IMG/VR virus record: IMGVR_UViG_3300037961_005709
Coordinates: 1-43,890 of that record
Origin: a virus
Strand: one strand, 5' to 3'
DNA: 43,890 nt
Positions 1 through 43,890 of the stretch are shown here, one piece after another. The notes beneath the pieces were generated by a model. It had not been told where the DNA came from. It did not search any database and saw nothing but the letters and a program-made list of their open reading frames with translations. Numbering within the stretch: position 1 is the stretch's first letter; each line of letters starts with the position of its first letter. Both the position numbers and the translations under genes were made by a program.

Positions 1-114
1 TGCTCTGACATAGTTTCTCTCGTCATTAACTGCGGAAAACCAAACTGCTATTTTCATTACAATCCAAATCGCCGCTAGTGGTGTGAAACAAGCAATAAGG
101 ATGATAGGATTCAT
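1..114 (-). CDS. Small membrane protein, C-terminus outside the window
   Basis: The first 38 codons are present and the frame is still open at the window edge. The N-terminus (MNPIILIACFTPLAAIWIVM...) is a single hydrophobic stretch of about 25 residues followed by a polar segment (NDERNYVRA), so it is probably a one-span membrane protein or one with an uncleaved signal anchor. The ATG overlaps the stop of the upstream glutaredoxin-like gene in an ATGA arrangement, which suggests translational coupling. I do not recognise a function. Confidence 0.65.
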   Translation of the reverse strand, partial: MNPIILIACFTPLAAIWIVMKIAVWFSAVNDERNYVRA

Positions 115-347
115 AAGAACATTCCTTTTTCGTTCATGTATTGAAGTGTCTCTTTTAACCCACCAATATGTCTGAAACCAACATTAACTTGTGGGTATTC
201 TGCCTCCTCACCAAATTCAGCAACAAAACCTTTCTGTGAGAAGTGCTGATTTAATTTATATACAGATATCTGAAAGTTGAGGTTTTCTAATAATGTTTTA
301 GCACGTTCACATTCCTGATTGCCGTTGGAATAAATTACTGCTTCCAT
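111..347 (-). CDS. Glutaredoxin-like protein lacking the N-terminal active-site cysteine
   Basis: 78 aa, about the size of a minimal glutaredoxin. The N-terminal strand MEAVIYSN is followed by NQECERAK at residues 10-17, which aligns with the CPYCxRAK redox motif, but the first cysteine is Asn10 and only Cys13 remains. The cis-proline segment YPQV (Pro52) and the downstream IGG (61-63) of the glutathione-binding side are conserved. Family knowledge: glutaredoxins reduce disulfides and serve ribonucleotide reductase, and phages often carry one. Inference: without the nucleophilic first cysteine, ordinary dithiol or monothiol chemistry is doubtful, so this may be a binding or regulatory derivative. 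The start overlaps the preceding stop (TAATG). It lies in the small-gene early-type block. Confidence 0.75.
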   Translation of the reverse strand: MEAVIYSNGNQECERAKTLLENLNFQISVYKLNQHFSQKGFVAEFGEEAEYPQVNVGFRHIGGLKETLQYMNEKGMFL

Positions 348-574
348 TACTTTTGCTCCTCGTATTCGATGACGATTCTTTTGTAGTTTCTACCGGTGTG
401 ATCTACACAGGTAATGTGAGTTAATTTACCACCCAATGTCTCTGCTATTTCATGCAACTGCCACCAGGGGATTTCTTTTTCGATTCTTCCTTCTACCATG
501 GTCTTCTTCTGGTCGTCCCAGATATAATCGGTAACTTTTCCGTCTTTATCAGTGACGGTACAATTAGTTAGCAT
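347..574 (-). CDS. Hypothetical protein (75 aa)
   Basis: Begins MLTNCTVTDKDGKVTDYIW and ends in a charged tail (VIEYEEQK). The ATG at 574 is chosen because GAAAGGAG at 580-587 lies 5 nt upstream. An in-frame ATG directly before it (577) sits only 2 nt from that Shine-Dalgarno sequence. The gene overlaps the preceding small gene by 11 nt and is coupled by TAATG to the glutaredoxin-like gene. The internal pattern (PWWQLHEIAETLGGKLTHI) suggests a compact alpha/beta fold. I see no recognisable domain, membrane segment or signal. Function unknown. Confidence 0.65.
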   Translation of the reverse strand: MLTNCTVTDKDGKVTDYIWDDQKKTMVEGRIEKEIPWWQLHEIAETLGGKLTHITCVDHTGRNYKRIVIEYEEQK

Positions 575-701
575 CATTACTCCTTTCAATCCAATCGTCG
601 ATTTGTTCTTGAGTGGGAACTATGATGCTAAAAGCAAGTCCATCTTCGATGAACTCTTCGTTCATCTTTTCATATGTTTCTGGTGTAATCTTTTCAGTCA
701 C
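564..701 (-). CDS. Small hypothetical protein with probable GTG start (45 aa)
   Basis: Acidic protein (VTEKITPETYEKMNEEF...), too short to show any domain. The GTG at 701 is preferred because GGAGG (706-710) lies 4 nt upstream and the start overlaps the preceding stop (694-696) by 8 nt, as elsewhere in this block. An upstream in-frame ATG at 716 would give 50 aa but has no Shine-Dalgarno sequence. It is flanked by genes on the same strand with similar overlaps, which supports real translation. Function unknown. Confidence 0.55.
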   Translation of the reverse strand: MTEKITPETYEKMNEEFIEDGLAFSIIVPTQEQIDDWIERSNDAN

Positions 702-1008
702 GTTGCCTCCAATCATCTGGTTTGTCACGTTGAAACCAATCAACGATTTCATCGGCACCATCAAACCCCGTTTTATAATTGGATGGATCGGGGTCACCTA
801 AACCCATCCTATTCATAAAATCGTCCATACTGCCTTCTTCAATATCTTGTGATGCTTGACGACGTGCTTTGTTCAACCAATCTCTAGCAAGAGTATGTGC
901 TTTAGCAAGTTTTTCTGCCCATATCATGTCCTCTAAAGGGACTTCTTCGTTGTTTGCAATGCAACGACAAATAGATTCAAGACGAAGGCGGTATGCAGTA
1001 GATAACAT
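694..1008 (-). CDS. Conserved hypothetical cyanophage protein (104 aa)
   Basis: Mostly helical, charged protein. The central segment LEDMIWAEKLAKAHTLARDWL (about residues 25-45) and a basic KARRQA are followed by an acidic, Asp/Trp-rich C-terminus (DEIVDWFQRDKPDDW). I recall this helical pattern from small proteins of T4-like cyanophages but know no function. The ATG lies 4 nt after the stop of the upstream membrane-protein gene. No membrane segment or catalytic motif is visible. Confidence 0.7.
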   Translation of the reverse strand: MLSTAYRLRLESICRCIANNEEVPLEDMIWAEKLAKAHTLARDWLNKARRQASQDIEEGSMDDFMNRMGLGDPDPSNYKTGFDGADEIVDWFQRDKPDDWRQRD

Positions 1009-1012
1009 AAAT

Positions 1013-1255
1013 TTATGTCTCTTTATCTTTATTTATTTTTCCCATCAACTCCTTAGCTAAACGCAAAGAACGACGGTACATTAGATATTTTACCACAGGA
1101 TTACGAGGATTGTTAGTTATCCACCACCACTGTCTCTTTATATTAGTCTTTGCTAACTTAGACACATAAAAAAATGCTGCTGCGACATTTTCATCTGTCA
1201 CAACAGCATACATTATAACTCCAAATACAAGTAACCACATGTATTGGAGGTTCAT
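1013..1255 (-). CDS. Small membrane protein (80 aa)
   Basis: The N-terminal segment MNLQYMWLLVFGVIMYAVV is a clear transmembrane helix or signal anchor. It is followed by a basic, aromatic cytoplasmic-type tail (KRQWWWITNNPRNP...RRSLRLAKELMGKINKDKET). The positive charge after the span predicts an N-out, C-in orientation. Its start overlaps the preceding stop in TAATG, indicating coupling. Function is not recognised. A small inner-membrane protein in an early-type block could act on the host envelope, but that is only inference. Confidence 0.7.
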   Translation of the reverse strand: MNLQYMWLLVFGVIMYAVVTDENVAAAFFYVSKLAKTNIKRQWWWITNNPRNPVVKYLMYRRSLRLAKELMGKINKDKET

Positions 1256-1434
1256 TAGTGGAACTCCTGAACCCTACGTTGGTCAAGATATTCGAGAATG
1301 TCGGATCTCCATTCCATCAACTCGTGAAAACATTCTTGGTTGTGTGCACATTGCCTCAGTTCTGAATCTGGCTTTAACACACTTTCGTAGAATAGACCAA
1401 GAGCATCACGACGTTTTTGGTGCTTGTCACTCAT
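1255..1434 (-). CDS. Small hypothetical protein (59 aa)
   Basis: Translates from ATG 1434 as MSDKHQKRRDALGLFYESVL followed by KPDSELRQCAHNQECFHELM and EWRSDILEYLDQRRVQEFH. A strong GGAGGT Shine-Dalgarno sequence lies 5 nt upstream. The ATG overlaps the stop of the upstream gene (ATGA) and its own stop overlaps the next start (TAATG). The composition is helical with two cysteines and two histidines (C29, H31, C35, H37), which could bind a metal, although the spacing CxHxxxCxH is not a named motif I know. I recall similar short proteins in cyanomyophages; function unknown. Confidence 0.7.
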   Translation of the reverse strand: MSDKHQKRRDALGLFYESVLKPDSELRQCAHNQECFHELMEWRSDILEYLDQRRVQEFH

Positions 1435-1661
1435 GGAGACCTCCGTTTTTTTGTTTTCAACTGATTCTTGATAAAATCAACTGATTGTTTGTAGGTATTT
1501 AAAACCTTTATTGGACTACCTTTATGTATGATCATGAACTTTTTTCCACATGGAACAGAAGCCCACATACCATCATTGGTAACAAATCCAAGGGGATCCC
1601 CAAGTTTGGGGTCGAGGATCCCTGGTCTTGGAACAAAAGGTTTTAAAAAGTTGCTAGACAT
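1431..1661 (-). CDS. Hypothetical protein (76 aa)
   Basis: Starts MSSNFLKPFVPRPGILDPKL. The ATG at 1661 is used; the codon just upstream is TTG. The middle (FVTNDGMWASVPCGKKFMII) looks like a small beta-rich fold and the C-terminus is strongly basic (KNQLKTKKRRSP), which could contact nucleic acid. The start overlaps the stop of the 47-aa gene (TGATG) and the stop overlaps the 59-aa gene (ATGA). I do not recognise a family. Confidence 0.65.
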   Translation of the reverse strand: MSSNFLKPFVPRPGILDPKLGDPLGFVTNDGMWASVPCGKKFMIIHKGSPIKVLNTYKQSVDFIKNQLKTKKRRSP

Positions 1662-1804
1662 CAAAAGAACGATGCATTGACACCAACGACAGTTGCATTA
1701 GGATTCCGTGCCAGTGCAACTTCCTTTGCCTCTTGATAGTCTTTGGCATACACAGTCTCTTCAAAGACCTTGCCAGCAACATAGAGTTTGACTTTGCATT
1801 TCAT
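1661..1804 (-). CDS. Small conserved hypothetical protein (47 aa)
   Basis: Reads MKCKVKLYVAGKVFEETVYA then KDYQEAKEVALARNPNATVV GVNASFF. The strand-strand-helix pattern, with a helical DYQEAKEVALARNP segment, resembles short beta-beta-alpha proteins that I recall from many cyanomyophages. Function unknown. It is the first gene after a sigma70-like promoter (1831-1859), has no strong Shine-Dalgarno sequence, and leads a chain of overlapping genes running to the window start. Confidence 0.65.
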   Translation of the reverse strand: MKCKVKLYVAGKVFEETVYAKDYQEAKEVALARNPNATVVGVNASFF

Positions 1805-1830
1805 GGGTTTGTTCCCTTGATTACCTATGT

Positions 1831-1859
1831 ATTATATCAGAAGTCCAGGAACTCGTCCA
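1831..1859 (-). promoter_or_regulatory. Probable early (host sigma70-type) promoter with extended -10
   Basis: On the minus strand TGATATAAT (1839-1831) is a perfect TGnTATAAT extended -10. TGGACG (1859-1854, 4 of 6 to TTGACA) lies upstream with a 17-nt spacer. It overlaps the end of the nuclease-like gene and precedes the 47-aa gene start at 1804 by a short leader. It likely drives the chain of small genes to its left. Confidence 0.65.
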
Positions 1860-2406
1860 TGGCTTTATCATACCCATGAGACAGTTTGAGAGGTGGCATA
1901 ACAGGATTGATTTCTCCGAGGTCACACTCGTAGTAGTTACCAATGTCCAGTCGGATGTGAACACCATCACCATACTCTTCATACAGTGGACGGGCAATGT
2001 TGTCTTCAACAACCACCACACGACGAGCAGTCAGATCAATCACCATCATGTAGTCGAAAGTCTTTTGAGTCTTGAAGTCTTCAAGAGTTTTCTTCTCACC
2101 ATAGAAGTTCTTGACCTTGAACTGCTTTGTGGCGTGGGGATTTCTTTTTTGGAAGAGGTTTTTTCCCATCTTCATTTCGATCTTCTCTTCACCGTAGAGA
2201 AAGTCGTATCCTTTTTGGTCCACACGAACAAGGTTGGAGAACTGTGCGACTGCTTTCTCTACACCTGCGGCACGGGTGAAGTTGTCTGCATTTGTGATAA
2301 ATCCTTTGTCTGCATACAGGGAGTCTGCAACACCGAAAATCTTGTTCCAGTCAACACTTGTCTCAAGGTGATCAATGAAGTGCTGCTGTGCTGTTGCGAT
2401 GGTCAT
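1837..2406 (-). CDS. Putative PD-(D/E)XK-type nuclease (restriction-endonuclease-like)
   Basis: 189 aa. The segment YDFLYGEEKIEMKMGKN holds Asp68, Glu77 and Lys79, matching the D...ExK core of PD-(D/E)XK nucleases: a strand with the Asp, a turn, then a strand with ExK. The flanking helix EKAVAQFSNLVRVDQK and later strands (FDYMMVIDLTARRVVVVED) fit the fold. Seen: the motif and length. Inferred: Mg-dependent DNA cleavage. It lies directly downstream of, and co-directional with, an SF2 DEAH helicase (65-nt gap), like the helicase and nuclease parts of restriction enzymes, but no methyltransferase is present here. Alternatives are a replication or recombination nuclease, or a degenerate enzyme. 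No Shine-Dalgarno sequence is obvious at ATG 2406. Confidence 0.55.
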   Translation of the reverse strand: MTIATAQQHFIDHLETSVDWNKIFGVADSLYADKGFITNADNFTRAAGVEKAVAQFSNLVRVDQKGYDFLYGEEKIEMKMGKNLFQKRNPHATKQFKVKNFYGEKKTLEDFKTQKTFDYMMVIDLTARRVVVVEDNIARPLYEEYGDGVHIRLDIGNYYECDLGEINPVMPPLKLSHGYDKAMDEFLDF

Positions 2407-2427
2407 TTGTTTTGTGTAAACAGGTTA

Positions 2428-2456
2428 ATAGTAGCATGATTCTGGGACTTACGCAA
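2428..2456 (-). promoter_or_regulatory. Possible promoter upstream of the nuclease-like gene
   Basis: The minus strand shows TGCTACTAT (2436-2428, extended -10 with TACTAT, 4 of 6). TTGCGT (2456-2451) lies 17 nt further upstream. It sits in the 65-nt gap after the helicase stop and 22 nt before ATG 2406. The match is weak, so this is only a candidate for separate expression of the nuclease. Confidence 0.35.
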
Positions 2457-2471
2457 GATGCTGCCCAGAAT

Positions 2472-3632
2472 TCATCGACGGATGACAGAGATGGCAGGTT
2501 CACCCTGCTCAAAGACGGTATCAACAACTGCTTGAACGGATCTAGCAGTGTTGATCCCCACTCTATCATAAACTGGGACACAGACAAGCCCATGTGTCTT
2601 CTCAGACCCTCCTAGACGGATCACACGACCGATTGACTGACTGATTCCGATATAATCCATGTTCCGCATGAAAAGGACTGCTTCCAGACCGTTTACGTTG
2701 ATACCTTCGGACAGGATACTGTGGTGCAATACAACGAATTTCTTCTCAGGATCCTTGCCCCATGAGTTCAAAGTCTTAAAGAACTCTTCACGATCGACCT
2801 TCACACCATCGATAAATGCACCAGTCTTAGACGTGATATACATGCAAGAGTAACCTCTACTGCGGATCTCAGGAAAGAAATCAGATTCAGTCAATAACTT
2901 CACAATTTGTCTCGTAGACCGTGCGGCAATCAAGATCTTGTTAAGAGAATTGTCATCAATCGTAGAGATCAGATTGTCACAGTCAGACATCTTGAAGTCA
3001 CCCTGAGGTAACTGGTTCACAACAACCTTAGGTGGCAGAATGTAACCTTCATCAACCAACTTGGGTGCAGGAACATTACAAATGATGTTGCCATAAGTCT
3101 TATAATTGTTCATTCCTGGTTTCGATACAGCAACAGAGTGTTTCGGAGTCGCAGTAAAGAAGTAGCAACGTTCAGCAGCAGAACTGAAGTGCTCTGTAGC
3201 AGGATGGAAATTTCTTTTGACACTGTTGTGAGCCTCGTCAAAGTAAATCGTATCAACATTGATACCAGACTCTTCAATACGACGTAGTGAATTGTATGTT
3301 GTAAAAATGAGTCGATTGCCATCAATATTGTCAGACCATGCTTTGACGGTCTTTGCCTTGGTAGTGCTAAAGTGATCTGTTTCTCCACTGTGAACATGCA
3401 TCACATGTGCATCAACGTGCTCTAAGAACTCAGAACACAACTGTTCTGCCAAAAGAATACGTGGTGCTACTACCACATGAACTTGATTAGTAAATAATTT
3501 GAAATGGATGCTCGTATCCTCAATCATACACATTGTTTTACCACCACCTGTCGGTACGATCACCTGACCCTTCTGATGGTTCAGCATGGCATGAAGAGCA
3601 TCTTTCTGGTGAGGACGCAGAGTGACGGTCAT
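2472..3632 (-). CDS. SF2 DEAH-type helicase/ATPase
   Basis: 386 aa from ATG 3632 (MTVTLRPHQKDAL). A further ATG at 3656 lies inside the predicted -10 element and is less likely. Ordered SF2 motifs are visible: Q-like RPHQKDA near the start, Walker A VPTGGGKT (27-33), DEAH (132-135), motif III FTATP (160-164) and motif VI QSIGRVIRLG (332-341) with two arginines. This is the core of a type III restriction/UvsW-like DNA translocase. Family role: ATP-driven unwinding or translocation in phage recombination, replication restart or restriction. The protein is smaller than T4 UvsW (about 500 aa). Immediately downstream is a putative nuclease, suggesting a functional pair. Its upstream region is promoter-dense, so it is probably expressed early. 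Confidence 0.85.
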   Translation of the reverse strand: MTVTLRPHQKDALHAMLNHQKGQVIVPTGGGKTMCMIEDTSIHFKLFTNQVHVVVAPRILLAEQLCSEFLEHVDAHVMHVHSGETDHFSTTKAKTVKAWSDNIDGNRLIFTTYNSLRRIEESGINVDTIYFDEAHNSVKRNFHPATEHFSSAAERCYFFTATPKHSVAVSKPGMNNYKTYGNIICNVPAPKLVDEGYILPPKVVVNQLPQGDFKMSDCDNLISTIDDNSLNKILIAARSTRQIVKLLTESDFFPEIRSRGYSCMYITSKTGAFIDGVKVDREEFFKTLNSWGKDPEKKFVVLHHSILSEGINVNGLEAVLFMRNMDYIGISQSIGRVIRLGGSEKTHGLVCVPVYDRVGINTARSVQAVVDTVFEQGEPAISVIRR

Positions 3633-3654
3633 GTGTGCTTGAATCAATAAAGAC

Positions 3655-3765
3655 ATTATAGCAGAAAACCGCCTACTAGAAGAAGTAGACGGTTCTCTAA
3701 GTGGCTTATACTGTGATCTTCAACCCAGACAAAGGTAGTCTACAGAGATTCTCTTAACTTGTCAA
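3655..3765 (-). promoter_or_regulatory. Multi-promoter region upstream of the helicase
   Basis: Three leftward promoter candidates are packed into about 110 nt. (1) TTGACA (3765-3760), 17-nt spacer, TAGACT (3742-3737). (2) TTGTCT (3732-3727), 16-nt spacer, TATAAG (3710-3705). (3) A perfect extended -10, TGCTATAAT (3663-3655), with no good -35. The first overlaps the end of the 2OG oxygenase gene. Together they mark the border between the tail-fibre-side genes and the early-type block and should serve the helicase. Confidence 0.6.
3667..3694 (-). terminator. Hairpin, possible terminator or attenuator
   Basis: AACCGTCTACT, loop TCTTCT, AGTAGGCGGTT on the minus strand form an 11-bp stem with one mismatch, followed by a short TTTT tract. 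It lies after the 2OG oxygenase gene and just before the extended -10 at 3655. The short U tract makes termination only moderately likely. Since two promoter candidates lie upstream of it, it could instead be an attenuator or a 5' leader structure for the helicase. Confidence 0.5.
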
Positions 3766-4398
3766 GCGTCCGTTCTTGTTTGTTGCTCGACATCCAAAGA
3801 AAGATGTGATAGCATATCTACCATTACCTTCAAAGTAATCGGAATCTTTGATAGTAACTTTTCTGACAGCATGTTCTACCCAACCAGGAAAAATTACCAT
3901 GGTATTGTTATCACATGAAATTTTAAAGTCATATTCAGGAAAAATTAAATCTCCACCAGAAAATTTCTTAGGTTCTCTATAGAAATAAGAAAATGCTAAA
4001 AATTGAAAGTCTCTGTCAGTATGTGGATCATAATATTCACCATCATGATAGTACCTGACTTTAGTACAATCCCAGTTTGATTTTGGTGCTATCTTGCAGC
4101 ATGGATGAATTTCTGCAAAATTATTCAGTACTCCAGAATCAAATAATTTTCTATTTACGGTCAGAATATTTGATACAGATCTGTGCCCCTCATATACATC
4201 ATCTAGTATGAGTGCCTTTGCATTTGTATTGTCAATAACACCACCGTAATCTTTTGCTTCCACTAACTTTCCCGGTTTGGTAAGAAAGTTTAGTTCTTCC
4301 CATACAAGTTCCAGTTCTAATTCATTATAAAAATTTTTAATAATCATCAAGGGAAAAGGTTCTTGATGAACTGTTGCCTCTAGAATTTCACTTTTCAT
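3754..4398 (-). CDS. 2OG-Fe(II) oxygenase (prolyl-hydroxylase-like) A
   Basis: 214 aa from ATG 4398 (MKSEILEATV), which overlaps the previous gene's stop by 11 nt; a longer in-frame start would extend far into that gene. The double-stranded beta-helix signature is complete: HTD (His126, Asp128), distal His176 in WVEHAV and 2-oxoglutarate-binding Arg194 in GRYAIT. The enzyme should be soluble and iron-dependent, oxidising an unknown substrate. Phage homologues are common in T4-like cyanophages, but substrates are not settled to my knowledge. It lies in tandem with a second, sequence-divergent 2OG oxygenase at the end of the fibre/adhesin gene run. Confidence 0.85.
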   Translation of the reverse strand: MKSEILEATVHQEPFPLMIIKNFYNELELELVWEELNFLTKPGKLVEAKDYGGVIDNTNAKALILDDVYEGHRSVSNILTVNRKLFDSGVLNNFAEIHPCCKIAPKSNWDCTKVRYYHDGEYYDPHTDRDFQFLAFSYFYREPKKFSGGDLIFPEYDFKISCDNNTMVIFPGWVEHAVRKVTIKDSDYFEGNGRYAITSFFGCRATNKNGRLTS

Positions 4399-4981
4399 TT
4401 TTAACAGTATCATTTGGAGTTGGTTGAATCCATCCCCATGTAGTAGCAAGATATTTTGTACCACCTAAGGGAGGATTGCCTCTATGAGTATGTGTATATT
4501 GGCATGGAAAGATAATTACATCTCCTGCCGATGCTTTTTCTCGTTTATTGATATATAAAAATTCTGTTTCTCCACCATCAAAGTCATCATTAAGATAGGT
4601 TTGAACAACAAATGTTCTACCACAACTTAAATAGTCACCATTCTCGTAGTGCCAGGAATGAAATCCCGCACCAGCTTCAAGTTTCTTTATTTTCATATCA
4701 TAAATTATAAACTTTCTTTGTCCCAAAACAGTATATTTTTCTAGATACTGATCCACACAAGTTTTTAACTTGGGAAACATCAATTTATTGACTCTAGTTG
4801 CTGATGCAAAGTCAACTTCAAAGTCAACATTTACATTGATTGCTTTTTGATCCTGTAAGTGTGGATTTTGTTCTGTCCTAAACAACCTCTGTGTTTCTTC
4901 AAAAAATTCTATTTCTTGAATGATGTCTCTACACTCTTGTCGAGTAAAAGTCTCTTTATAGCGACAAATAAAATCGTCCAT
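4388..4981 (-). CDS. 2OG-Fe(II) oxygenase (prolyl-4-hydroxylase-like) B
   Basis: 197 aa. Iron ligands are visible as WHYE (His111, Glu113, an H-x-E variant of H-x-D) and a distal histidine in YTHTHRGN (His166). Lys176 in GTKYLATTW replaces the usual Arg for the 2-oxoglutarate carboxylate. GGETEF (137-142) is the family's typical turn. Likely a soluble dioxygenase that hydroxylates a protein or small molecule; the substrate is unknown. The stop overlaps the next 2OG gene, so the two are probably translationally coupled. A 29-nt gap separates it from the glycine-rich protein upstream, without a recognised promoter. Confidence 0.85.
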   Translation of the reverse strand: MDDFICRYKETFTRQECRDIIQEIEFFEETQRLFRTEQNPHLQDQKAINVNVDFEVDFASATRVNKLMFPKLKTCVDQYLEKYTVLGQRKFIIYDMKIKKLEAGAGFHSWHYENGDYLSCGRTFVVQTYLNDDFDGGETEFLYINKREKASAGDVIIFPCQYTHTHRGNPPLGGTKYLATTWGWIQPTPNDTVKNEK

Positions 4982-5010
4982 GATAAAAATGATACTAATA
5001 CTACTATGTA

Positions 5011-5898
5011 TCAGTATGCTTGCTGTCCTATTCCACCAGCACCACCAGATCCATTTGATTCTTTTTTGTTTCTTCCACCAGAAGCACCACCACCGTTTGC
5101 ACCATTAGAACCTCCATCTCCTCCAGTGCCGCCTTCTGCTTCAGCATCATCTTCTCCTGCTCTTCCCTCTCCACCATTTTTCAAACCTCCATTACCACCT
5201 CCACCATTTCCAGTACCACCAGATCCGGCAGGAAGTCCATTTCCTCCACCACCTCCACCACCTTCGGCGTCGTTTTTGTCCCCCCAGTCATTTTGTTCTG
5301 CTCTAGAACCTCCACCACCTCCACCACCACCTGCGGAGATATATCCATTATTATTAAGTGTTGCGCCACTCAAATATCTCAATCCATTAGATCCGTTTCC
5401 ACCATTTCCACCACTAGCACTTCCTCCGTTACCACCTCTTCCCACAACTTGTCCATTAGAAGAAACATCAATTATCATAGATGTTCCGGATGGCCAATAA
5501 GAAGAATTTCCAGTCTTAAATGCCCATTCACTAGTTGATGCTCCATGACTACTGTATGTTCCTGTTATATTGATAAAAATTTTCTTTCCACCTTGCCATC
5601 CAGAAGAATTTCTTGATGGTTTACTCCTAAAACCACCAACAACAACACCATCTCCATTATAATTTGCAGAAGCACGGTTGCCACCAGTGCATTTAACAAC
5701 AATATTTAATTTTTTACCATAAAAATCACTAAATTTAATTTGACCAGTTTTTGGAATACCAGAGTCTAGTGGCAGTCCATTTAGAGACCCTATATTAGCG
5801 CTAATTCTATATGCACCAAGATTTTTATTTGGAGGAAGTCCAAACTCATTAGAAATCTCAGTAAATGATAGTGATGATCCTGAACTTTTAATAGTCAT
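5011..5898 (-). CDS. Glycine-rich fibre-tip/adhesin-like virion protein
   Basis: 295 aa from ATG 5898 (MTIKSSGSSLSFTEISNEFG), which overlaps the preceding stop as TAATG; an upstream in-frame ATG at 5916 lies inside the previous gene. The N-terminal 60 residues end in IKFSDFYGKK, a segment I recall in many cyanophage structural proteins. The C-terminal 150 residues are blocks of poly-glycine separated by short polar loops (for example AGGGGGGGGSRAEQN), ending GGIGQQAY. Family knowledge: T2/S16-type gp38 adhesins fold glycine-rich blocks into a polyglycine sandwich and the loops bind the receptor. Inference: this is the receptor-contacting tip of the adjacent fibre. The low-complexity DNA gives a long proline-rich shadow frame on the other strand. 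Confidence 0.7.
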   Translation of the reverse strand: MTIKSSGSSLSFTEISNEFGLPPNKNLGAYRISANIGSLNGLPLDSGIPKTGQIKFSDFYGKKLNIVVKCTGGNRASANYNGDGVVVGGFRSKPSRNSSGWQGGKKIFINITGTYSSHGASTSEWAFKTGNSSYWPSGTSMIIDVSSNGQVVGRGGNGGSASGGNGGNGSNGLRYLSGATLNNNGYISAGGGGGGGGSRAEQNDWGDKNDAEGGGGGGGNGLPAGSGGTGNGGGGNGGLKNGGEGRAGEDDAEAEGGTGGDGGSNGANGGGASGGRNKKESNGSGGAGGIGQQAY

Positions 5899-7628
5899 TA
5901 GTGTAGATTTACCCAAGAACTACCGGCATAAACTTGAAGTTTGTTAGTATCAGTATTGTAAATAACAGACCCTGGAGATGTTGCAACCCCAATCGACGAC
6001 AAATTATTCCTAACTGCCGTAGTCATATTTGGGAAAACAGCAGGTCTCTGTGCAAACTTCAAGTCCAAGGAGTTTGTGGGATTTGTTGTGCCAATTCCAA
6101 CCCCACCACTATCTGTAACTACAAATTTGTTTTGAGCTTCAGAATTTACATTTACAACAACATCTGATGCTACAGGATCTGCAGTTGTACCAACTCTGAC
6201 AGAAAATATGGGTTGATTAGCATATCCACTTCCAGAAACATCTAACTTGGTTATTGTGGATGCTCCACCAACAACTCTTGCTTTTATTTCAGCATTTTCT
6301 ACTGGATTTTGAGTTGTGGAGGGAACACTAAGAACTACATTACTACCATCTTGGGATACAACATTACCTCTTAGAGTTGCAGTAATATCTGAATTAGCAG
6401 CAAAACTTAAGTTTCCACCTACTGTCAAGTTACCACCAGTCTCTACAGTGGTTTCAAAATATGCAGCACCAGTAAATGTAGAAATGCCCTGAACACTTAA
6501 TTCATGTTGTGGATTTGTTATTCCTATTCCTAATCTACCCTCACTCGTAAGGGTCATTAAACGAGCATTGTTTGCTCCTTTATGCCAGTGAAAATCTCCA
6601 GTGACAGCATTTGAATTAGCAGCACTCAGATGAAAATTGACATTATCTGTGCCATAATTGATTATATCCAGTGATTGTGCATTACTATATGGAAATCCAA
6701 AACCACCACCATATCTGAATTCAGCGTTATTCGTATTAGAAGTTCCTGGTTCTCTACCTACAGTCACACTTGCTGTTGCAGTATCACTTGTGACCTGAAG
6801 TTCTGTAGCACCAGTTGCTCTTTGTTGAAATGTATTAGCAGGTGTAGCAGTTCCAATACCGATAGAAGTTACCGAAAGTCCTGCACCAACAATAGATCCA
6901 GCAGTAAGATTCCCAGTTGTTGTTACGCCAAGGACAGTATTTGGAGATCCAGAAAGACCAGCAGCAGTTCCTGTTGTATTTTGATTAAGAGTAGGAACTC
7001 TTGCAGCATCAATCGTTCCAGAAGAAATATTGCTTGCATTTAAATTCGTTAATGATGCACCAGAAACTGTAGGAAGTGTTGCAGGAAAACGTGCACCAGG
7101 AATTGTTCCCGTCGTTAAATGTGCAGCATCAAGATCTCCATCAAATGTTGTTGCAGTTACTACTCCAGAGTAAAAAGCACTTCCAGTATCACCAGTGAAA
7201 GATATTCCAGATCCTATTCTTAAATCATAATTAGTGTCTGAGGTAGTTCCTATACCCACACTAATAAATGTTGAAATTCCTGCTCCTCCATGCTCAAAAG
7301 TCCATCCGGCAGTGGCAATAGCTACAATAACACCACCATTAAAAGAACTTGCAACTACATTTGTAGCAGTTATTTCACCCGCAGAAGCATCAAAACTAAT
7401 TCCAGTTCCTACTTTAAGATCATCATAAAAAGTAGATACTCCGGTAACTCCCAGTGTTGTTACCGTTGCCAACCCAAGAATTCTTGCTCCACCATGAACA
7501 TCTAATTTATTTGGTGCTTGTGGGGAAGATGTACCTATCCCCACAAGACCAGCAGAATTTACTACAAAATTGTCATTATCAACCTGTAAACCATTCCTAA
7601 AATTAAATGACTTGGGATAATTTGCCAT
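5898..7628 (-). CDS. Tail-fibre protein (576 aa)
   Basis: The N-terminus MANYPKSFNFRNGLQVDNDN is followed by repeated fibre motifs (LVGIGTSSPQAPNKLDVHGG, VGIGTTNPTNSLDLK), alternating beta-strands and Thr/Ser/Gly-rich linkers typical of trimeric fibre shafts. The C-terminal unit (PGSVIYNTDTNKLQVYAGSS) is the common end of such fibres. It lacks an S74 chaperone. The following glycine-rich protein is coupled to it by a TAATG overlap, so the pair may form shaft and tip. A late-type motif lies 18 nt upstream of ATG 7628. Confidence 0.8.
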   Translation of the reverse strand: MANYPKSFNFRNGLQVDNDNFVVNSAGLVGIGTSSPQAPNKLDVHGGARILGLATVTTLGVTGVSTFYDDLKVGTGISFDASAGEITATNVVASSFNGGVIVAIATAGWTFEHGGAGISTFISVGIGTTSDTNYDLRIGSGISFTGDTGSAFYSGVVTATTFDGDLDAAHLTTGTIPGARFPATLPTVSGASLTNLNASNISSGTIDAARVPTLNQNTTGTAAGLSGSPNTVLGVTTTGNLTAGSIVGAGLSVTSIGIGTATPANTFQQRATGATELQVTSDTATASVTVGREPGTSNTNNAEFRYGGGFGFPYSNAQSLDIINYGTDNVNFHLSAANSNAVTGDFHWHKGANNARLMTLTSEGRLGIGITNPQHELSVQGISTFTGAAYFETTVETGGNLTVGGNLSFAANSDITATLRGNVVSQDGSNVVLSVPSTTQNPVENAEIKARVVGGASTITKLDVSGSGYANQPIFSVRVGTTADPVASDVVVNVNSEAQNKFVVTDSGGVGIGTTNPTNSLDLKFAQRPAVFPNMTTAVRNNLSSIGVATSPGSVIYNTDTNKLQVYAGSSWVNLH

Positions 7629-7640
7629 TTTATATACTTT

Positions 7641-10600
7641 TTAGTTATTTAGTCTTTGTTCCAATGAATCGACCTTATCACTAAGTTCTTTGATTGCTTC
7701 AATCAGAAGTGGAACTAATTTGTGGTATGAAACTGTAATGTATTCACTTTCAACTGGTGCTTCTTTAATTGCTTCTGGAAGAACTGCTTGAACTTCTTGG
7801 GCAGATACACCTACTTCAGATGTGGTTGTTGAGAATCCAAGAGCACCGGCAGTTTCATTAAAGTTATAAGTAAATCCACTTAACGAATTTACTTTATCAA
7901 GAGCATTTGTAAGTCCAACTTTATTTGTTTTAAGTCGATCGTCAGAGACAAATGCGATAACATCTCCTGTTACTCGGAGATTTCCTGTCACCTCCACACC
8001 ATCATTATTTGTTTCGAGTCTCTTACCAGTTGCAGCATCTGAGACGTTGCTAGAACCATTAAAGTATAAACCAACACCTACTCCAGTAGTGCCACCATCA
8101 GTTCCATATACTCTCATGTTAATTTTGTTGCCACTTAAAGCTGAGAACAGGAATGCTCCGTTTCCACCTCCACCACCATTAGAAGTAAATCTCAAAGGAC
8201 CAGTTCCGGTATCACTGATGTAACTGGCAGATCCATCATGATAAATCTCTAAATCATCACTATCACCCAATCTAATCTTGTCATTATCACCTAGATCTAG
8301 ATTTCCAACCATAGTCACATCACCTGTTAGTGTGGAATTACCATCAACAGCTAAAGCTCCTCCAACATGAAGATTCTCACTAATACCAGCACCACCAGTA
8401 ACTACTAATGATCCTGAAGTCGTGTTGGTGGATGGAGTGTTTCCACTAACTTCAAGATTAGTTGCAACATGTAATGAAGATCCAATAGAAACATTCTTAT
8501 CTACTCCAAGTCCACCATCAATTTGAATTGCTCCAGTATTTGGATCTTTGAATATATTATTTTGAGTATCGGTGAATTTTATTGTTGACGTGAACTTAGC
8601 AGTTCCATCAACTTTAATGTCACTATTCAAGTTGACTGGTCCGTCAAACTGCGAAAGAATTTGATTAGACTTTCCACCTTCAACCACTAGTCTTTCTTTG
8701 ACGGTAACTTCATCAAATACGACGCTTAATCTAGCAGGATTTTCACCAGTTACAGTTGGGATCGGTGTGTCAAAAGTAGTCTCTTCACCAGTAGCAGAAG
8801 ACTTCTTCTGGTTTCCAATGAAGAAGTCACCTCTATTATTCATACCACTGTAAACAACCACACCAGAGGACCTTTCCTGGGACTGTGACAAGAATTCTTC
8901 CCTTTCGGTAAGAGTTATCTCCTGAACTTGAGGAAGTGCCGTAGAGTAGTTACCAGGACCATATCCAAGGTATTCAAATGTATGACCAGAAGCACGGAGA
9001 ATCGAAGGTCTTCTAAGTTCTATTGATGGAATTCTTACTTTTCTAATTAAAGAATTTGTATCGTGAGAAGATGCTGTGGTGGCTAATACTCCACGTTCAA
9101 CTGTGATTTCATCACTGTTTGTTCCACTGAAAGTGCTGCTTGCAACTCTCATGATCTCATTATCTATTTGAATATAAGATCCGATCGGGAATCTATTTGC
9201 AGTTCCAATTCCACTATTAGAAATACTAAATGTAGTCAGACTATCATTAATATTTCCTGATTGTGTTAAAGTTGCCGTATCGTTATCAAATACAGTAAAT
9301 CCTCTTACATCAAGATTTTCTCCTGTAGAATCAGAAACTGCATTATTTGATGACATTCCGTGCTTCAGAATATATCCGGAAGTAGTTGCAGCACTAAATC
9401 CTGTTATAGTGACCGTGGTTAATGTCTTGTCGGCAATAATAAAATCACCAACATTGTTGTTACTAGAATCAATAATTCTAACTTTATTGCCAACAACTAA
9501 ACCATGTGCACTAGATGTAGTAATCACATCACCAACGGCACCACTAATTGCAATTGAAGGTCCTATGACAATTGCATATTGATCATCAGTGATAGTCGTA
9601 TCACCAGAAGTTTTTGCAATAGAAATTTGAGTAGTGGAATCTACTGAAGAAATTCTATGATAAGTATCTGGGGTTGTAGTAGATCCGGTAAACTGGACTA
9701 CATTACCAACAGCAACTTCACAACCAGATGCACCAATATTAAATCTAGCATCATTACCACCTACACCAATTCTAGCAGACTCAAAGAATAATCCTTCTGT
9801 TGCATCATTATTGGATCCACCACTTACAATGTCCGCACTAGTAACATCTCCTCCACTACCAACAACAACATTTGCTGTAGCACCTCTCCATGTTCCGGTG
9901 TTGCCACCACTAAGAAGTTTTACATTATTATACGTTCCTTGGGTATAATTGCTTCCTCCATCAAGAGTAGTATAAGTGACAATACCAGCAAGTCCATGAT
10001 CCCTTTCAAAAGATATACTTGCACTAGTGAGGTTAGAAGAAACTGAAGATATCGTGAGTCCAATTCCAAGATTAGTTAATAACTTGTCAGCAGATTCTCT
10101 CGTGACACTCTTTTTAAGATCATTTGTTGAAACATTTCCTAGTGGAGATCTAGATGCAAATGACCTTGCTGGTAATGGATTATCATCAATATTGTCCCTA
10201 TCCAACTGAGGATAAAGATCAGTTACGTTTTGACTGTATTCTAAGTCAGTAAATTCTTCTGTTACTTTATTACTTGCATTGAGCAAATATGTGTGATAAA
10301 CTCCATTCCTATTAGTTTCATCATACTCTGAAATGATTTCGTTTCTGTAAACATAGATATTAGTTTGCAGATCATTTCTCTCAAATCTTGGCAGTTCAGC
10401 AACAGTTCTTGTTGAAGTATCATTCTCAAAGTTTCCTGGAGTTTTTGACGTTACATATTTGAACGTCATTGCATCAGTCACTTCACTGACTGTATAATCT
10501 CCATTATATCCTTTATTAAATGTACCAACTCCCGTAATGGTAGAGTCGTGTACATTTCTAATTCTTATAGAATCTCCAACATTTAAGTTGTGAGGAAGCT

Positions 10601-13127
10601 CTGCTACTACAGTGACTGTGTTACTAGATCTAGAGCATGTGCTAATAAATCTTGGATTTCTATCAAAATCATAATCTCCATTAGATCCAAAACTTGGATT
10701 GGTAATACTAATAGAACTTCTAGTAGCATCAGCATCTGTTCTAAATCCTGTGGTGCTGGACTCTTGAAGAATAAATCCAGACTCTGGAGTTTTTGCACCT
10801 CTAAATTGGTTTGGAACAACAACTCTTACTTTATAAATTTTTTCGTCAAGTGATCTAGTATCTTCAATTCTCTTGAGGAATGTAGGTTCTGATGCTCCTG
10901 TTCCACTAATTGCACCAATTGTATTTCCAGTTGGACTTACATTGATGTACCAATTACCAACAACAGAATCCCATTTCACTGGGTGAGATACATCTCCTGC
11001 TTCTTTATCAGATACTCTACTAATTACCTTTAAATTTGTTCCCCCAGATACTGAAATTTCTTCTCCACTGACTGATTCTGCTTCTGATGCGGCAAGTTTA
11101 AAAGTATTGTTAGTTGCACCAGTAACAAAATAAACTGTGTTGGTGTTTAAGTTTTCTGGCAAATCAGCATCATCACTGATGATAATTACTTTTTCTTTAT
11201 CAGAAAATCCATGACCATTTGAAGTAAATGTATTTGTAGATGCATTTACATTAGTTACATTAACTTGCCTAAATGATGATTCTGCAGTAGCATTAGTCAT
11301 TAAAATGCTTGCAGATTTTTCAACATTCGCAACTGTTAAAAATAATTTGTCGTTAACTTTTGCACCAACTCTATAACCTTGTGTCAGTACTGGTGGTTTT
11401 ATCGATTCTGTATTAAATCCGTTAAGATACAATCTACTTGTTGTATTTGCAAGAGACAGATCGATACTTAACCAATCAATCGGTTCTTCTGTTTGTACAA
11501 TTGATCTTGGTGGAATGATATGGGTAATGAAAGCCTTATTGTCCTTCTCAAATGCTTCCTTCTTAAATCCATCAGAGATCAATGATAATTGACCAAAGTT
11601 GGAGTTGGAGTTAGTAATTGAAGCATCACCACCACTTTCTGCTGAGAAATGCTTGTTATATCCAATAGCAAACACAGAAACAATCTGTAAGATTGCATCA
11701 TTGGTGATTTTGATATGAGTTGTTTCCCAACCTTTTCTATAAATTGCTTCAGAGTCTAAATGATATACAGTTCCGGATGATGAAGATCCTTTAGAAAGAT
11801 CGGAACCTTGTGCATTTGCTATTGATAATGCATCACTATAGTTTCTATTTGTGGAATTGTACTTTACAAATGCACGATCATCTTTTTGAAGTGATACACC
11901 AGTAAACTGTGCAACAACCATTGAACGGAAACCAGTTGCCTTGCTTCCATCGGCGTGCATTCCATTCATACCCCATACAGATCGTAGGGAGATATTAAAG
12001 ATGTATGGAGAAGCACCAGATACTGTATCAGTTTCAATGGTAATTTTCTCCGAACCATTTTTTGGTGGGCTAGGTTGAATACCTGATGGGGAATCACTTA
12101 CCTGATATGTAAATATTTTATCATTATTTTCATCAGACTCTACAACTACGGTAGAGATATTATACACTTGAGGAGTACTACCACCAACTCCACTAATACG
12201 AATTGGGGTGCCAGCATTCAGTCCATGAGGTGTTGTAGTTTGTACGGTAATTACATTAGTAGGAGTAACTCCATCTCCAGATTTAATGGTATCAATTTGA
12301 AGTGGATCTGCCCCGAATGCACCGACAATTTCAAATTCTGGTCTTAATGGAGCAAAACTATTCAAATCTGGATATGGATTCTTAATTTCTCTAGTACTAC
12401 CAGTTCCATATGCAATTGATAGTTTCCCATAATACATCTGGAGATCTGTCAGTCCAGTTCCATCTTGCTCATTTACACCATCAGCATATTCAAATACTGT
12501 AAGTTTGTGGTGAGAGAAAGTAGCAGTGGTCGTACTACTTGAGTTGGGTTGTGTATAAACATCACCATATCCATCAAAGATAGAGAACTGCCAAAGATAA
12601 CATGCACCAGTTACTCTAAAAATAGCAGAACTTTCTACTGTTGTGTCAAGTGGGTTTGGAATATATTTTGGACGAATCTTGGTCTTTCTTAAGTCAAGAC
12701 CAACAATAGATGTTCCTCTAGGAACAATAACACCACCCTTAATACTATTAAACTTTACAAGATCATTTGCTTCTTGTGTTAAATCAAAATTAGAATTTAA
12801 TGTTAGTGGTATCGGTCTTACAGATTGTCCTCCTTGAGGAGTTACTGTAGGACCAGAACCACTGATAATATAGCCGGGTCTATTGTCAATTTCGTGTTCA
12901 CCTGGCATGAGAAGAATCGTTGTCTTCTCAGTTATATCATTATCATCACCTCTTAAATAAGAAAATCTTGCTGCTTCTAAGAGAGCCCTTTGAATGGTTT
13001 TAAAGGGACGAGCAAGAGAATTACCTTGGTTAGTAATGCTATCGGTAGAGTCCAAGTCAGAAGGACTTACATATAAAATACGACCTTCAGTATTCTTGAT
13101 AAAATTGTCTAACTTATTCAGAGGCAT
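7641..13127 (-). CDS. Giant tail-fibre/structural protein with pectate-lyase-like region and C-terminal S74 chaperone (1828 aa)
   Basis: The N-terminal 230 residues (MPLNKLDNFIKNTEGRILYV..., ARPFKTIQRALLEAARFSYL, then IVPRGTSIVGLDLRKTKIRP) look like the start of a right-handed beta-helix of the pectate-lyase type. The middle holds long beta-rich repeats. The last third has fibre motifs (LHVATNLEVSGN, LEIYHDGSASYISDTGTGPL). The C-terminus from residue 1728 is an S74 intramolecular chaperone: SDDRLKTN with the Ser-Lys dyad, then VGVSAQEVQAVLPEAI and VSYHKLVPLLIEAIKEL, ending in a coiled coil. Family knowledge: the chaperone trimerises the fibre and cleaves itself off before the serine, leaving about 1727 residues. 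It shares segments with the 1051-aa protein. A GATAAATA late motif precedes it. Confidence 0.85.
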   Translation of the reverse strand: MPLNKLDNFIKNTEGRILYVSPSDLDSTDSITNQGNSLARPFKTIQRALLEAARFSYLRGDDNDITEKTTILLMPGEHEIDNRPGYIISGSGPTVTPQGGQSVRPIPLTLNSNFDLTQEANDLVKFNSIKGGVIVPRGTSIVGLDLRKTKIRPKYIPNPLDTTVESSAIFRVTGACYLWQFSIFDGYGDVYTQPNSSSTTTATFSHHKLTVFEYADGVNEQDGTGLTDLQMYYGKLSIAYGTGSTREIKNPYPDLNSFAPLRPEFEIVGAFGADPLQIDTIKSGDGVTPTNVITVQTTTPHGLNAGTPIRISGVGGSTPQVYNISTVVVESDENNDKIFTYQVSDSPSGIQPSPPKNGSEKITIETDTVSGASPYIFNISLRSVWGMNGMHADGSKATGFRSMVVAQFTGVSLQKDDRAFVKYNSTNRNYSDALSIANAQGSDLSKGSSSSGTVYHLDSEAIYRKGWETTHIKITNDAILQIVSVFAIGYNKHFSAESGGDASITNSNSNFGQLSLISDGFKKEAFEKDNKAFITHIIPPRSIVQTEEPIDWLSIDLSLANTTSRLYLNGFNTESIKPPVLTQGYRVGAKVNDKLFLTVANVEKSASILMTNATAESSFRQVNVTNVNASTNTFTSNGHGFSDKEKVIIISDDADLPENLNTNTVYFVTGATNNTFKLAASEAESVSGEEISVSGGTNLKVISRVSDKEAGDVSHPVKWDSVVGNWYINVSPTGNTIGAISGTGASEPTFLKRIEDTRSLDEKIYKVRVVVPNQFRGAKTPESGFILQESSTTGFRTDADATRSSISITNPSFGSNGDYDFDRNPRFISTCSRSSNTVTVVAELPHNLNVGDSIRIRNVHDSTITGVGTFNKGYNGDYTVSEVTDAMTFKYVTSKTPGNFENDTSTRTVAELPRFERNDLQTNIYVYRNEIISEYDETNRNGVYHTYLLNASNKVTEEFTDLEYSQNVTDLYPQLDRDNIDDNPLPARSFASRSPLGNVSTNDLKKSVTRESADKLLTNLGIGLTISSVSSNLTSASISFERDHGLAGIVTYTTLDGGSNYTQGTYNNVKLLSGGNTGTWRGATANVVVGSGGDVTSADIVSGGSNNDATEGLFFESARIGVGGNDARFNIGASGCEVAVGNVVQFTGSTTTPDTYHRISSVDSTTQISIAKTSGDTTITDDQYAIVIGPSIAISGAVGDVITTSSAHGLVVGNKVRIIDSSNNNVGDFIIADKTLTTVTITGFSAATTSGYILKHGMSSNNAVSDSTGENLDVRGFTVFDNDTATLTQSGNINDSLTTFSISNSGIGTANRFPIGSYIQIDNEIMRVASSTFSGTNSDEITVERGVLATTASSHDTNSLIRKVRIPSIELRRPSILRASGHTFEYLGYGPGNYSTALPQVQEITLTEREEFLSQSQERSSGVVVYSGMNNRGDFFIGNQKKSSATGEETTFDTPIPTVTGENPARLSVVFDEVTVKERLVVEGGKSNQILSQFDGPVNLNSDIKVDGTAKFTSTIKFTDTQNNIFKDPNTGAIQIDGGLGVDKNVSIGSSLHVATNLEVSGNTPSTNTTSGSLVVTGGAGISENLHVGGALAVDGNSTLTGDVTMVGNLDLGDNDKIRLGDSDDLEIYHDGSASYISDTGTGPLRFTSNGGGGGNGAFLFSALSGNKINMRVYGTDGGTTGVGVGLYFNGSSNVSDAATGKRLETNNDGVEVTGNLRVTGDVIAFVSDDRLKTNKVGLTNALDKVNSLSGFTYNFNETAGALGFSTTTSEVGVSAQEVQAVLPEAIKEAPVESEYITVSYHKLVPLLIEAIKELSDKVDSLEQRLNN
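7646..7653 (-). promoter_or_regulatory. Late-type promoter motif ACTAAATA
   Basis: Minus-strand ACTAAATA, 18 nt before the 576-aa fibre start and overlapping the last codons of the 1828-aa gene. It matches the NHTAAATA pattern seen before other structural genes here, a variant of T4 late TATAAATA. Because it lies over coding sequence, chance is possible. Confidence 0.4.
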
Positions 13128-13159
13128 TGTATTACTGCTTCTATACTATTTCTATGTTT

Positions 13160-13167
13160 TATTTATC
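13160..13167 (-). promoter_or_regulatory. Late-type promoter motif GATAAATA
   Basis: Minus-strand GATAAATA, 33 nt before the 1828-aa fibre ATG (13127) and overlapping the stop codon of the 103-aa gene. It differs from T4 late TATAAATA only at the first base. Confidence 0.6.
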
Positions 13168-13474
13168 CCAGCAGATCCTCTTCGTCATATGATACTTGTG
13201 CTTCATCAGGTAGATCTTGTGGATTTTCAATATCCATCATAAAAAAGCATGGATGTGCTTCTTCTTCGATTAAGTAGTTGGAATTTCTATAAAGATCTTC
13301 TGCTTCAAATGATTGATTCTTATCTGCTTCTTTGATTAAATCTTGATCATAGAGATGTCCATCCGGCATTTCATCAAAAGTAAATGGTATCTCGTTTATG
13401 AAATACATTTTCACGATTATACTTGCCTCGTTATACCAGCAAAAGGCAGTACTAACTTTGTATTTCTGAGACAT
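13163..13474 (-). CDS. Hypothetical protein with acidic C-terminus (103 aa)
   Basis: Begins MSQKYKVSTAFCWYNEASII. The ATG at 13474 is preferred over the one at 13480, because AAAAAGGAG abuts the earlier ATG directly and is 6 nt from the later one. The N-terminal 30 residues look like paired strands; the rest is acidic (DEMPDGHLYDQDLIKEADKN, then IEEEAHPCFFMMDIENPQDL and PDEAQVSYDEEDLLG). No domain is recognised. It lies directly after the tRNA cluster in the same transcription direction, so it probably belongs to the tRNA/antitoxin-like island. Confidence 0.65.
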   Translation of the reverse strand: MSQKYKVSTAFCWYNEASIIVKMYFINEIPFTFDEMPDGHLYDQDLIKEADKNQSFEAEDLYRNSNYLIEEEAHPCFFMMDIENPQDLPDEAQVSYDEEDLLG

Positions 13475-13499
13475 AGACATCTCCTTTTTCTTTATATAG

Positions 13500-13584
13500 T
13501 GCGAGTAGGGAGACTTGAACTCCCACGGGCATAATGCCCAACAGATTTTAAGTCTGGTGCGTCTACCGATTCCGCCATACTCGC
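13500..13584 (-). tRNA. tRNA-Leu (anticodon UAA)
   Basis: 85 nt with a 7-bp acceptor stem (GCGAGTA/TACTCGC), discriminator A, anticodon loop CTTAAAA (anticodon TAA) and the long variable arm expected of a class II leucine tRNA. CCA is not encoded. It would read UUA, a codon favoured in AT-rich phage genes. Confidence 0.93.
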
Positions 13585-13589
13585 TTAGG

Positions 13590-13662
13590 TGCTTCCTGAG
13601 AGGATCGAACTCTCCTTAGGCAAATTATGAGTTTGCTGCATTCACCAGATTGCTAAGGAAGC
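13590..13662 (-). tRNA. tRNA with CAU anticodon (Met, or Ile after lysidine modification)
   Basis: 73 nt: acceptor GCTTCCT/AGGAAGC, discriminator A, D stem GCA/TGC, anticodon stem GCAAA/TTTGC around loop CTCATAA, and T arm GAGAG TTCGATC CTCTC. CAU could be elongator Met or the AUA-reading Ile tRNA made by TilS; the sequence alone does not decide. The C-rich acceptor start is not the initiator type. CCA is not fully encoded. Confidence 0.9.
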
Positions 13663-13665
13663 AGA

Positions 13666-13737
13666 TGGGAACACTGGGAATTGAACCCAGACTAAGCCCT
13701 TATAAGGAGCCCGCTCTAACCGTTAAGCTATGCTCCC
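13666..13737 (-). tRNA. tRNA-Ile-like with UAU anticodon
   Basis: 72 nt: acceptor GGGAGCA/TGTTCCC with one G-U pair, discriminator A, D arm GCTT...GAGC, and T arm CTGGG TTCAATT CCCAG. The anticodon stem GGCTC/GGGCT (two G-U pairs) closes loop CTTATAA, putting TAT at positions 34-36. A UAU anticodon reads AUA (Ile) directly, which is rare in bacteria and their phages. CCA is not encoded. The neighbouring CAU tRNA could overlap in codon reading if it is an Ile2 type. Confidence 0.85.
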
Positions 13738-13744
13738 AAATGTG

Positions 13745-13921
13745 TCAATCAGCGTCGTTGTTGTCTGTTGTGTGTATTCGCAGAAATTCTGCTTCATCAG
13801 CAGGCATGAATACTGCTGCTGTCCCGTCATCTCTGACCACTCCTATTGTCTCTCCGTCTTCAACTCTTTTGAATAATGAATCAAAATTTTCTTCCCATTC
13901 CTGTAATGTAAAAATTTCCAT
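13745..13921 (-). CDS. Phd/YefM-like antitoxin-type protein (58 aa), no toxin partner seen
   Basis: Translates as MEIFTLQEWEENFDSLFKRV then EDGETIGVVRDDGTAAVFMP and ADEAEFLRIHTTDNNDAD. The helix (WEENFDSLFKRV), the GET turn and the strand VRDDGTAAVFMPADEAEFL reproduce the Phd/YefM N-terminal domain (helix, gE.v.itr.g.pvav..p..e). Family role: DNA binding at the own operator and toxin neutralisation through a C-terminal tail. Here the tail is very short and acidic, and neither neighbour looks like a RelE, Doc or YoeB toxin. Inference: it either neutralises a host toxin or acts only as a repressor. It lies between the 65-aa gene and the tRNAs. A late-type ACTAAATA motif is 20 nt upstream of the ATG. 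Confidence 0.65.
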   Translation of the reverse strand: MEIFTLQEWEENFDSLFKRVEDGETIGVVRDDGTAAVFMPADEAEFLRIHTTDNNDAD

Positions 13922-13940
13922 CAATGATCCACAGTTGATT

Positions 13941-13948
13941 TATTTAGT
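13941..13948 (-). promoter_or_regulatory. Late-type promoter motif ACTAAATA
   Basis: Minus-strand ACTAAATA overlapping the stop of the 65-aa gene, 20 nt before the Phd-like gene. Same pattern and distance as motifs before fibre genes, so the tRNA/antitoxin island may also be read late. Confidence 0.4.
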
Positions 13949-14141
13949 TAGTGACTGTAACTGCCGCATATTCAATTTGATCGTCATTAAGATTGGCAGT
14001 CACGACATCTAAGACTGCCATGAACTCATCGGCAGAATCACATTCTACAATTTTTTCGTCACCCTGATCACTCAGGAGAAGAAATGACCTGGAGCATATG
14101 TCAATTACAATACTCTCGACAAATTCTTCGGTGCTTTGCAT
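13944..14141 (-). CDS. Hypothetical protein (65 aa)
   Basis: Acidic protein beginning MQSTEEFVESIVIDICSRSF and ending DDQIEYAAVTVTN. Alternating strand and helix segments suggest a small alpha/beta fold. No toxin, DNA-binding or membrane signature is visible. It is the first gene after the consensus promoter at 14166-14194 and precedes the Phd-like protein and tRNAs, so it shares their early-type control. A GGAG sits about 8 nt upstream of the ATG (CGGAGCACTC). Function unknown. Confidence 0.65.
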   Translation of the reverse strand: MQSTEEFVESIVIDICSRSFLLLSDQGDEKIVECDSADEFMAVLDVVTANLNDDQIEYAAVTVTN

Positions 14142-14165
14142 GAGTGCTCCGTTGATTACCCATAT

Positions 14166-14194
14166 ATTATAGGGTATCTGGGTGGGGGTGTCAA
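14166..14194 (-). promoter_or_regulatory. Perfect consensus sigma70 promoter for the tRNA/antitoxin-like island
   Basis: Minus strand TTGACA (14194-14189), exactly 17 nt spacer, TATAAT (14171-14166). The -35 overlaps the stop codon of the upstream fibre gene. It precedes the 65-aa gene (ATG 14141) and co-directional Phd-like, tRNA and 103-aa genes. A 6/6 plus 6/6 match with ideal spacing is very unlikely by chance and indicates strong transcription by host RNA polymerase. Confidence 0.88.
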
Positions 14195-15270
14195 GTCTTC
14201 ATGATATAGCAGAGAGCATAGTATGGTGGAAGGTTCTTGTTAGTTCCAGTCTCACCTTCACTATTTACACTAATACCGGTTGTTTGATTTTGCGTATTTG
14301 TTGAGGAGTTGGACCTATCGAGTGCGTAATCAGCACCCACCGCGTAGGGATTACCCGACGAAGCGGAGGTTTGAAGGGTAAAGGTGTGAGCATGTCCCGG
14401 GTCAGTAATTCCGTGGTTGTGGCTAACAACAACAGCATCAGCACTACCACCAGTAGCATCAACAGAATAATTATTTCCAGCACCAACAACAAATTTATCT
14501 CTTAAGTCGGGAGTACTATTGTTGCCGTCACACAAAACATATCCAGCCGGAATTGCATTAGAGGCACCAGACCATAACATTATAACACCTGATGGTATGG
14601 CACCACCAGAACCAGTACCAGTACTAGCTTCGGTTTCATAATAAACAGCTACATGTCCGTGATCAAGAGTTCGACCATTTGCAGTTTTTATTCTTAATCT
14701 GTCAAGTGCATTTGTTAGTGATATACTACCACCACCATGTATTACTGCCCCGTTGCTATCACTTGTACCACCTGTATGTGAAATAGTCCAACTGTTTCCA
14801 TTTACATTGACTAATTCTACAGTGATATTTTGTTCAAGACCAGAATTTGTATCATCACTAAGTCCATAAGCATTAGTTCTACTTCGTGCATCTGGACCGT
14901 TGTCTCTGTTATCATAAGATGATTGATATCCACTAGTAGCATATCCAGTACTATCACCAACATGCATAATAAGTTCATCATTAGCACCAGCATAACCAAA
15001 ATTGTGAATAGCTACGGTGATTTTCTTAGCAGTGGATGGGATATTAGTGAATGCTGCTTCGGTTCCAGAATTAGTTGCTACTGTTCCATGTTTTACTAAA
15101 GAACCACCACCAGAAATAGAACCCGTAACAGTCAAATTACCACCAATGGTAACATTATTTGAAATTGCAGTGGTTGGTGCAGTCAGATTTAAAGTATTGT
15201 CACTTTGAATCGTTGGAGTTCCTGTACCAATTAATTCTAATTGCTTAACACCAAATTTCTTATCTGCCAT
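14191..15270 (-). CDS. Short tail fibre with phage collar domain (359 aa)
   Basis: N-terminal fibre-attachment-like segment MADKKFGVKQLELIGTGTPT, then a strand repeat NNVTIGGNLTVTGSISGG (38-55). Next comes a beta-sandwich module of about 140 residues (IPSTAKKITVAIHNFGYAGA ... LDRLRIKTANGRTLDHG). The C-terminus is a T4 gp12-type collar domain (GVIMLWSGASNAIPAGYVLC DG, PDLRDKFVVGAG, VVVSHNHGITDPGHAH) ending NLPPYYALCYIMKT. HNH and HAH histidines may bind a metal, as in gp12. Both the sandwich and collar modules recur in the 1692-aa fibre. Likely part of the host-recognition fibre set. A TCTAAATA motif lies 18 nt upstream. Confidence 0.82.
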   Translation of the reverse strand: MADKKFGVKQLELIGTGTPTIQSDNTLNLTAPTTAISNNVTIGGNLTVTGSISGGGSLVKHGTVATNSGTEAAFTNIPSTAKKITVAIHNFGYAGANDELIMHVGDSTGYATSGYQSSYDNRDNGPDARSRTNAYGLSDDTNSGLEQNITVELVNVNGNSWTISHTGGTSDSNGAVIHGGGSISLTNALDRLRIKTANGRTLDHGHVAVYYETEASTGTGSGGAIPSGVIMLWSGASNAIPAGYVLCDGNNSTPDLRDKFVVGAGNNYSVDATGGSADAVVVSHNHGITDPGHAHTFTLQTSASSGNPYAVGADYALDRSNSSTNTQNQTTGISVNSEGETGTNKNLPPYYALCYIMKT

Positions 15271-15287
15271 TTGAAATAATTTTTAAA

Positions 15288-15295
15288 TATTTAGA
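15288..15295 (-). promoter_or_regulatory. Late-type promoter motif TCTAAATA
   Basis: Minus-strand TCTAAATA in the 30-nt gap before the 359-aa fibre, 18 nt from its ATG. Identical to both motifs in the divergent region at 40505-40545. Confidence 0.5.
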
Positions 15296-15300
15296 TTTTA

Positions 15301-17505
15301 CTATGAAATAGTCACGTTTCCACTAATAGTTAAATTACCAGAAATTGATAATTTCATCAATCCACTCATTCGAGCATCCCAAAGAATTTTTCTTGCTCCA
15401 CCTTGTAAATTTCTATATGAATTCCAATTAGAGTCATTAGATGTTGTAGCTTCAGTTCCTTGAAGAAATTCTGCATCACTTGATTGATCTGTAACTTTGG
15501 TTTCTAACCAATTTTTCAAATCACTCCAAGTCCAATTTCTATTGTATTGAAGTTTAGTTGCAAATAACCCTGCACTAACAGGACAAGCAGAACTTGTTCC
15601 ACCAAATCTTCGATCGTAAGAAGTAGCAGATAAAGTTCCACCTGATTGTACGATATTATAATTTGAATCTATTCTATAATTGGAATCGTTTCTTGGAAGA
15701 TACCCAGCACCACCACCCTGAGCTCCAATAGAATCATCTCCAATAGTGTAAAAATCTACACCATTTCCCATGTTACTATAAGATATTTTCCGTTCTTGAT
15801 AAGTTCCATCACCGTTTGAAACGGTCTGATCATCAAGAGCACCGACATTAAAGGTACGATAGACATCTACTCCACCACCATTATAATTTGGAACATTTCC
15901 AATACAATTGGGATTTCCGACACGATTGACCATAAGACCAAATGATTCTGCAAGTGATAATGTTCTGCTACTACTGGAACTTACGTAATTATTATAATTT
16001 GGATGATCACCTTTGACTTGTTGATTATTATTATTTCCTGAAGACCCTAAAAAGATTACTCCAGAATCAAGCATTGCTGCACCTTCAACCATCGTAGAAT
16101 CTGTAGGTGGATACCAAAGAGCATGTCTATTACCGGAATAAAATTTACTTAACCATGCTGGTGAACTAACACTTGAACCCGACACACTAATTGTTTCTTC
16201 ACCAGTCCCATCACCAGGAGTACGAAAATAAGCATAGTTGCCATTAGAAAATGATGTTGTTGATCCCCAACTATTACTGGTAACTGTTGGATTCTTTGTG
16301 CCGTCAGATGATCTACTTGGTTTTAAGTCATGAAAAACTTTCATGACTTCGTATAATATTGATGTGCTAACTGCTCCACTAGCCCAAATAATACTAATAA
16401 ACCATTTATTTGCATTATATGCCCAACCATGAGTTTTTCCATATGATTGTGACATACAAGGAGTTCCATGTGATGCTAAAGAACCATTATATTGTCCCGT
16501 ATGTAGAGAGGTATTACTCCCATTATGTGCGGATTCGGTATAGTTTGAACTAATAGATATTGATCCAAAGTCCTCTTTACTTCCTATGGTAGCAGTTCCA
16601 CCTAAATCTGTACTAACATATTTTGCCGATCTATATGCTATGCTTTCATAACTCCACCAATCTCTTGCTACAGATTCAACTGGAACAGTAGTTCCATCCC
16701 AACGGATTCTTAATCTCGTATTAGGATTAGCTTCAAAAAAATCGGGATCAATATAATACGGAGCATGTAGAATTACGTCCAATACACCACATACTCCTGT
16801 TGTAGCAGAAGGGGCAAATCCACTTTTTAGTACATTTGTTCCAACAAAATTTGTGGGTTCACCAACACCAGTTTTGACAAATTCAACATGACCAAACCAT
16901 GCTGATGTATCATTTACAATAATATCAACATCTGTCCCATCTCCATATTGTTCCGGATTATCTGTAATGATGTCACCATCATCAAGATTTTTCCACGGAC
17001 TCTCTAAAGTTTGGTGTCTGTAGATTTGAGCAGCAGTTTTTGATAACCAAGAAGAATCGCTTCCACTATTAAAACCAGAAGCTGAGGTATCAAGGGATAT
17101 TTTCACATTCTGACTATATCTTGCAGTTTTAGTCGCAGGTTCAGATGTTGGATATGTATCAAGACCTTTGTAAGTACCCTCATAATATCCCTCATCAATG
17201 TTCACACCAATAATTTTTGGATGATTTTTTAATTGTTCTGCTTCCGCATCTGAAATTTCGTAGGATGCAATTCGATCACAAGTTTTTTTTAAATTAGTAC
17301 ATTCAATTCTTCGATTTGGAATATTATCAAGTTCATTTTCATTAACAATATAATTATGAATTTCATTCCAGTCTGATGCATTTTCACATACAACACAATA
17401 AACTTTCGGACCTGTTCCATCAGGCACAAAACGCAGTCCCTCTGCCTTATGTTGCTCTATTCTTAGTGTTTCGTATTCTTCATAATTAAAATTTGTTTCT
17501 ATCAT
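15301..17505 (-). CDS. Subtilisin-like serine protease (S8) with I9-like propeptide and fibre-like C-terminus
   Basis: 734 aa. Residues about 35-105 resemble an inhibitor-I9 propeptide, ending YEISDAEAEQLKNHPKIIGV. The catalytic triad is visible in family order: Asp199 in DVDIIVNDTSAWFGHVEF, His346 in SHGTPCMSQSYG and Ser638 in FGGTSSACPVSAG. Further marks are SNSWG (410-414), the oxyanion Asn491 in GSSGNNN and YSNMGNGVDFYTIG before the serine. An insert of about 140 residues separates the Asp and His blocks. No signal peptide is present. The C-terminus LSISGNLTISGNVTIS resembles the strand repeat of the adjacent fibre (NNVTIGGNLTVTGSISGG). Inference: a virion-associated protease that docks on or is built into the tail fibres, acting on host surface proteins or maturing fibres. 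It lies between two collar-domain fibre genes. Confidence 0.88.
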   Translation of the reverse strand: MIETNFNYEEYETLRIEQHKAEGLRFVPDGTGPKVYCVVCENASDWNEIHNYIVNENELDNIPNRRIECTNLKKTCDRIASYEISDAEAEQLKNHPKIIGVNIDEGYYEGTYKGLDTYPTSEPATKTARYSQNVKISLDTSASGFNSGSDSSWLSKTAAQIYRHQTLESPWKNLDDGDIITDNPEQYGDGTDVDIIVNDTSAWFGHVEFVKTGVGEPTNFVGTNVLKSGFAPSATTGVCGVLDVILHAPYYIDPDFFEANPNTRLRIRWDGTTVPVESVARDWWSYESIAYRSAKYVSTDLGGTATIGSKEDFGSISISSNYTESAHNGSNTSLHTGQYNGSLASHGTPCMSQSYGKTHGWAYNANKWFISIIWASGAVSTSILYEVMKVFHDLKPSRSSDGTKNPTVTSNSWGSTTSFSNGNYAYFRTPGDGTGEETISVSGSSVSSPAWLSKFYSGNRHALWYPPTDSTMVEGAAMLDSGVIFLGSSGNNNNQQVKGDHPNYNNYVSSSSSRTLSLAESFGLMVNRVGNPNCIGNVPNYNGGGVDVYRTFNVGALDDQTVSNGDGTYQERKISYSNMGNGVDFYTIGDDSIGAQGGGAGYLPRNDSNYRIDSNYNIVQSGGTLSATSYDRRFGGTSSACPVSAGLFATKLQYNRNWTWSDLKNWLETKVTDQSSDAEFLQGTEATTSNDSNWNSYRNLQGGARKILWDARMSGLMKLSISGNLTISGNVTIS

Positions 17506-17509
17506 TGAT

Positions 17510-20500
17510 TTACATTACCTCACGTTTAATTCGATATGTAGTATTTCCAGTCACACCTGTCTCTGGTGTAGCTCGTAGTAAAACGTTACTACCACTAATC
17601 GTGGCGTCAAGTTGAACTAAAAGATTGTTGCTGTACATAACCGCAAATTGAGATGAATCGACTGTTGTTCCATCTCTCATTACTAGTAATTTTTGAGTTT
17701 GATAATCGGATCCATTCTTGACGAATACAGTGTATTCAAATACAAGTTCTGCGGAATCATAAGTGTAACTCTCTAATGTAGATGGAGATCCAGCAGTTGC
17801 GGTGAATGTTCCTGAAGAAACTGTTCCCCCACTACCACCAGAACTAGAACCACCACCTGGTCCCTCGCAGAGGATTGAGATGCGTCCACCATCAAAACAT
17901 CTACTAGTACCATTCTCCGAAGTGAATCTGATACGGTCAAATACGGAGACTGTCGTCGAACTAGCAAAAGAACCAGCAAATTGACGCATACCACCACTGG
18001 TTCCGTGGGTAATTTGTCCCGTAGCAACCCAACCTCGGGTATTGTCTTGACGACTACGTTCAATCACCATCCTACCACTGGGGGTCGCACTATTTGAAGC
18101 TACGTTGATTATAAAACCATCTGTGCTATGTCGGATGCTATTTCCAGTCTGGTTTGTGGAAGATGAATTATAAACTCCGGCAGAGTAATTACCTGAGGTG
18201 TTGCCTAATTGAACCAACCAATCTTGACCTGACCCAGGAGATACATCATGAAACATGATGATAATTCTCTGAGTGTCTTCTGGTATTCCAGTCCACTCAA
18301 CATTAGATCCAGTTTCGGATTGTACATTTTGATAATCTGCCAACCAAGTTTGATTATTACCAGAACTACTAGAACTACTAGAACCACCACCAGAACTTAA
18401 ATCTTGAACAACTATCTGAGAGTAAACTTCATCTACACCAAAATTTGATTCAATACCCAAACCATTACTATTTTGAGTGGCAACACATCTATGCTGAAGC
18501 TTAAAGTAAGTTGTCTCAGTAATTGTAACGACAGTTTCTCCAAAAGATCTAGTTTGAGTATTTGGTTCTATACCAGAAGAATCAAATTCACTAGTACCTT
18601 GAATGTTAGTTGGGCTAGTAAAACTGGTGTTATTGGCATGGACTAATTGTGTTTTATGTTCTCCGGTGTTATATGCTGGGGCACTCCAATTTATTTTATA
18701 GGTTCCAGACTCTAATGCAAAATAGTCATTACTAGAACTAAAAGTGACAAAAGATTCTGGATCAACTTCCGTGTTTAATGTTCTATCAATCCATGAACCA
18801 GAAGCAAAACTACCACCAGCAGTTCCTGAAGATTTTACATCAGATAAAATTGCTACTTTTATAGTTCCTCCACTACCACCAGAACCACCAGAACCACTAG
18901 TCTTATATGAAAGACCAATAAGTCCACCAGTATCAAAATTACCATTACTAGTACTTACTTTTAATCTGTCTACAACTCCACTTATTGAATATACAGAACC
19001 AAAAGTATCAGATGAAGCAGTATCAGATCTTTTAAATTGACCAATTTGACTATAAGAATTAGAAGATGATTTATTAATAATCATCGAACCATGGAGCGAA
19101 TCAGAAGCATCATCACTCCTAATTACGAATGATGTTGTAGAAGTTGACTGACTGGTTCCTTGAGCAACTTCGGATGAACTATTATAATTGCTAGTAATAT
19201 AACCACTAGAAGTTCCCAATTGTACATCGAAGTCCGCTGCTTGGCTGCCTGATACTCCCTCAAACATTAGAGTTATTTCTAATGCGTCCGCAGGAATACC
19301 GGTGAATTCTACTGACGTTCCAGTTGCAGATTTTCGTTCTAGCAATACAAATCCACTACCAGATCCAGAACCAGAACCAGAACCACTTGTTGCAGTGTGC
19401 TTGATGATATAGCAGAGAGAATAATATGGTGGAAGGTTTGCGTTGGTTCCTGATTGAGTATTGTTTACATTTCCATCAGCATCTACTCCAGCGGTATCAG
19501 TGCGTGAATTTGAATTATAAGTAGCATCATTAGGATGTGCAGTATGAGAATCCCAATCAAGAGTAGCATCCGTACCTGCTCTTACAGGATGTCTATAACC
19601 AGACTCATTTCCATATGTCCCGTGAGAGTGAGAAGCAACAACAGAATTGGCACTACCACCAGTTGCACCAGGAGAAAGACCTGGATATGTAGTATCTCCA
19701 GTACTATCAGTAGCACCAATAATAAATTTATCTCTCAAATCAGGAACATTAGAACCAGTAATTGCCTGAAGTGCTGATGTTTGTGCTGATCCCCCATCAC
19801 AAAGTTGATATTCTGAAGGAATAGAAGCAACAGAACCTGCCCAGGCAACAATAGTGCCTACAGGGTCTGAACTACCACCACCAGAGGCATCTTGCCATGT
19901 GGGAGCACTTCCAGAACCATTAGAAGTTAATACTTGACCAGAGGTTCCATAGTTAGCACCACTAAGACCAATTTGTCCAGAAGGTCCGATCTCAAACCTT
20001 ATTCCACCACCAGTGGAATCCATAAATCTAAGTCTACCCGAATCAGTACTTGATGATCCATAAACATCAATTTCAAAAGCAGCAACATCATCTGCTGCTC
20101 TATTGAATACCAGAGATCCACCTTCATTAGAACTATCTTGTCTATGTATTTTTGGACTATCAGTATCAACAGAAAATATCTCCGTAGCATCAATTTCTAC
20201 GGTGAATTTAGATTCTGTTGCAGTATCAATTATTTCTGCTTTTGAATCTCCTTCAGAAATTTTATCACTTGATGATGATCCTCCAGAAGCACTCTGCCAT
20301 GTAGGAGCACTTCCAGAACCATTAGAAGTTAATACTTGACCAGAAGTTCCATAGTTAGCACCACTAAGACCAATTTGTCCAGCAGGTCCAATACGTAATC
20401 TTTCAGTTCCTTCTGTAGTTACCTTAAAATGTCCATCAGAACCAGTGTCTACAACTTCTGCTTCTGTATTTCCTTCAGTGATCTTATCTACATATGCTCC

Positions 20501-22588
20501 ACTACCAGAACTATTAGACTTATATGAAACTCCAATTGTACCAGTCGTAAAACTCTGAGCTGAACCTGTAGTATGGTTAGCAAGAATTCGTATTCTGGTT
20601 ATTTCTGCATCACTACTGATTAAATCTACACCACCATAACTTTGACATGCACTAGCACAATTCTCGCAATTGACTGGTCCATTGTTCCATCTTTTAAACT
20701 GTCCAATCTGCGTATAAGTCTTACTCGGACTTGTTCGAAGTAGATTGATAATCATTGAACCGGTAAAACGATTACCGGTAGCAGTTGCACCATTTCGATT
20801 ATGAATTGGAAATCCAAGATCACTGGAAATATCGTAAGTTGCATTTTCTGCTTCAGAAGAAGCATAATATCCAGTTTGAATCCAACCAGAACTTGTCCCC
20901 AACTGCACTAACAGGTGGTAACTAACTCCTGTAAGTCCAACTTCATTGAGCATTAATGTAATTTCTCTTGCATCTGCAGGAATATTGTCGAATACTACTT
21001 CATTTCCTGTTGCTGCTTTTGCTGTTAGGAGTCCAAATGCATTTCCACCTGGAGCAGTATTACCACTTGGTCCAGTGTGCTTGATGATGTAGCAGAGAGC
21101 ATAATATGGTGGGAGGTTTGCGTTGGTTCCTGTTTGTGTGGTTGAGTTGGCACCAGTATTAGTCCTACCCTCAGTTGATGTAGTATCGGTTGTAACGTTA
21201 CTTAGCTCAGCACCATGAGCTCCACCTGATGCTAGTGTCCTATATGTTGCACGGCCATAAGTATGATAGTGAGAAATCAAGACAGCATTAGCACTACCAC
21301 CAGTTGCACCAGGAGAAAGATTTGGATATGTGGTATCACCAACACTATCATAAGCACCAACAATAAATTTATTTCTTAGGTCGGGAACATTGGAACCAGT
21401 AATTGCTTGCAAGTCTGCCGTTGCTGCTAAACCTCCATCACATAACTGATACCCAGCAGGAATAGAGGCAGATGTACCAGACCATGCCATGATAGTTCCT
21501 ACAGGCTCCCCTCCACCACCTCCACCAGAAGGAGCATCAACAAATTCTAAAGCATTTGCCGCAGAATTTACTTTTATCCATTTATCTGCAGTATATGAAC
21601 TTGGAGTATCACTGAGACCAATGAAAGTAGTGGTTCCAATTGTAGTACTATCGACAAAATCTACACCATTTTGAGTGTTATTTACTACAAGAACTTTTCC
21701 TGCTGATCCAACATATGTGCTAGGAGTATCGGAAAGTCCTATAAATGTACTTATTATATTGCCACCACTAGAAGCTGCAGTTATTCTTCCATCAACATCA
21801 ACAGTTATACTAGGATTGGTATAAGTACCAGCAGAAACTCCAGTTGCAATTAATTCTGTGGGTCCAACAGTATCTTGATCTATGTTCCATACCGTTCCAC
21901 TACTACTAACGGTAATATCACCATAGTCTCCGTCAGGAACACCAGAACCAGTGGAACTAGAGGTATTAACTTTGATAATATAACAAAGTGCATAATATGG
22001 TGGAAGGTTTGCATTTAATGTCGATGAACCTTCAGTTGTGGTAGAACCACTGACACCTAAAGTACCAGAATAAGTGGTATACCACATTTTTCCATTACCA
22101 CTACTGCTACTATCAGCATCCATGCTAAAACCACCATTGGTGTTAGTATTCCAACCAGCTACACCATTAGCAAATGCTAAATGATCATCTCCAGGAAAAT
22201 TGTGTCTGTGATTAGCAGCACTAAGTGTTCCAGCACCATGATTGTGTGATGGAAGTGTTGCGTAAGCACTACCACCTGTTGCACCAGGAGTAAGACCTGG
22301 ATATGTAGTATCACCACTATAAGGAACACCAACAACAAATTTATCAACTAAATTTGGAATATTGAATGTAATTACTCCATCACCGGATCCATGTATAGTA
22401 CCTAGCGCAGTAAAAAGATCTGGATAATCAGTTCTTGATAATGCCTGACCATCACATAATCTGAAATTAGATGGTATATTTGCTGTGCTTCCACCCCAAG
22501 CAATGATAGATCCTATGGCTTCTCCACCGGGTGCTCCGGCAAACCCCATCTCTACCCATTGTCCATTATGGCGTACTTTTATACCCAT
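17510..22588 (-). CDS. Giant mosaic tail fibre with three collar domains (1692 aa)
   Basis: Three T4 gp12-type collar units are present, each with an IPxxxxLCDG core, PDLRxKFI/VVG, GGSA and a terminal NLPPYYALCYIIK. They lie near the N-terminus, about residues 360-510 and 905-1070. Interleaved are three copies of a beta-sandwich module (DAREITLMLNEVGLTGVSYH; DALEITLMFEGVSGSQAADF; DTQRIIIMFHDVSPGSGQDW), each with VQLGxxSG and ending in RxRI/LK strands. A C1q/TNF-like unit (about 1240-1395, with YKINWSAPAYNTGEHKTQL) precedes the last sandwich. The same collar and sandwich modules form the 359-aa fibre. It looks like a fibre grown by internal duplication; two near-identical 95-nt DNA repeats are a recent trace. 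A late motif precedes it and a fibre chaperone gene lies just upstream. Confidence 0.85.
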   Translation of the reverse strand: MGIKVRHNGQWVEMGFAGAPGGEAIGSIIAWGGSTANIPSNFRLCDGQALSRTDYPDLFTALGTIHGSGDGVITFNIPNLVDKFVVGVPYSGDTTYPGLTPGATGGSAYATLPSHNHGAGTLSAANHRHNFPGDDHLAFANGVAGWNTNTNGGFSMDADSSSSGNGKMWYTTYSGTLGVSGSTTTEGSSTLNANLPPYYALCYIIKVNTSSSTGSGVPDGDYGDITVSSSGTVWNIDQDTVGPTELIATGVSAGTYTNPSITVDVDGRITAASSGGNIISTFIGLSDTPSTYVGSAGKVLVVNNTQNGVDFVDSTTIGTTTFIGLSDTPSSYTADKWIKVNSAANALEFVDAPSGGGGGGEPVGTIMAWSGTSASIPAGYQLCDGGLAATADLQAITGSNVPDLRNKFIVGAYDSVGDTTYPNLSPGATGGSANAVLISHYHTYGRATYRTLASGGAHGAELSNVTTDTTSTEGRTNTGANSTTQTGTNANLPPYYALCYIIKHTGPSGNTAPGGNAFGLLTAKAATGNEVVFDNIPADAREITLMLNEVGLTGVSYHLLVQLGTSSGWIQTGYYASSEAENATYDISSDLGFPIHNRNGATATGNRFTGSMIINLLRTSPSKTYTQIGQFKRWNNGPVNCENCASACQSYGGVDLISSDAEITRIRILANHTTGSAQSFTTGTIGVSYKSNSSGSGAYVDKITEGNTEAEVVDTGSDGHFKVTTEGTERLRIGPAGQIGLSGANYGTSGQVLTSNGSGSAPTWQSASGGSSSSDKISEGDSKAEIIDTATESKFTVEIDATEIFSVDTDSPKIHRQDSSNEGGSLVFNRAADDVAAFEIDVYGSSSTDSGRLRFMDSTGGGIRFEIGPSGQIGLSGANYGTSGQVLTSNGSGSAPTWQDASGGGSSDPVGTIVAWAGSVASIPSEYQLCDGGSAQTSALQAITGSNVPDLRDKFIIGATDSTGDTTYPGLSPGATGGSANSVVASHSHGTYGNESGYRHPVRAGTDATLDWDSHTAHPNDATYNSNSRTDTAGVDADGNVNNTQSGTNANLPPYYSLCYIIKHTATSGSGSGSGSGSGFVLLERKSATGTSVEFTGIPADALEITLMFEGVSGSQAADFDVQLGTSSGYITSNYNSSSEVAQGTSQSTSTTSFVIRSDDASDSLHGSMIINKSSSNSYSQIGQFKRSDTASSDTFGSVYSISGVVDRLKVSTSNGNFDTGGLIGLSYKTSGSGGSGGSGGTIKVAILSDVKSSGTAGGSFASGSWIDRTLNTEVDPESFVTFSSSNDYFALESGTYKINWSAPAYNTGEHKTQLVHANNTSFTSPTNIQGTSEFDSSGIEPNTQTRSFGETVVTITETTYFKLQHRCVATQNSNGLGIESNFGVDEVYSQIVVQDLSSGGGSSSSSSSGNNQTWLADYQNVQSETGSNVEWTGIPEDTQRIIIMFHDVSPGSGQDWLVQLGNTSGNYSAGVYNSSSTNQTGNSIRHSTDGFIINVASNSATPSGRMVIERSRQDNTRGWVATGQITHGTSGGMRQFAGSFASSTTVSVFDRIRFTSENGTSRCFDGGRISILCEGPGGGSSSGGSGGTVSSGTFTATAGSPSTLESYTYDSAELVFEYTVFVKNGSDYQTQKLLVMRDGTTVDSSQFAVMYSNNLLVQLDATISGSNVLLRATPETGVTGNTTYRIKREVM
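19893..19987 (-). repeat. Direct repeat copy within the fibre gene (95 nt)
   Basis: Near-identical to 20295-20389, 402 nt (134 codons) away in the same frame. Encodes the QIGLSGANYGTSGQVLTSNG linker followed by SGSAPTW, just before the third collar unit. Confidence 0.85.
20295..20389 (-). repeat. Direct repeat partner within the fibre gene (95 nt)
   Basis: Differs from the copy at 19893-19987 at only a few positions and encodes the same linker peptide. In-frame spacing makes it a possible site of module loss or gain by recombination. Confidence 0.85.
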
Positions 22589-22607
22589 CTTATACTATTC
22601 TTTCCTA

Positions 22608-22615
22608 TATTTATG
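22608..22615 (-). promoter_or_regulatory. Late-type promoter motif CATAAATA
   Basis: Minus-strand CATAAATA, 20 nt before the 1692-aa fibre ATG and overlapping the stop codon of the 117-aa gene. An AGGAAAG lies between it and the start. Confidence 0.6.
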
Positions 22616-22964
22616 GTTCGATTGGCCAATTGACAGAAGACATATCCAACTCATACAGATCATTAAGTGTTGGAGTTGCTGTGGAAGGAAGGTCTCGAAG
22701 TGCTTGACGATAAGCAGACCACTCTGAAGAAAGTGTAAGGTCTGATGATGCTCTCCAATCAGTCTTTGCAATTCTTCTATCTCTTTCTTCCCGCAAAAGT
22801 TTCATTGCCTCAGCAGTATCAAGTTCAATAATCTTTGCATTGATTTCTTCTTCTGTTGGTTTATCATATCCATTTCCATTATGCCATTGAAAATCTTCTC
22901 CAACTATAGCCCACTCTGCTCCTGGTGCTAAAACTCCTAATGCTGTTGCAATATTATGTTTCAT
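22611..22964 (-). CDS. Tail-fibre assembly chaperone-like protein (117 aa)
   Basis: The C-terminal half carries the signature of the phage tail assembly chaperone family (Phage_tail_APC type): LREERDRRIAKTDWRASSDL then SEWSAYRQALRDLPS. The N-terminal half (VLAPGAEWAIVGEDFQWHNG NGYDKPTEEEINAKIIELD) fits the usual fibre-linked layout. Such proteins assist folding or attachment of an adjacent fibre and are not usually in the virion. Its location between the 1413-aa and 1692-aa fibre genes agrees. The gap to the preceding gene is 4 nt. Confidence 0.8.
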   Translation of the reverse strand: MKHNIATALGVLAPGAEWAIVGEDFQWHNGNGYDKPTEEEINAKIIELDTAEAMKLLREERDRRIAKTDWRASSDLTLSSEWSAYRQALRDLPSTATPTLNDLYELDMSSVNWPIEP

Positions 22965-22968
22965 GTTT

Positions 22969-25900
22969 TTAATTTGCTATTTCTCTAATGATTATTTTTC
23001 CTACCCGGTTATATGTAGGTGAAGGAATCCAAGTATTCAAATACAATGTAGCACCAGTGTTGCTCCACAACCTTGCCTGGAAACTTATTTCAATAAGTCC
23101 AGTCTTATCTCCAAATACATGTTCTGCCGCATATGGTTGACCTGGTTGAGCAGCATCGGCATTTTCAGCTTCTCTAGTATTCCAACTATATATTATCGCA
23201 CCAGCAGCATTCCCTCCATATCCAAGAGCACCCCAACCATGATAAGGACCTTCATTTAAACCACTTAGTGGTGCATAGGTGTAAGTGTTGACTTGATTCT
23301 GATTCCATCTAGCTAGACATCTTATACCAGATCCATCATTACTGGTACTTGCCATATAAGCTGGAAAATATGCAGTAATTTCTAAATGACTATTATTGCT
23401 AATTTTATTAAACATAAGAGCCTGTGAATTTCCATTATTAAAGGTGCCGGATGAATCTCTTGTGACATTATGTGAAGTCTCACGAATACCGCCTATACCA
23501 ATATTGGTCCATGAAGTAGTATTAATAATATTTGAGGCTCCTGAAGCCCATCCAGTCGAATGGGTTGCAGTTTGTAATATTGTTCCACTAACAGTTTCAT
23601 TAGAACCGGAAGAAGTGCTGGTATCATACCAAATATCACCATCACAAACATCTGTGGTTGGTGCCGTGGATCCAACGTAACGTTTTCCATATGCATTACT
23701 TGTAGACCCAATTCCAATGGTTGCAATACCTGCGGCAATTGTTACATCAATTGGATTGCTACATCCATATTCTGTTCTTGGTGTATTTTCGTCTGAAAAT
23801 TGTTTTACGTCTAAGTCTGTTAGAGTTCCGGTTCCTCCAGAAGAAGCAATAGTAAATCCATTTCCATTACCATCTTCAGTGAGAGTGATATTTGCACCGG
23901 CAGTTACGAGAACATCATCAGTAGTGCCATCAGATGCTGTAAGTCTTATATTTACATTACCAGTACCAGGGTCATTTGTAGATAAATCATATGTTGTGTT
24001 ATCATTAGCATCAGTTTGATCTAAAATATAGATCGTTCCTACCATGTAACTGTGATATTCGCAGATATAATATAACGTATTTGGTGCATTCATTGGAACA
24101 TCAAATAATATTGTTCCAACTTCAGCTCCATTATTAGTAACTCCTGTATTATATTGATTACCAGTCCCAGTAGTAGCAGATGTCTTAATCCAAAATGGAT
24201 GACCAGATGCATTGATTTTAAATTTATACTGCTCACCTCTTGTCAGGTAAATAGTCGGATTTGCAGTTCCGGATAAATTTCCTGGACCAGTAAAATTATA
24301 AGATGATCCACCAGTAACTTCCCATTCAGAAGTATAAGTTGCTATGGTTGCAATACCAGAATTTGTTGAGTATCCGGCAATGGTGGCAAAATTTGCACTA
24401 TTGACGGTGAGATTTGTAGGACTTACCCAAGATGGTGCTGAACCTTGATTATATTGCAGCAATTCTCCAGTTACAGATCCATTGGAAATAAATTGTGTCG
24501 TATCGGCAGCACTTTGATATGGAATTTGATAAGATACTCCTCCTTTCAAATTAGTTGCTATACCAGCGTTATCTGCATAACTTACTACTAAACCTGTTGG
24601 GTTAACCCAAGATGGTGCCGATGAAGATCCATTTGATTGAAGTAATTGATTTGGATTGCCTACAGGTAAAACATTTGTATTGTTATTTGACTGTTGATAT
24701 AATAACTGATTTGTTCCATTTATCTTTATGTCAGTGGCAAGTCCCGCGTTATCCGCATAATTTGCCTTACTTACAGTAGCATTACCAAAATCAATATCTA
24801 CATTAGATGCTTGAGTTATTCTTCCTTTAGCATCAAAAGTAACGACGCCAACTTGAGTTGTAGAACCAACAGTCCCTTGAGTAATAATAGATGCTAATGT
24901 TGCCCCGGCAGTTACATCTTCATGACCTTTGAAGTCAACATTCCATGCAATATCACCTGTTGCCGCAATATTTCTAGAATTGCTTAATGAATCGGCAGTG
25001 GCAACATTTGCATCACTAAAGTTAATATCAACATTAGATGCTTGAGTTATTCTACCTTTAGAATCGAAAGTGACAACTCCAACTTGAGTCGTAGAACCAA
25101 CAGTCCCTTGAGTAATAATGTCTTTTAATGTAAGTGCAAACCCTACATTTTGAGTTCCATCAAAAGTTTTTCCTACTGCTACGATATCATCAGCATTACC
25201 TTCACCTAAAGTAAATGTTCTAGGAGTTTCTAACTTTTTAGCAACATCAGCTGTTCCCTGAAATGTACCATTGAAAAGTGTTGCATGAACATTTCCCCAC
25301 TTTTTATTGATAGATCCCAAATCATAAGTATTATCATCATCGGGAATGATATCACTATCAACCTCAGCATTAAACACTACTGAATCAGTATTAGCATCAC
25401 CAAGTGTTGTATTACCATTTACTGTAAGATTTCCAGAAACAGTAACATCATCAGGTAAACCTATTGTCAAAGTTTGGGAAGATGCACTAGTTTCAATTTC
25501 GTTTGCAGTTCCTGATATTATGAATGATTGACTATCAAGATCAACAGAACCATTTCCAGTATCTCCCGTAAAATCTAAATCTACAGCATTAATTTGATCA
25601 TCAACATATTTTTTAATCGATTGCTGAGTTGCTAAGGCATCATCTCTATCAGATGCCATATCATCTTCATCAAGAATAGTAGTGATACCAACTAAAGTTT
25701 GATTTGGTTTTCCGATTTCTAATTGATTTATTGTGGCAATGCCACTGATAACCATATCTTCACCACTAAGATCATCATAAAAAATATCATCCTTTACATA
25801 TAAATCTCCACCAACATAAAGATCTCCTCCAGTTGTTGTGATACCACCAGCAGCAGCAAGTGTTACTGCAACACCAACAGAGGGTCCAGTGAATGATACT

Positions 25901-27210
25901 GCACCACCAACATTCAAATTCTTCTCAATACCAACACCACCTTGAGAATAGATAGATCCATTATCTTTACTGGTTGATTGTGTAGCATTATCTACCAATA
26001 AAATATCTTTTACCTGAGTTCTCTGTCCCTGAGAATCTATAAGTAAGTTTCCGGAAAGAGTAGTTAATGTATTTGGATTATTAACTCCATCAACTCTAAT
26101 GTTACCTAAACTTGAGATTCCGGATACGTATAAGTTTTCAAGATTGAGGTTAGTAACATCTAAATCCGTTACAGTCGCAACTCCTGCGTGTAAATGTGTT
26201 ACTGTGGCAAATCCTATAGTTGTAAACCCAAGATATGCATTAGTTACGGTTGCAAATCCTATTTCTGCCGATCCGATAGTGGTAACTCCAAGATAAGAAT
26301 CAGTTGCCGTCAAAAATCCAACCGTAGCTTTATTTGGAAGTATATGATTGAAAAATGCATTACCTACAAACGTAGATACACCAACAACATCTAAAAGTTC
26401 CTTAGGTTGTGTACTTCCAATTCCAACCCTATGATTGTTAAAATCATAATAAAACTGTTCTGCACCACCTACAAGACCGGCAGCATTATGGAATTGAATT
26501 TGACCTATGGTTCCACCAGCACCAGAAATAACTGCTTGTGGTCTAGTCCATAAAAGACCACCATTCAACTCTTTTACTAATAAATCACCAGTGTTTCCTG
26601 GTTGATTCGTAGAATCATAAATTGTTCCTGTGATTCTAAAATTTCCATCAAGATGTAATCTCTGAGTTGGATTTATAGTTGCAATACCAACAAAACCATT
26701 TGCATTTGTTGTTACAATTGTTCCACCAGTTCCTACAGTAATTCTATCTCCGGCAGCAAACAATCCATTATTAAAAGTAAATCTAGTATCTGTAGAAAAA
26801 TCACCGCCATTTTTGAATAGTACTGAATTATTATTTCCTGGAGGTGCAACTGTAATAGTTACTGCAACACCTGGTTGGGGCAATTGAGTACCTTCTGCGG
26901 TAACACTATTACCTAAAAAATTTAATTGTGTTGTGCTACTTAGACCACCAACAAGTGTTCCTTCTTCAAATACACTAAGTGATCCTGGAATAATACCACC
27001 TTGGTTCGGAATCCAAAATCTTTCTCCTGGCCTATCAATAAAACTGACGACGATATATTGTTGTCCGGCAGGTAAATCTGGAGATCCTTGAACACTGGGA
27101 CTATCTCCAAGATTTGGTTCGGCATCTCCAACCGACAAATATCTATATCTATCTGCTGATAATGCAGATTGTGGTGTTTTTTTAGATCTTCCGGAGATAT
27201 ACTTTGGCAT
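22969..27210 (-). CDS. Giant tail-fibre protein with embedded cupredoxin-like domain (1413 aa)
   Basis: The N-terminus (MPKYISGRSKKTPQSALSAD RYRYLSVGDAEPNLGD) resembles the attachment region of cyanophage fibres. It is followed by fibre repeats (FVGIATINPTQRLHLDGNFR; HRVGIGSTQPKELLDVVGVS), a Leu/Gly shaft with duplicated VGSTTQVGVVTF segments, and linkers. Residues about 962-1064 form a cupredoxin-like unit: YLTRGEQYKFKINASGHPFW, then YYICEYHSYMVGTIYI. His1004, Cys1050, His1053 and Met1056 occupy the positions of a type 1 copper site. The last 300 residues resemble a beta-sandwich receptor-binding head (YHGWGALGYGGNAAGAIIYS, LNTWIPSPTYNRVGK). Likely a virion fibre; metal binding by the cupredoxin-like unit is inference. 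Confidence 0.8.
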   Translation of the reverse strand: MPKYISGRSKKTPQSALSADRYRYLSVGDAEPNLGDSPSVQGSPDLPAGQQYIVVSFIDRPGERFWIPNQGGIIPGSLSVFEEGTLVGGLSSTTQLNFLGNSVTAEGTQLPQPGVAVTITVAPPGNNNSVLFKNGGDFSTDTRFTFNNGLFAAGDRITVGTGGTIVTTNANGFVGIATINPTQRLHLDGNFRITGTIYDSTNQPGNTGDLLVKELNGGLLWTRPQAVISGAGGTIGQIQFHNAAGLVGGAEQFYYDFNNHRVGIGSTQPKELLDVVGVSTFVGNAFFNHILPNKATVGFLTATDSYLGVTTIGSAEIGFATVTNAYLGFTTIGFATVTHLHAGVATVTDLDVTNLNLENLYVSGISSLGNIRVDGVNNPNTLTTLSGNLLIDSQGQRTQVKDILLVDNATQSTSKDNGSIYSQGGVGIEKNLNVGGAVSFTGPSVGVAVTLAAAGGITTTGGDLYVGGDLYVKDDIFYDDLSGEDMVISGIATINQLEIGKPNQTLVGITTILDEDDMASDRDDALATQQSIKKYVDDQINAVDLDFTGDTGNGSVDLDSQSFIISGTANEIETSASSQTLTIGLPDDVTVSGNLTVNGNTTLGDANTDSVVFNAEVDSDIIPDDDNTYDLGSINKKWGNVHATLFNGTFQGTADVAKKLETPRTFTLGEGNADDIVAVGKTFDGTQNVGFALTLKDIITQGTVGSTTQVGVVTFDSKGRITQASNVDINFSDANVATADSLSNSRNIAATGDIAWNVDFKGHEDVTAGATLASIITQGTVGSTTQVGVVTFDAKGRITQASNVDIDFGNATVSKANYADNAGLATDIKINGTNQLLYQQSNNNTNVLPVGNPNQLLQSNGSSSAPSWVNPTGLVVSYADNAGIATNLKGGVSYQIPYQSAADTTQFISNGSVTGELLQYNQGSAPSWVSPTNLTVNSANFATIAGYSTNSGIATIATYTSEWEVTGGSSYNFTGPGNLSGTANPTIYLTRGEQYKFKINASGHPFWIKTSATTGTGNQYNTGVTNNGAEVGTILFDVPMNAPNTLYYICEYHSYMVGTIYILDQTDANDNTTYDLSTNDPGTGNVNIRLTASDGTTDDVLVTAGANITLTEDGNGNGFTIASSGGTGTLTDLDVKQFSDENTPRTEYGCSNPIDVTIAAGIATIGIGSTSNAYGKRYVGSTAPTTDVCDGDIWYDTSTSSGSNETVSGTILQTATHSTGWASGASNIINTTSWTNIGIGGIRETSHNVTRDSSGTFNNGNSQALMFNKISNNSHLEITAYFPAYMASTSNDGSGIRCLARWNQNQVNTYTYAPLSGLNEGPYHGWGALGYGGNAAGAIIYSWNTREAENADAAQPGQPYAAEHVFGDKTGLIEISFQARLWSNTGATLYLNTWIPSPTYNRVGKIIIREIAN
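24788..24888 (-). repeat. Direct repeat copy in the 1413-aa fibre gene
   Basis: Repeated at 25019-25119 (231 nt, 77 codons apart, same frame). Encodes IITQGTVGSTTQVGVVTF followed by K-GRITQASNVDI. About nine tenths of positions agree by eye. Confidence 0.75.
25019..25119 (-). repeat. Direct repeat partner in the 1413-aa fibre gene
   Basis: Second copy of the shaft segment at 24788-24888, indicating internal duplication of one fibre-shaft module. Confidence 0.75.
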
Positions 27211-27211
27211 C

Positions 27212-28225
27212 TTATGAAATACTGTTCTCTAAAATACTCATCACCAATTCCATTTGTAATGGACCCACATTACCTCCACTAGGGGAGGTACCTACATTTA
27301 CTTGAAATGTATTGGTTGTGGCATTTGATATTGTTAATACACCATTATTTAATTGAGAATTTGATGTAGATGCGGGATCTGTTGGTCTTGGATATGGATG
27401 ATTTGTCAAATAATTATCCATACTACAACTAAAAGTTATTCCATAATCTGCTATACTTATCGTATTTCCATTCGTTAATGAATGACCCGGAATAGTCAAA
27501 GTTAAAATTCCTGTAGCACCATCATAAGTTGCGTCAGTTGGTGTAAAAGGACCAGAAGCACTACCAGAAACTACAGTGACAGAATTAGTTACGGCACTAA
27601 CAAATTGGTGTTGAGCAGGTACATATGTATGAGGAATACCACTTACTTTTCCGGCATCGATGGTAAAGGTTTTTGATGTTCCGACATTATCTACAATGCT
27701 GTCAACAGTAAAACTTCTTTGTGGTTCTGGGAAAATACTTGTGGTTATACTTGCACTATAACCTGCACAATCAAAAACAATATTACTCAGTGTTACTTCA
27801 TCATCTACATTAAATCCATGAGCATTATATGTGGTGATAGTAGCTACTCCTGTAGTATTTGTATATTCTACATTTGTAATTGTTGTTATACCAGATTGAA
27901 CTCCTCTAATGACAATAGAGTCTTGTTTTAATGCAGATCTCTCCAAAACAAGTCTACCATCAACAATCACCAAAGAATCTTGTGGTGGAATCTCACCATT
28001 TTTTATAACCCTAGTATCTCTAGTGTTTCCTGCAGTTTTACTTGCAGTGCTCTTTCTTCTATGAGTAAAAGTTACAGTAGGGTATGTTGTTCCTATACCT
28101 ACGTTTGAAACAGAAGCATAAAGTACAATAGAAGATACTCCAGTAGGTGCTGTATAAACAGTCTGTTCTCCTGGTGCTACTGGAACTGCAATCGTAATAA
28201 ACTTATTAAGTGGTGCTACTGCCAT
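27212..28225 (-). CDS. Virion structural protein, fibre region (337 aa)
   Basis: Beta-rich protein starting MAVAPLNKFITIAVPVAPGE, with YTAPTGVSSIVLYASVSNVG, a short Ig-like or jelly-roll start. Later segments are ITTYNAHGFNVDDEVTLSNI (a turn also found in the 1828-aa fibre as TTPHGLNAGTPIRISGV) and FSCSMDNYLTNHPYPRPTDP, a motif I recall from marine phage structural proteins of unknown role. No signal, membrane or catalytic motif is seen. It is flanked without gaps by two long fibre genes, so it is probably a tail accessory or fibre-connector protein. Confidence 0.65.
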   Translation of the reverse strand: MAVAPLNKFITIAVPVAPGEQTVYTAPTGVSSIVLYASVSNVGIGTTYPTVTFTHRRKSTASKTAGNTRDTRVIKNGEIPPQDSLVIVDGRLVLERSALKQDSIVIRGVQSGITTITNVEYTNTTGVATITTYNAHGFNVDDEVTLSNIVFDCAGYSASITTSIFPEPQRSFTVDSIVDNVGTSKTFTIDAGKVSGIPHTYVPAQHQFVSAVTNSVTVVSGSASGPFTPTDATYDGATGILTLTIPGHSLTNGNTISIADYGITFSCSMDNYLTNHPYPRPTDPASTSNSQLNNGVLTISNATTNTFQVNVGTSPSGGNVGPLQMELVMSILENSIS

Positions 28226-28226
28226 A

Positions 28227-31200
28227 TTATCTCAACGCAAGTATGAGTGGGGTTACTTCTGCCTGTATTGCTTTACTAAAATCTCTTCCTCTAACTGTTG
28301 ATGTTGTTTGATCAACTTGAATTCCTTCACCAATTTCAAAGTTTCCTTTTTGATCAGTTGCGGTGAACGGAATTTGTGCACCATCTCGGAAAACAATTTC
28401 ATTTTCCTTGATTGGAAGAGCACCTTCAAATGGTAACGAAGTATTTATGCTGGTACCTGTACCAACGTATTCAAAGGAATGAGAACTCGTTAGGATACGA
28501 CTAATTCTTTGTAAAGTAAATGCATCATCCGGGAACAATTCATAAGGTATAAATTCATTGAAAGTAACTGTCGTAATTCCAGTTGATGTAGGATCTGTTG
28601 CCTCTGATACTGTATAGTATATTGGTTCCATTACAGCAGTTGCAAGACCAGTATTGCCGTTGATTTCAACTACAATGTTTTGTGTTGGAAGATAACTTCT
28701 ACCAGAATTAATGATGTCAATGGAAGTTATTGTTCCGGCGGCACTAACTGTTGCACTAGCCTCTGCCACAATTCCTTGTGGTCCTTTGGGAGCAACAGTT
28801 CCATCAAGATCTCTAATAATAACATCTGGAGGATCTACTTGACTAAATCCAGAACCACCATTAAGAATTTTAATTGATCCAACATCATTCAATGGTGCAG
28901 TTATGGCACCTGTGCCAACAGCATCTGGATAATTTCCTAAATCAATCTTAAAATATGCTGCCTGTCCATCAAATGGTCTTCTTACATTTCCATTGTTGTC
29001 AACAACATTTGTAAGCACAACAGTGTCCTGATTTTCTGGAAGTGTTGATGTAATAATATCTCCACTAGGATTCGTGTTACTAATAATTCCACTATATTGA
29101 GTGCTTCCAAGACCAACAGCAACTAATCCAAAATTACCAAATGATGAGTTGGAGTTTGTGAGATCGCACTGTGCTCCAGTATCGGCGTAGATTGCAATGT
29201 CACAGTTAATTGTGAATATAGAAACTAACTGAGCATAAGCATTGTTAGTCAATGATACACCAATGCCTGCTTCATTATATTGAGTAAATGAATCGCAAAC
29301 CATTGATTTAAGATCTGCACCAGGAATTGATGCTGTTGCATCATCTCCATCAATTCTCATACCAATACTTCCTGTCATAAAGTTGGTACAGTTTCTTACA
29401 TAAGGAGATCTCCATCTTCCACTAGATCCCTCAGTTATCGGACCCAATTGAATAAATCCAGTATTTGCTTGTTTAGAGGAGTCTGCTGGAGCAAATGCAA
29501 CTGCACCTGCTCCCGTGTGTTGAACTGTAATACTAGAACCTGCAAAGTTTAAGTTCTCGATCAGACAACCTCTTCTCACATGAAAAACATCTTTTGTAGG
29601 ATTTTGAGGTACAACTGTAACTAATCTAAGATCTTGTCCTGTAATAGTTACGTCCGTTCTGAGACCCACAGGATTATTTTCACTATAAACACCTGGTCTG
29701 ACTATGATAGTATCTCCATCTTGAGCAACTGCAGCTGCGGCACCAATAGTAAGTTTTGCATCACCTTCAAGCAATCCAGAATTTGAATCATTACCATTCT
29801 TTGTGACCCAAATAGTATTTTTTGTTTCTACACCAGAGGGTCTCCAAGATACACCAGCACCAACTGATGATAATCGATAATCTTTTCCTGCGACTCCTGT
29901 TTGTTGATTGGTATCTATTATAGAATTATCAAGTTCTAATGTACCTACAATTTTTGCATTATTATCAACGTTTAAATCAGTACCAACAAATAATTTCTTT
30001 TCAATTCCAACTCCACCCTCTACAACAAGTGCCCCAGTGTCCTTACTACTTGAATCAACAGTAGATTCTAACTTGGTTTCTTCACCAACAAATAATTTTT
30101 TAACAATTCCAACACCACCATCAATTTGAACTGATGCATTTGTAGTACTAGTAGCCTGTGTTGTATCATTAAATGTAGTTGCACCATCAACATCTAAGGT
30201 GTTGTTGAGTGTAGTTGCACCATCAACATCTAAACTATTATTGAGTGTAGTATCACCATCAACATCGAGAGTGTCGTTAAGTGTTGTAGCACCATCAACA
30301 TCTAATTGAGAATCTAAAAATACGTTATCACTTATAGTAACTATTCCACTTACAAAGGCATTTTTAGCAACTGTTAATCCACCACCAACTTTAGTATCAC
30401 CGAATACTGTTAAAATTCCCCCAAGAAAAGTATTCTCAGTGACTGTTAAACTAGTGCCAACAGTTACACCAAGACCTACAGTTAAACCAAGACCTACATC
30501 AAGACTCTTTGTTACTGTTACAATACCTGCAATATGAGAATTTCCAATAATATCCAAAGCCGTATTGGGAATCGTACTTCCAATACCAACATTGGTCATT
30601 CTATAAATGGGTGCATTGGCACCTATTCCATCATGTCCCCATAAATCTTTAGTGTTTATTCTTACAATGACATCAGGATCATTTACATCGGGAACAGGAA
30701 TTAAGGTATCTGTACCAAGACCCAAACTATTGATTTGTTTAAAATTAAATACTGTAAACGATTGTGCAGCACCAACTGTAGGATTATTTGGATCATTAGA
30801 TAGGTAAATACCTTCATCCTGAACAAAAACACCTTCAGAGAAGGCTGGTTCAAATGTTACCCAACGAATTCCAAATTCATCACGATTCAAAAATGCTCCG
30901 TTTGTGCCTGGAGATCCAGCAGAATCATAAATGTTTCTCGAAATAGAGGCAGAACCCCTAACATCCAGCATCAATTCTCCTTGTGCTGCATTATTAAGTC
31001 CAACAATTCCATACTCAGGATTTGTCGTTCCAATACCAACTTTTGCCTGATCAGTAATTACAAGAGTTGCACTTTCATCAGAATTAAATTGAAATTTTTG
31101 TAGAGGTGTTGCTGTAAATATACCAACTCTATCTGTTCTTGTATCTGCAGTAAGTACAGTTCCACCGACACCAACATCAAGAGAGGTTCTTACTTCTAAA

Positions 31201-31382
31201 ATTGAAATGTCTAATTTCCCATCAATCGTAACATCTTTTTCAAACTTGGCATCTTGTTTGAATAGAGATTTACCAGCATTTAATTCCTCAAAGCAAGACT
31301 TTCCCCATATAGTAACATTTTCAAATACTGAGTCTCCATCTCTAGTGAATGATGGGTTATTTGGTGTAGGGCAGTTTGCCAT
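28227..31382 (-). CDS. Large tail structural/fibre protein with pectate-lyase-like beta-helix (1051 aa)
   Basis: The N-terminus MANCPTPNNPSFTRDGDSVF is followed by fibre motifs (KVGIGTTNPEYGIVGLNNAA; RMTNVGIGSTIPNTALDIIG), then four 12-residue repeats around LDVDGATTLNNT (about 391-439). A right-handed beta-helix region follows: VTKNGNDSNSGLLEGDAKLT, DGDTIIVRPGVYSENNPVGL, continuing to LTNSNSSFGNFGLVAVGLG. The C-terminal part shares HSFEYVGTG...LP and KGNFEIGEG segments with the 1828-aa fibre (HTFEYLGYG, RGDFFIGNQ), so the two are paralogues. No S74 domain is present. Its position after the hub/spike genes suggests a baseplate-linked fibre or wedge-fibre connector. Confidence 0.78.
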   Translation of the reverse strand: MANCPTPNNPSFTRDGDSVFENVTIWGKSCFEELNAGKSLFKQDAKFEKDVTIDGKLDISILEVRTSLDVGVGGTVLTADTRTDRVGIFTATPLQKFQFNSDESATLVITDQAKVGIGTTNPEYGIVGLNNAAQGELMLDVRGSASISRNIYDSAGSPGTNGAFLNRDEFGIRWVTFEPAFSEGVFVQDEGIYLSNDPNNPTVGAAQSFTVFNFKQINSLGLGTDTLIPVPDVNDPDVIVRINTKDLWGHDGIGANAPIYRMTNVGIGSTIPNTALDIIGNSHIAGIVTVTKSLDVGLGLTVGLGVTVGTSLTVTENTFLGGILTVFGDTKVGGGLTVAKNAFVSGIVTISDNVFLDSQLDVDGATTLNDTLDVDGDTTLNNSLDVDGATTLNNTLDVDGATTFNDTTQATSTTNASVQIDGGVGIVKKLFVGEETKLESTVDSSSKDTGALVVEGGVGIEKKLFVGTDLNVDNNAKIVGTLELDNSIIDTNQQTGVAGKDYRLSSVGAGVSWRPSGVETKNTIWVTKNGNDSNSGLLEGDAKLTIGAAAAVAQDGDTIIVRPGVYSENNPVGLRTDVTITGQDLRLVTVVPQNPTKDVFHVRRGCLIENLNFAGSSITVQHTGAGAVAFAPADSSKQANTGFIQLGPITEGSSGRWRSPYVRNCTNFMTGSIGMRIDGDDATASIPGADLKSMVCDSFTQYNEAGIGVSLTNNAYAQLVSIFTINCDIAIYADTGAQCDLTNSNSSFGNFGLVAVGLGSTQYSGIISNTNPSGDIITSTLPENQDTVVLTNVVDNNGNVRRPFDGQAAYFKIDLGNYPDAVGTGAITAPLNDVGSIKILNGGSGFSQVDPPDVIIRDLDGTVAPKGPQGIVAEASATVSAAGTITSIDIINSGRSYLPTQNIVVEINGNTGLATAVMEPIYYTVSEATDPTSTGITTVTFNEFIPYELFPDDAFTLQRISRILTSSHSFEYVGTGTSINTSLPFEGALPIKENEIVFRDGAQIPFTATDQKGNFEIGEGIQVDQTTSTVRGRDFSKAIQAEVTPLILALR
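30181..30306 (-). repeat. 36-bp tandem repeat, about 3.5 copies, coding
   Basis: Units begin at 30181, 30217, 30253 and 30289, each containing CACCATCAACATC on the plus strand. They encode LDVDG(A/D)TTLN(N/D)(T/S) repeats in the 1051-aa protein. The period is exactly 12 codons, so copy number can change without frameshift. Confidence 0.9.
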
Positions 31383-31385
31383 TTA

Positions 31386-31958
31386 TCAGAATGCTCCAAA
31401 TGCTTTTTGTGCTATACCAAGAGATGACATACCAAATGCTGCGTCTGCAATCAAAGTACCAGAAAATGACTTCAAGAAACTACTTTGTACCAATGAATCT
31501 GCAAGTGTTCCTTTTTTAGCCTTAATATCTAACTCTTGAGCTATAATTTTTATTTCTTTAGTGCTATTACCATCAGCATTACCTATTCTAATTCTAGGTG
31601 CTTGTAAAACAATTTCTTTACTTGCATCTAAAACTATTTGTTTGGCATTCATTTTGATGTGACCTTTTGCCGCATCAAACGAAACATCACCTCTGTGAGC
31701 TAAAAACTCAAATGCACATAATCCAGATTGACCTGCAAGACTTTTATGTCCCGCAGCTTCAAAAAAACAAACTCCTTCACTTTTTAATTTTGTCAATCCA
31801 CTTTCAGTATGTGATTGAATAAATTTTAAACCTGAATCAGTAACAGATTTTATACAGAATGCCTCTCTACCAGACATTCCCATTTCTTGATTGCCAGTTT
31901 CAACAATCAACTTTGGTCCAAAAATTTCTGTAATTCTGGTTTCTTGTGTGACTGCCAT
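31386..31958 (-). CDS. Beta-helical spike-like protein (190 aa), gp5 C-domain-like
   Basis: From ATG 31958 (MAVTQETRITEIFGPKLIVE), placed 2 nt after the preceding stop. The middle is a run of short alternating strands (LKFIQSHTESGLTKLKSEGV; IKMNAKQIVLDASKEIVLQA; KEIKIIAQELDIKAKKGTLA), the VgrG/gp5-needle pattern. The C-terminus is helical and hydrophobic (SFLKSFSGTLIADAAFGM). Family knowledge: T4 gp5 has an OB domain, a lysozyme and a triple-stranded beta-helix needle. Here the OB part is a separate 237-aa gene two genes upstream, and this protein could supply the needle. It could also be another beta-helical tail accessory. Confidence 0.55.
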   Translation of the reverse strand: MAVTQETRITEIFGPKLIVETGNQEMGMSGREAFCIKSVTDSGLKFIQSHTESGLTKLKSEGVCFFEAAGHKSLAGQSGLCAFEFLAHRGDVSFDAAKGHIKMNAKQIVLDASKEIVLQAPRIRIGNADGNSTKEIKIIAQELDIKAKKGTLADSLVQSSFLKSFSGTLIADAAFGMSSLGIAQKAFGAF

Positions 31959-31960
31959 AA

Positions 31961-33433
31961 TCAACTAATACAATCAATAACTTGAATAATTTCAGTCTGA
32001 GGAGGTACAATATTCATAATAGGTCTCAATATTGCTCCAAATCCAGTTGTACTATCAATATTTAGATCAGGCAGTCCATTGTATGCAAATCCTGGTTGAG
32101 GAACAGCATCAATAATTCTACCATCTCTAATTGTCAGATCAACTCCTTCAATTTCACCATCAAAGTAATCCTCTCCGGCATCTTCAATTATAATTTTTTC
32201 AACATAAAGTGGCAGTTCTTCAATATCTGCAGGATAATTTTCACCCTCACTGATCATTGCGACTGCAATAATTTGTCCATAAGTGGGTGATTTTGGTTTT
32301 TTATCTATAATTGCACGACCATATGCACCATATCCTTTATTACAACTGTCTTCAAAAGTTACTACAGGAGCACTTCTATATCCTTGTCCAGGATTAGTGA
32401 TATCGACACCAACAATTTTTCCAACTTTTGCAACATCACCGACAGTATCAGTCAAGTCTAGATTATCTACAATCCCACCAAGAACTACATTCCCTGCGCC
32501 ACCAAATCCATCACCACCGAAGAACTTCATTGTTGGTAGACCACACTTAGTCACATTTCCAAAATCACATGGTCCGAGAGTAGATGCTTCTTCAAGAGGG
32601 GATCCAAATACTTCCCATTTTCCATATTTTTTCTCAAAGTCTGTTGCAAGATTTTTAGCTCCTTGAGAAACTGCCGTACCACTTGTAATCCCTTTGAATT
32701 TTTTACCAATCTCAGATTCAGCAAGATCTTTCAGTGGTCCAACATCAACTTTATACTTACTTGTTGTAGGACATATTTTTTCATCACCACAAGAAAATAA
32801 TCCTTCAACTTTCTTTAGAACATCGATACCAGTTGTCAAGAAACTTTTTGGATTGAAACTAAAAAATGCACCTAAAATTGATTGAATCGGTCCAAGTAAA
32901 GGACCAGTTATAGAGTCTGTAATATTTACAAGATCATTGAAAAATCCACCGACAATTTGATCTGCTACACAAGAAACTCCATTAACAACATTCTTTACTG
33001 CTGCGGTCAAAAGATCTTCTATGGCATCTTTAGCTGCATTTATAATTTTTGATGCTCCACAGAATAATCCATCAAACAAAGTTTTAACTAATGGTGGTAG
33101 AGGAGTTTCAATAAGTTTTATGATTGGTATAGGTGTGTTTAAAGAAATTAAAAATCTTTCTAGTGCGGTTATTGCTTGAGGTATCAACTCCGTCAATTTA
33201 TCAGTTAATGATCCTAGACTTTTATTGACGAATCCGGTTATGGTATCTCCAACAAGATCTACCGTTTCTCTCATTTCATTTTGAAATCCATCGACATCAT
33301 TTTGAAAGTTAGAAATAGTATCAAAGAAGTTATTGACATACGCATCCATTCTAGCAAAGGTGGAATCTTTACATGGATCTGCTTGTATAACTACCTGTCC
33401 ACTGGTAGAAGATTCCGGTTTATTACAACTCAT
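31961..33433 (-). CDS. Tail structural protein of the hub region (490 aa)
   Basis: Residues 25-230 are helical and amphipathic (VNKSLGSLTDKLTELIPQAI; ITGPLLGPIQSILGAFFSF), with several cysteines (GLFCGASK, VSCVAD, LFSCGDEKICP). Residues about 350-490 are beta-rich with repeats of the type VGVDITNPGQGYRSAPVVTF, MISEGENYPAD and IIIEDAGEDYFDGE, common in large T4-like structural proteins (compare IKILNGGSGFSQVDPPDVII in the 1051-aa protein). Start by GGAGG 11 nt before the ATG and a late motif (AATAAATA) 23 nt upstream. It lies between the OB-fold and spike-like genes; the exact role is unknown. Confidence 0.65.
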   Translation of the reverse strand: MSCNKPESSTSGQVVIQADPCKDSTFARMDAYVNNFFDTISNFQNDVDGFQNEMRETVDLVGDTITGFVNKSLGSLTDKLTELIPQAITALERFLISLNTPIPIIKLIETPLPPLVKTLFDGLFCGASKIINAAKDAIEDLLTAAVKNVVNGVSCVADQIVGGFFNDLVNITDSITGPLLGPIQSILGAFFSFNPKSFLTTGIDVLKKVEGLFSCGDEKICPTTSKYKVDVGPLKDLAESEIGKKFKGITSGTAVSQGAKNLATDFEKKYGKWEVFGSPLEEASTLGPCDFGNVTKCGLPTMKFFGGDGFGGAGNVVLGGIVDNLDLTDTVGDVAKVGKIVGVDITNPGQGYRSAPVVTFEDSCNKGYGAYGRAIIDKKPKSPTYGQIIAVAMISEGENYPADIEELPLYVEKIIIEDAGEDYFDGEIEGVDLTIRDGRIIDAVPQPGFAYNGLPDLNIDSTTGFGAILRPIMNIVPPQTEIIQVIDCIS

Positions 33434-33455
33434 GGTTTATTTTCCTCCGTATTGA

Positions 33456-33463
33456 TATTTATT
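33456..33463 (-). promoter_or_regulatory. Late-type promoter motif AATAAATA
   Basis: Minus-strand AATAAATA over the stop of the 237-aa gene, 23 nt before the 490-aa gene start. A GGAGG Shine-Dalgarno sequence lies between motif and start. Confidence 0.6.
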
Positions 33464-34175
33464 AACTTAATGTGAAAGTTACACCATCAACTTCTTCACC
33501 GGCAAGAAGTTTTTCTGCCTTAATTGCTTCTTTTATCTCCTCCTGCTCTTTTTCATTCAAACCATTACCAGGTGGTTTTGCAACTTCGGATGTTTTTGCT
33601 TCTGCTTCAGGATCAATACCAGCTTCCCTCAATAATTCTTTTTTATCTGTATCTGTAGGTTCTGGTTTTCTTGCACTTTTATCACTTCCAGATCCTCCAG
33701 GAAGTGCTCTTGGAACACATGGAGCAGAACTAGTCTCATTTGTTTCTGCTCTACCCAAAAGTCCCAGTGCTTTATTTTTTCCCTCAAAACCAGTCTTGGA
33801 TTCAAATCTACCTTTACCATAACGAGTTCCTGAAGTTCTACCCAGACAACCGGTTACAACTGGTTGTTGTCTTGCAGAACCATCCAAAAATTCTCCAGTT
33901 ACTACATCACCCTGAGTTAATCTTATTGTTCTTTGCCTATTTGTAGCACCAGTTCCATCAGTAACACCTAGCTGAACCAATGCATATGTAATTTCATCAT
34001 CGGCAAGTTCACCCTCTTCAGATGAGTGAAATCCCATTATAGCAACTTTTACTCTAAGTCCAAAACCACCAGTTCCCTCAATTTGAGTTCTTTGAGCACT
34101 GTTAGACAAAACAATACCCAACCACTTATCGTTGCCTACTCCATAAAATTTTATACTAGAAGATGGTTTTTCCAT
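33462..34175 (-). CDS. 5: Baseplate hub OB-fold protein, gp5-like without lysozyme domain (237 aa)
   Basis: Residues 8-115 match the N-terminal OB-fold domain of T4 gp5: NDKWLGIVLSNSAQRTQIEG, VKVAIMGFHS, then LTQGDVVTGEFLDGSARQQP with VVTGCLGRT. After residue 120 the protein is Gly, Ser, Lys and Glu rich and disordered (SSAPCVPRALPGGSGSDKSA), ending in a helix (LNEKEQEEIKEAIKAEKLL). T4 gp5 (575 aa) continues with a lysozyme and a beta-helix; both are absent. The start overlaps the gp27-like stop (TAATG), matching the gp27-gp5 partnership in the T4 hub. The lytic function, if any, must lie elsewhere, possibly in the L,D-transpeptidase-like protein two genes upstream. Confidence 0.75.
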   Translation of the reverse strand: MEKPSSSIKFYGVGNDKWLGIVLSNSAQRTQIEGTGGFGLRVKVAIMGFHSSEEGELADDEITYALVQLGVTDGTGATNRQRTIRLTQGDVVTGEFLDGSARQQPVVTGCLGRTSGTRYGKGRFESKTGFEGKNKALGLLGRAETNETSSAPCVPRALPGGSGSDKSARKPEPTDTDKKELLREAGIDPEAEAKTSEVAKPPGNGLNEKEQEEIKEAIKAEKLLAGEEVDGVTFTLS

Positions 34176-35512
34176 TATTGTGATTTAGTAAAGTTTAGTC
34201 CGTAAGAATCACGAATTAAGTTCATCGAGGTGGATGCTTTATTTGGCTCAAAATGATGACGAAGTGCCTGGATTATATAGTTTCCACTTTGAACCTGATC
34301 TGGTCCCTGTTCTTTATCTTCAGATGTGGATTCTACTTCCAACTTGATGACACTACCCGCCTCAAGAGTAGTGTTGCATGGAATTGTTGCAGTATTGATT
34401 TGTGAGAACAAAATATTATATCTTGTGCTACCCGCAGCATAATAAAGTTCTGGACTATTATTTACATCTATATCAAGTCCTTCTGCACCAACATCAAAAA
34501 TTGCGGTTTGAACCCTATGATATTTTTTGCCCTTGTCAAAATCTTTCTGTAGCAACTCGGGAGGTGATTGTTTCTTACCCAATGATGAAAACTTAGGATC
34601 TTCTGTAAGACCTTTGTTCGCAACTGATATATCAATCTCAGTGAATCCATTAGTTTGTGGATTAAAAAATATATTCTTTGATGCATATACACCAGAACGA
34701 ATTTGTGACAAAAGACTTTGATCTTTTACCATGTTCAAAGATGAAACTTTATAATCATTAGAGTTATCTTTTAGTTCTGCCGTTGAGATTGGTTGTCCCG
34801 TAAACCTATAAGTTTTTTCAAATGGATCTTGATTGATTAGTTTATCAGCAGAAATGAATTTAAATCCACTTCTAGTCTCATAGCAGAAATAACCAGGATT
34901 CGTAATACTTGACGGAACTGTGCGAATACACAACATAGCAATTAAGTCAAGAGGTCTTTTTCTCATACCAAGAAAAGAGTATGAATTACTAGACTCATCA
35001 ATATCAATTTCAGAGTCTTTAAATAAAAGATCTGTTTTAAGTAATCGTTTTACGGAATCACTAATCTTACCATTAAATCTTCTAGAGATCCTTGTAGTCT
35101 CATTTAACCAGGCAGTTCTTGTTGAGAATTTTATTGCTAGTGTCTCAGAGTTTGAAGAATCTACGACACTTACATCAGTGACATACAATTTTTTATAGTC
35201 ATCATTTTCAAAAGAAAAGTCTATTGCTTCTCCAATCTCAGAATTTATTTTAACTAAGAGAGTACAACCTGCACGAATAGGTAATGATGTATGAAGAGCA
35301 CCCAATCTATTTTGAGTATCATCTTTAGATTCTGCAGAACCACCAGTGCTGGAGATTATTGCTACTCCAGTAATAATTGGAGATAGAATGTTTTCAAAAA
35401 AATCAAAACTTATGATTCTCATCTCAGGAGTTTTGAACACATCAACGCGATTTGCTCCGTCAGGTGATATAATAGTAAATTTTTCGAATACTGACCCTTG
35501 TGCTGATGCCAT
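34175..35512 (-). CDS. Baseplate hub protein, gp27-like (445 aa)
   Basis: Begins MASAQGSVFEKFTIISPDGA; IISFDFFENILSPIITGVAI (about 33-52) and IRAGCTLLVKINSEIGEAID are typical of tube-like domains of the gp27/gpD hub family. Later YKKLYVTDVSVVDSSNSETL and SSNSYSFLGMRKRPLDLIAM show the helical insert between the two tube-like domains. The C-terminus ends EVESTSEDKEQGPDQVQSGN YIIQALRHHFEP, the hub pattern of a final strand pair with a histidine-rich turn. Length is close to T4 gp27 (391 aa). Position directly before the gp5-like gene, with overlapping codons, supports the assignment. Confidence 0.75.
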   Translation of the reverse strand: MASAQGSVFEKFTIISPDGANRVDVFKTPEMRIISFDFFENILSPIITGVAIISSTGGSAESKDDTQNRLGALHTSLPIRAGCTLLVKINSEIGEAIDFSFENDDYKKLYVTDVSVVDSSNSETLAIKFSTRTAWLNETTRISRRFNGKISDSVKRLLKTDLLFKDSEIDIDESSNSYSFLGMRKRPLDLIAMLCIRTVPSSITNPGYFCYETRSGFKFISADKLINQDPFEKTYRFTGQPISTAELKDNSNDYKVSSLNMVKDQSLLSQIRSGVYASKNIFFNPQTNGFTEIDISVANKGLTEDPKFSSLGKKQSPPELLQKDFDKGKKYHRVQTAIFDVGAEGLDIDVNNSPELYYAAGSTRYNILFSQINTATIPCNTTLEAGSVIKLEVESTSEDKEQGPDQVQSGNYIIQALRHHFEPNKASTSMNLIRDSYGLNFTKSQ

Positions 35513-37081
35513 TTACGGTATATTGTTAAGATTACTAGAATTTGATCCGGAAGATCCTCCCGATGCAGAACTATTTAATCCACCACCAGTCGGAACTTTA
35601 ATTATCTTTTCAACTTCGACTGGCATAATAATGACTTGATCAGAACCTCCATCATCTGTGGGGACAGAAATATTATCTGGAGAAACTCTTGGTTTTACAG
35701 ATGAAATTTTAGCACCCTTTCCAATAGCAACATTGACTGAAGTTGGTTTAACTGCTTCATAAGCTGCAATAAACTTCTCTTCAGCAGGAGTTCCGGAAGA
35801 TCCACCAAGTTCAACTCCAATGCATCCTGCAGTTCCATTACTGCCAATATCACTGTGCACCAATAATTGACTTCTGTTGCCGATTGAACCACTTAGATTG
35901 TTGATGTAAGCAGACCAAGTTCCTACCCCATCAATATATCCATGTCTTTGGAAGTCCAATAAAGGATAACGACCATCTGGTAATGGATTCAAAGCTCCAG
36001 AAATATTTGCCCTGTCACCTTGAGAAGTATTTCCAGTTCTGAGCACTCCACTGATTGCTTCCCATGATCCAATTTTTTTACCAGTGGCATCATTCAGAAC
36101 CAATTTACCAGTAGCACCATCACCATGTCCAATAAAATCAAGACTCCCTCCTGGTTGTATTGGTCCACTTGAAATTTCTACATTATCACCACTTGGTGAA
36201 GGTTTTCTAGTTAGGAAACCACCAGTGCCAGGAGCAGATTTTTTAAACATGCCCTGGAGATTTTTGATATTTTTTCTGAAAATCTCTATGGATCTTTTAG
36301 TTTTTCCTAAAGACTTTGCAAACATCGAATATGATTTTTTAGGAAAACTTCCTGAAGTTGTTTTTATATTGGATTTCTTTGAATCGGAAGTTTTACTTTT
36401 TGGAGGAACGACTCCACCTCTATTTCTCATCAACGGTTGTTGTCGCACTGGAGCAGGTGGATTAAAGTCAGATCCACCAACAGTATCTCCAACTCTTATG
36501 ACACTTCCATCAGACATTACGTTTGGATCATCGGCATTTCTAGTTGTAACTTCATCAACTCCATTATCCAAATCCAACTCAGAAATACCAACATTCAAAT
36601 CTTTATCTAAAGTCTTTAGTTCACTTTCTATAGGATTCAAATCAACTTTTGATTTTGCATAAGTCGGAAATAATTGATCAAAAATAAATCCAAAACCAGT
36701 TCCAATAACACCAAATATTTTACCAGCAATGTCTAAAGCAGGTTTTACCTGATCAATGAAGTTACTTACATTTTCTATTATTTTTGGTAACTGATTTACA
36801 AGAAATCCCAACAATAAAGTTCCAAAGAAATTCATCGCTGTATCAAATATGGGCATAACTTTTGATGTTATCTTCTGTGCCCCTGCTTTCAGAAAACTTG
36901 TAACTGGTTTAATTTTTTCGGTTGCCTTTTCTTTTTCCTCTCTTTTTGCTAATTTTGCCTGCTTCCTTAAAAATTTATTTTTATTGATCTTTGCTTTTTG
37001 AAGATCTTTTCTAGACTTCAAAATGAAACTGTCTAATTCAGTTACACTTATTTTTACTTTGTTTAGTTGAATATTGTCCAT
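35513..37081 (-). CDS. Tape-measure-region protein with L,D-transpeptidase/Tlde1-like domain (522 aa)
   Basis: Residues 1-60 are a basic coiled coil (KKSRKDLQKAKIN-type, KREEKEKATEKIK). Residues 78-140 are hydrophobic helices (MNFFGTLLLGFLVNQLPKII; KIFGVIGTGFGFIFDQL) resembling those of the 319-aa protein. Residues 140-310 are a disordered linker. Residues about 312-455 look like an L,D-transpeptidase or DUF2778/Tlde1-type fold: LVLNDATGKKIGSWEAISGV, NPLPDGRYPL, then QLLVHSDIGSNGTAGCIGVE with His409 and Cys420 as likely catalytic pair. Such enzymes cut or rearrange peptidoglycan peptides. Inference: a tail-tube protein that delivers a murein-acting domain during DNA entry. The C-terminus is Ser/Gly rich. 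Confidence 0.7.
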   Translation of the reverse strand: MDNIQLNKVKISVTELDSFILKSRKDLQKAKINKNKFLRKQAKLAKREEKEKATEKIKPVTSFLKAGAQKITSKVMPIFDTAMNFFGTLLLGFLVNQLPKIIENVSNFIDQVKPALDIAGKIFGVIGTGFGFIFDQLFPTYAKSKVDLNPIESELKTLDKDLNVGISELDLDNGVDEVTTRNADDPNVMSDGSVIRVGDTVGGSDFNPPAPVRQQPLMRNRGGVVPPKSKTSDSKKSNIKTTSGSFPKKSYSMFAKSLGKTKRSIEIFRKNIKNLQGMFKKSAPGTGGFLTRKPSPSGDNVEISSGPIQPGGSLDFIGHGDGATGKLVLNDATGKKIGSWEAISGVLRTGNTSQGDRANISGALNPLPDGRYPLLDFQRHGYIDGVGTWSAYINNLSGSIGNRSQLLVHSDIGSNGTAGCIGVELGGSSGTPAEEKFIAAYEAVKPTSVNVAIGKGAKISSVKPRVSPDNISVPTDDGGSDQVIIMPVEVEKIIKVPTGGGLNSSASGGSSGSNSSNLNNIP

Positions 37082-37084
37082 TTA

Positions 37085-37933
37085 TCAGGCTCCAAATATT
37101 CCTAATTGTTCCTTCATAAACCCAACAAAGAAATTGGAAGGATCTTCGGCACCTAATACTGGAATAGAATCACCAGCAGGTTTTGGTTGATCTCCTCCAA
37201 GAGATGTCATCGTTGTTTGTTTTTGTGGTGGCATCATAGTAACACCACTTCCCTTACGTTTGGCAGGAGGTTTTAACTTTGAAGCACCACCACCTCCACC
37301 ACCAGACGATGGTGTTATTTTTGCAGCAGAAGCACCACCTCCACCTCCTCCAGATGACATTGTAGGAGGTTTTTTGTTTGTCATCACTTCTGACAAACTA
37401 CTTAGAACTTTTGCAAATTCAATATTTGCTTTTTCAAATTCTAAATTATTTTTTATTTGAGATTCGAAAGTTTTTTGAATTACATTATACATTTCACCAC
37501 TAGTAGAATTCATAGCTGCTAAAGTACTAATACCCCAAAGATTAGTTGCATCTCTACTAGTAACAAATTCACCTGGTGTCAACATTGCAGAAACACTATC
37601 TTTATTTGGTCCTAATTCATTTCCTGCAACTTTACCGCCAGTATTCATTTCAGCAGATTCTTTATTATTCTCTTCATTTTTAGCACCAGTTATAAAGTCA
37701 TAAATTTTACCACCAACAATATCTCCAAATATACCACCAGCAACTGTGCCAAAAAATGGAATAGGCACCAATGATCCTAGTGCACTACCTAACATGGCAC
37801 CTACTGATTTTGCTGCTGCTCTTCCAATAGGTTCTCCGAGTGCTAATGATACTGCAAAATCAATTAATCCACCAAAAATAGGAACTCTTTTTAAAAGAGG
37901 TCTTAAGAATTTAGTAATTCCTTTTAAACCCAA
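37085..37933 (-). CDS. Tape-measure-like protein with Gly-zipper helices (282 aa)
   Basis: Residues 15-83 are hydrophobic with repeated small residues (GRAAAKSVGAMLGSALGSLV; FFGTVAGGIFGDIVGGKIYD), able to span or insert in a membrane. Residues 98-130 hold NTGGKVAGN and AMLTPGEFVTSRDAT; LTPGEFV (118-124) is a frequent motif of tail tape-measure proteins. A helix follows (FESQIKNNLEFEKANIEFAK), then two GGGGGGA-type linkers and a conserved-looking C-terminus NFFVGFMKEQLGIFGA. It overlaps the 319-aa gene by 10 nt. The role is probably inside the tail tube or at the host membrane. Confidence 0.65.
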   Translation of the reverse strand: MGLKGITKFLRPLLKRVPIFGGLIDFAVSLALGEPIGRAAAKSVGAMLGSALGSLVPIPFFGTVAGGIFGDIVGGKIYDFITGAKNEENNKESAEMNTGGKVAGNELGPNKDSVSAMLTPGEFVTSRDATNLWGISTLAAMNSTSGEMYNVIQKTFESQIKNNLEFEKANIEFAKVLSSLSEVMTNKKPPTMSSGGGGGGASAAKITPSSGGGGGGASKLKPPAKRKGSGVTMMPPQKQTTMTSLGGDQPKPAGDSIPVLGAEDPSNFFVGFMKEQLGIFGA

Positions 37934-38883
37934 CTTTGATACAACTCTTGATCCTGCTTTAGAATATCCTCAACCCTAGCAACTGATTTTGCTACAATAT
38001 TATTATTTCTTACACCACCTTTAAATCTATTTTTAGCAGCATCTCCACCAAATCTTCTTTCAAATCTCTTTCTTGCTCCCTTAGTAGATTGTTGATTTCT
38101 TATTTCTCTTCCTGGTCTTACTGCTCTTCCTCCTCCACCACCACGACCACCACGACCACCGGTAACAAATCTACCGATTGCTCTTACTGCTCTAAAAAGA
38201 GTTACAAGTTTTCTCACCACACCAGCTATTAAAACACCACCAGCAATACCCACAACCCATTTCCAATTTTGAGCAATGCCATCAAATATTGCTTTTATAC
38301 GTTCAATGTTTTCTGGTTTCAGTGCTTGATTAATTATAAATCCACCGACAAGTGCTCCAAAAAAATCTAGTATTTTGTCAAATACATTCTTAATTGGCGC
38401 TCCAATTTTGCCGACAATACTGCCAATTGCACCACCAACTTTCTTCAATGATTCAACATCTTTTTCTTTTTGTTGTTTTTTCTTTAAATCTGCTGCCTTC
38501 TGTGCATCCTTTAGATCCCTTTTCTCTTTATTAATACGAGAAGAATAATCTAATTCTAATTGCTCTTTTATACTGATAAGGGAATCATTTATCTGTATTA
38601 AAGTATTTTTTCCAGTTTCTGGTGCTAGAGATGAAATTGTACCTTCTTTTTTGGCGGTTCCTTTTGCCTTAAGAATATTTGTTATCTTTGTAATTTTTTG
38701 TTGGTTGAGGGCAACCTTAGAACCTAGTTCACTAAATTGTTTTTTACTTATTTTATTTGCAGATATTCTTGCTATCTTACCTTCTAACTTATCTACTTTG
38801 AATTCTAAATTACCAATGCGATTATCTGCACTGTCAGCACGTAGTTCTAAGTCCGATACCCTGGGTTCTAAATTATCAGCCAT
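37924..38883 (-). CDS. Tape-measure-like coiled-coil membrane-active protein (319 aa)
   Basis: Residues 5-75 show heptads (VSDLELRADSADNRIGNLEF; VALNQQKITKITNILKA), a coiled coil. Residues 110-150 are a long charged helix. Residues 150-225 hold hydrophobic helices (DFFGALVGGFIINQALKP; WKWVVGIAGGVLIAGVVRKL). A Gly/Arg-rich segment (TGGRGGRGGGGGRAVRPGRE) and a basic tail follow. The first half repeats the layout of the 522-aa protein, suggesting duplication. Located just after the gp26 and 58-aa genes, where tape-measure genes usually sit. T4 gp29 is a single 590-aa protein; here the role seems shared by three proteins. Confidence 0.6.
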   Translation of the reverse strand: MADNLEPRVSDLELRADSADNRIGNLEFKVDKLEGKIARISANKISKKQFSELGSKVALNQQKITKITNILKAKGTAKKEGTISSLAPETGKNTLIQINDSLISIKEQLELDYSSRINKEKRDLKDAQKAADLKKKQQKEKDVESLKKVGGAIGSIVGKIGAPIKNVFDKILDFFGALVGGFIINQALKPENIERIKAIFDGIAQNWKWVVGIAGGVLIAGVVRKLVTLFRAVRAIGRFVTGGRGGRGGGGGRAVRPGREIRNQQSTKGARKRFERRFGGDAAKNRFKGGVRNNNIVAKSVARVEDILKQDQELYQSWV

Positions 38884-39052
38884 TTTGTTGTTGTGCCTTT
38901 AGATTTTCCTCTTCAATATATTGTGAGAGTAGAGTCACATAAATTTCTCTCTCCCAAGGTATCATATTCTCTAGTTCTGTTAATGAATATTTATGATGTT
39001 GCATGAGGGCAAAGTTAGTTCTATAAAAATTCTCAAGACTCTCATGCGACAT
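38876..39052 (-). CDS. Tiny tail-assembly-chaperone-like protein (58 aa)
   Basis: Reads MSHESLENFYRTNFALMQHH then KYSLTELENMIPWEREIYVT and LLSQYIEEENLKAQQQNG. The ATG lies 2 nt after the gp26 stop and the gene overlaps the next start by 8 nt. The LTELENMIPWEREIYVTLL pattern resembles the small second chaperone found just before tape-measure genes (lambda T or P2 E-type), or T4 gp51 functionally. Both are inferences from pattern and position. Too short for the usual ORF cutoffs, but its tight coupling on both sides supports it. Confidence 0.7.
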   Translation of the reverse strand: MSHESLENFYRTNFALMQHHKYSLTELENMIPWEREIYVTLLSQYIEEENLKAQQQNG

Positions 39053-39054
39053 CG

Positions 39055-39777
39055 CTAGTTGAAAAAACTTGCTAATCCCTCAAGAACTACTTCACTCTCA
39101 ACTTCAGTATTTGGATTTTTGACTTTGATAGTGTGAGAAAGTTTTGGCATAGTCTCAAAAAACTTCTCAACTTCTTTGAACTGCTTGGTGTTCATCTGAT
39201 CGACAAAATCCTTGAGTTCTTTCTTTGTGCAGTCAGATGCTGACCAAGATTCTTCTTCATTGAAGACAGTATTGATGCATGAGGTAATCACACTCAAAGA
39301 TTTATCAACATCACTTGAATCTTCACCAACTTCAAAATTACTTTCAACAAATTGATTCAGTGAAGGATACTTCATCTGGAGTGAAAGATTATCATCCAAT
39401 TTAATAATATTTGAATGCTCAGGATCTTTTTTTACTTTAATTTCATCAATGAAGATTTCAGTGGCAACTTGTGTCTCTCCATCATCAGGACAAGTTACGT
39501 TGACTTCTACAGTTTCTCCAACTGATTTTGCTCTAACATTTAAGAATAGGTATTCAATATCAAAAGTGGAAAGGTCATTGACCTTAACACCTCTGCTCAT
39601 TACACAATCGGAAAGAACAGTTTTAATTGCATCGGAAATTTGTTTGGTATCTTCAGATTCCAATGCCATGATCAAAATTTTCTCTTCTCTTACCAAGAAA
39701 GGACGATACTTTATTTTTTTCCCAGTAGAAGGCAATTCCAACTCGTAAGTTGGAGTATTAATTTTTGGTAAAGGCAT
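39055..39777 (-). CDS. 26: Baseplate hub/tail assembly protein gp26-like (240 aa)
   Basis: The N-terminus LPKINTPTYELELPSTGKKI KYRPFLVREEKILIMALES is the signature of the T4 gp26/T4_baseplate family. Then VNVTCPDDGETQVATEIFID forms a beta pair with one cysteine. The helical C-terminal half (KELKDFVDQMNTKQFKEVEK FFETMPKLSHTIKVKNPN) is also typical. T4 gp26 is 208 aa. It is thought to act in hub assembly; similar proteins behave as tail-tube assembly chaperones. A late motif AATAAATA lies 29 nt upstream. The next gene starts 2 nt after its stop. Confidence 0.82.
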   Translation of the reverse strand: MPLPKINTPTYELELPSTGKKIKYRPFLVREEKILIMALESEDTKQISDAIKTVLSDCVMSRGVKVNDLSTFDIEYLFLNVRAKSVGETVEVNVTCPDDGETQVATEIFIDEIKVKKDPEHSNIIKLDDNLSLQMKYPSLNQFVESNFEVGEDSSDVDKSLSVITSCINTVFNEEESWSASDCTKKELKDFVDQMNTKQFKEVEKFFETMPKLSHTIKVKNPNTEVESEVVLEGLASFFN

Positions 39778-39805
39778 AACAACCCATTATAATTTCAGTT
39801 GTGAT

Positions 39806-39813
39806 TATTTATT
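39806..39813 (-). promoter_or_regulatory. Late-type promoter motif AATAAATA
   Basis: Minus-strand AATAAATA overlapping the stop of the 230-aa tail-tube-like gene and 29 nt before the gp26 ATG, in a 34-nt gap. Confidence 0.6.
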
Positions 39814-40504
39814 ATGAATTTTGAAGTTTTGCATTTTGCCCATGATTTACAACATATCTGTCGTAAGCAAATTGAACACTGACTTTGAGCAACTCTGCAG
39901 CTCCATATTTAACCGGCATTGAAGTCATACCTTTTGGAAATGCATTGACAAATTCATAAGTCAAAAAGTTATCAGCAACATCAAAATCTTTTTCAAATTT
40001 TGTTATTGACAGTGTATCAACTTTATATCCGCCAGTTGCTTTTTGAGATGGACTGGTAGTATCTCCTAAAGGATAATTAAATTTACGATAATATCCTCTT
40101 GTATTAGTTTCAGGAGTGGTTGTATGATGAATCGTTCCAGAAATATAATCCATCCAACCCTCAAAGAACTTCAGCATTTTGTAATTTGCATCAACATAGA
40201 AAGTAAACTCACTGTCAACATATATTCTTGTGTGTGCAAACTGTTGATTTATACCCTGAAAATTGTCTTTGACTTCTGCTGTTGCAAAAGAACTTGTAGG
40301 TAGAGTTGCTTCGGAGCAAAGCATTCCAACATTTCGATTTACCCAGTCATCTTCCAAATTACCATATTTTTCAGTATTGAGCAAATCACAAAGTGCCCTA
40401 GGTATGCCGGAAATATAAACCTGATAGTGATTGTCCAGTGCGGGATTAACGAGGTCCTGTCTGTTCAGGGCACTCATTTTATATTTTTGAATAAGTGATG
40501 CCAC
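39812..40504 (-). CDS. Tail-tube-fold protein (gp54 tube initiator-like or gp19-like, 230 aa)
   Basis: Starts with GTG 40504 (ASLIQKYKMSALNRQDLVNP), with AAGG about 9 nt upstream; an internal ATG at 40477 is the alternative (221 aa). The segments NHYQVYISGIPRALCDLLN, EATLPTSSFATAEVKDNFQG, FAHTRIYVDSEFTFYVDANY, LKFFEGWMDYISG and VDTLSITKFEKDFDVADN give the tail-tube fold pattern of T4 gp19 and the gp54 initiator. Being next to hub genes and apart from the sheath favours the baseplate tube initiator, but length is nearer gp19 (163 aa) than gp54 (320 aa). First gene of the leftward late unit. Confidence 0.72.
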   Translation of the reverse strand: MASLIQKYKMSALNRQDLVNPALDNHYQVYISGIPRALCDLLNTEKYGNLEDDWVNRNVGMLCSEATLPTSSFATAEVKDNFQGINQQFAHTRIYVDSEFTFYVDANYKMLKFFEGWMDYISGTIHHTTTPETNTRGYYRKFNYPLGDTTSPSQKATGGYKVDTLSITKFEKDFDVADNFLTYEFVNAFPKGMTSMPVKYGAAELLKVSVQFAYDRYVVNHGQNAKLQNS

Positions 40505-40545
40505 TCTAAATACCTTATATGGACTTTTATTATTAATTATTTAGA
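40505..40545. promoter_or_regulatory. Divergent late promoter pair (face-to-face TCTAAATA)
   Basis: TCTAAATA is read rightward at 40505-40512 and leftward at 40545-40538, with 25 nt between. Each is about 33 nt from the start codon it serves (gp4 ATG 40545; tail-tube GTG 40504), so each lies against the opposite gene's start. The two units therefore share one short AT-rich control region with overlapping transcripts. Confidence 0.65.
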
Positions 40546-40982
40546 TGGCATATAGAGGAAAATATCAACCATCCTTTCCAAGAAAGTATAAAGGAGACTC
40601 TTCAAACATAGTATATCGTTCTTTATGGGAACGTAAATTTATGGTTTACTGTGATAAAAATGAAAACATCTTGGAATGGGGAAGTGAAGAGATTGCACTT
40701 CCATACAGATCACCAGTTGATAACAGAGTTCATCGTTATTTTCCAGACTTTTACATAAAGGTCAAAGAAAATAATGGAAGAATCAAAAAGATGATTGTTG
40801 AGATCAAACCACTAAAACAATGTATTGAACCCAAGGTTCAAAAGAAAAAGACCAAAGGATACATCTTTGAAGTTGTCGAATACGCCAAGAATCAGGCAAA
40901 ATGGGCAGCAGCAAAAGAATGGTGTTTAGATCGTGGTTATGAATTTAAAGTGCTCACAGAAAACGAGTTAGGTATAAAATAA
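40545..40982 (+). CDS. 4: Head completion protein gp4 (PD-(D/E)XK fold)
   Basis: 145 aa, close to T4 gp4 (150 aa). YRSLWERKFMVYCDKNENIL at residues 24-43 is the gp4 hallmark. The TnsA-like nuclease core is visible: Glu29, Asp68 in YFPDFYI, and Glu86/Lys88 in IVEIKP. In T4 gp4 acts with gp50 and gp65 at head completion after packaging, before tail joining. The gene starts at ATG 40545 without a clear Shine-Dalgarno sequence, following a late motif. Its stop overlaps the next start (TAATG). Confidence 0.9.
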   Translation: MAYRGKYQPSFPRKYKGDSSNIVYRSLWERKFMVYCDKNENILEWGSEEIALPYRSPVDNRVHRYFPDFYIKVKENNGRIKKMIVEIKPLKQCIEPKVQKKKTKGYIFEVVEYAKNQAKWAAAKEWCLDRGYEFKVLTENELGIK

Positions 40983-41584
40983 TGGCACTAACAGGATATG
41001 AAAAGAATAGACTGAATGACTACACAGTCTCTGAATTAATATCCATTGCAAGAAATTATTATGTAACTTTCAAACTACCATCTGGTGAAACTAGTACAAA
41101 CTATGGAAGATTGAATAAAAACCAACTTATAAGTGAGATTGAAAAAGATAGAGATTATAGATCTGGAGCACCGACAAATTTAACCATAGAAGAATCTGAC
41201 ATCAGACCCACTGACGATGATGGAAACAGAATCAGAGCAATAGTAAACAGATTAATTGGTTCTGAAGGTGCTGATTCATTATGGAATCAAATATCAAGTG
41301 TATTGAGTTCTGATACCGATATGGTTCCAGAAATAGGAGAACTTTATACATTTAAATATGTGGCAAAGACTCCAAATATAGTCTATGATCTTTATCCATT
41401 AATTGTTGCTGAAAATTACTTACAGTCTCAAAACGGAACAGTTGGATTCATTGGATATAATTTTCACTGGAATAAGTATAGAAAATATACGTGGGAAGAA
41501 GTTCAAACACCCTTATATAAAGTTCGTGCAGGGGAACTTGCGGACTTAAGGGAAATTCCTTACGCTAAGTTTCTAAATAGTTAG
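40982..41584 (+). CDS. Hypothetical virion-assembly protein (200 aa)
   Basis: The N-terminal 60 residues (LNDYTVSELISIARNYYV ... RLNKNQLISEIEKDRDYR) look like a SAP/LEM/Rho-N-type helical bundle that can bind DNA. The C-terminal half holds PEIGELYTFKYVAKTPN, YDLYPLIVAENY and GFIGYNFHWNKYRKYTW, a pattern (G-lYtFkY...YD-yPlv...g-NfHw) that I recall in uncharacterised proteins of T4-like phages. Placed between gp4 and gp48 in a coupled late unit, so a head-tail joining or baseplate role is likely, but not shown. Confidence 0.6.
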   Translation: MALTGYEKNRLNDYTVSELISIARNYYVTFKLPSGETSTNYGRLNKNQLISEIEKDRDYRSGAPTNLTIEESDIRPTDDDGNRIRAIVNRLIGSEGADSLWNQISSVLSSDTDMVPEIGELYTFKYVAKTPNIVYDLYPLIVAENYLQSQNGTVGFIGYNFHWNKYRKYTWEEVQTPLYKVRAGELADLREIPYAKFLNS

Positions 41585-41594
41585 AAAAAAGATA

Positions 41595-42773
41595 ATGCCA
41601 AGAAGAAGAAAAAGACCAGCTAATACTGAACTTGCCGAACAAGTAAGAGAGGCAAATGCTACAAAGGCAGAAGAAGATGCTGCCAGACCCATCAACACGG
41701 TTAGAGTTAAAACTACAGGAAGAAATAGAACTAAAACATATCAAAGATGGGATGGAAAACAGTGGGTAACTGGAACGGGAAAAGACGCCGCAAAATATAA
41801 AGGATTATATAATAACCAACAAGAATTAAACAAGCAACAGTCAACTGAACAGGCACCTACTAGTGCAGCACCAAAAACACCCCCACCTCCAAAAAGAAAA
41901 CCAAGGATACCCAAAAAAGGAAAACCAGAAGACTTCTCGAAATTAAATCTCAGATACCCACAAGATGCAATAGAAGAGGGTCAAGATTTTATCAAGTTTG
42001 AAGTTTTTAATTATAAGACCAATAGAGCCACAGTGACTCGTGATGATAGCAACTTGATAGAAAAATCATTGGGAACTGTAATTCTTCCAATACCATCCCA
42101 AATCAATGATCAAAGTTCGGTCGAATATGGTGCAAGTGGAATGAACTTTATGCAGGAACAAGGTATAGGCGCAGTTAAAAATATAATCGGTTCGGGTGGT
42201 ATCGGAGATTTCTTTGGAAATACTTCAGAGGAACTTGGAAAAGCATTAGACACAGCAGGCAACAATAAAGCATTAATTAACAATTTTATTGCAAAATCTG
42301 CTGTTAATGCAATCGGTGGAAATATAACTGTAGATCAATTGACTGCAAGATCTTCAGGACAAATAATAAATCCAAACATGGAACTGTTATTTACAGGTCC
42401 AGCACTTAGAGAATTTAGTTTCACATTCAAGTTTACTCCAAGATTTAAAAAAGAATCCGACGTAGTTAGAGATATCATAAAAGTTTTCAAACGTAACATG
42501 AAACCTAAAGGTTCTGGTGGAGACTTTTTAACAACACCAAACGTTTTTAGAATTAAGTATATGATGGGAGCAGAGGAACACAAATTTTTAAATAAATTCA
42601 AGATTTGTGCTTTGAAATCCGTAAGGGTCAACTACACTGCTGATGGTGTATATGCAACATATCATGACGGAACTCCAATTTCAATGGAGATGGAATTAGG
42701 TTTTAGTGAGTTGACTCCAATTTATAACGAAGATTATGATGAATATGGAAACGATACTGGAGTAGGATTCTGA
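41595..42773 (+). CDS. 48: Baseplate tail-tube cap gp48
   Basis: 392 aa against 364 in T4. Residues about 120-392 are the gp48 region: LRYPQDAIEEGQDFIKFEVF, SGQIINPNMELLFTGPALRE FSFTFKFTPRF and VVRDIIKVFKRNMKPKGSGG, the conserved block. Residues 1-115 are unusual: Arg/Lys/Pro-rich and disordered (PRRRKRPANTELAEQ; PPPPKRKPRIPKKGKP) around a small beta segment (TKTYQRWDGKQWVTG). gp48 caps the hub and with gp54 starts tube growth. It starts 10 nt after the previous stop and its own stop overlaps the gp53 ATG (TGATG). Confidence 0.85.
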   Translation: MPRRRKRPANTELAEQVREANATKAEEDAARPINTVRVKTTGRNRTKTYQRWDGKQWVTGTGKDAAKYKGLYNNQQELNKQQSTEQAPTSAAPKTPPPPKRKPRIPKKGKPEDFSKLNLRYPQDAIEEGQDFIKFEVFNYKTNRATVTRDDSNLIEKSLGTVILPIPSQINDQSSVEYGASGMNFMQEQGIGAVKNIIGSGGIGDFFGNTSEELGKALDTAGNNKALINNFIAKSAVNAIGGNITVDQLTARSSGQIINPNMELLFTGPALREFSFTFKFTPRFKKESDVVRDIIKVFKRNMKPKGSGGDFLTTPNVFRIKYMMGAEEHKFLNKFKICALKSVRVNYTADGVYATYHDGTPISMEMELGFSELTPIYNEDYDEYGNDTGVGF

Positions 42774-43435
42774 TGGGTTACTTTAGAGAATTACCAAACA
42801 TAGAATATCAATCATTCTTGTCTGATGCAGTTTCATCTCAAGACTATCTGACAGTAAAAAACTTGTTCAGAAGGAACAAGTTACGTGACGACTTACAAAA
42901 TGTCTTTACGATGTTTGATAAGTATGAAATTGTACAAGGAGCAAGACCTGATACTGTTGCCGAAGAATTTTACGGTAGAGAAGAACTTGATTGGGTTGTT
43001 CTGTTGACTGCAGGAATAATCAATGTAAGAGATGAATGGCCTCTTTCAAATTATGAACTTTATAAGTATGTTGAAAAGAAATACGGAATAGAGGGATTGA
43101 ACTCTAACCATCACTTTGAAACTATTGAAATAAAGGATTCAAGCAATAGAGTGATCCTTCCTGCAGGCAAACAGGTTGATTCCAATTTCACCTTTAAATA
43201 TAGTGACAATGGAATCAGTCAAGAAAAAACTGGTTCTGAAGTAAGAATCGGTGTGTCAAACTGGGAATACGAAACTGTATTGAACAATAAAAAATCCTCG
43301 ATTTATTTACTAAAACGAGAATTTTTACAGCAGTTTTTAAATGATATGAGAGAAATAATGACTTATGGATTGTCCTCGGAATATGTCAACGAATCGACAG
43401 TGAAAACCGAGAACACCAGAGTCAAGATTCTTTAG
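42773..43435 (+). CDS. 53: Baseplate wedge protein gp53
   Basis: 220 aa, close to T4 gp53 (196 aa). The N-terminal MGYFRELPNIEYQSFLSD is followed by a helical middle. GARPDTVAEEFYGREELDWV VLLTAGIINVRDEWPLSNYE is the conserved LysM-like block (compare the T4 pattern ANAIYGNPQLYWVLLM). The C-terminus has VSNWEYETVLNNKKSSIYLL KREFLQQF. gp53 closes the wedge ring around the hub. Its stop codon overlaps the oppositely oriented gp32 stop by 3 bases. Confidence 0.88.
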   Translation: MGYFRELPNIEYQSFLSDAVSSQDYLTVKNLFRRNKLRDDLQNVFTMFDKYEIVQGARPDTVAEEFYGREELDWVVLLTAGIINVRDEWPLSNYELYKYVEKKYGIEGLNSNHHFETIEIKDSSNRVILPAGKQVDSNFTFKYSDNGISQEKTGSEVRIGVSNWEYETVLNNKKSSIYLLKREFLQQFLNDMREIMTYGLSSEYVNESTVKTENTRVKIL

Positions 43436-43890
43436 TCGTTTGCAAGAGCAGCAAAGTATGAAAGAGTATCATCGTCATCATTAGAAGACGGTGTGATATC
43501 AGGATCATTGAAACCACCACTGCTACTGGACAGGGAGTTCAGTTCTTCCTTCATGGACTGAGGCATAGGATTGCTTTCACCACGATTCTGACGACGGAAA
43601 TCTTCTTCCTCTTCAACAGTCTCTTGATCCTGGAACTTAGGAGTGCCCTTGATACCAAGAACATAATCAAGACGCTTCTTCAGATCATCATAGGACTTGA
43701 ACTGGTCAGCAGCAACAAACTCTTCGAGAGAGTATTCCTTCTTCCAGATTGCTTCCATTGCATCATCATCTTCAAGCAGTGCATCCTGACGTGCGAACTC
43801 AGAAGAGTCATAGTTACGATAACCGGCAACGTTCTTTGCCTTCAGTTTGAAGTTGGCACCTTGCCAGAAGTCGAACGGATCGATTGCTTC
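43432..43890 (-). CDS. 32: Single-stranded DNA-binding protein gp32, C-terminal part
   Basis: The 152 C-terminal residues are present and the N-terminal part lies beyond the window's right edge. Seen: DPFDFWQGANFKLKAKNVAG YRNYDSSEF, the end of the OB-fold core, then a helix (WKKEYSLEEFVAADQFKSYD DLKKRLDYVLG). A Gln/Glu linker and a Ser-rich acidic tail (SSSSGGFNDPDI...NDDDDT LSYFAAL) follow. In T4 this tail contacts replication partners and regulates DNA binding. An internal ATG at 43758 is not the start. Coding DNA looks more GC-rich and codon-selected than the fibre genes, fitting high early or middle expression. Confidence 0.9.
   Translation of the reverse strand, partial: EAIDPFDFWQGANFKLKAKNVAGYRNYDSSEFARQDALLEDDDAMEAIWKKEYSLEEFVAADQFKSYDDLKKRLDYVLGIKGTPKFQDQETVEEEEDFRRQNRGESNPMPQSMKEELNSLSSSSGGFNDPDITPSSNDDDDTLSYFAALAND

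Follow-up and report, generated by a model that had tools for sequence, protein, structure and literature searches.

The subtilase gene and its catalytic residues

The window, that is the whole stretch of DNA analyzed here (the 43,890-base virus record IMGVR_UViG_3300037961_005709), originates from a marine T4-like cyanophage. Genes for the baseplate, tail tube, head closure and fibres have matches among phage families, and the helicase shares about 70% identity with its counterparts in Synechococcus phages Sf-CH5, S-T4 and S-SKS1. The features of the locus studied are collected in Table 1. The central one is a gene encoding a peptidase S8 (subtilase), whose product scored 40.2 bits against Pfam PF00082 (E=3e-10). 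As the cut-off is 21.8, the S8 match is not a chance one, and the same domain was present in 43/43 aligned family sequences. The match to phrog_9158 (E=8.9e-78) spans residues 34-715 of the protein and positions 6-560 of the 696 in the profile. The subtilisin-like protease that an earlier note had read at this locus is borne out by structure prediction of the protein alone: the AlphaFold2 model (pLDDT 82.5, pTM 0.78) shows a subtilase fold, and with it foldseek matched solved proteinase K-like enzymes and subtilisins at a probability of 1.00. The reading frame, strand, length and residue numbers of the catalytic Asp, His and Ser and the oxyanion Asn were also as that note gave them. Based on an alignment of 70 sequences (the window protein, its IMG/VR relatives and four isolates), these residues follow one another in the order D199, H346, N491, S638 and each is invariant (70/70). 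The fold and the invariant catalytic residues, both obtained by computation, thus show that this ORF encodes a subtilase. The subtilisin-like domain of tail sheath proteins (PF04984) was discarded as its identity, since it did not match the window protein and gave one weak match among 43 sequences.

Table 1. Features of the S8 locus in the window, with the evidence used to place them.
Feature	Position	Strand	Evidence
S8 (subtilase) gene, phrog_9158 family, 734 aa	15301..17505	(-)	Pfam, PHROGs, AlphaFold2 and foldseek
I9-type propeptide-like domain, residues 34-105	17191..17406	(-)	predicted secondary structure; foldseek to 3afg, 3whi
Catalytic Asp199	16909..16911	(-)	family alignment and codon check
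Long insertion between Asp and His blocks, residues 216-330	16516..16860	(-)	alignment; modelled alone
Catalytic His346	16468..16470	(-)	family alignment and codon check
Oxyanion Asn491	16033..16035	(-)	family alignment and codon check
Catalytic Ser638, in GTSSACP	15592..15594	(-)	family alignment and codon check
C-terminal strand tail LSISGNLTISGNVTIS, putative docking tag	15304..15351	(-)	tail motif count and codon check
Upstream 1692-aa fibre, three Collar stretches, C-terminal end TPETGVTGNTTYR	17510..22588	(-)	Pfam Collar E=3.7e-29
Downstream partner, 359-aa collar-type fibre protein	14191..15270	(-)	phrog_1800
Partner N-terminal domain MADKKFGVKQLELIG...	15121..15270	(-)	alignment of such domains searched alone

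The region ahead of the S8 domain is predicted to fold as E34-40 H43-55 E69-71 E79-84 H86-93 E98-103, a beta-alpha-beta-beta-alpha-beta layout. This is the strand and helix order of I9 propeptides, as the earlier note had proposed, and the solved propeptide-bearing subtilisins 3afg and 3whi are among the foldseek matches of the model; Pfam I9 itself gave no match at E<=1 in the window protein. We saw no hydrophobic stretch at the N-terminus by sequence, in agreement with the statement of the same note that there is no signal peptide.

Mean identity to the window protein was 52-56% in the Asp, His and Ser blocks, 42% in the Asn block and 25-33% in the linkers and tails. With 53.5%, the long insertion separating the Asp and His blocks equals the active-site blocks in conservation. 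No known domain was recognized in it: its isolated model (pLDDT 68.6) had no PDB match at E<3. The dN/dS ratio was about 0.12-0.36 in the close IMG/VR pairs for which it could be computed, one pair being identical, and 0.22-0.25 between the window gene and those of its relatives L009 and L010, whose proteins are 75% and 72% identical to the window protein. The family is under purifying selection, and the invariant residues, the block conservation and the dN/dS values are consistent with a constrained, active enzyme.

The partner fibre and the C-terminal tail

The earlier note had placed the gene between two collar-domain fibres. This holds for the upstream protein by Pfam Collar and for the downstream partner by phrog_1800 (tail collar fiber protein, E=1.8e-28), whose Pfam Collar match (E=0.015) was below the cut-off. 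The S8 gene is flanked on one side by a protein with TPxxGxxGxxTYR (or a variant) at its C-terminus and on the other by one starting with MA(D/E/N)KxFGV in P-SSM2, S-SSM7, S-SCSM1, S-SCSM2R, S-T4 and the window, and a C-terminal motif of the TPETGVTGNTTYR type is common in the genes upstream of family members. In a reduced set of IMG/VR loci a looser pattern found the flank motifs in 26/35 upstream and 28/32 downstream proteins; a first count, judged by eye to be too strict, had given 49/71 and 34/58. We also searched IMG/VR with the N-terminal domain of the partner alone (MADKxFGVKxIELIG...), using an alignment of eight partner proteins over their first 50 residues, S8 being absent from the search. 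An S8 gene was found directly upstream, 10-30 bases away, in 72 of the 79 loci kept, a fraction partly biased toward the S8-linked subset because S8 partners had supplied the query. The pairing of the S8 and partner genes is thereby shown by computation. Some contigs carry two or three S8 genes per fibre cluster, in which the order of S8 gene and partner is repeated in part. Three S8 genes lie within about 11 kb of fibre cluster in L014 (5368-16891) and L030 (5368-16450), two of them in tandem and the third after the next fibre gene. In those annotated regions of phage genomes that we examined, the S8 gene had genes for fibres, baseplate or virion structure nearby.

Several partners, including those at L046 6410-7186 and L036 4670-5542, end in YEYQCTxxxHxxMKGxFxIP, which by eye resembles a cupredoxin copper site. 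The S-SCSM2R partner is annotated as PetE, and Pfam gave no match for the L046 partner. In the window, a pair of overlapping genes at 3754-4981, near the fibre genes, has matches to 2OG-Fe(II) oxygenase families.

A short strand tail like LSISGNLTISGNVTIS was found at the end of 71/86 distinct S8 C-termini and in 5% of internal or shuffled controls, the first fraction being descriptive since the pattern was written after the tails had been seen. A separate background for the tail motif (60/515) includes a few S8 ORFs. The tail recurs behind differing modules, such as LamG in L009 and a glycine-rich linker in L014, and the N-terminal domain of the partner ends in similar strands. The short C-terminus that the earlier note described as mirroring the next fibre is real, with related tails across the family, and we propose that this tail and the partner's N-terminal domain may dock. 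LamG (lectin-type) C-termini are present in L009, L010 and S-SCSM1, whereas the window copy lacks LamG and ends in the bare tail. Another fusion, the 2140-aa protein of L007 (9995-16417, S-TIM54), comprises a propeptide-like N-terminus, an alpha/beta-hydrolase (esterase-like) region, the S8 domain and then Ig-like domains. Elsewhere in the window, a 1413-aa protein (22969-27210) aligns with the C-terminal region of the phrog_9158 profile (572-695); a domain without protease function may thus be common to some family members and other structural proteins.

Distribution of the family and virion record of one homologue

Searching phage genomes for S8 genes near fibre genes had been suggested beforehand. 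Besides the partner loci described above, tblastn with three family members as queries gave 24, 47 and 35 phage records, the 47 including the others by our comparison of the lists. All belong to Synechococcus, Prochlorococcus, cyanophage or marine single-cell viruses. The queries matched a minority of cyanophage records, and the function is therefore dispensable, host-specific or met otherwise. The window protein is less than 60% identical to any isolate record. The novelty implied by the earlier note, which placed S8 proteases outside the known T4-like tail set, was too strong, because such genes were already annotated in the tail region of T4-like cyanophages. PSSM2_297 of P-SSM2 and SSSM7_232 of S-SSM7 are assigned to T4-GC 292 with the record note 'contains PF00082 domain', and the S-WAM2, S-H38, S-H9-1, Sf-FR1 and S-SCSM2R records carry the labels 'subtilisin-like serine protease' or 'peptidase S8'. 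An S8 peptidase, T4-GC518, was mentioned in P-HM1 and P-HM2 by Sullivan et al. 2010 (PMC3037559). In view of these labels, the window gene joins a catalogued, uncharacterized family; PHROGs gives no function for phrog_9158. Our literature search on cyanophage or phage subtilases and tail proteases found no paper on the role of this S8 family, one 'subtilisin' match being a sheath gene label (PMC9004378). A host origin of the gene was considered and rejected: the scan of bacterial genome contigs gave two long relatives only, L096 and L097, both on phage contigs that have fibre genes in the S8 region and were binned in Gammaproteobacteria MAGs. All further matches listed in that scan were short and around the Ser block.

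The homologue in S-SCSM1, gp144 (PQC12_gp144, YP_010669921.1; L005 9950-14185), has 1411 aa with an S8 domain and two LamG stretches, and the GenBank record tags it and both its neighbours as virion proteins. Mass spectrometry of S-SCSM1 virions is reported to have detected 45 proteins (PMC9602691), versus 47 tagged proteins by our own count of the record. The tag is found on unexpected proteins (e.g. a translational repressor) and is missing from part of the predicted structural genes, a pattern suggesting that it stands for proteins detected. The presence of one homologue in virions is thus supported by the records of others. As for the virion-borne protease put forward in the earlier note, its subtilase fold, catalytic residues and structural-gene context stand, and virion carriage is backed indirectly, through the tag on this homologue. 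The label of gp144, 'baseplate wedge subunit', looks wrong, its Pfam domains being S8 and LamG.

A possible tail-mounted protease and its alternatives

We propose, at about even confidence, that the gene encodes an active, tail-mounted subtilisin-like protease of T4-like cyanophages, docked on its partner fibre and cutting host-surface proteins. The protein, lacking a signal peptide, would be produced in the cytoplasm, its propeptide would assist folding, and maturation would occur by self-cleavage. It would then be mounted on the tail through its C-terminal strand tail, docking to the N-terminal domain of the downstream fibre. At adsorption it would cut host-surface proteins, as tailspike depolymerases cut polysaccharides, and the C-terminal LamG of some relatives may help to hold the protease at the surface. 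Activity, self-processing, docking and the host-surface substrate are in each case our inferences from the features described. Against this reading, the window copy has no LamG domain, unlike its close relatives, the virion evidence stems from a homologue and a record tag, and only a minority of cyanophage records matched the S8 queries.

The main rival, which we consider rather unlikely, is a maturation protease that cuts neighbouring fibres or itself during tail assembly and is kept in the particle as a by-product. A propeptide-like domain, cytoplasmic production with no signal peptide seen and tight coupling to one fibre type, with its shared terminal motifs, would all suit such an enzyme. 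That coupling, however, fits surface action and fibre processing alike, and the LamG, Ig-like and alpha/beta-hydrolase fusions of relatives better suit the former. Up to three S8 genes per cluster also speak against a maturation enzyme, as do the many cyanophage records with T4-like genes that gave no match to the S8 queries. Surface action is favoured because lectin-type fusions recur and S8 genes are multiplied.

Some subtilases are intracellular, and a soluble protease inside the infected cell, serving host protein turnover, counter-defence or lysis, would agree with the missing signal peptide. We regard it as improbable given the fibre, baseplate or virion structural genes around the S8 gene in annotated phage regions, the virion tag on the S-SCSM1 homologue and the lectin-type fusions. 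It is very improbable that the protein is mainly a fibre component, a structural adaptor that kept the subtilase fold with proteolysis of little importance. The fold is reusable in phage tail proteins, as in the tail sheath domain PF04984 that weakly matched one relative, and the gene context is structural, but all 70 sequences keep the catalytic triad and the oxyanion residue unchanged, in contrast to their divergent linkers and tails.

A broader and more tentative reading, which we hold somewhat doubtful, is that of a dedicated protease-plus-carrier module. A strand-tagged subtilase would plug into the N-terminal domain of its partner fibre, and clusters with up to three S8 genes would supply proteases that differ in specificity, sit on the tail and strip or probe proteins of the host surface. 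The S8-partner pairing, the recurrent C-terminal tail, the multi-S8 clusters, the LamG C-termini on close relatives and the S-SCSM1 virion tag are new here. If the tail-mounted protease is true, these widespread ocean phages would have, in an enzyme paired with a fibre of its own, a new route past host-surface proteins, and this enzyme could help to determine host range in marine picocyanobacteria. Further, phrog_9158 would gain a function, the misleading label of S-SCSM1 gp144 would be corrected, and the short C-terminal tag would be available as a candidate docking signal amenable to simple tests.

Among known proteins, the window S8 protein is most directly comparable to phrog_9158 / T4-GC 292 members (PSSM2_297, SSSM7_232) and the S-SCSM2R peptidase S8, with which it shares a long profile match, the catalytic residues, the position in the fibre cluster and the partner gene. 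Its short tail sets it apart from L009 and L010. S-SCSM1 gp144 has the propeptide-like region, the S8 domain and the same motif-bearing flanking genes, yet its two LamG stretches, its greater length and its more canonical S8 motifs are different. The fold and the order of catalytic residues are those of secreted bacterial subtilases (subtilisin BPN', proteinase K-like enzymes, fervidolysin), whereas the lack of a signal peptide, the long conserved Asp-His insertion, the phage fibre context and the C-terminal strand tail are not. Known tail enzymes are mostly sugar or peptidoglycan cutters. In its proposed role, a tail enzyme clearing a host barrier, the S8 protein would resemble phage tailspike depolymerases and tail lysozymes, although its fold is unrelated to theirs and it would cut protein instead of polysaccharide or peptidoglycan.

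Follow-up and report, generated by a model that had tools for sequence, protein, structure and literature searches.

A predicted L,D-transpeptidase-fold domain in the exchangeable lysin slot of the tail hub of T4-like cyanophages

The second of two genes between gp51 and gp27 in a T4-like cyanophage encodes a tail-hub protein, here called Y, whose C-terminal domain is predicted from its modelled structure to belong to the L,D-transpeptidase (LDT, YkuD) fold superfamily. We consider it likely that Y is a virion-borne cysteine L,D-peptidase, an interchangeable tail lysin that acts at entry in place of the gp5 lysozyme. What is new here is that such a putative lysin, whose LDT active site is divergent, is one of several that replace one another in a conserved slot of two genes.

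The tail-hub locus

The window (the whole stretch of DNA analysed, 43,890 nucleotides, IMG/VR record IMGVR_UViG_3300037961_005709) is part of the genome of a T4-like cyanophage, that is, a virus of marine cyanobacteria. Besides the gene for Y, its annotation includes tail fibres, baseplate genes, gp26, gp27, parts of gp5, and gp32. On the minus strand the genes run in the order gp26, a 58-residue ORF, X, Y, gp27, the N-terminal part of gp5 and the middle part of gp5 (coordinates, strand, feature and basis below).

39055-39777, minus: gp26-like baseplate hub protein (Pfam T4_baseplate, E 4e-74; phrog_150)
38876-39052, minus: 58-residue ORF in the position of gp51, the hub assembly catalyst (position as in annotated cyanophages)
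37085-38883, minus: gene X, tape-measure-like partner (weak tape-measure PHROG matches)
35513-37081, minus: Y, 522-residue tail-hub protein bearing the predicted LDT-fold domain (ORF; relatives L006-L018)
36680-36853, minus: hydrophobic stretch or stretches of the N-terminal part of Y, residues 77-134 (hydropathy peaks starting at 77 and 115-116)
35711-36181, minus: predicted LDT-fold catalytic domain of Y, residues about 301-457 (alignments; AF2 model; PDB matches)
35855-35857, minus: His409, predicted catalytic base (invariant in all homologues)
35822-35824, minus: Cys420, predicted nucleophile, in GTAGCIG (invariant in all homologues)
34175-35512, minus: gp27-like hub protein (phrog_350, E 6e-74; blastp to annotated tail proteins)
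33462-34175, minus: gp5 N-terminal part, no recognised lysozyme domain (phrog_1922 positions 12-201; no Pfam lysozyme)
31961-33433, minus: gp5 middle part, a separate ORF, no recognised lysozyme domain (phrog_1922 positions 202-652, E 4e-52)
31386-31964, minus: 192-residue protein with weak spike-like (DUF2345/DUF3540) similarity (sub-threshold Pfam matches)

The ORF encoding Y is genuine, with an ATG start and 522 residues. A sequence-only reading of this DNA had placed it correctly while omitting its strand, which is minus, the plus strand being full of stops there; the peptides quoted in that reading are all found in the protein, and its numbering of His409 and Cys420 is exact, codons 409-420 (window:35822-35857:-) reading HSDIGSNGTAGC. 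Gene X consists of two ORFs here (319 and 282 residues) and of a single ORF of about 600 residues in close relatives, owing to a 4-nucleotide deletion near 37953-37971 relative to the close relatives L006 and L007, which may reflect misassembly or a true lesion. The gp5 gene is apparently split over 31386-34175 (minus) into the N-terminal part, the middle part and possibly the 192-residue spike-like protein as its C-terminal part, a split also kept in close relatives. Elsewhere in the window, a 2OG-Fe(II) oxygenase-like gene lies beside the tail fibre genes (3754-4464, minus).

Domain structure and predicted fold

The N-terminal half of Y is tape-measure-like, with a coiled coil and hydrophobic stretches, and is followed by a flexible linker and then by the C-terminal domain. 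The stretch from residue 4 to residue 112 matches gene X at 38275-38598 (E 5e-11), a similarity that suggests that X and Y may be paralogues; such paralogy, if true, could explain the movement of enzyme domains between both genes.

An AlphaFold2 model of the domain, built from 23 window and viral-contig sequences, adopted an LDT fold (pLDDT 85.5, pTM 0.85). Plain Foldseek against the PDB gave weak matches, with three LDT chains ranked first (E 4e-3 to 2e-2), whereas VIA-align, run on Foldseek's top chains, set the LDT matches clearly apart. The best of these was the L,D-carboxypeptidase Pgp2 (Z 12.4, rmsd 2.9, 130 residues aligned), followed by Csd6 (Z 12.3), Tlde1a (Z 10.8, 120 aligned), Bd1075 (Z 10.1) and YkuD (1y7m, Z 9.8), with DpaA at 8.9 and mycobacterial and other LDTs at 8-9; all 50 PDB entries among the matches listed are LDT-fold enzymes. 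In comparisons with viral models, the same cyanophage proteins matched best, and after them a lysin from a Nodularia phage and a phage protein with the label Tlde1. As the domain profile matched no PDB sequence (hmmsearch), the link to the LDT fold rests on the predicted model.

The likeness to Tlde1 and YkuD proposed from sequence thus holds for the fold, with Tlde1a among the top PDB matches, and fails for the Pfam models of both families. Neither the window protein (at E 1) nor members of the homologue alignment (at E 10) matched PF03734, the model of classical YkuD/Ldt enzymes, and PF10908 (Tlde1/DUF2778) matched none of these and nothing in the window record even at E 1. No Pfam model claims the domain, and searches of the window protein against Pfam, PHROGs and NCBIfam returned nothing useful for it. 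The best Pfam match was a sub-threshold one to DUF5675 (PF18925; E 0.15, 12.3 bits against a curated cut-off of 26.7), for which hhalign gave probabilities of 86 (13 sequences) and 44 (33 sequences), compared to 0.2 for an unrelated control. The AF2 model of DUF5675 itself (pLDDT 95.8) matched Pgp2 (Z 11.1), Csd6 (Z 10.1) and Tlde1a (Z 8.9). A sequence bridge to YkuD was provided by the lysozyme gp079 of Nodularia phage kac68v162 (L173:1829-3082), in which Phage_lysozyme is joined to a C-terminal YkuD-like domain with GTAGCVG: since gp079 is matched both by the domain profile (E 6e-7) and by PF03734 (E 0.002, below cut-off), it connects the cyanophage domain family to YkuD.

A conserved but divergent active site

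By tblastn against phages, residues about 302-453 matched 12 phage records representing eight cyanophages (S-H34, S-N03, MA01, MA10, ME01, MC09, S-H38 and P-TIM68), and scans of viral contigs, which partly overlap, added 19 and then 40 loci. Among bacterial and archaeal genome contigs the search patterns used retrieved zero relatives of the domain, so no recent host donor is seen. The conservation anticipated for the Cys/His pair was borne out, with His409 and Cys420 present in 29 of 29 distinct homologues, whose identity falls to about 41%. All 29 stretches carry the consensus H[NS]DI-x3-GT-x-GC[IVL]G, in which the spacing H-x10-C and the segment G-T-x-G-C-[IVL]-G are invariant, and the domain is the best-conserved part of the protein: in the more distant homologues of the same architecture it retains 69-75% identity, compared to 35-36% at the N-terminus, 16-21% in the linker and 34-40% at the C-terminus. 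It is under purifying selection (dN/dS about 0.13-0.18).

The classical motif is HX(X14-17)(S/T)HGCh, with a His at Cys-2 (PMC9638812). The cyanophage domain departs from it in having 10 residues between His and Cys and Ala, Gln or Leu at Cys-2. The spacing, which had been read as that of YkuD and DUF2778 enzymes alike, is therefore short as in Tlde1a and shorter than in YkuD enzymes. Because the His of (S/T)HGC is replaced and the His-Cys spacing is reduced, the activity of the domain could be altered. Taken further, the short spacing and the loss of two residues typical of classical LDTs, the -2 His and the +2 Arg, might point to a catalytically dead fold that serves the hub as a structural module or by binding peptidoglycan. 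We regard this as very improbable, as His, Cys and the flanking Gly are invariant down to about 41% identity while the linkers diverge to 16-21%, and as DUF5675 proteins, which also lack the -2 His, keep the same His/Cys pair.

Transpeptidase-active LDTs are reported to have Arg at Cys+2, where Ala or Asn is found in the hydrolase DpaA (PMC8263019). As this residue is Gly, not Arg, in every cyanophage sequence, hydrolysis by the domain appears likelier than transpeptidation. A true transpeptidase, which would re-link stems to seal the hole, exchange D-amino acids or anchor a tail protein to the wall, would be in keeping with a fold common to LDTs and Tlde1a and with the ability of Tlde1a both to trim and to exchange (PMC9638812); its tail-anchoring variant would have a model in the LDTs that attach Lpp to the wall. 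The Gly at Cys+2 of every homologue, the L,D-carboxypeptidases as best structural matches and the uniformly degradative nature of the slot-mates nonetheless leave this explanation only a slim chance.

An exchangeable lysin slot in the tail hub

The two genes that separate gp51 from gp27 are where Kyanoviridae put exchangeable murein-cutting domains. In agreement with the placement in the tail block first suggested from the sequence, 37 of the 38 viral contigs fetched in the second scan have the domain gene next to gp26 and/or gp27, the remaining contig being truncated, and so do the five isolate genomes examined. The flanks (gp26, X, gp27 and gp5) are those of a tail locus, and not the adjacent immunity gene and secretion system of a Tlde1-type context. 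The domain is hosted by Y in the window lineage and by X, the gene right after gp51 or the gp51 position, in S-H34, S-N03, MA01, S-H38 and P-TIM68.

Pfam assignments across the two genes show a range of combinations. In S-H34, X carries the LDT domain (411-562) and GH19, and Y carries Phage_lysozyme; in S-B68, X has M15_3 (421-454) and GH19, again with Phage_lysozyme in Y; S-CREM2 has GH19 in X and Phage_lysozyme in Y. S-H38 combines a tail lysozyme and the LDT domain in X with M15_4 in Y, contig L019 has the LDT domain and a tail lysozyme, Syn1 and Sf-FP1 have a tail lysozyme in X and M23 in Y, S-RSM4 has M23, and S-H9-2 has M23 in Y. As other phages place lysozymes or peptidases in these same two genes, the LDT domain is one of several interchangeable lysins.

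Two details of these architectures deserve mention. The M15 domain of S-B68 and the LDT domain of S-H34 lie in nearly the same place before the shared GH19, a swap of peptidase folds. The label 'chitinase' given to the S-H34 and S-N03 proteins fits the separate GH19 further along the same protein, and we rejected it as a name for the domain.

The sequence-only reading had held that the gp5-like protein lost its lysozyme and that a tail-borne Cys enzyme could replace it. We recognised no lysozyme in gp5 of the window, but the same is true of every cyanophage gp5 scanned, which had a Gp5_OB domain or nothing and never a lysozyme (P-TIM68 being partial and three loci metagenomic), and the absence is thus not special to the window. 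As to replacement, the LDT domain does occupy the lysin slot, as one of several exchangeable occupants and not as a one-off substitute.

In the window lineage and P-TIM68, no murein enzyme other than the LDT domain was recognised in X and Y, and no glycosidase was recognised in the tail of the window. Searches of Pfam, PHROGs and PDB sequences revealed no hidden second enzyme in X of the window lineage, although one could still exist; if two activities are needed, as they may be in other phages, one is unaccounted for in this lineage. A bolder scenario, which we rate as rather unlikely, is that the LDT peptidase alone opens the wall in P-TIM68 and the window lineage, acting with no glycosidase, or else that it is a true transpeptidase resealing the wall or anchoring the tail after entry. 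Were it the sole wall-opener, a T4-like tail would enter by peptide-bond chemistry alone.

Presence of the slot proteins in virions

In CsCl-purified particles of S-CREM2, the annotated endolysins ORF208 and ORF209 were detected with 73 and 71 unique peptides, respectively (PMC10665884, Table 3). These proteins occupy the X and Y positions, between gp26/gp51 and gp27. The authors of that study suggest that they are packaged in the capsid (PMC10665884), but the position of their genes argues for the tail. Since neither ORF208 nor ORF209 has an LDT domain, the virion proteome speaks for the slot and not for the domain; by proxy, it also suggests that the LDT protein of the window lineage is present in the virion.

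These data also bear on the idea of an end-of-cycle endolysin or dual-use lysin that is encoded among tail genes by chance and lyses the cell from within. The depositors' labels for members of the slot ('endolysin' or 'chitinase') and the Nodularia phage lysozyme, which joins a muramidase to a related domain, would be in line with this idea. The abundance of the equivalent S-CREM2 proteins in purified virions and the constant location of the domain in the tail-hub block, fused to a tape-measure-like N-terminal half, speak against it, and we hold it to be improbable.

Proposed mechanism

We infer the enzymatic activity, bond specificity, timing and role in entry of the LDT domain as follows. 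Y is most likely located inside the tail tube or at its end, and would be released into the periplasm upon sheath contraction. There, with Cys420 as nucleophile and His409 as base, it would cleave the amide at the L-centre of the stem-peptide diamino acid, acting as an L,D-peptidase (a carboxypeptidase on free stems and/or an endopeptidase on cross-links). In cyanobacterial murein the diamino acid is meso-diaminopimelate. Cleavage would weaken the wall at that point to let the tube or the DNA through, and the LDT domain would do the job of the T4 gp5 lysozyme. The predicted specificity follows the analogy with Csd6, in which His160 helps Cys176 to attack the L,D bond (PMC4599014): the pair His409/Cys420 should likewise cut stem peptides at the L-centre of their diamino acid. 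For lysin motifs in tape-measure proteins, mycobacteriophage TM4 offers a precedent (PMC1796659).

Comparison with known systems

Csd6 and Pgp2 (PDB 4xzz, 6xj6/6xj7), the closest solved folds (Z 12.2-12.4, 129-130 residues aligned), share with the cyanophage domain the catalytic His and Cys and, by prediction, hydrolase chemistry. They differ in being cellular shape enzymes with 17-19% identity to the domain, in the accessory NTF2 domain of Pgp2 and in a longer His-Cys spacing, their motif being H(S/G/D)X14-19C (PMC4599014). Tlde1a (PDB 7uma), compared here on the basis of published text and PDB library matching, resembles the domain in its LDT fold (Z 10.8, 22% identity over 120 residues) and in its short His-Cys spacing (H121, C131), but is a secreted T6SS effector and keeps His129 at Cys-2.

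Akin to the LDT domain, T4 gp5 and the X/Y lysins of Kyanoviridae (GH19, Phage_lysozyme, Phage_lysozyme2, M15 and M23) have the same hub position and presumed wall-opening job; they are glycosidases or zinc peptidases, whereas the LDT domain is a predicted Cys enzyme of a different fold acting on peptide bonds. The tail-lysin kit of T4-like phages would now extend to an LDT-fold cysteine enzyme. In Kyanoviridae, which are abundant marine phages, two adjacent hub genes have taken over wall-cutting from gp5, and murein enzymes of unrelated folds are swapped within them; this exchange allows one to test which wall chemistry is limiting for entry into Synechococcus and Prochlorococcus.

YkuD is a rare lytic class of phages, with 10 entries in PhaLP compared to 1834 for GH24 (PMC8310338). 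Its members demonstrate that phages use the LDT fold too, but they pass the YkuD/Tlde1 models, whereas the cyanophage domain fails these models and is located in a T4-like tail hub.

DUF5675 has the same fold by AF2, and many of its members have H-x10-C with xGC[IL]; they differ from the cyanophage domain in being stand-alone proteins of about 140 residues. The shared predicted fold suggests a function for this phage family, to which Pfam assigns none. DUF5675 (L065, L074-L080 and L087-L166) is common in phages, its LDT fold is predicted with high confidence and its His and Cys are invariant; on this basis, the family may represent a large group of phage murein enzymes that has gone unrecognised. 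A second predicted LDT-fold protein next to a hub is encoded by the T4-like Pseudomonas phage pf16, in whose baseplate cluster a DUF5675 gene (L076, 138579-139010) directly follows gp5.
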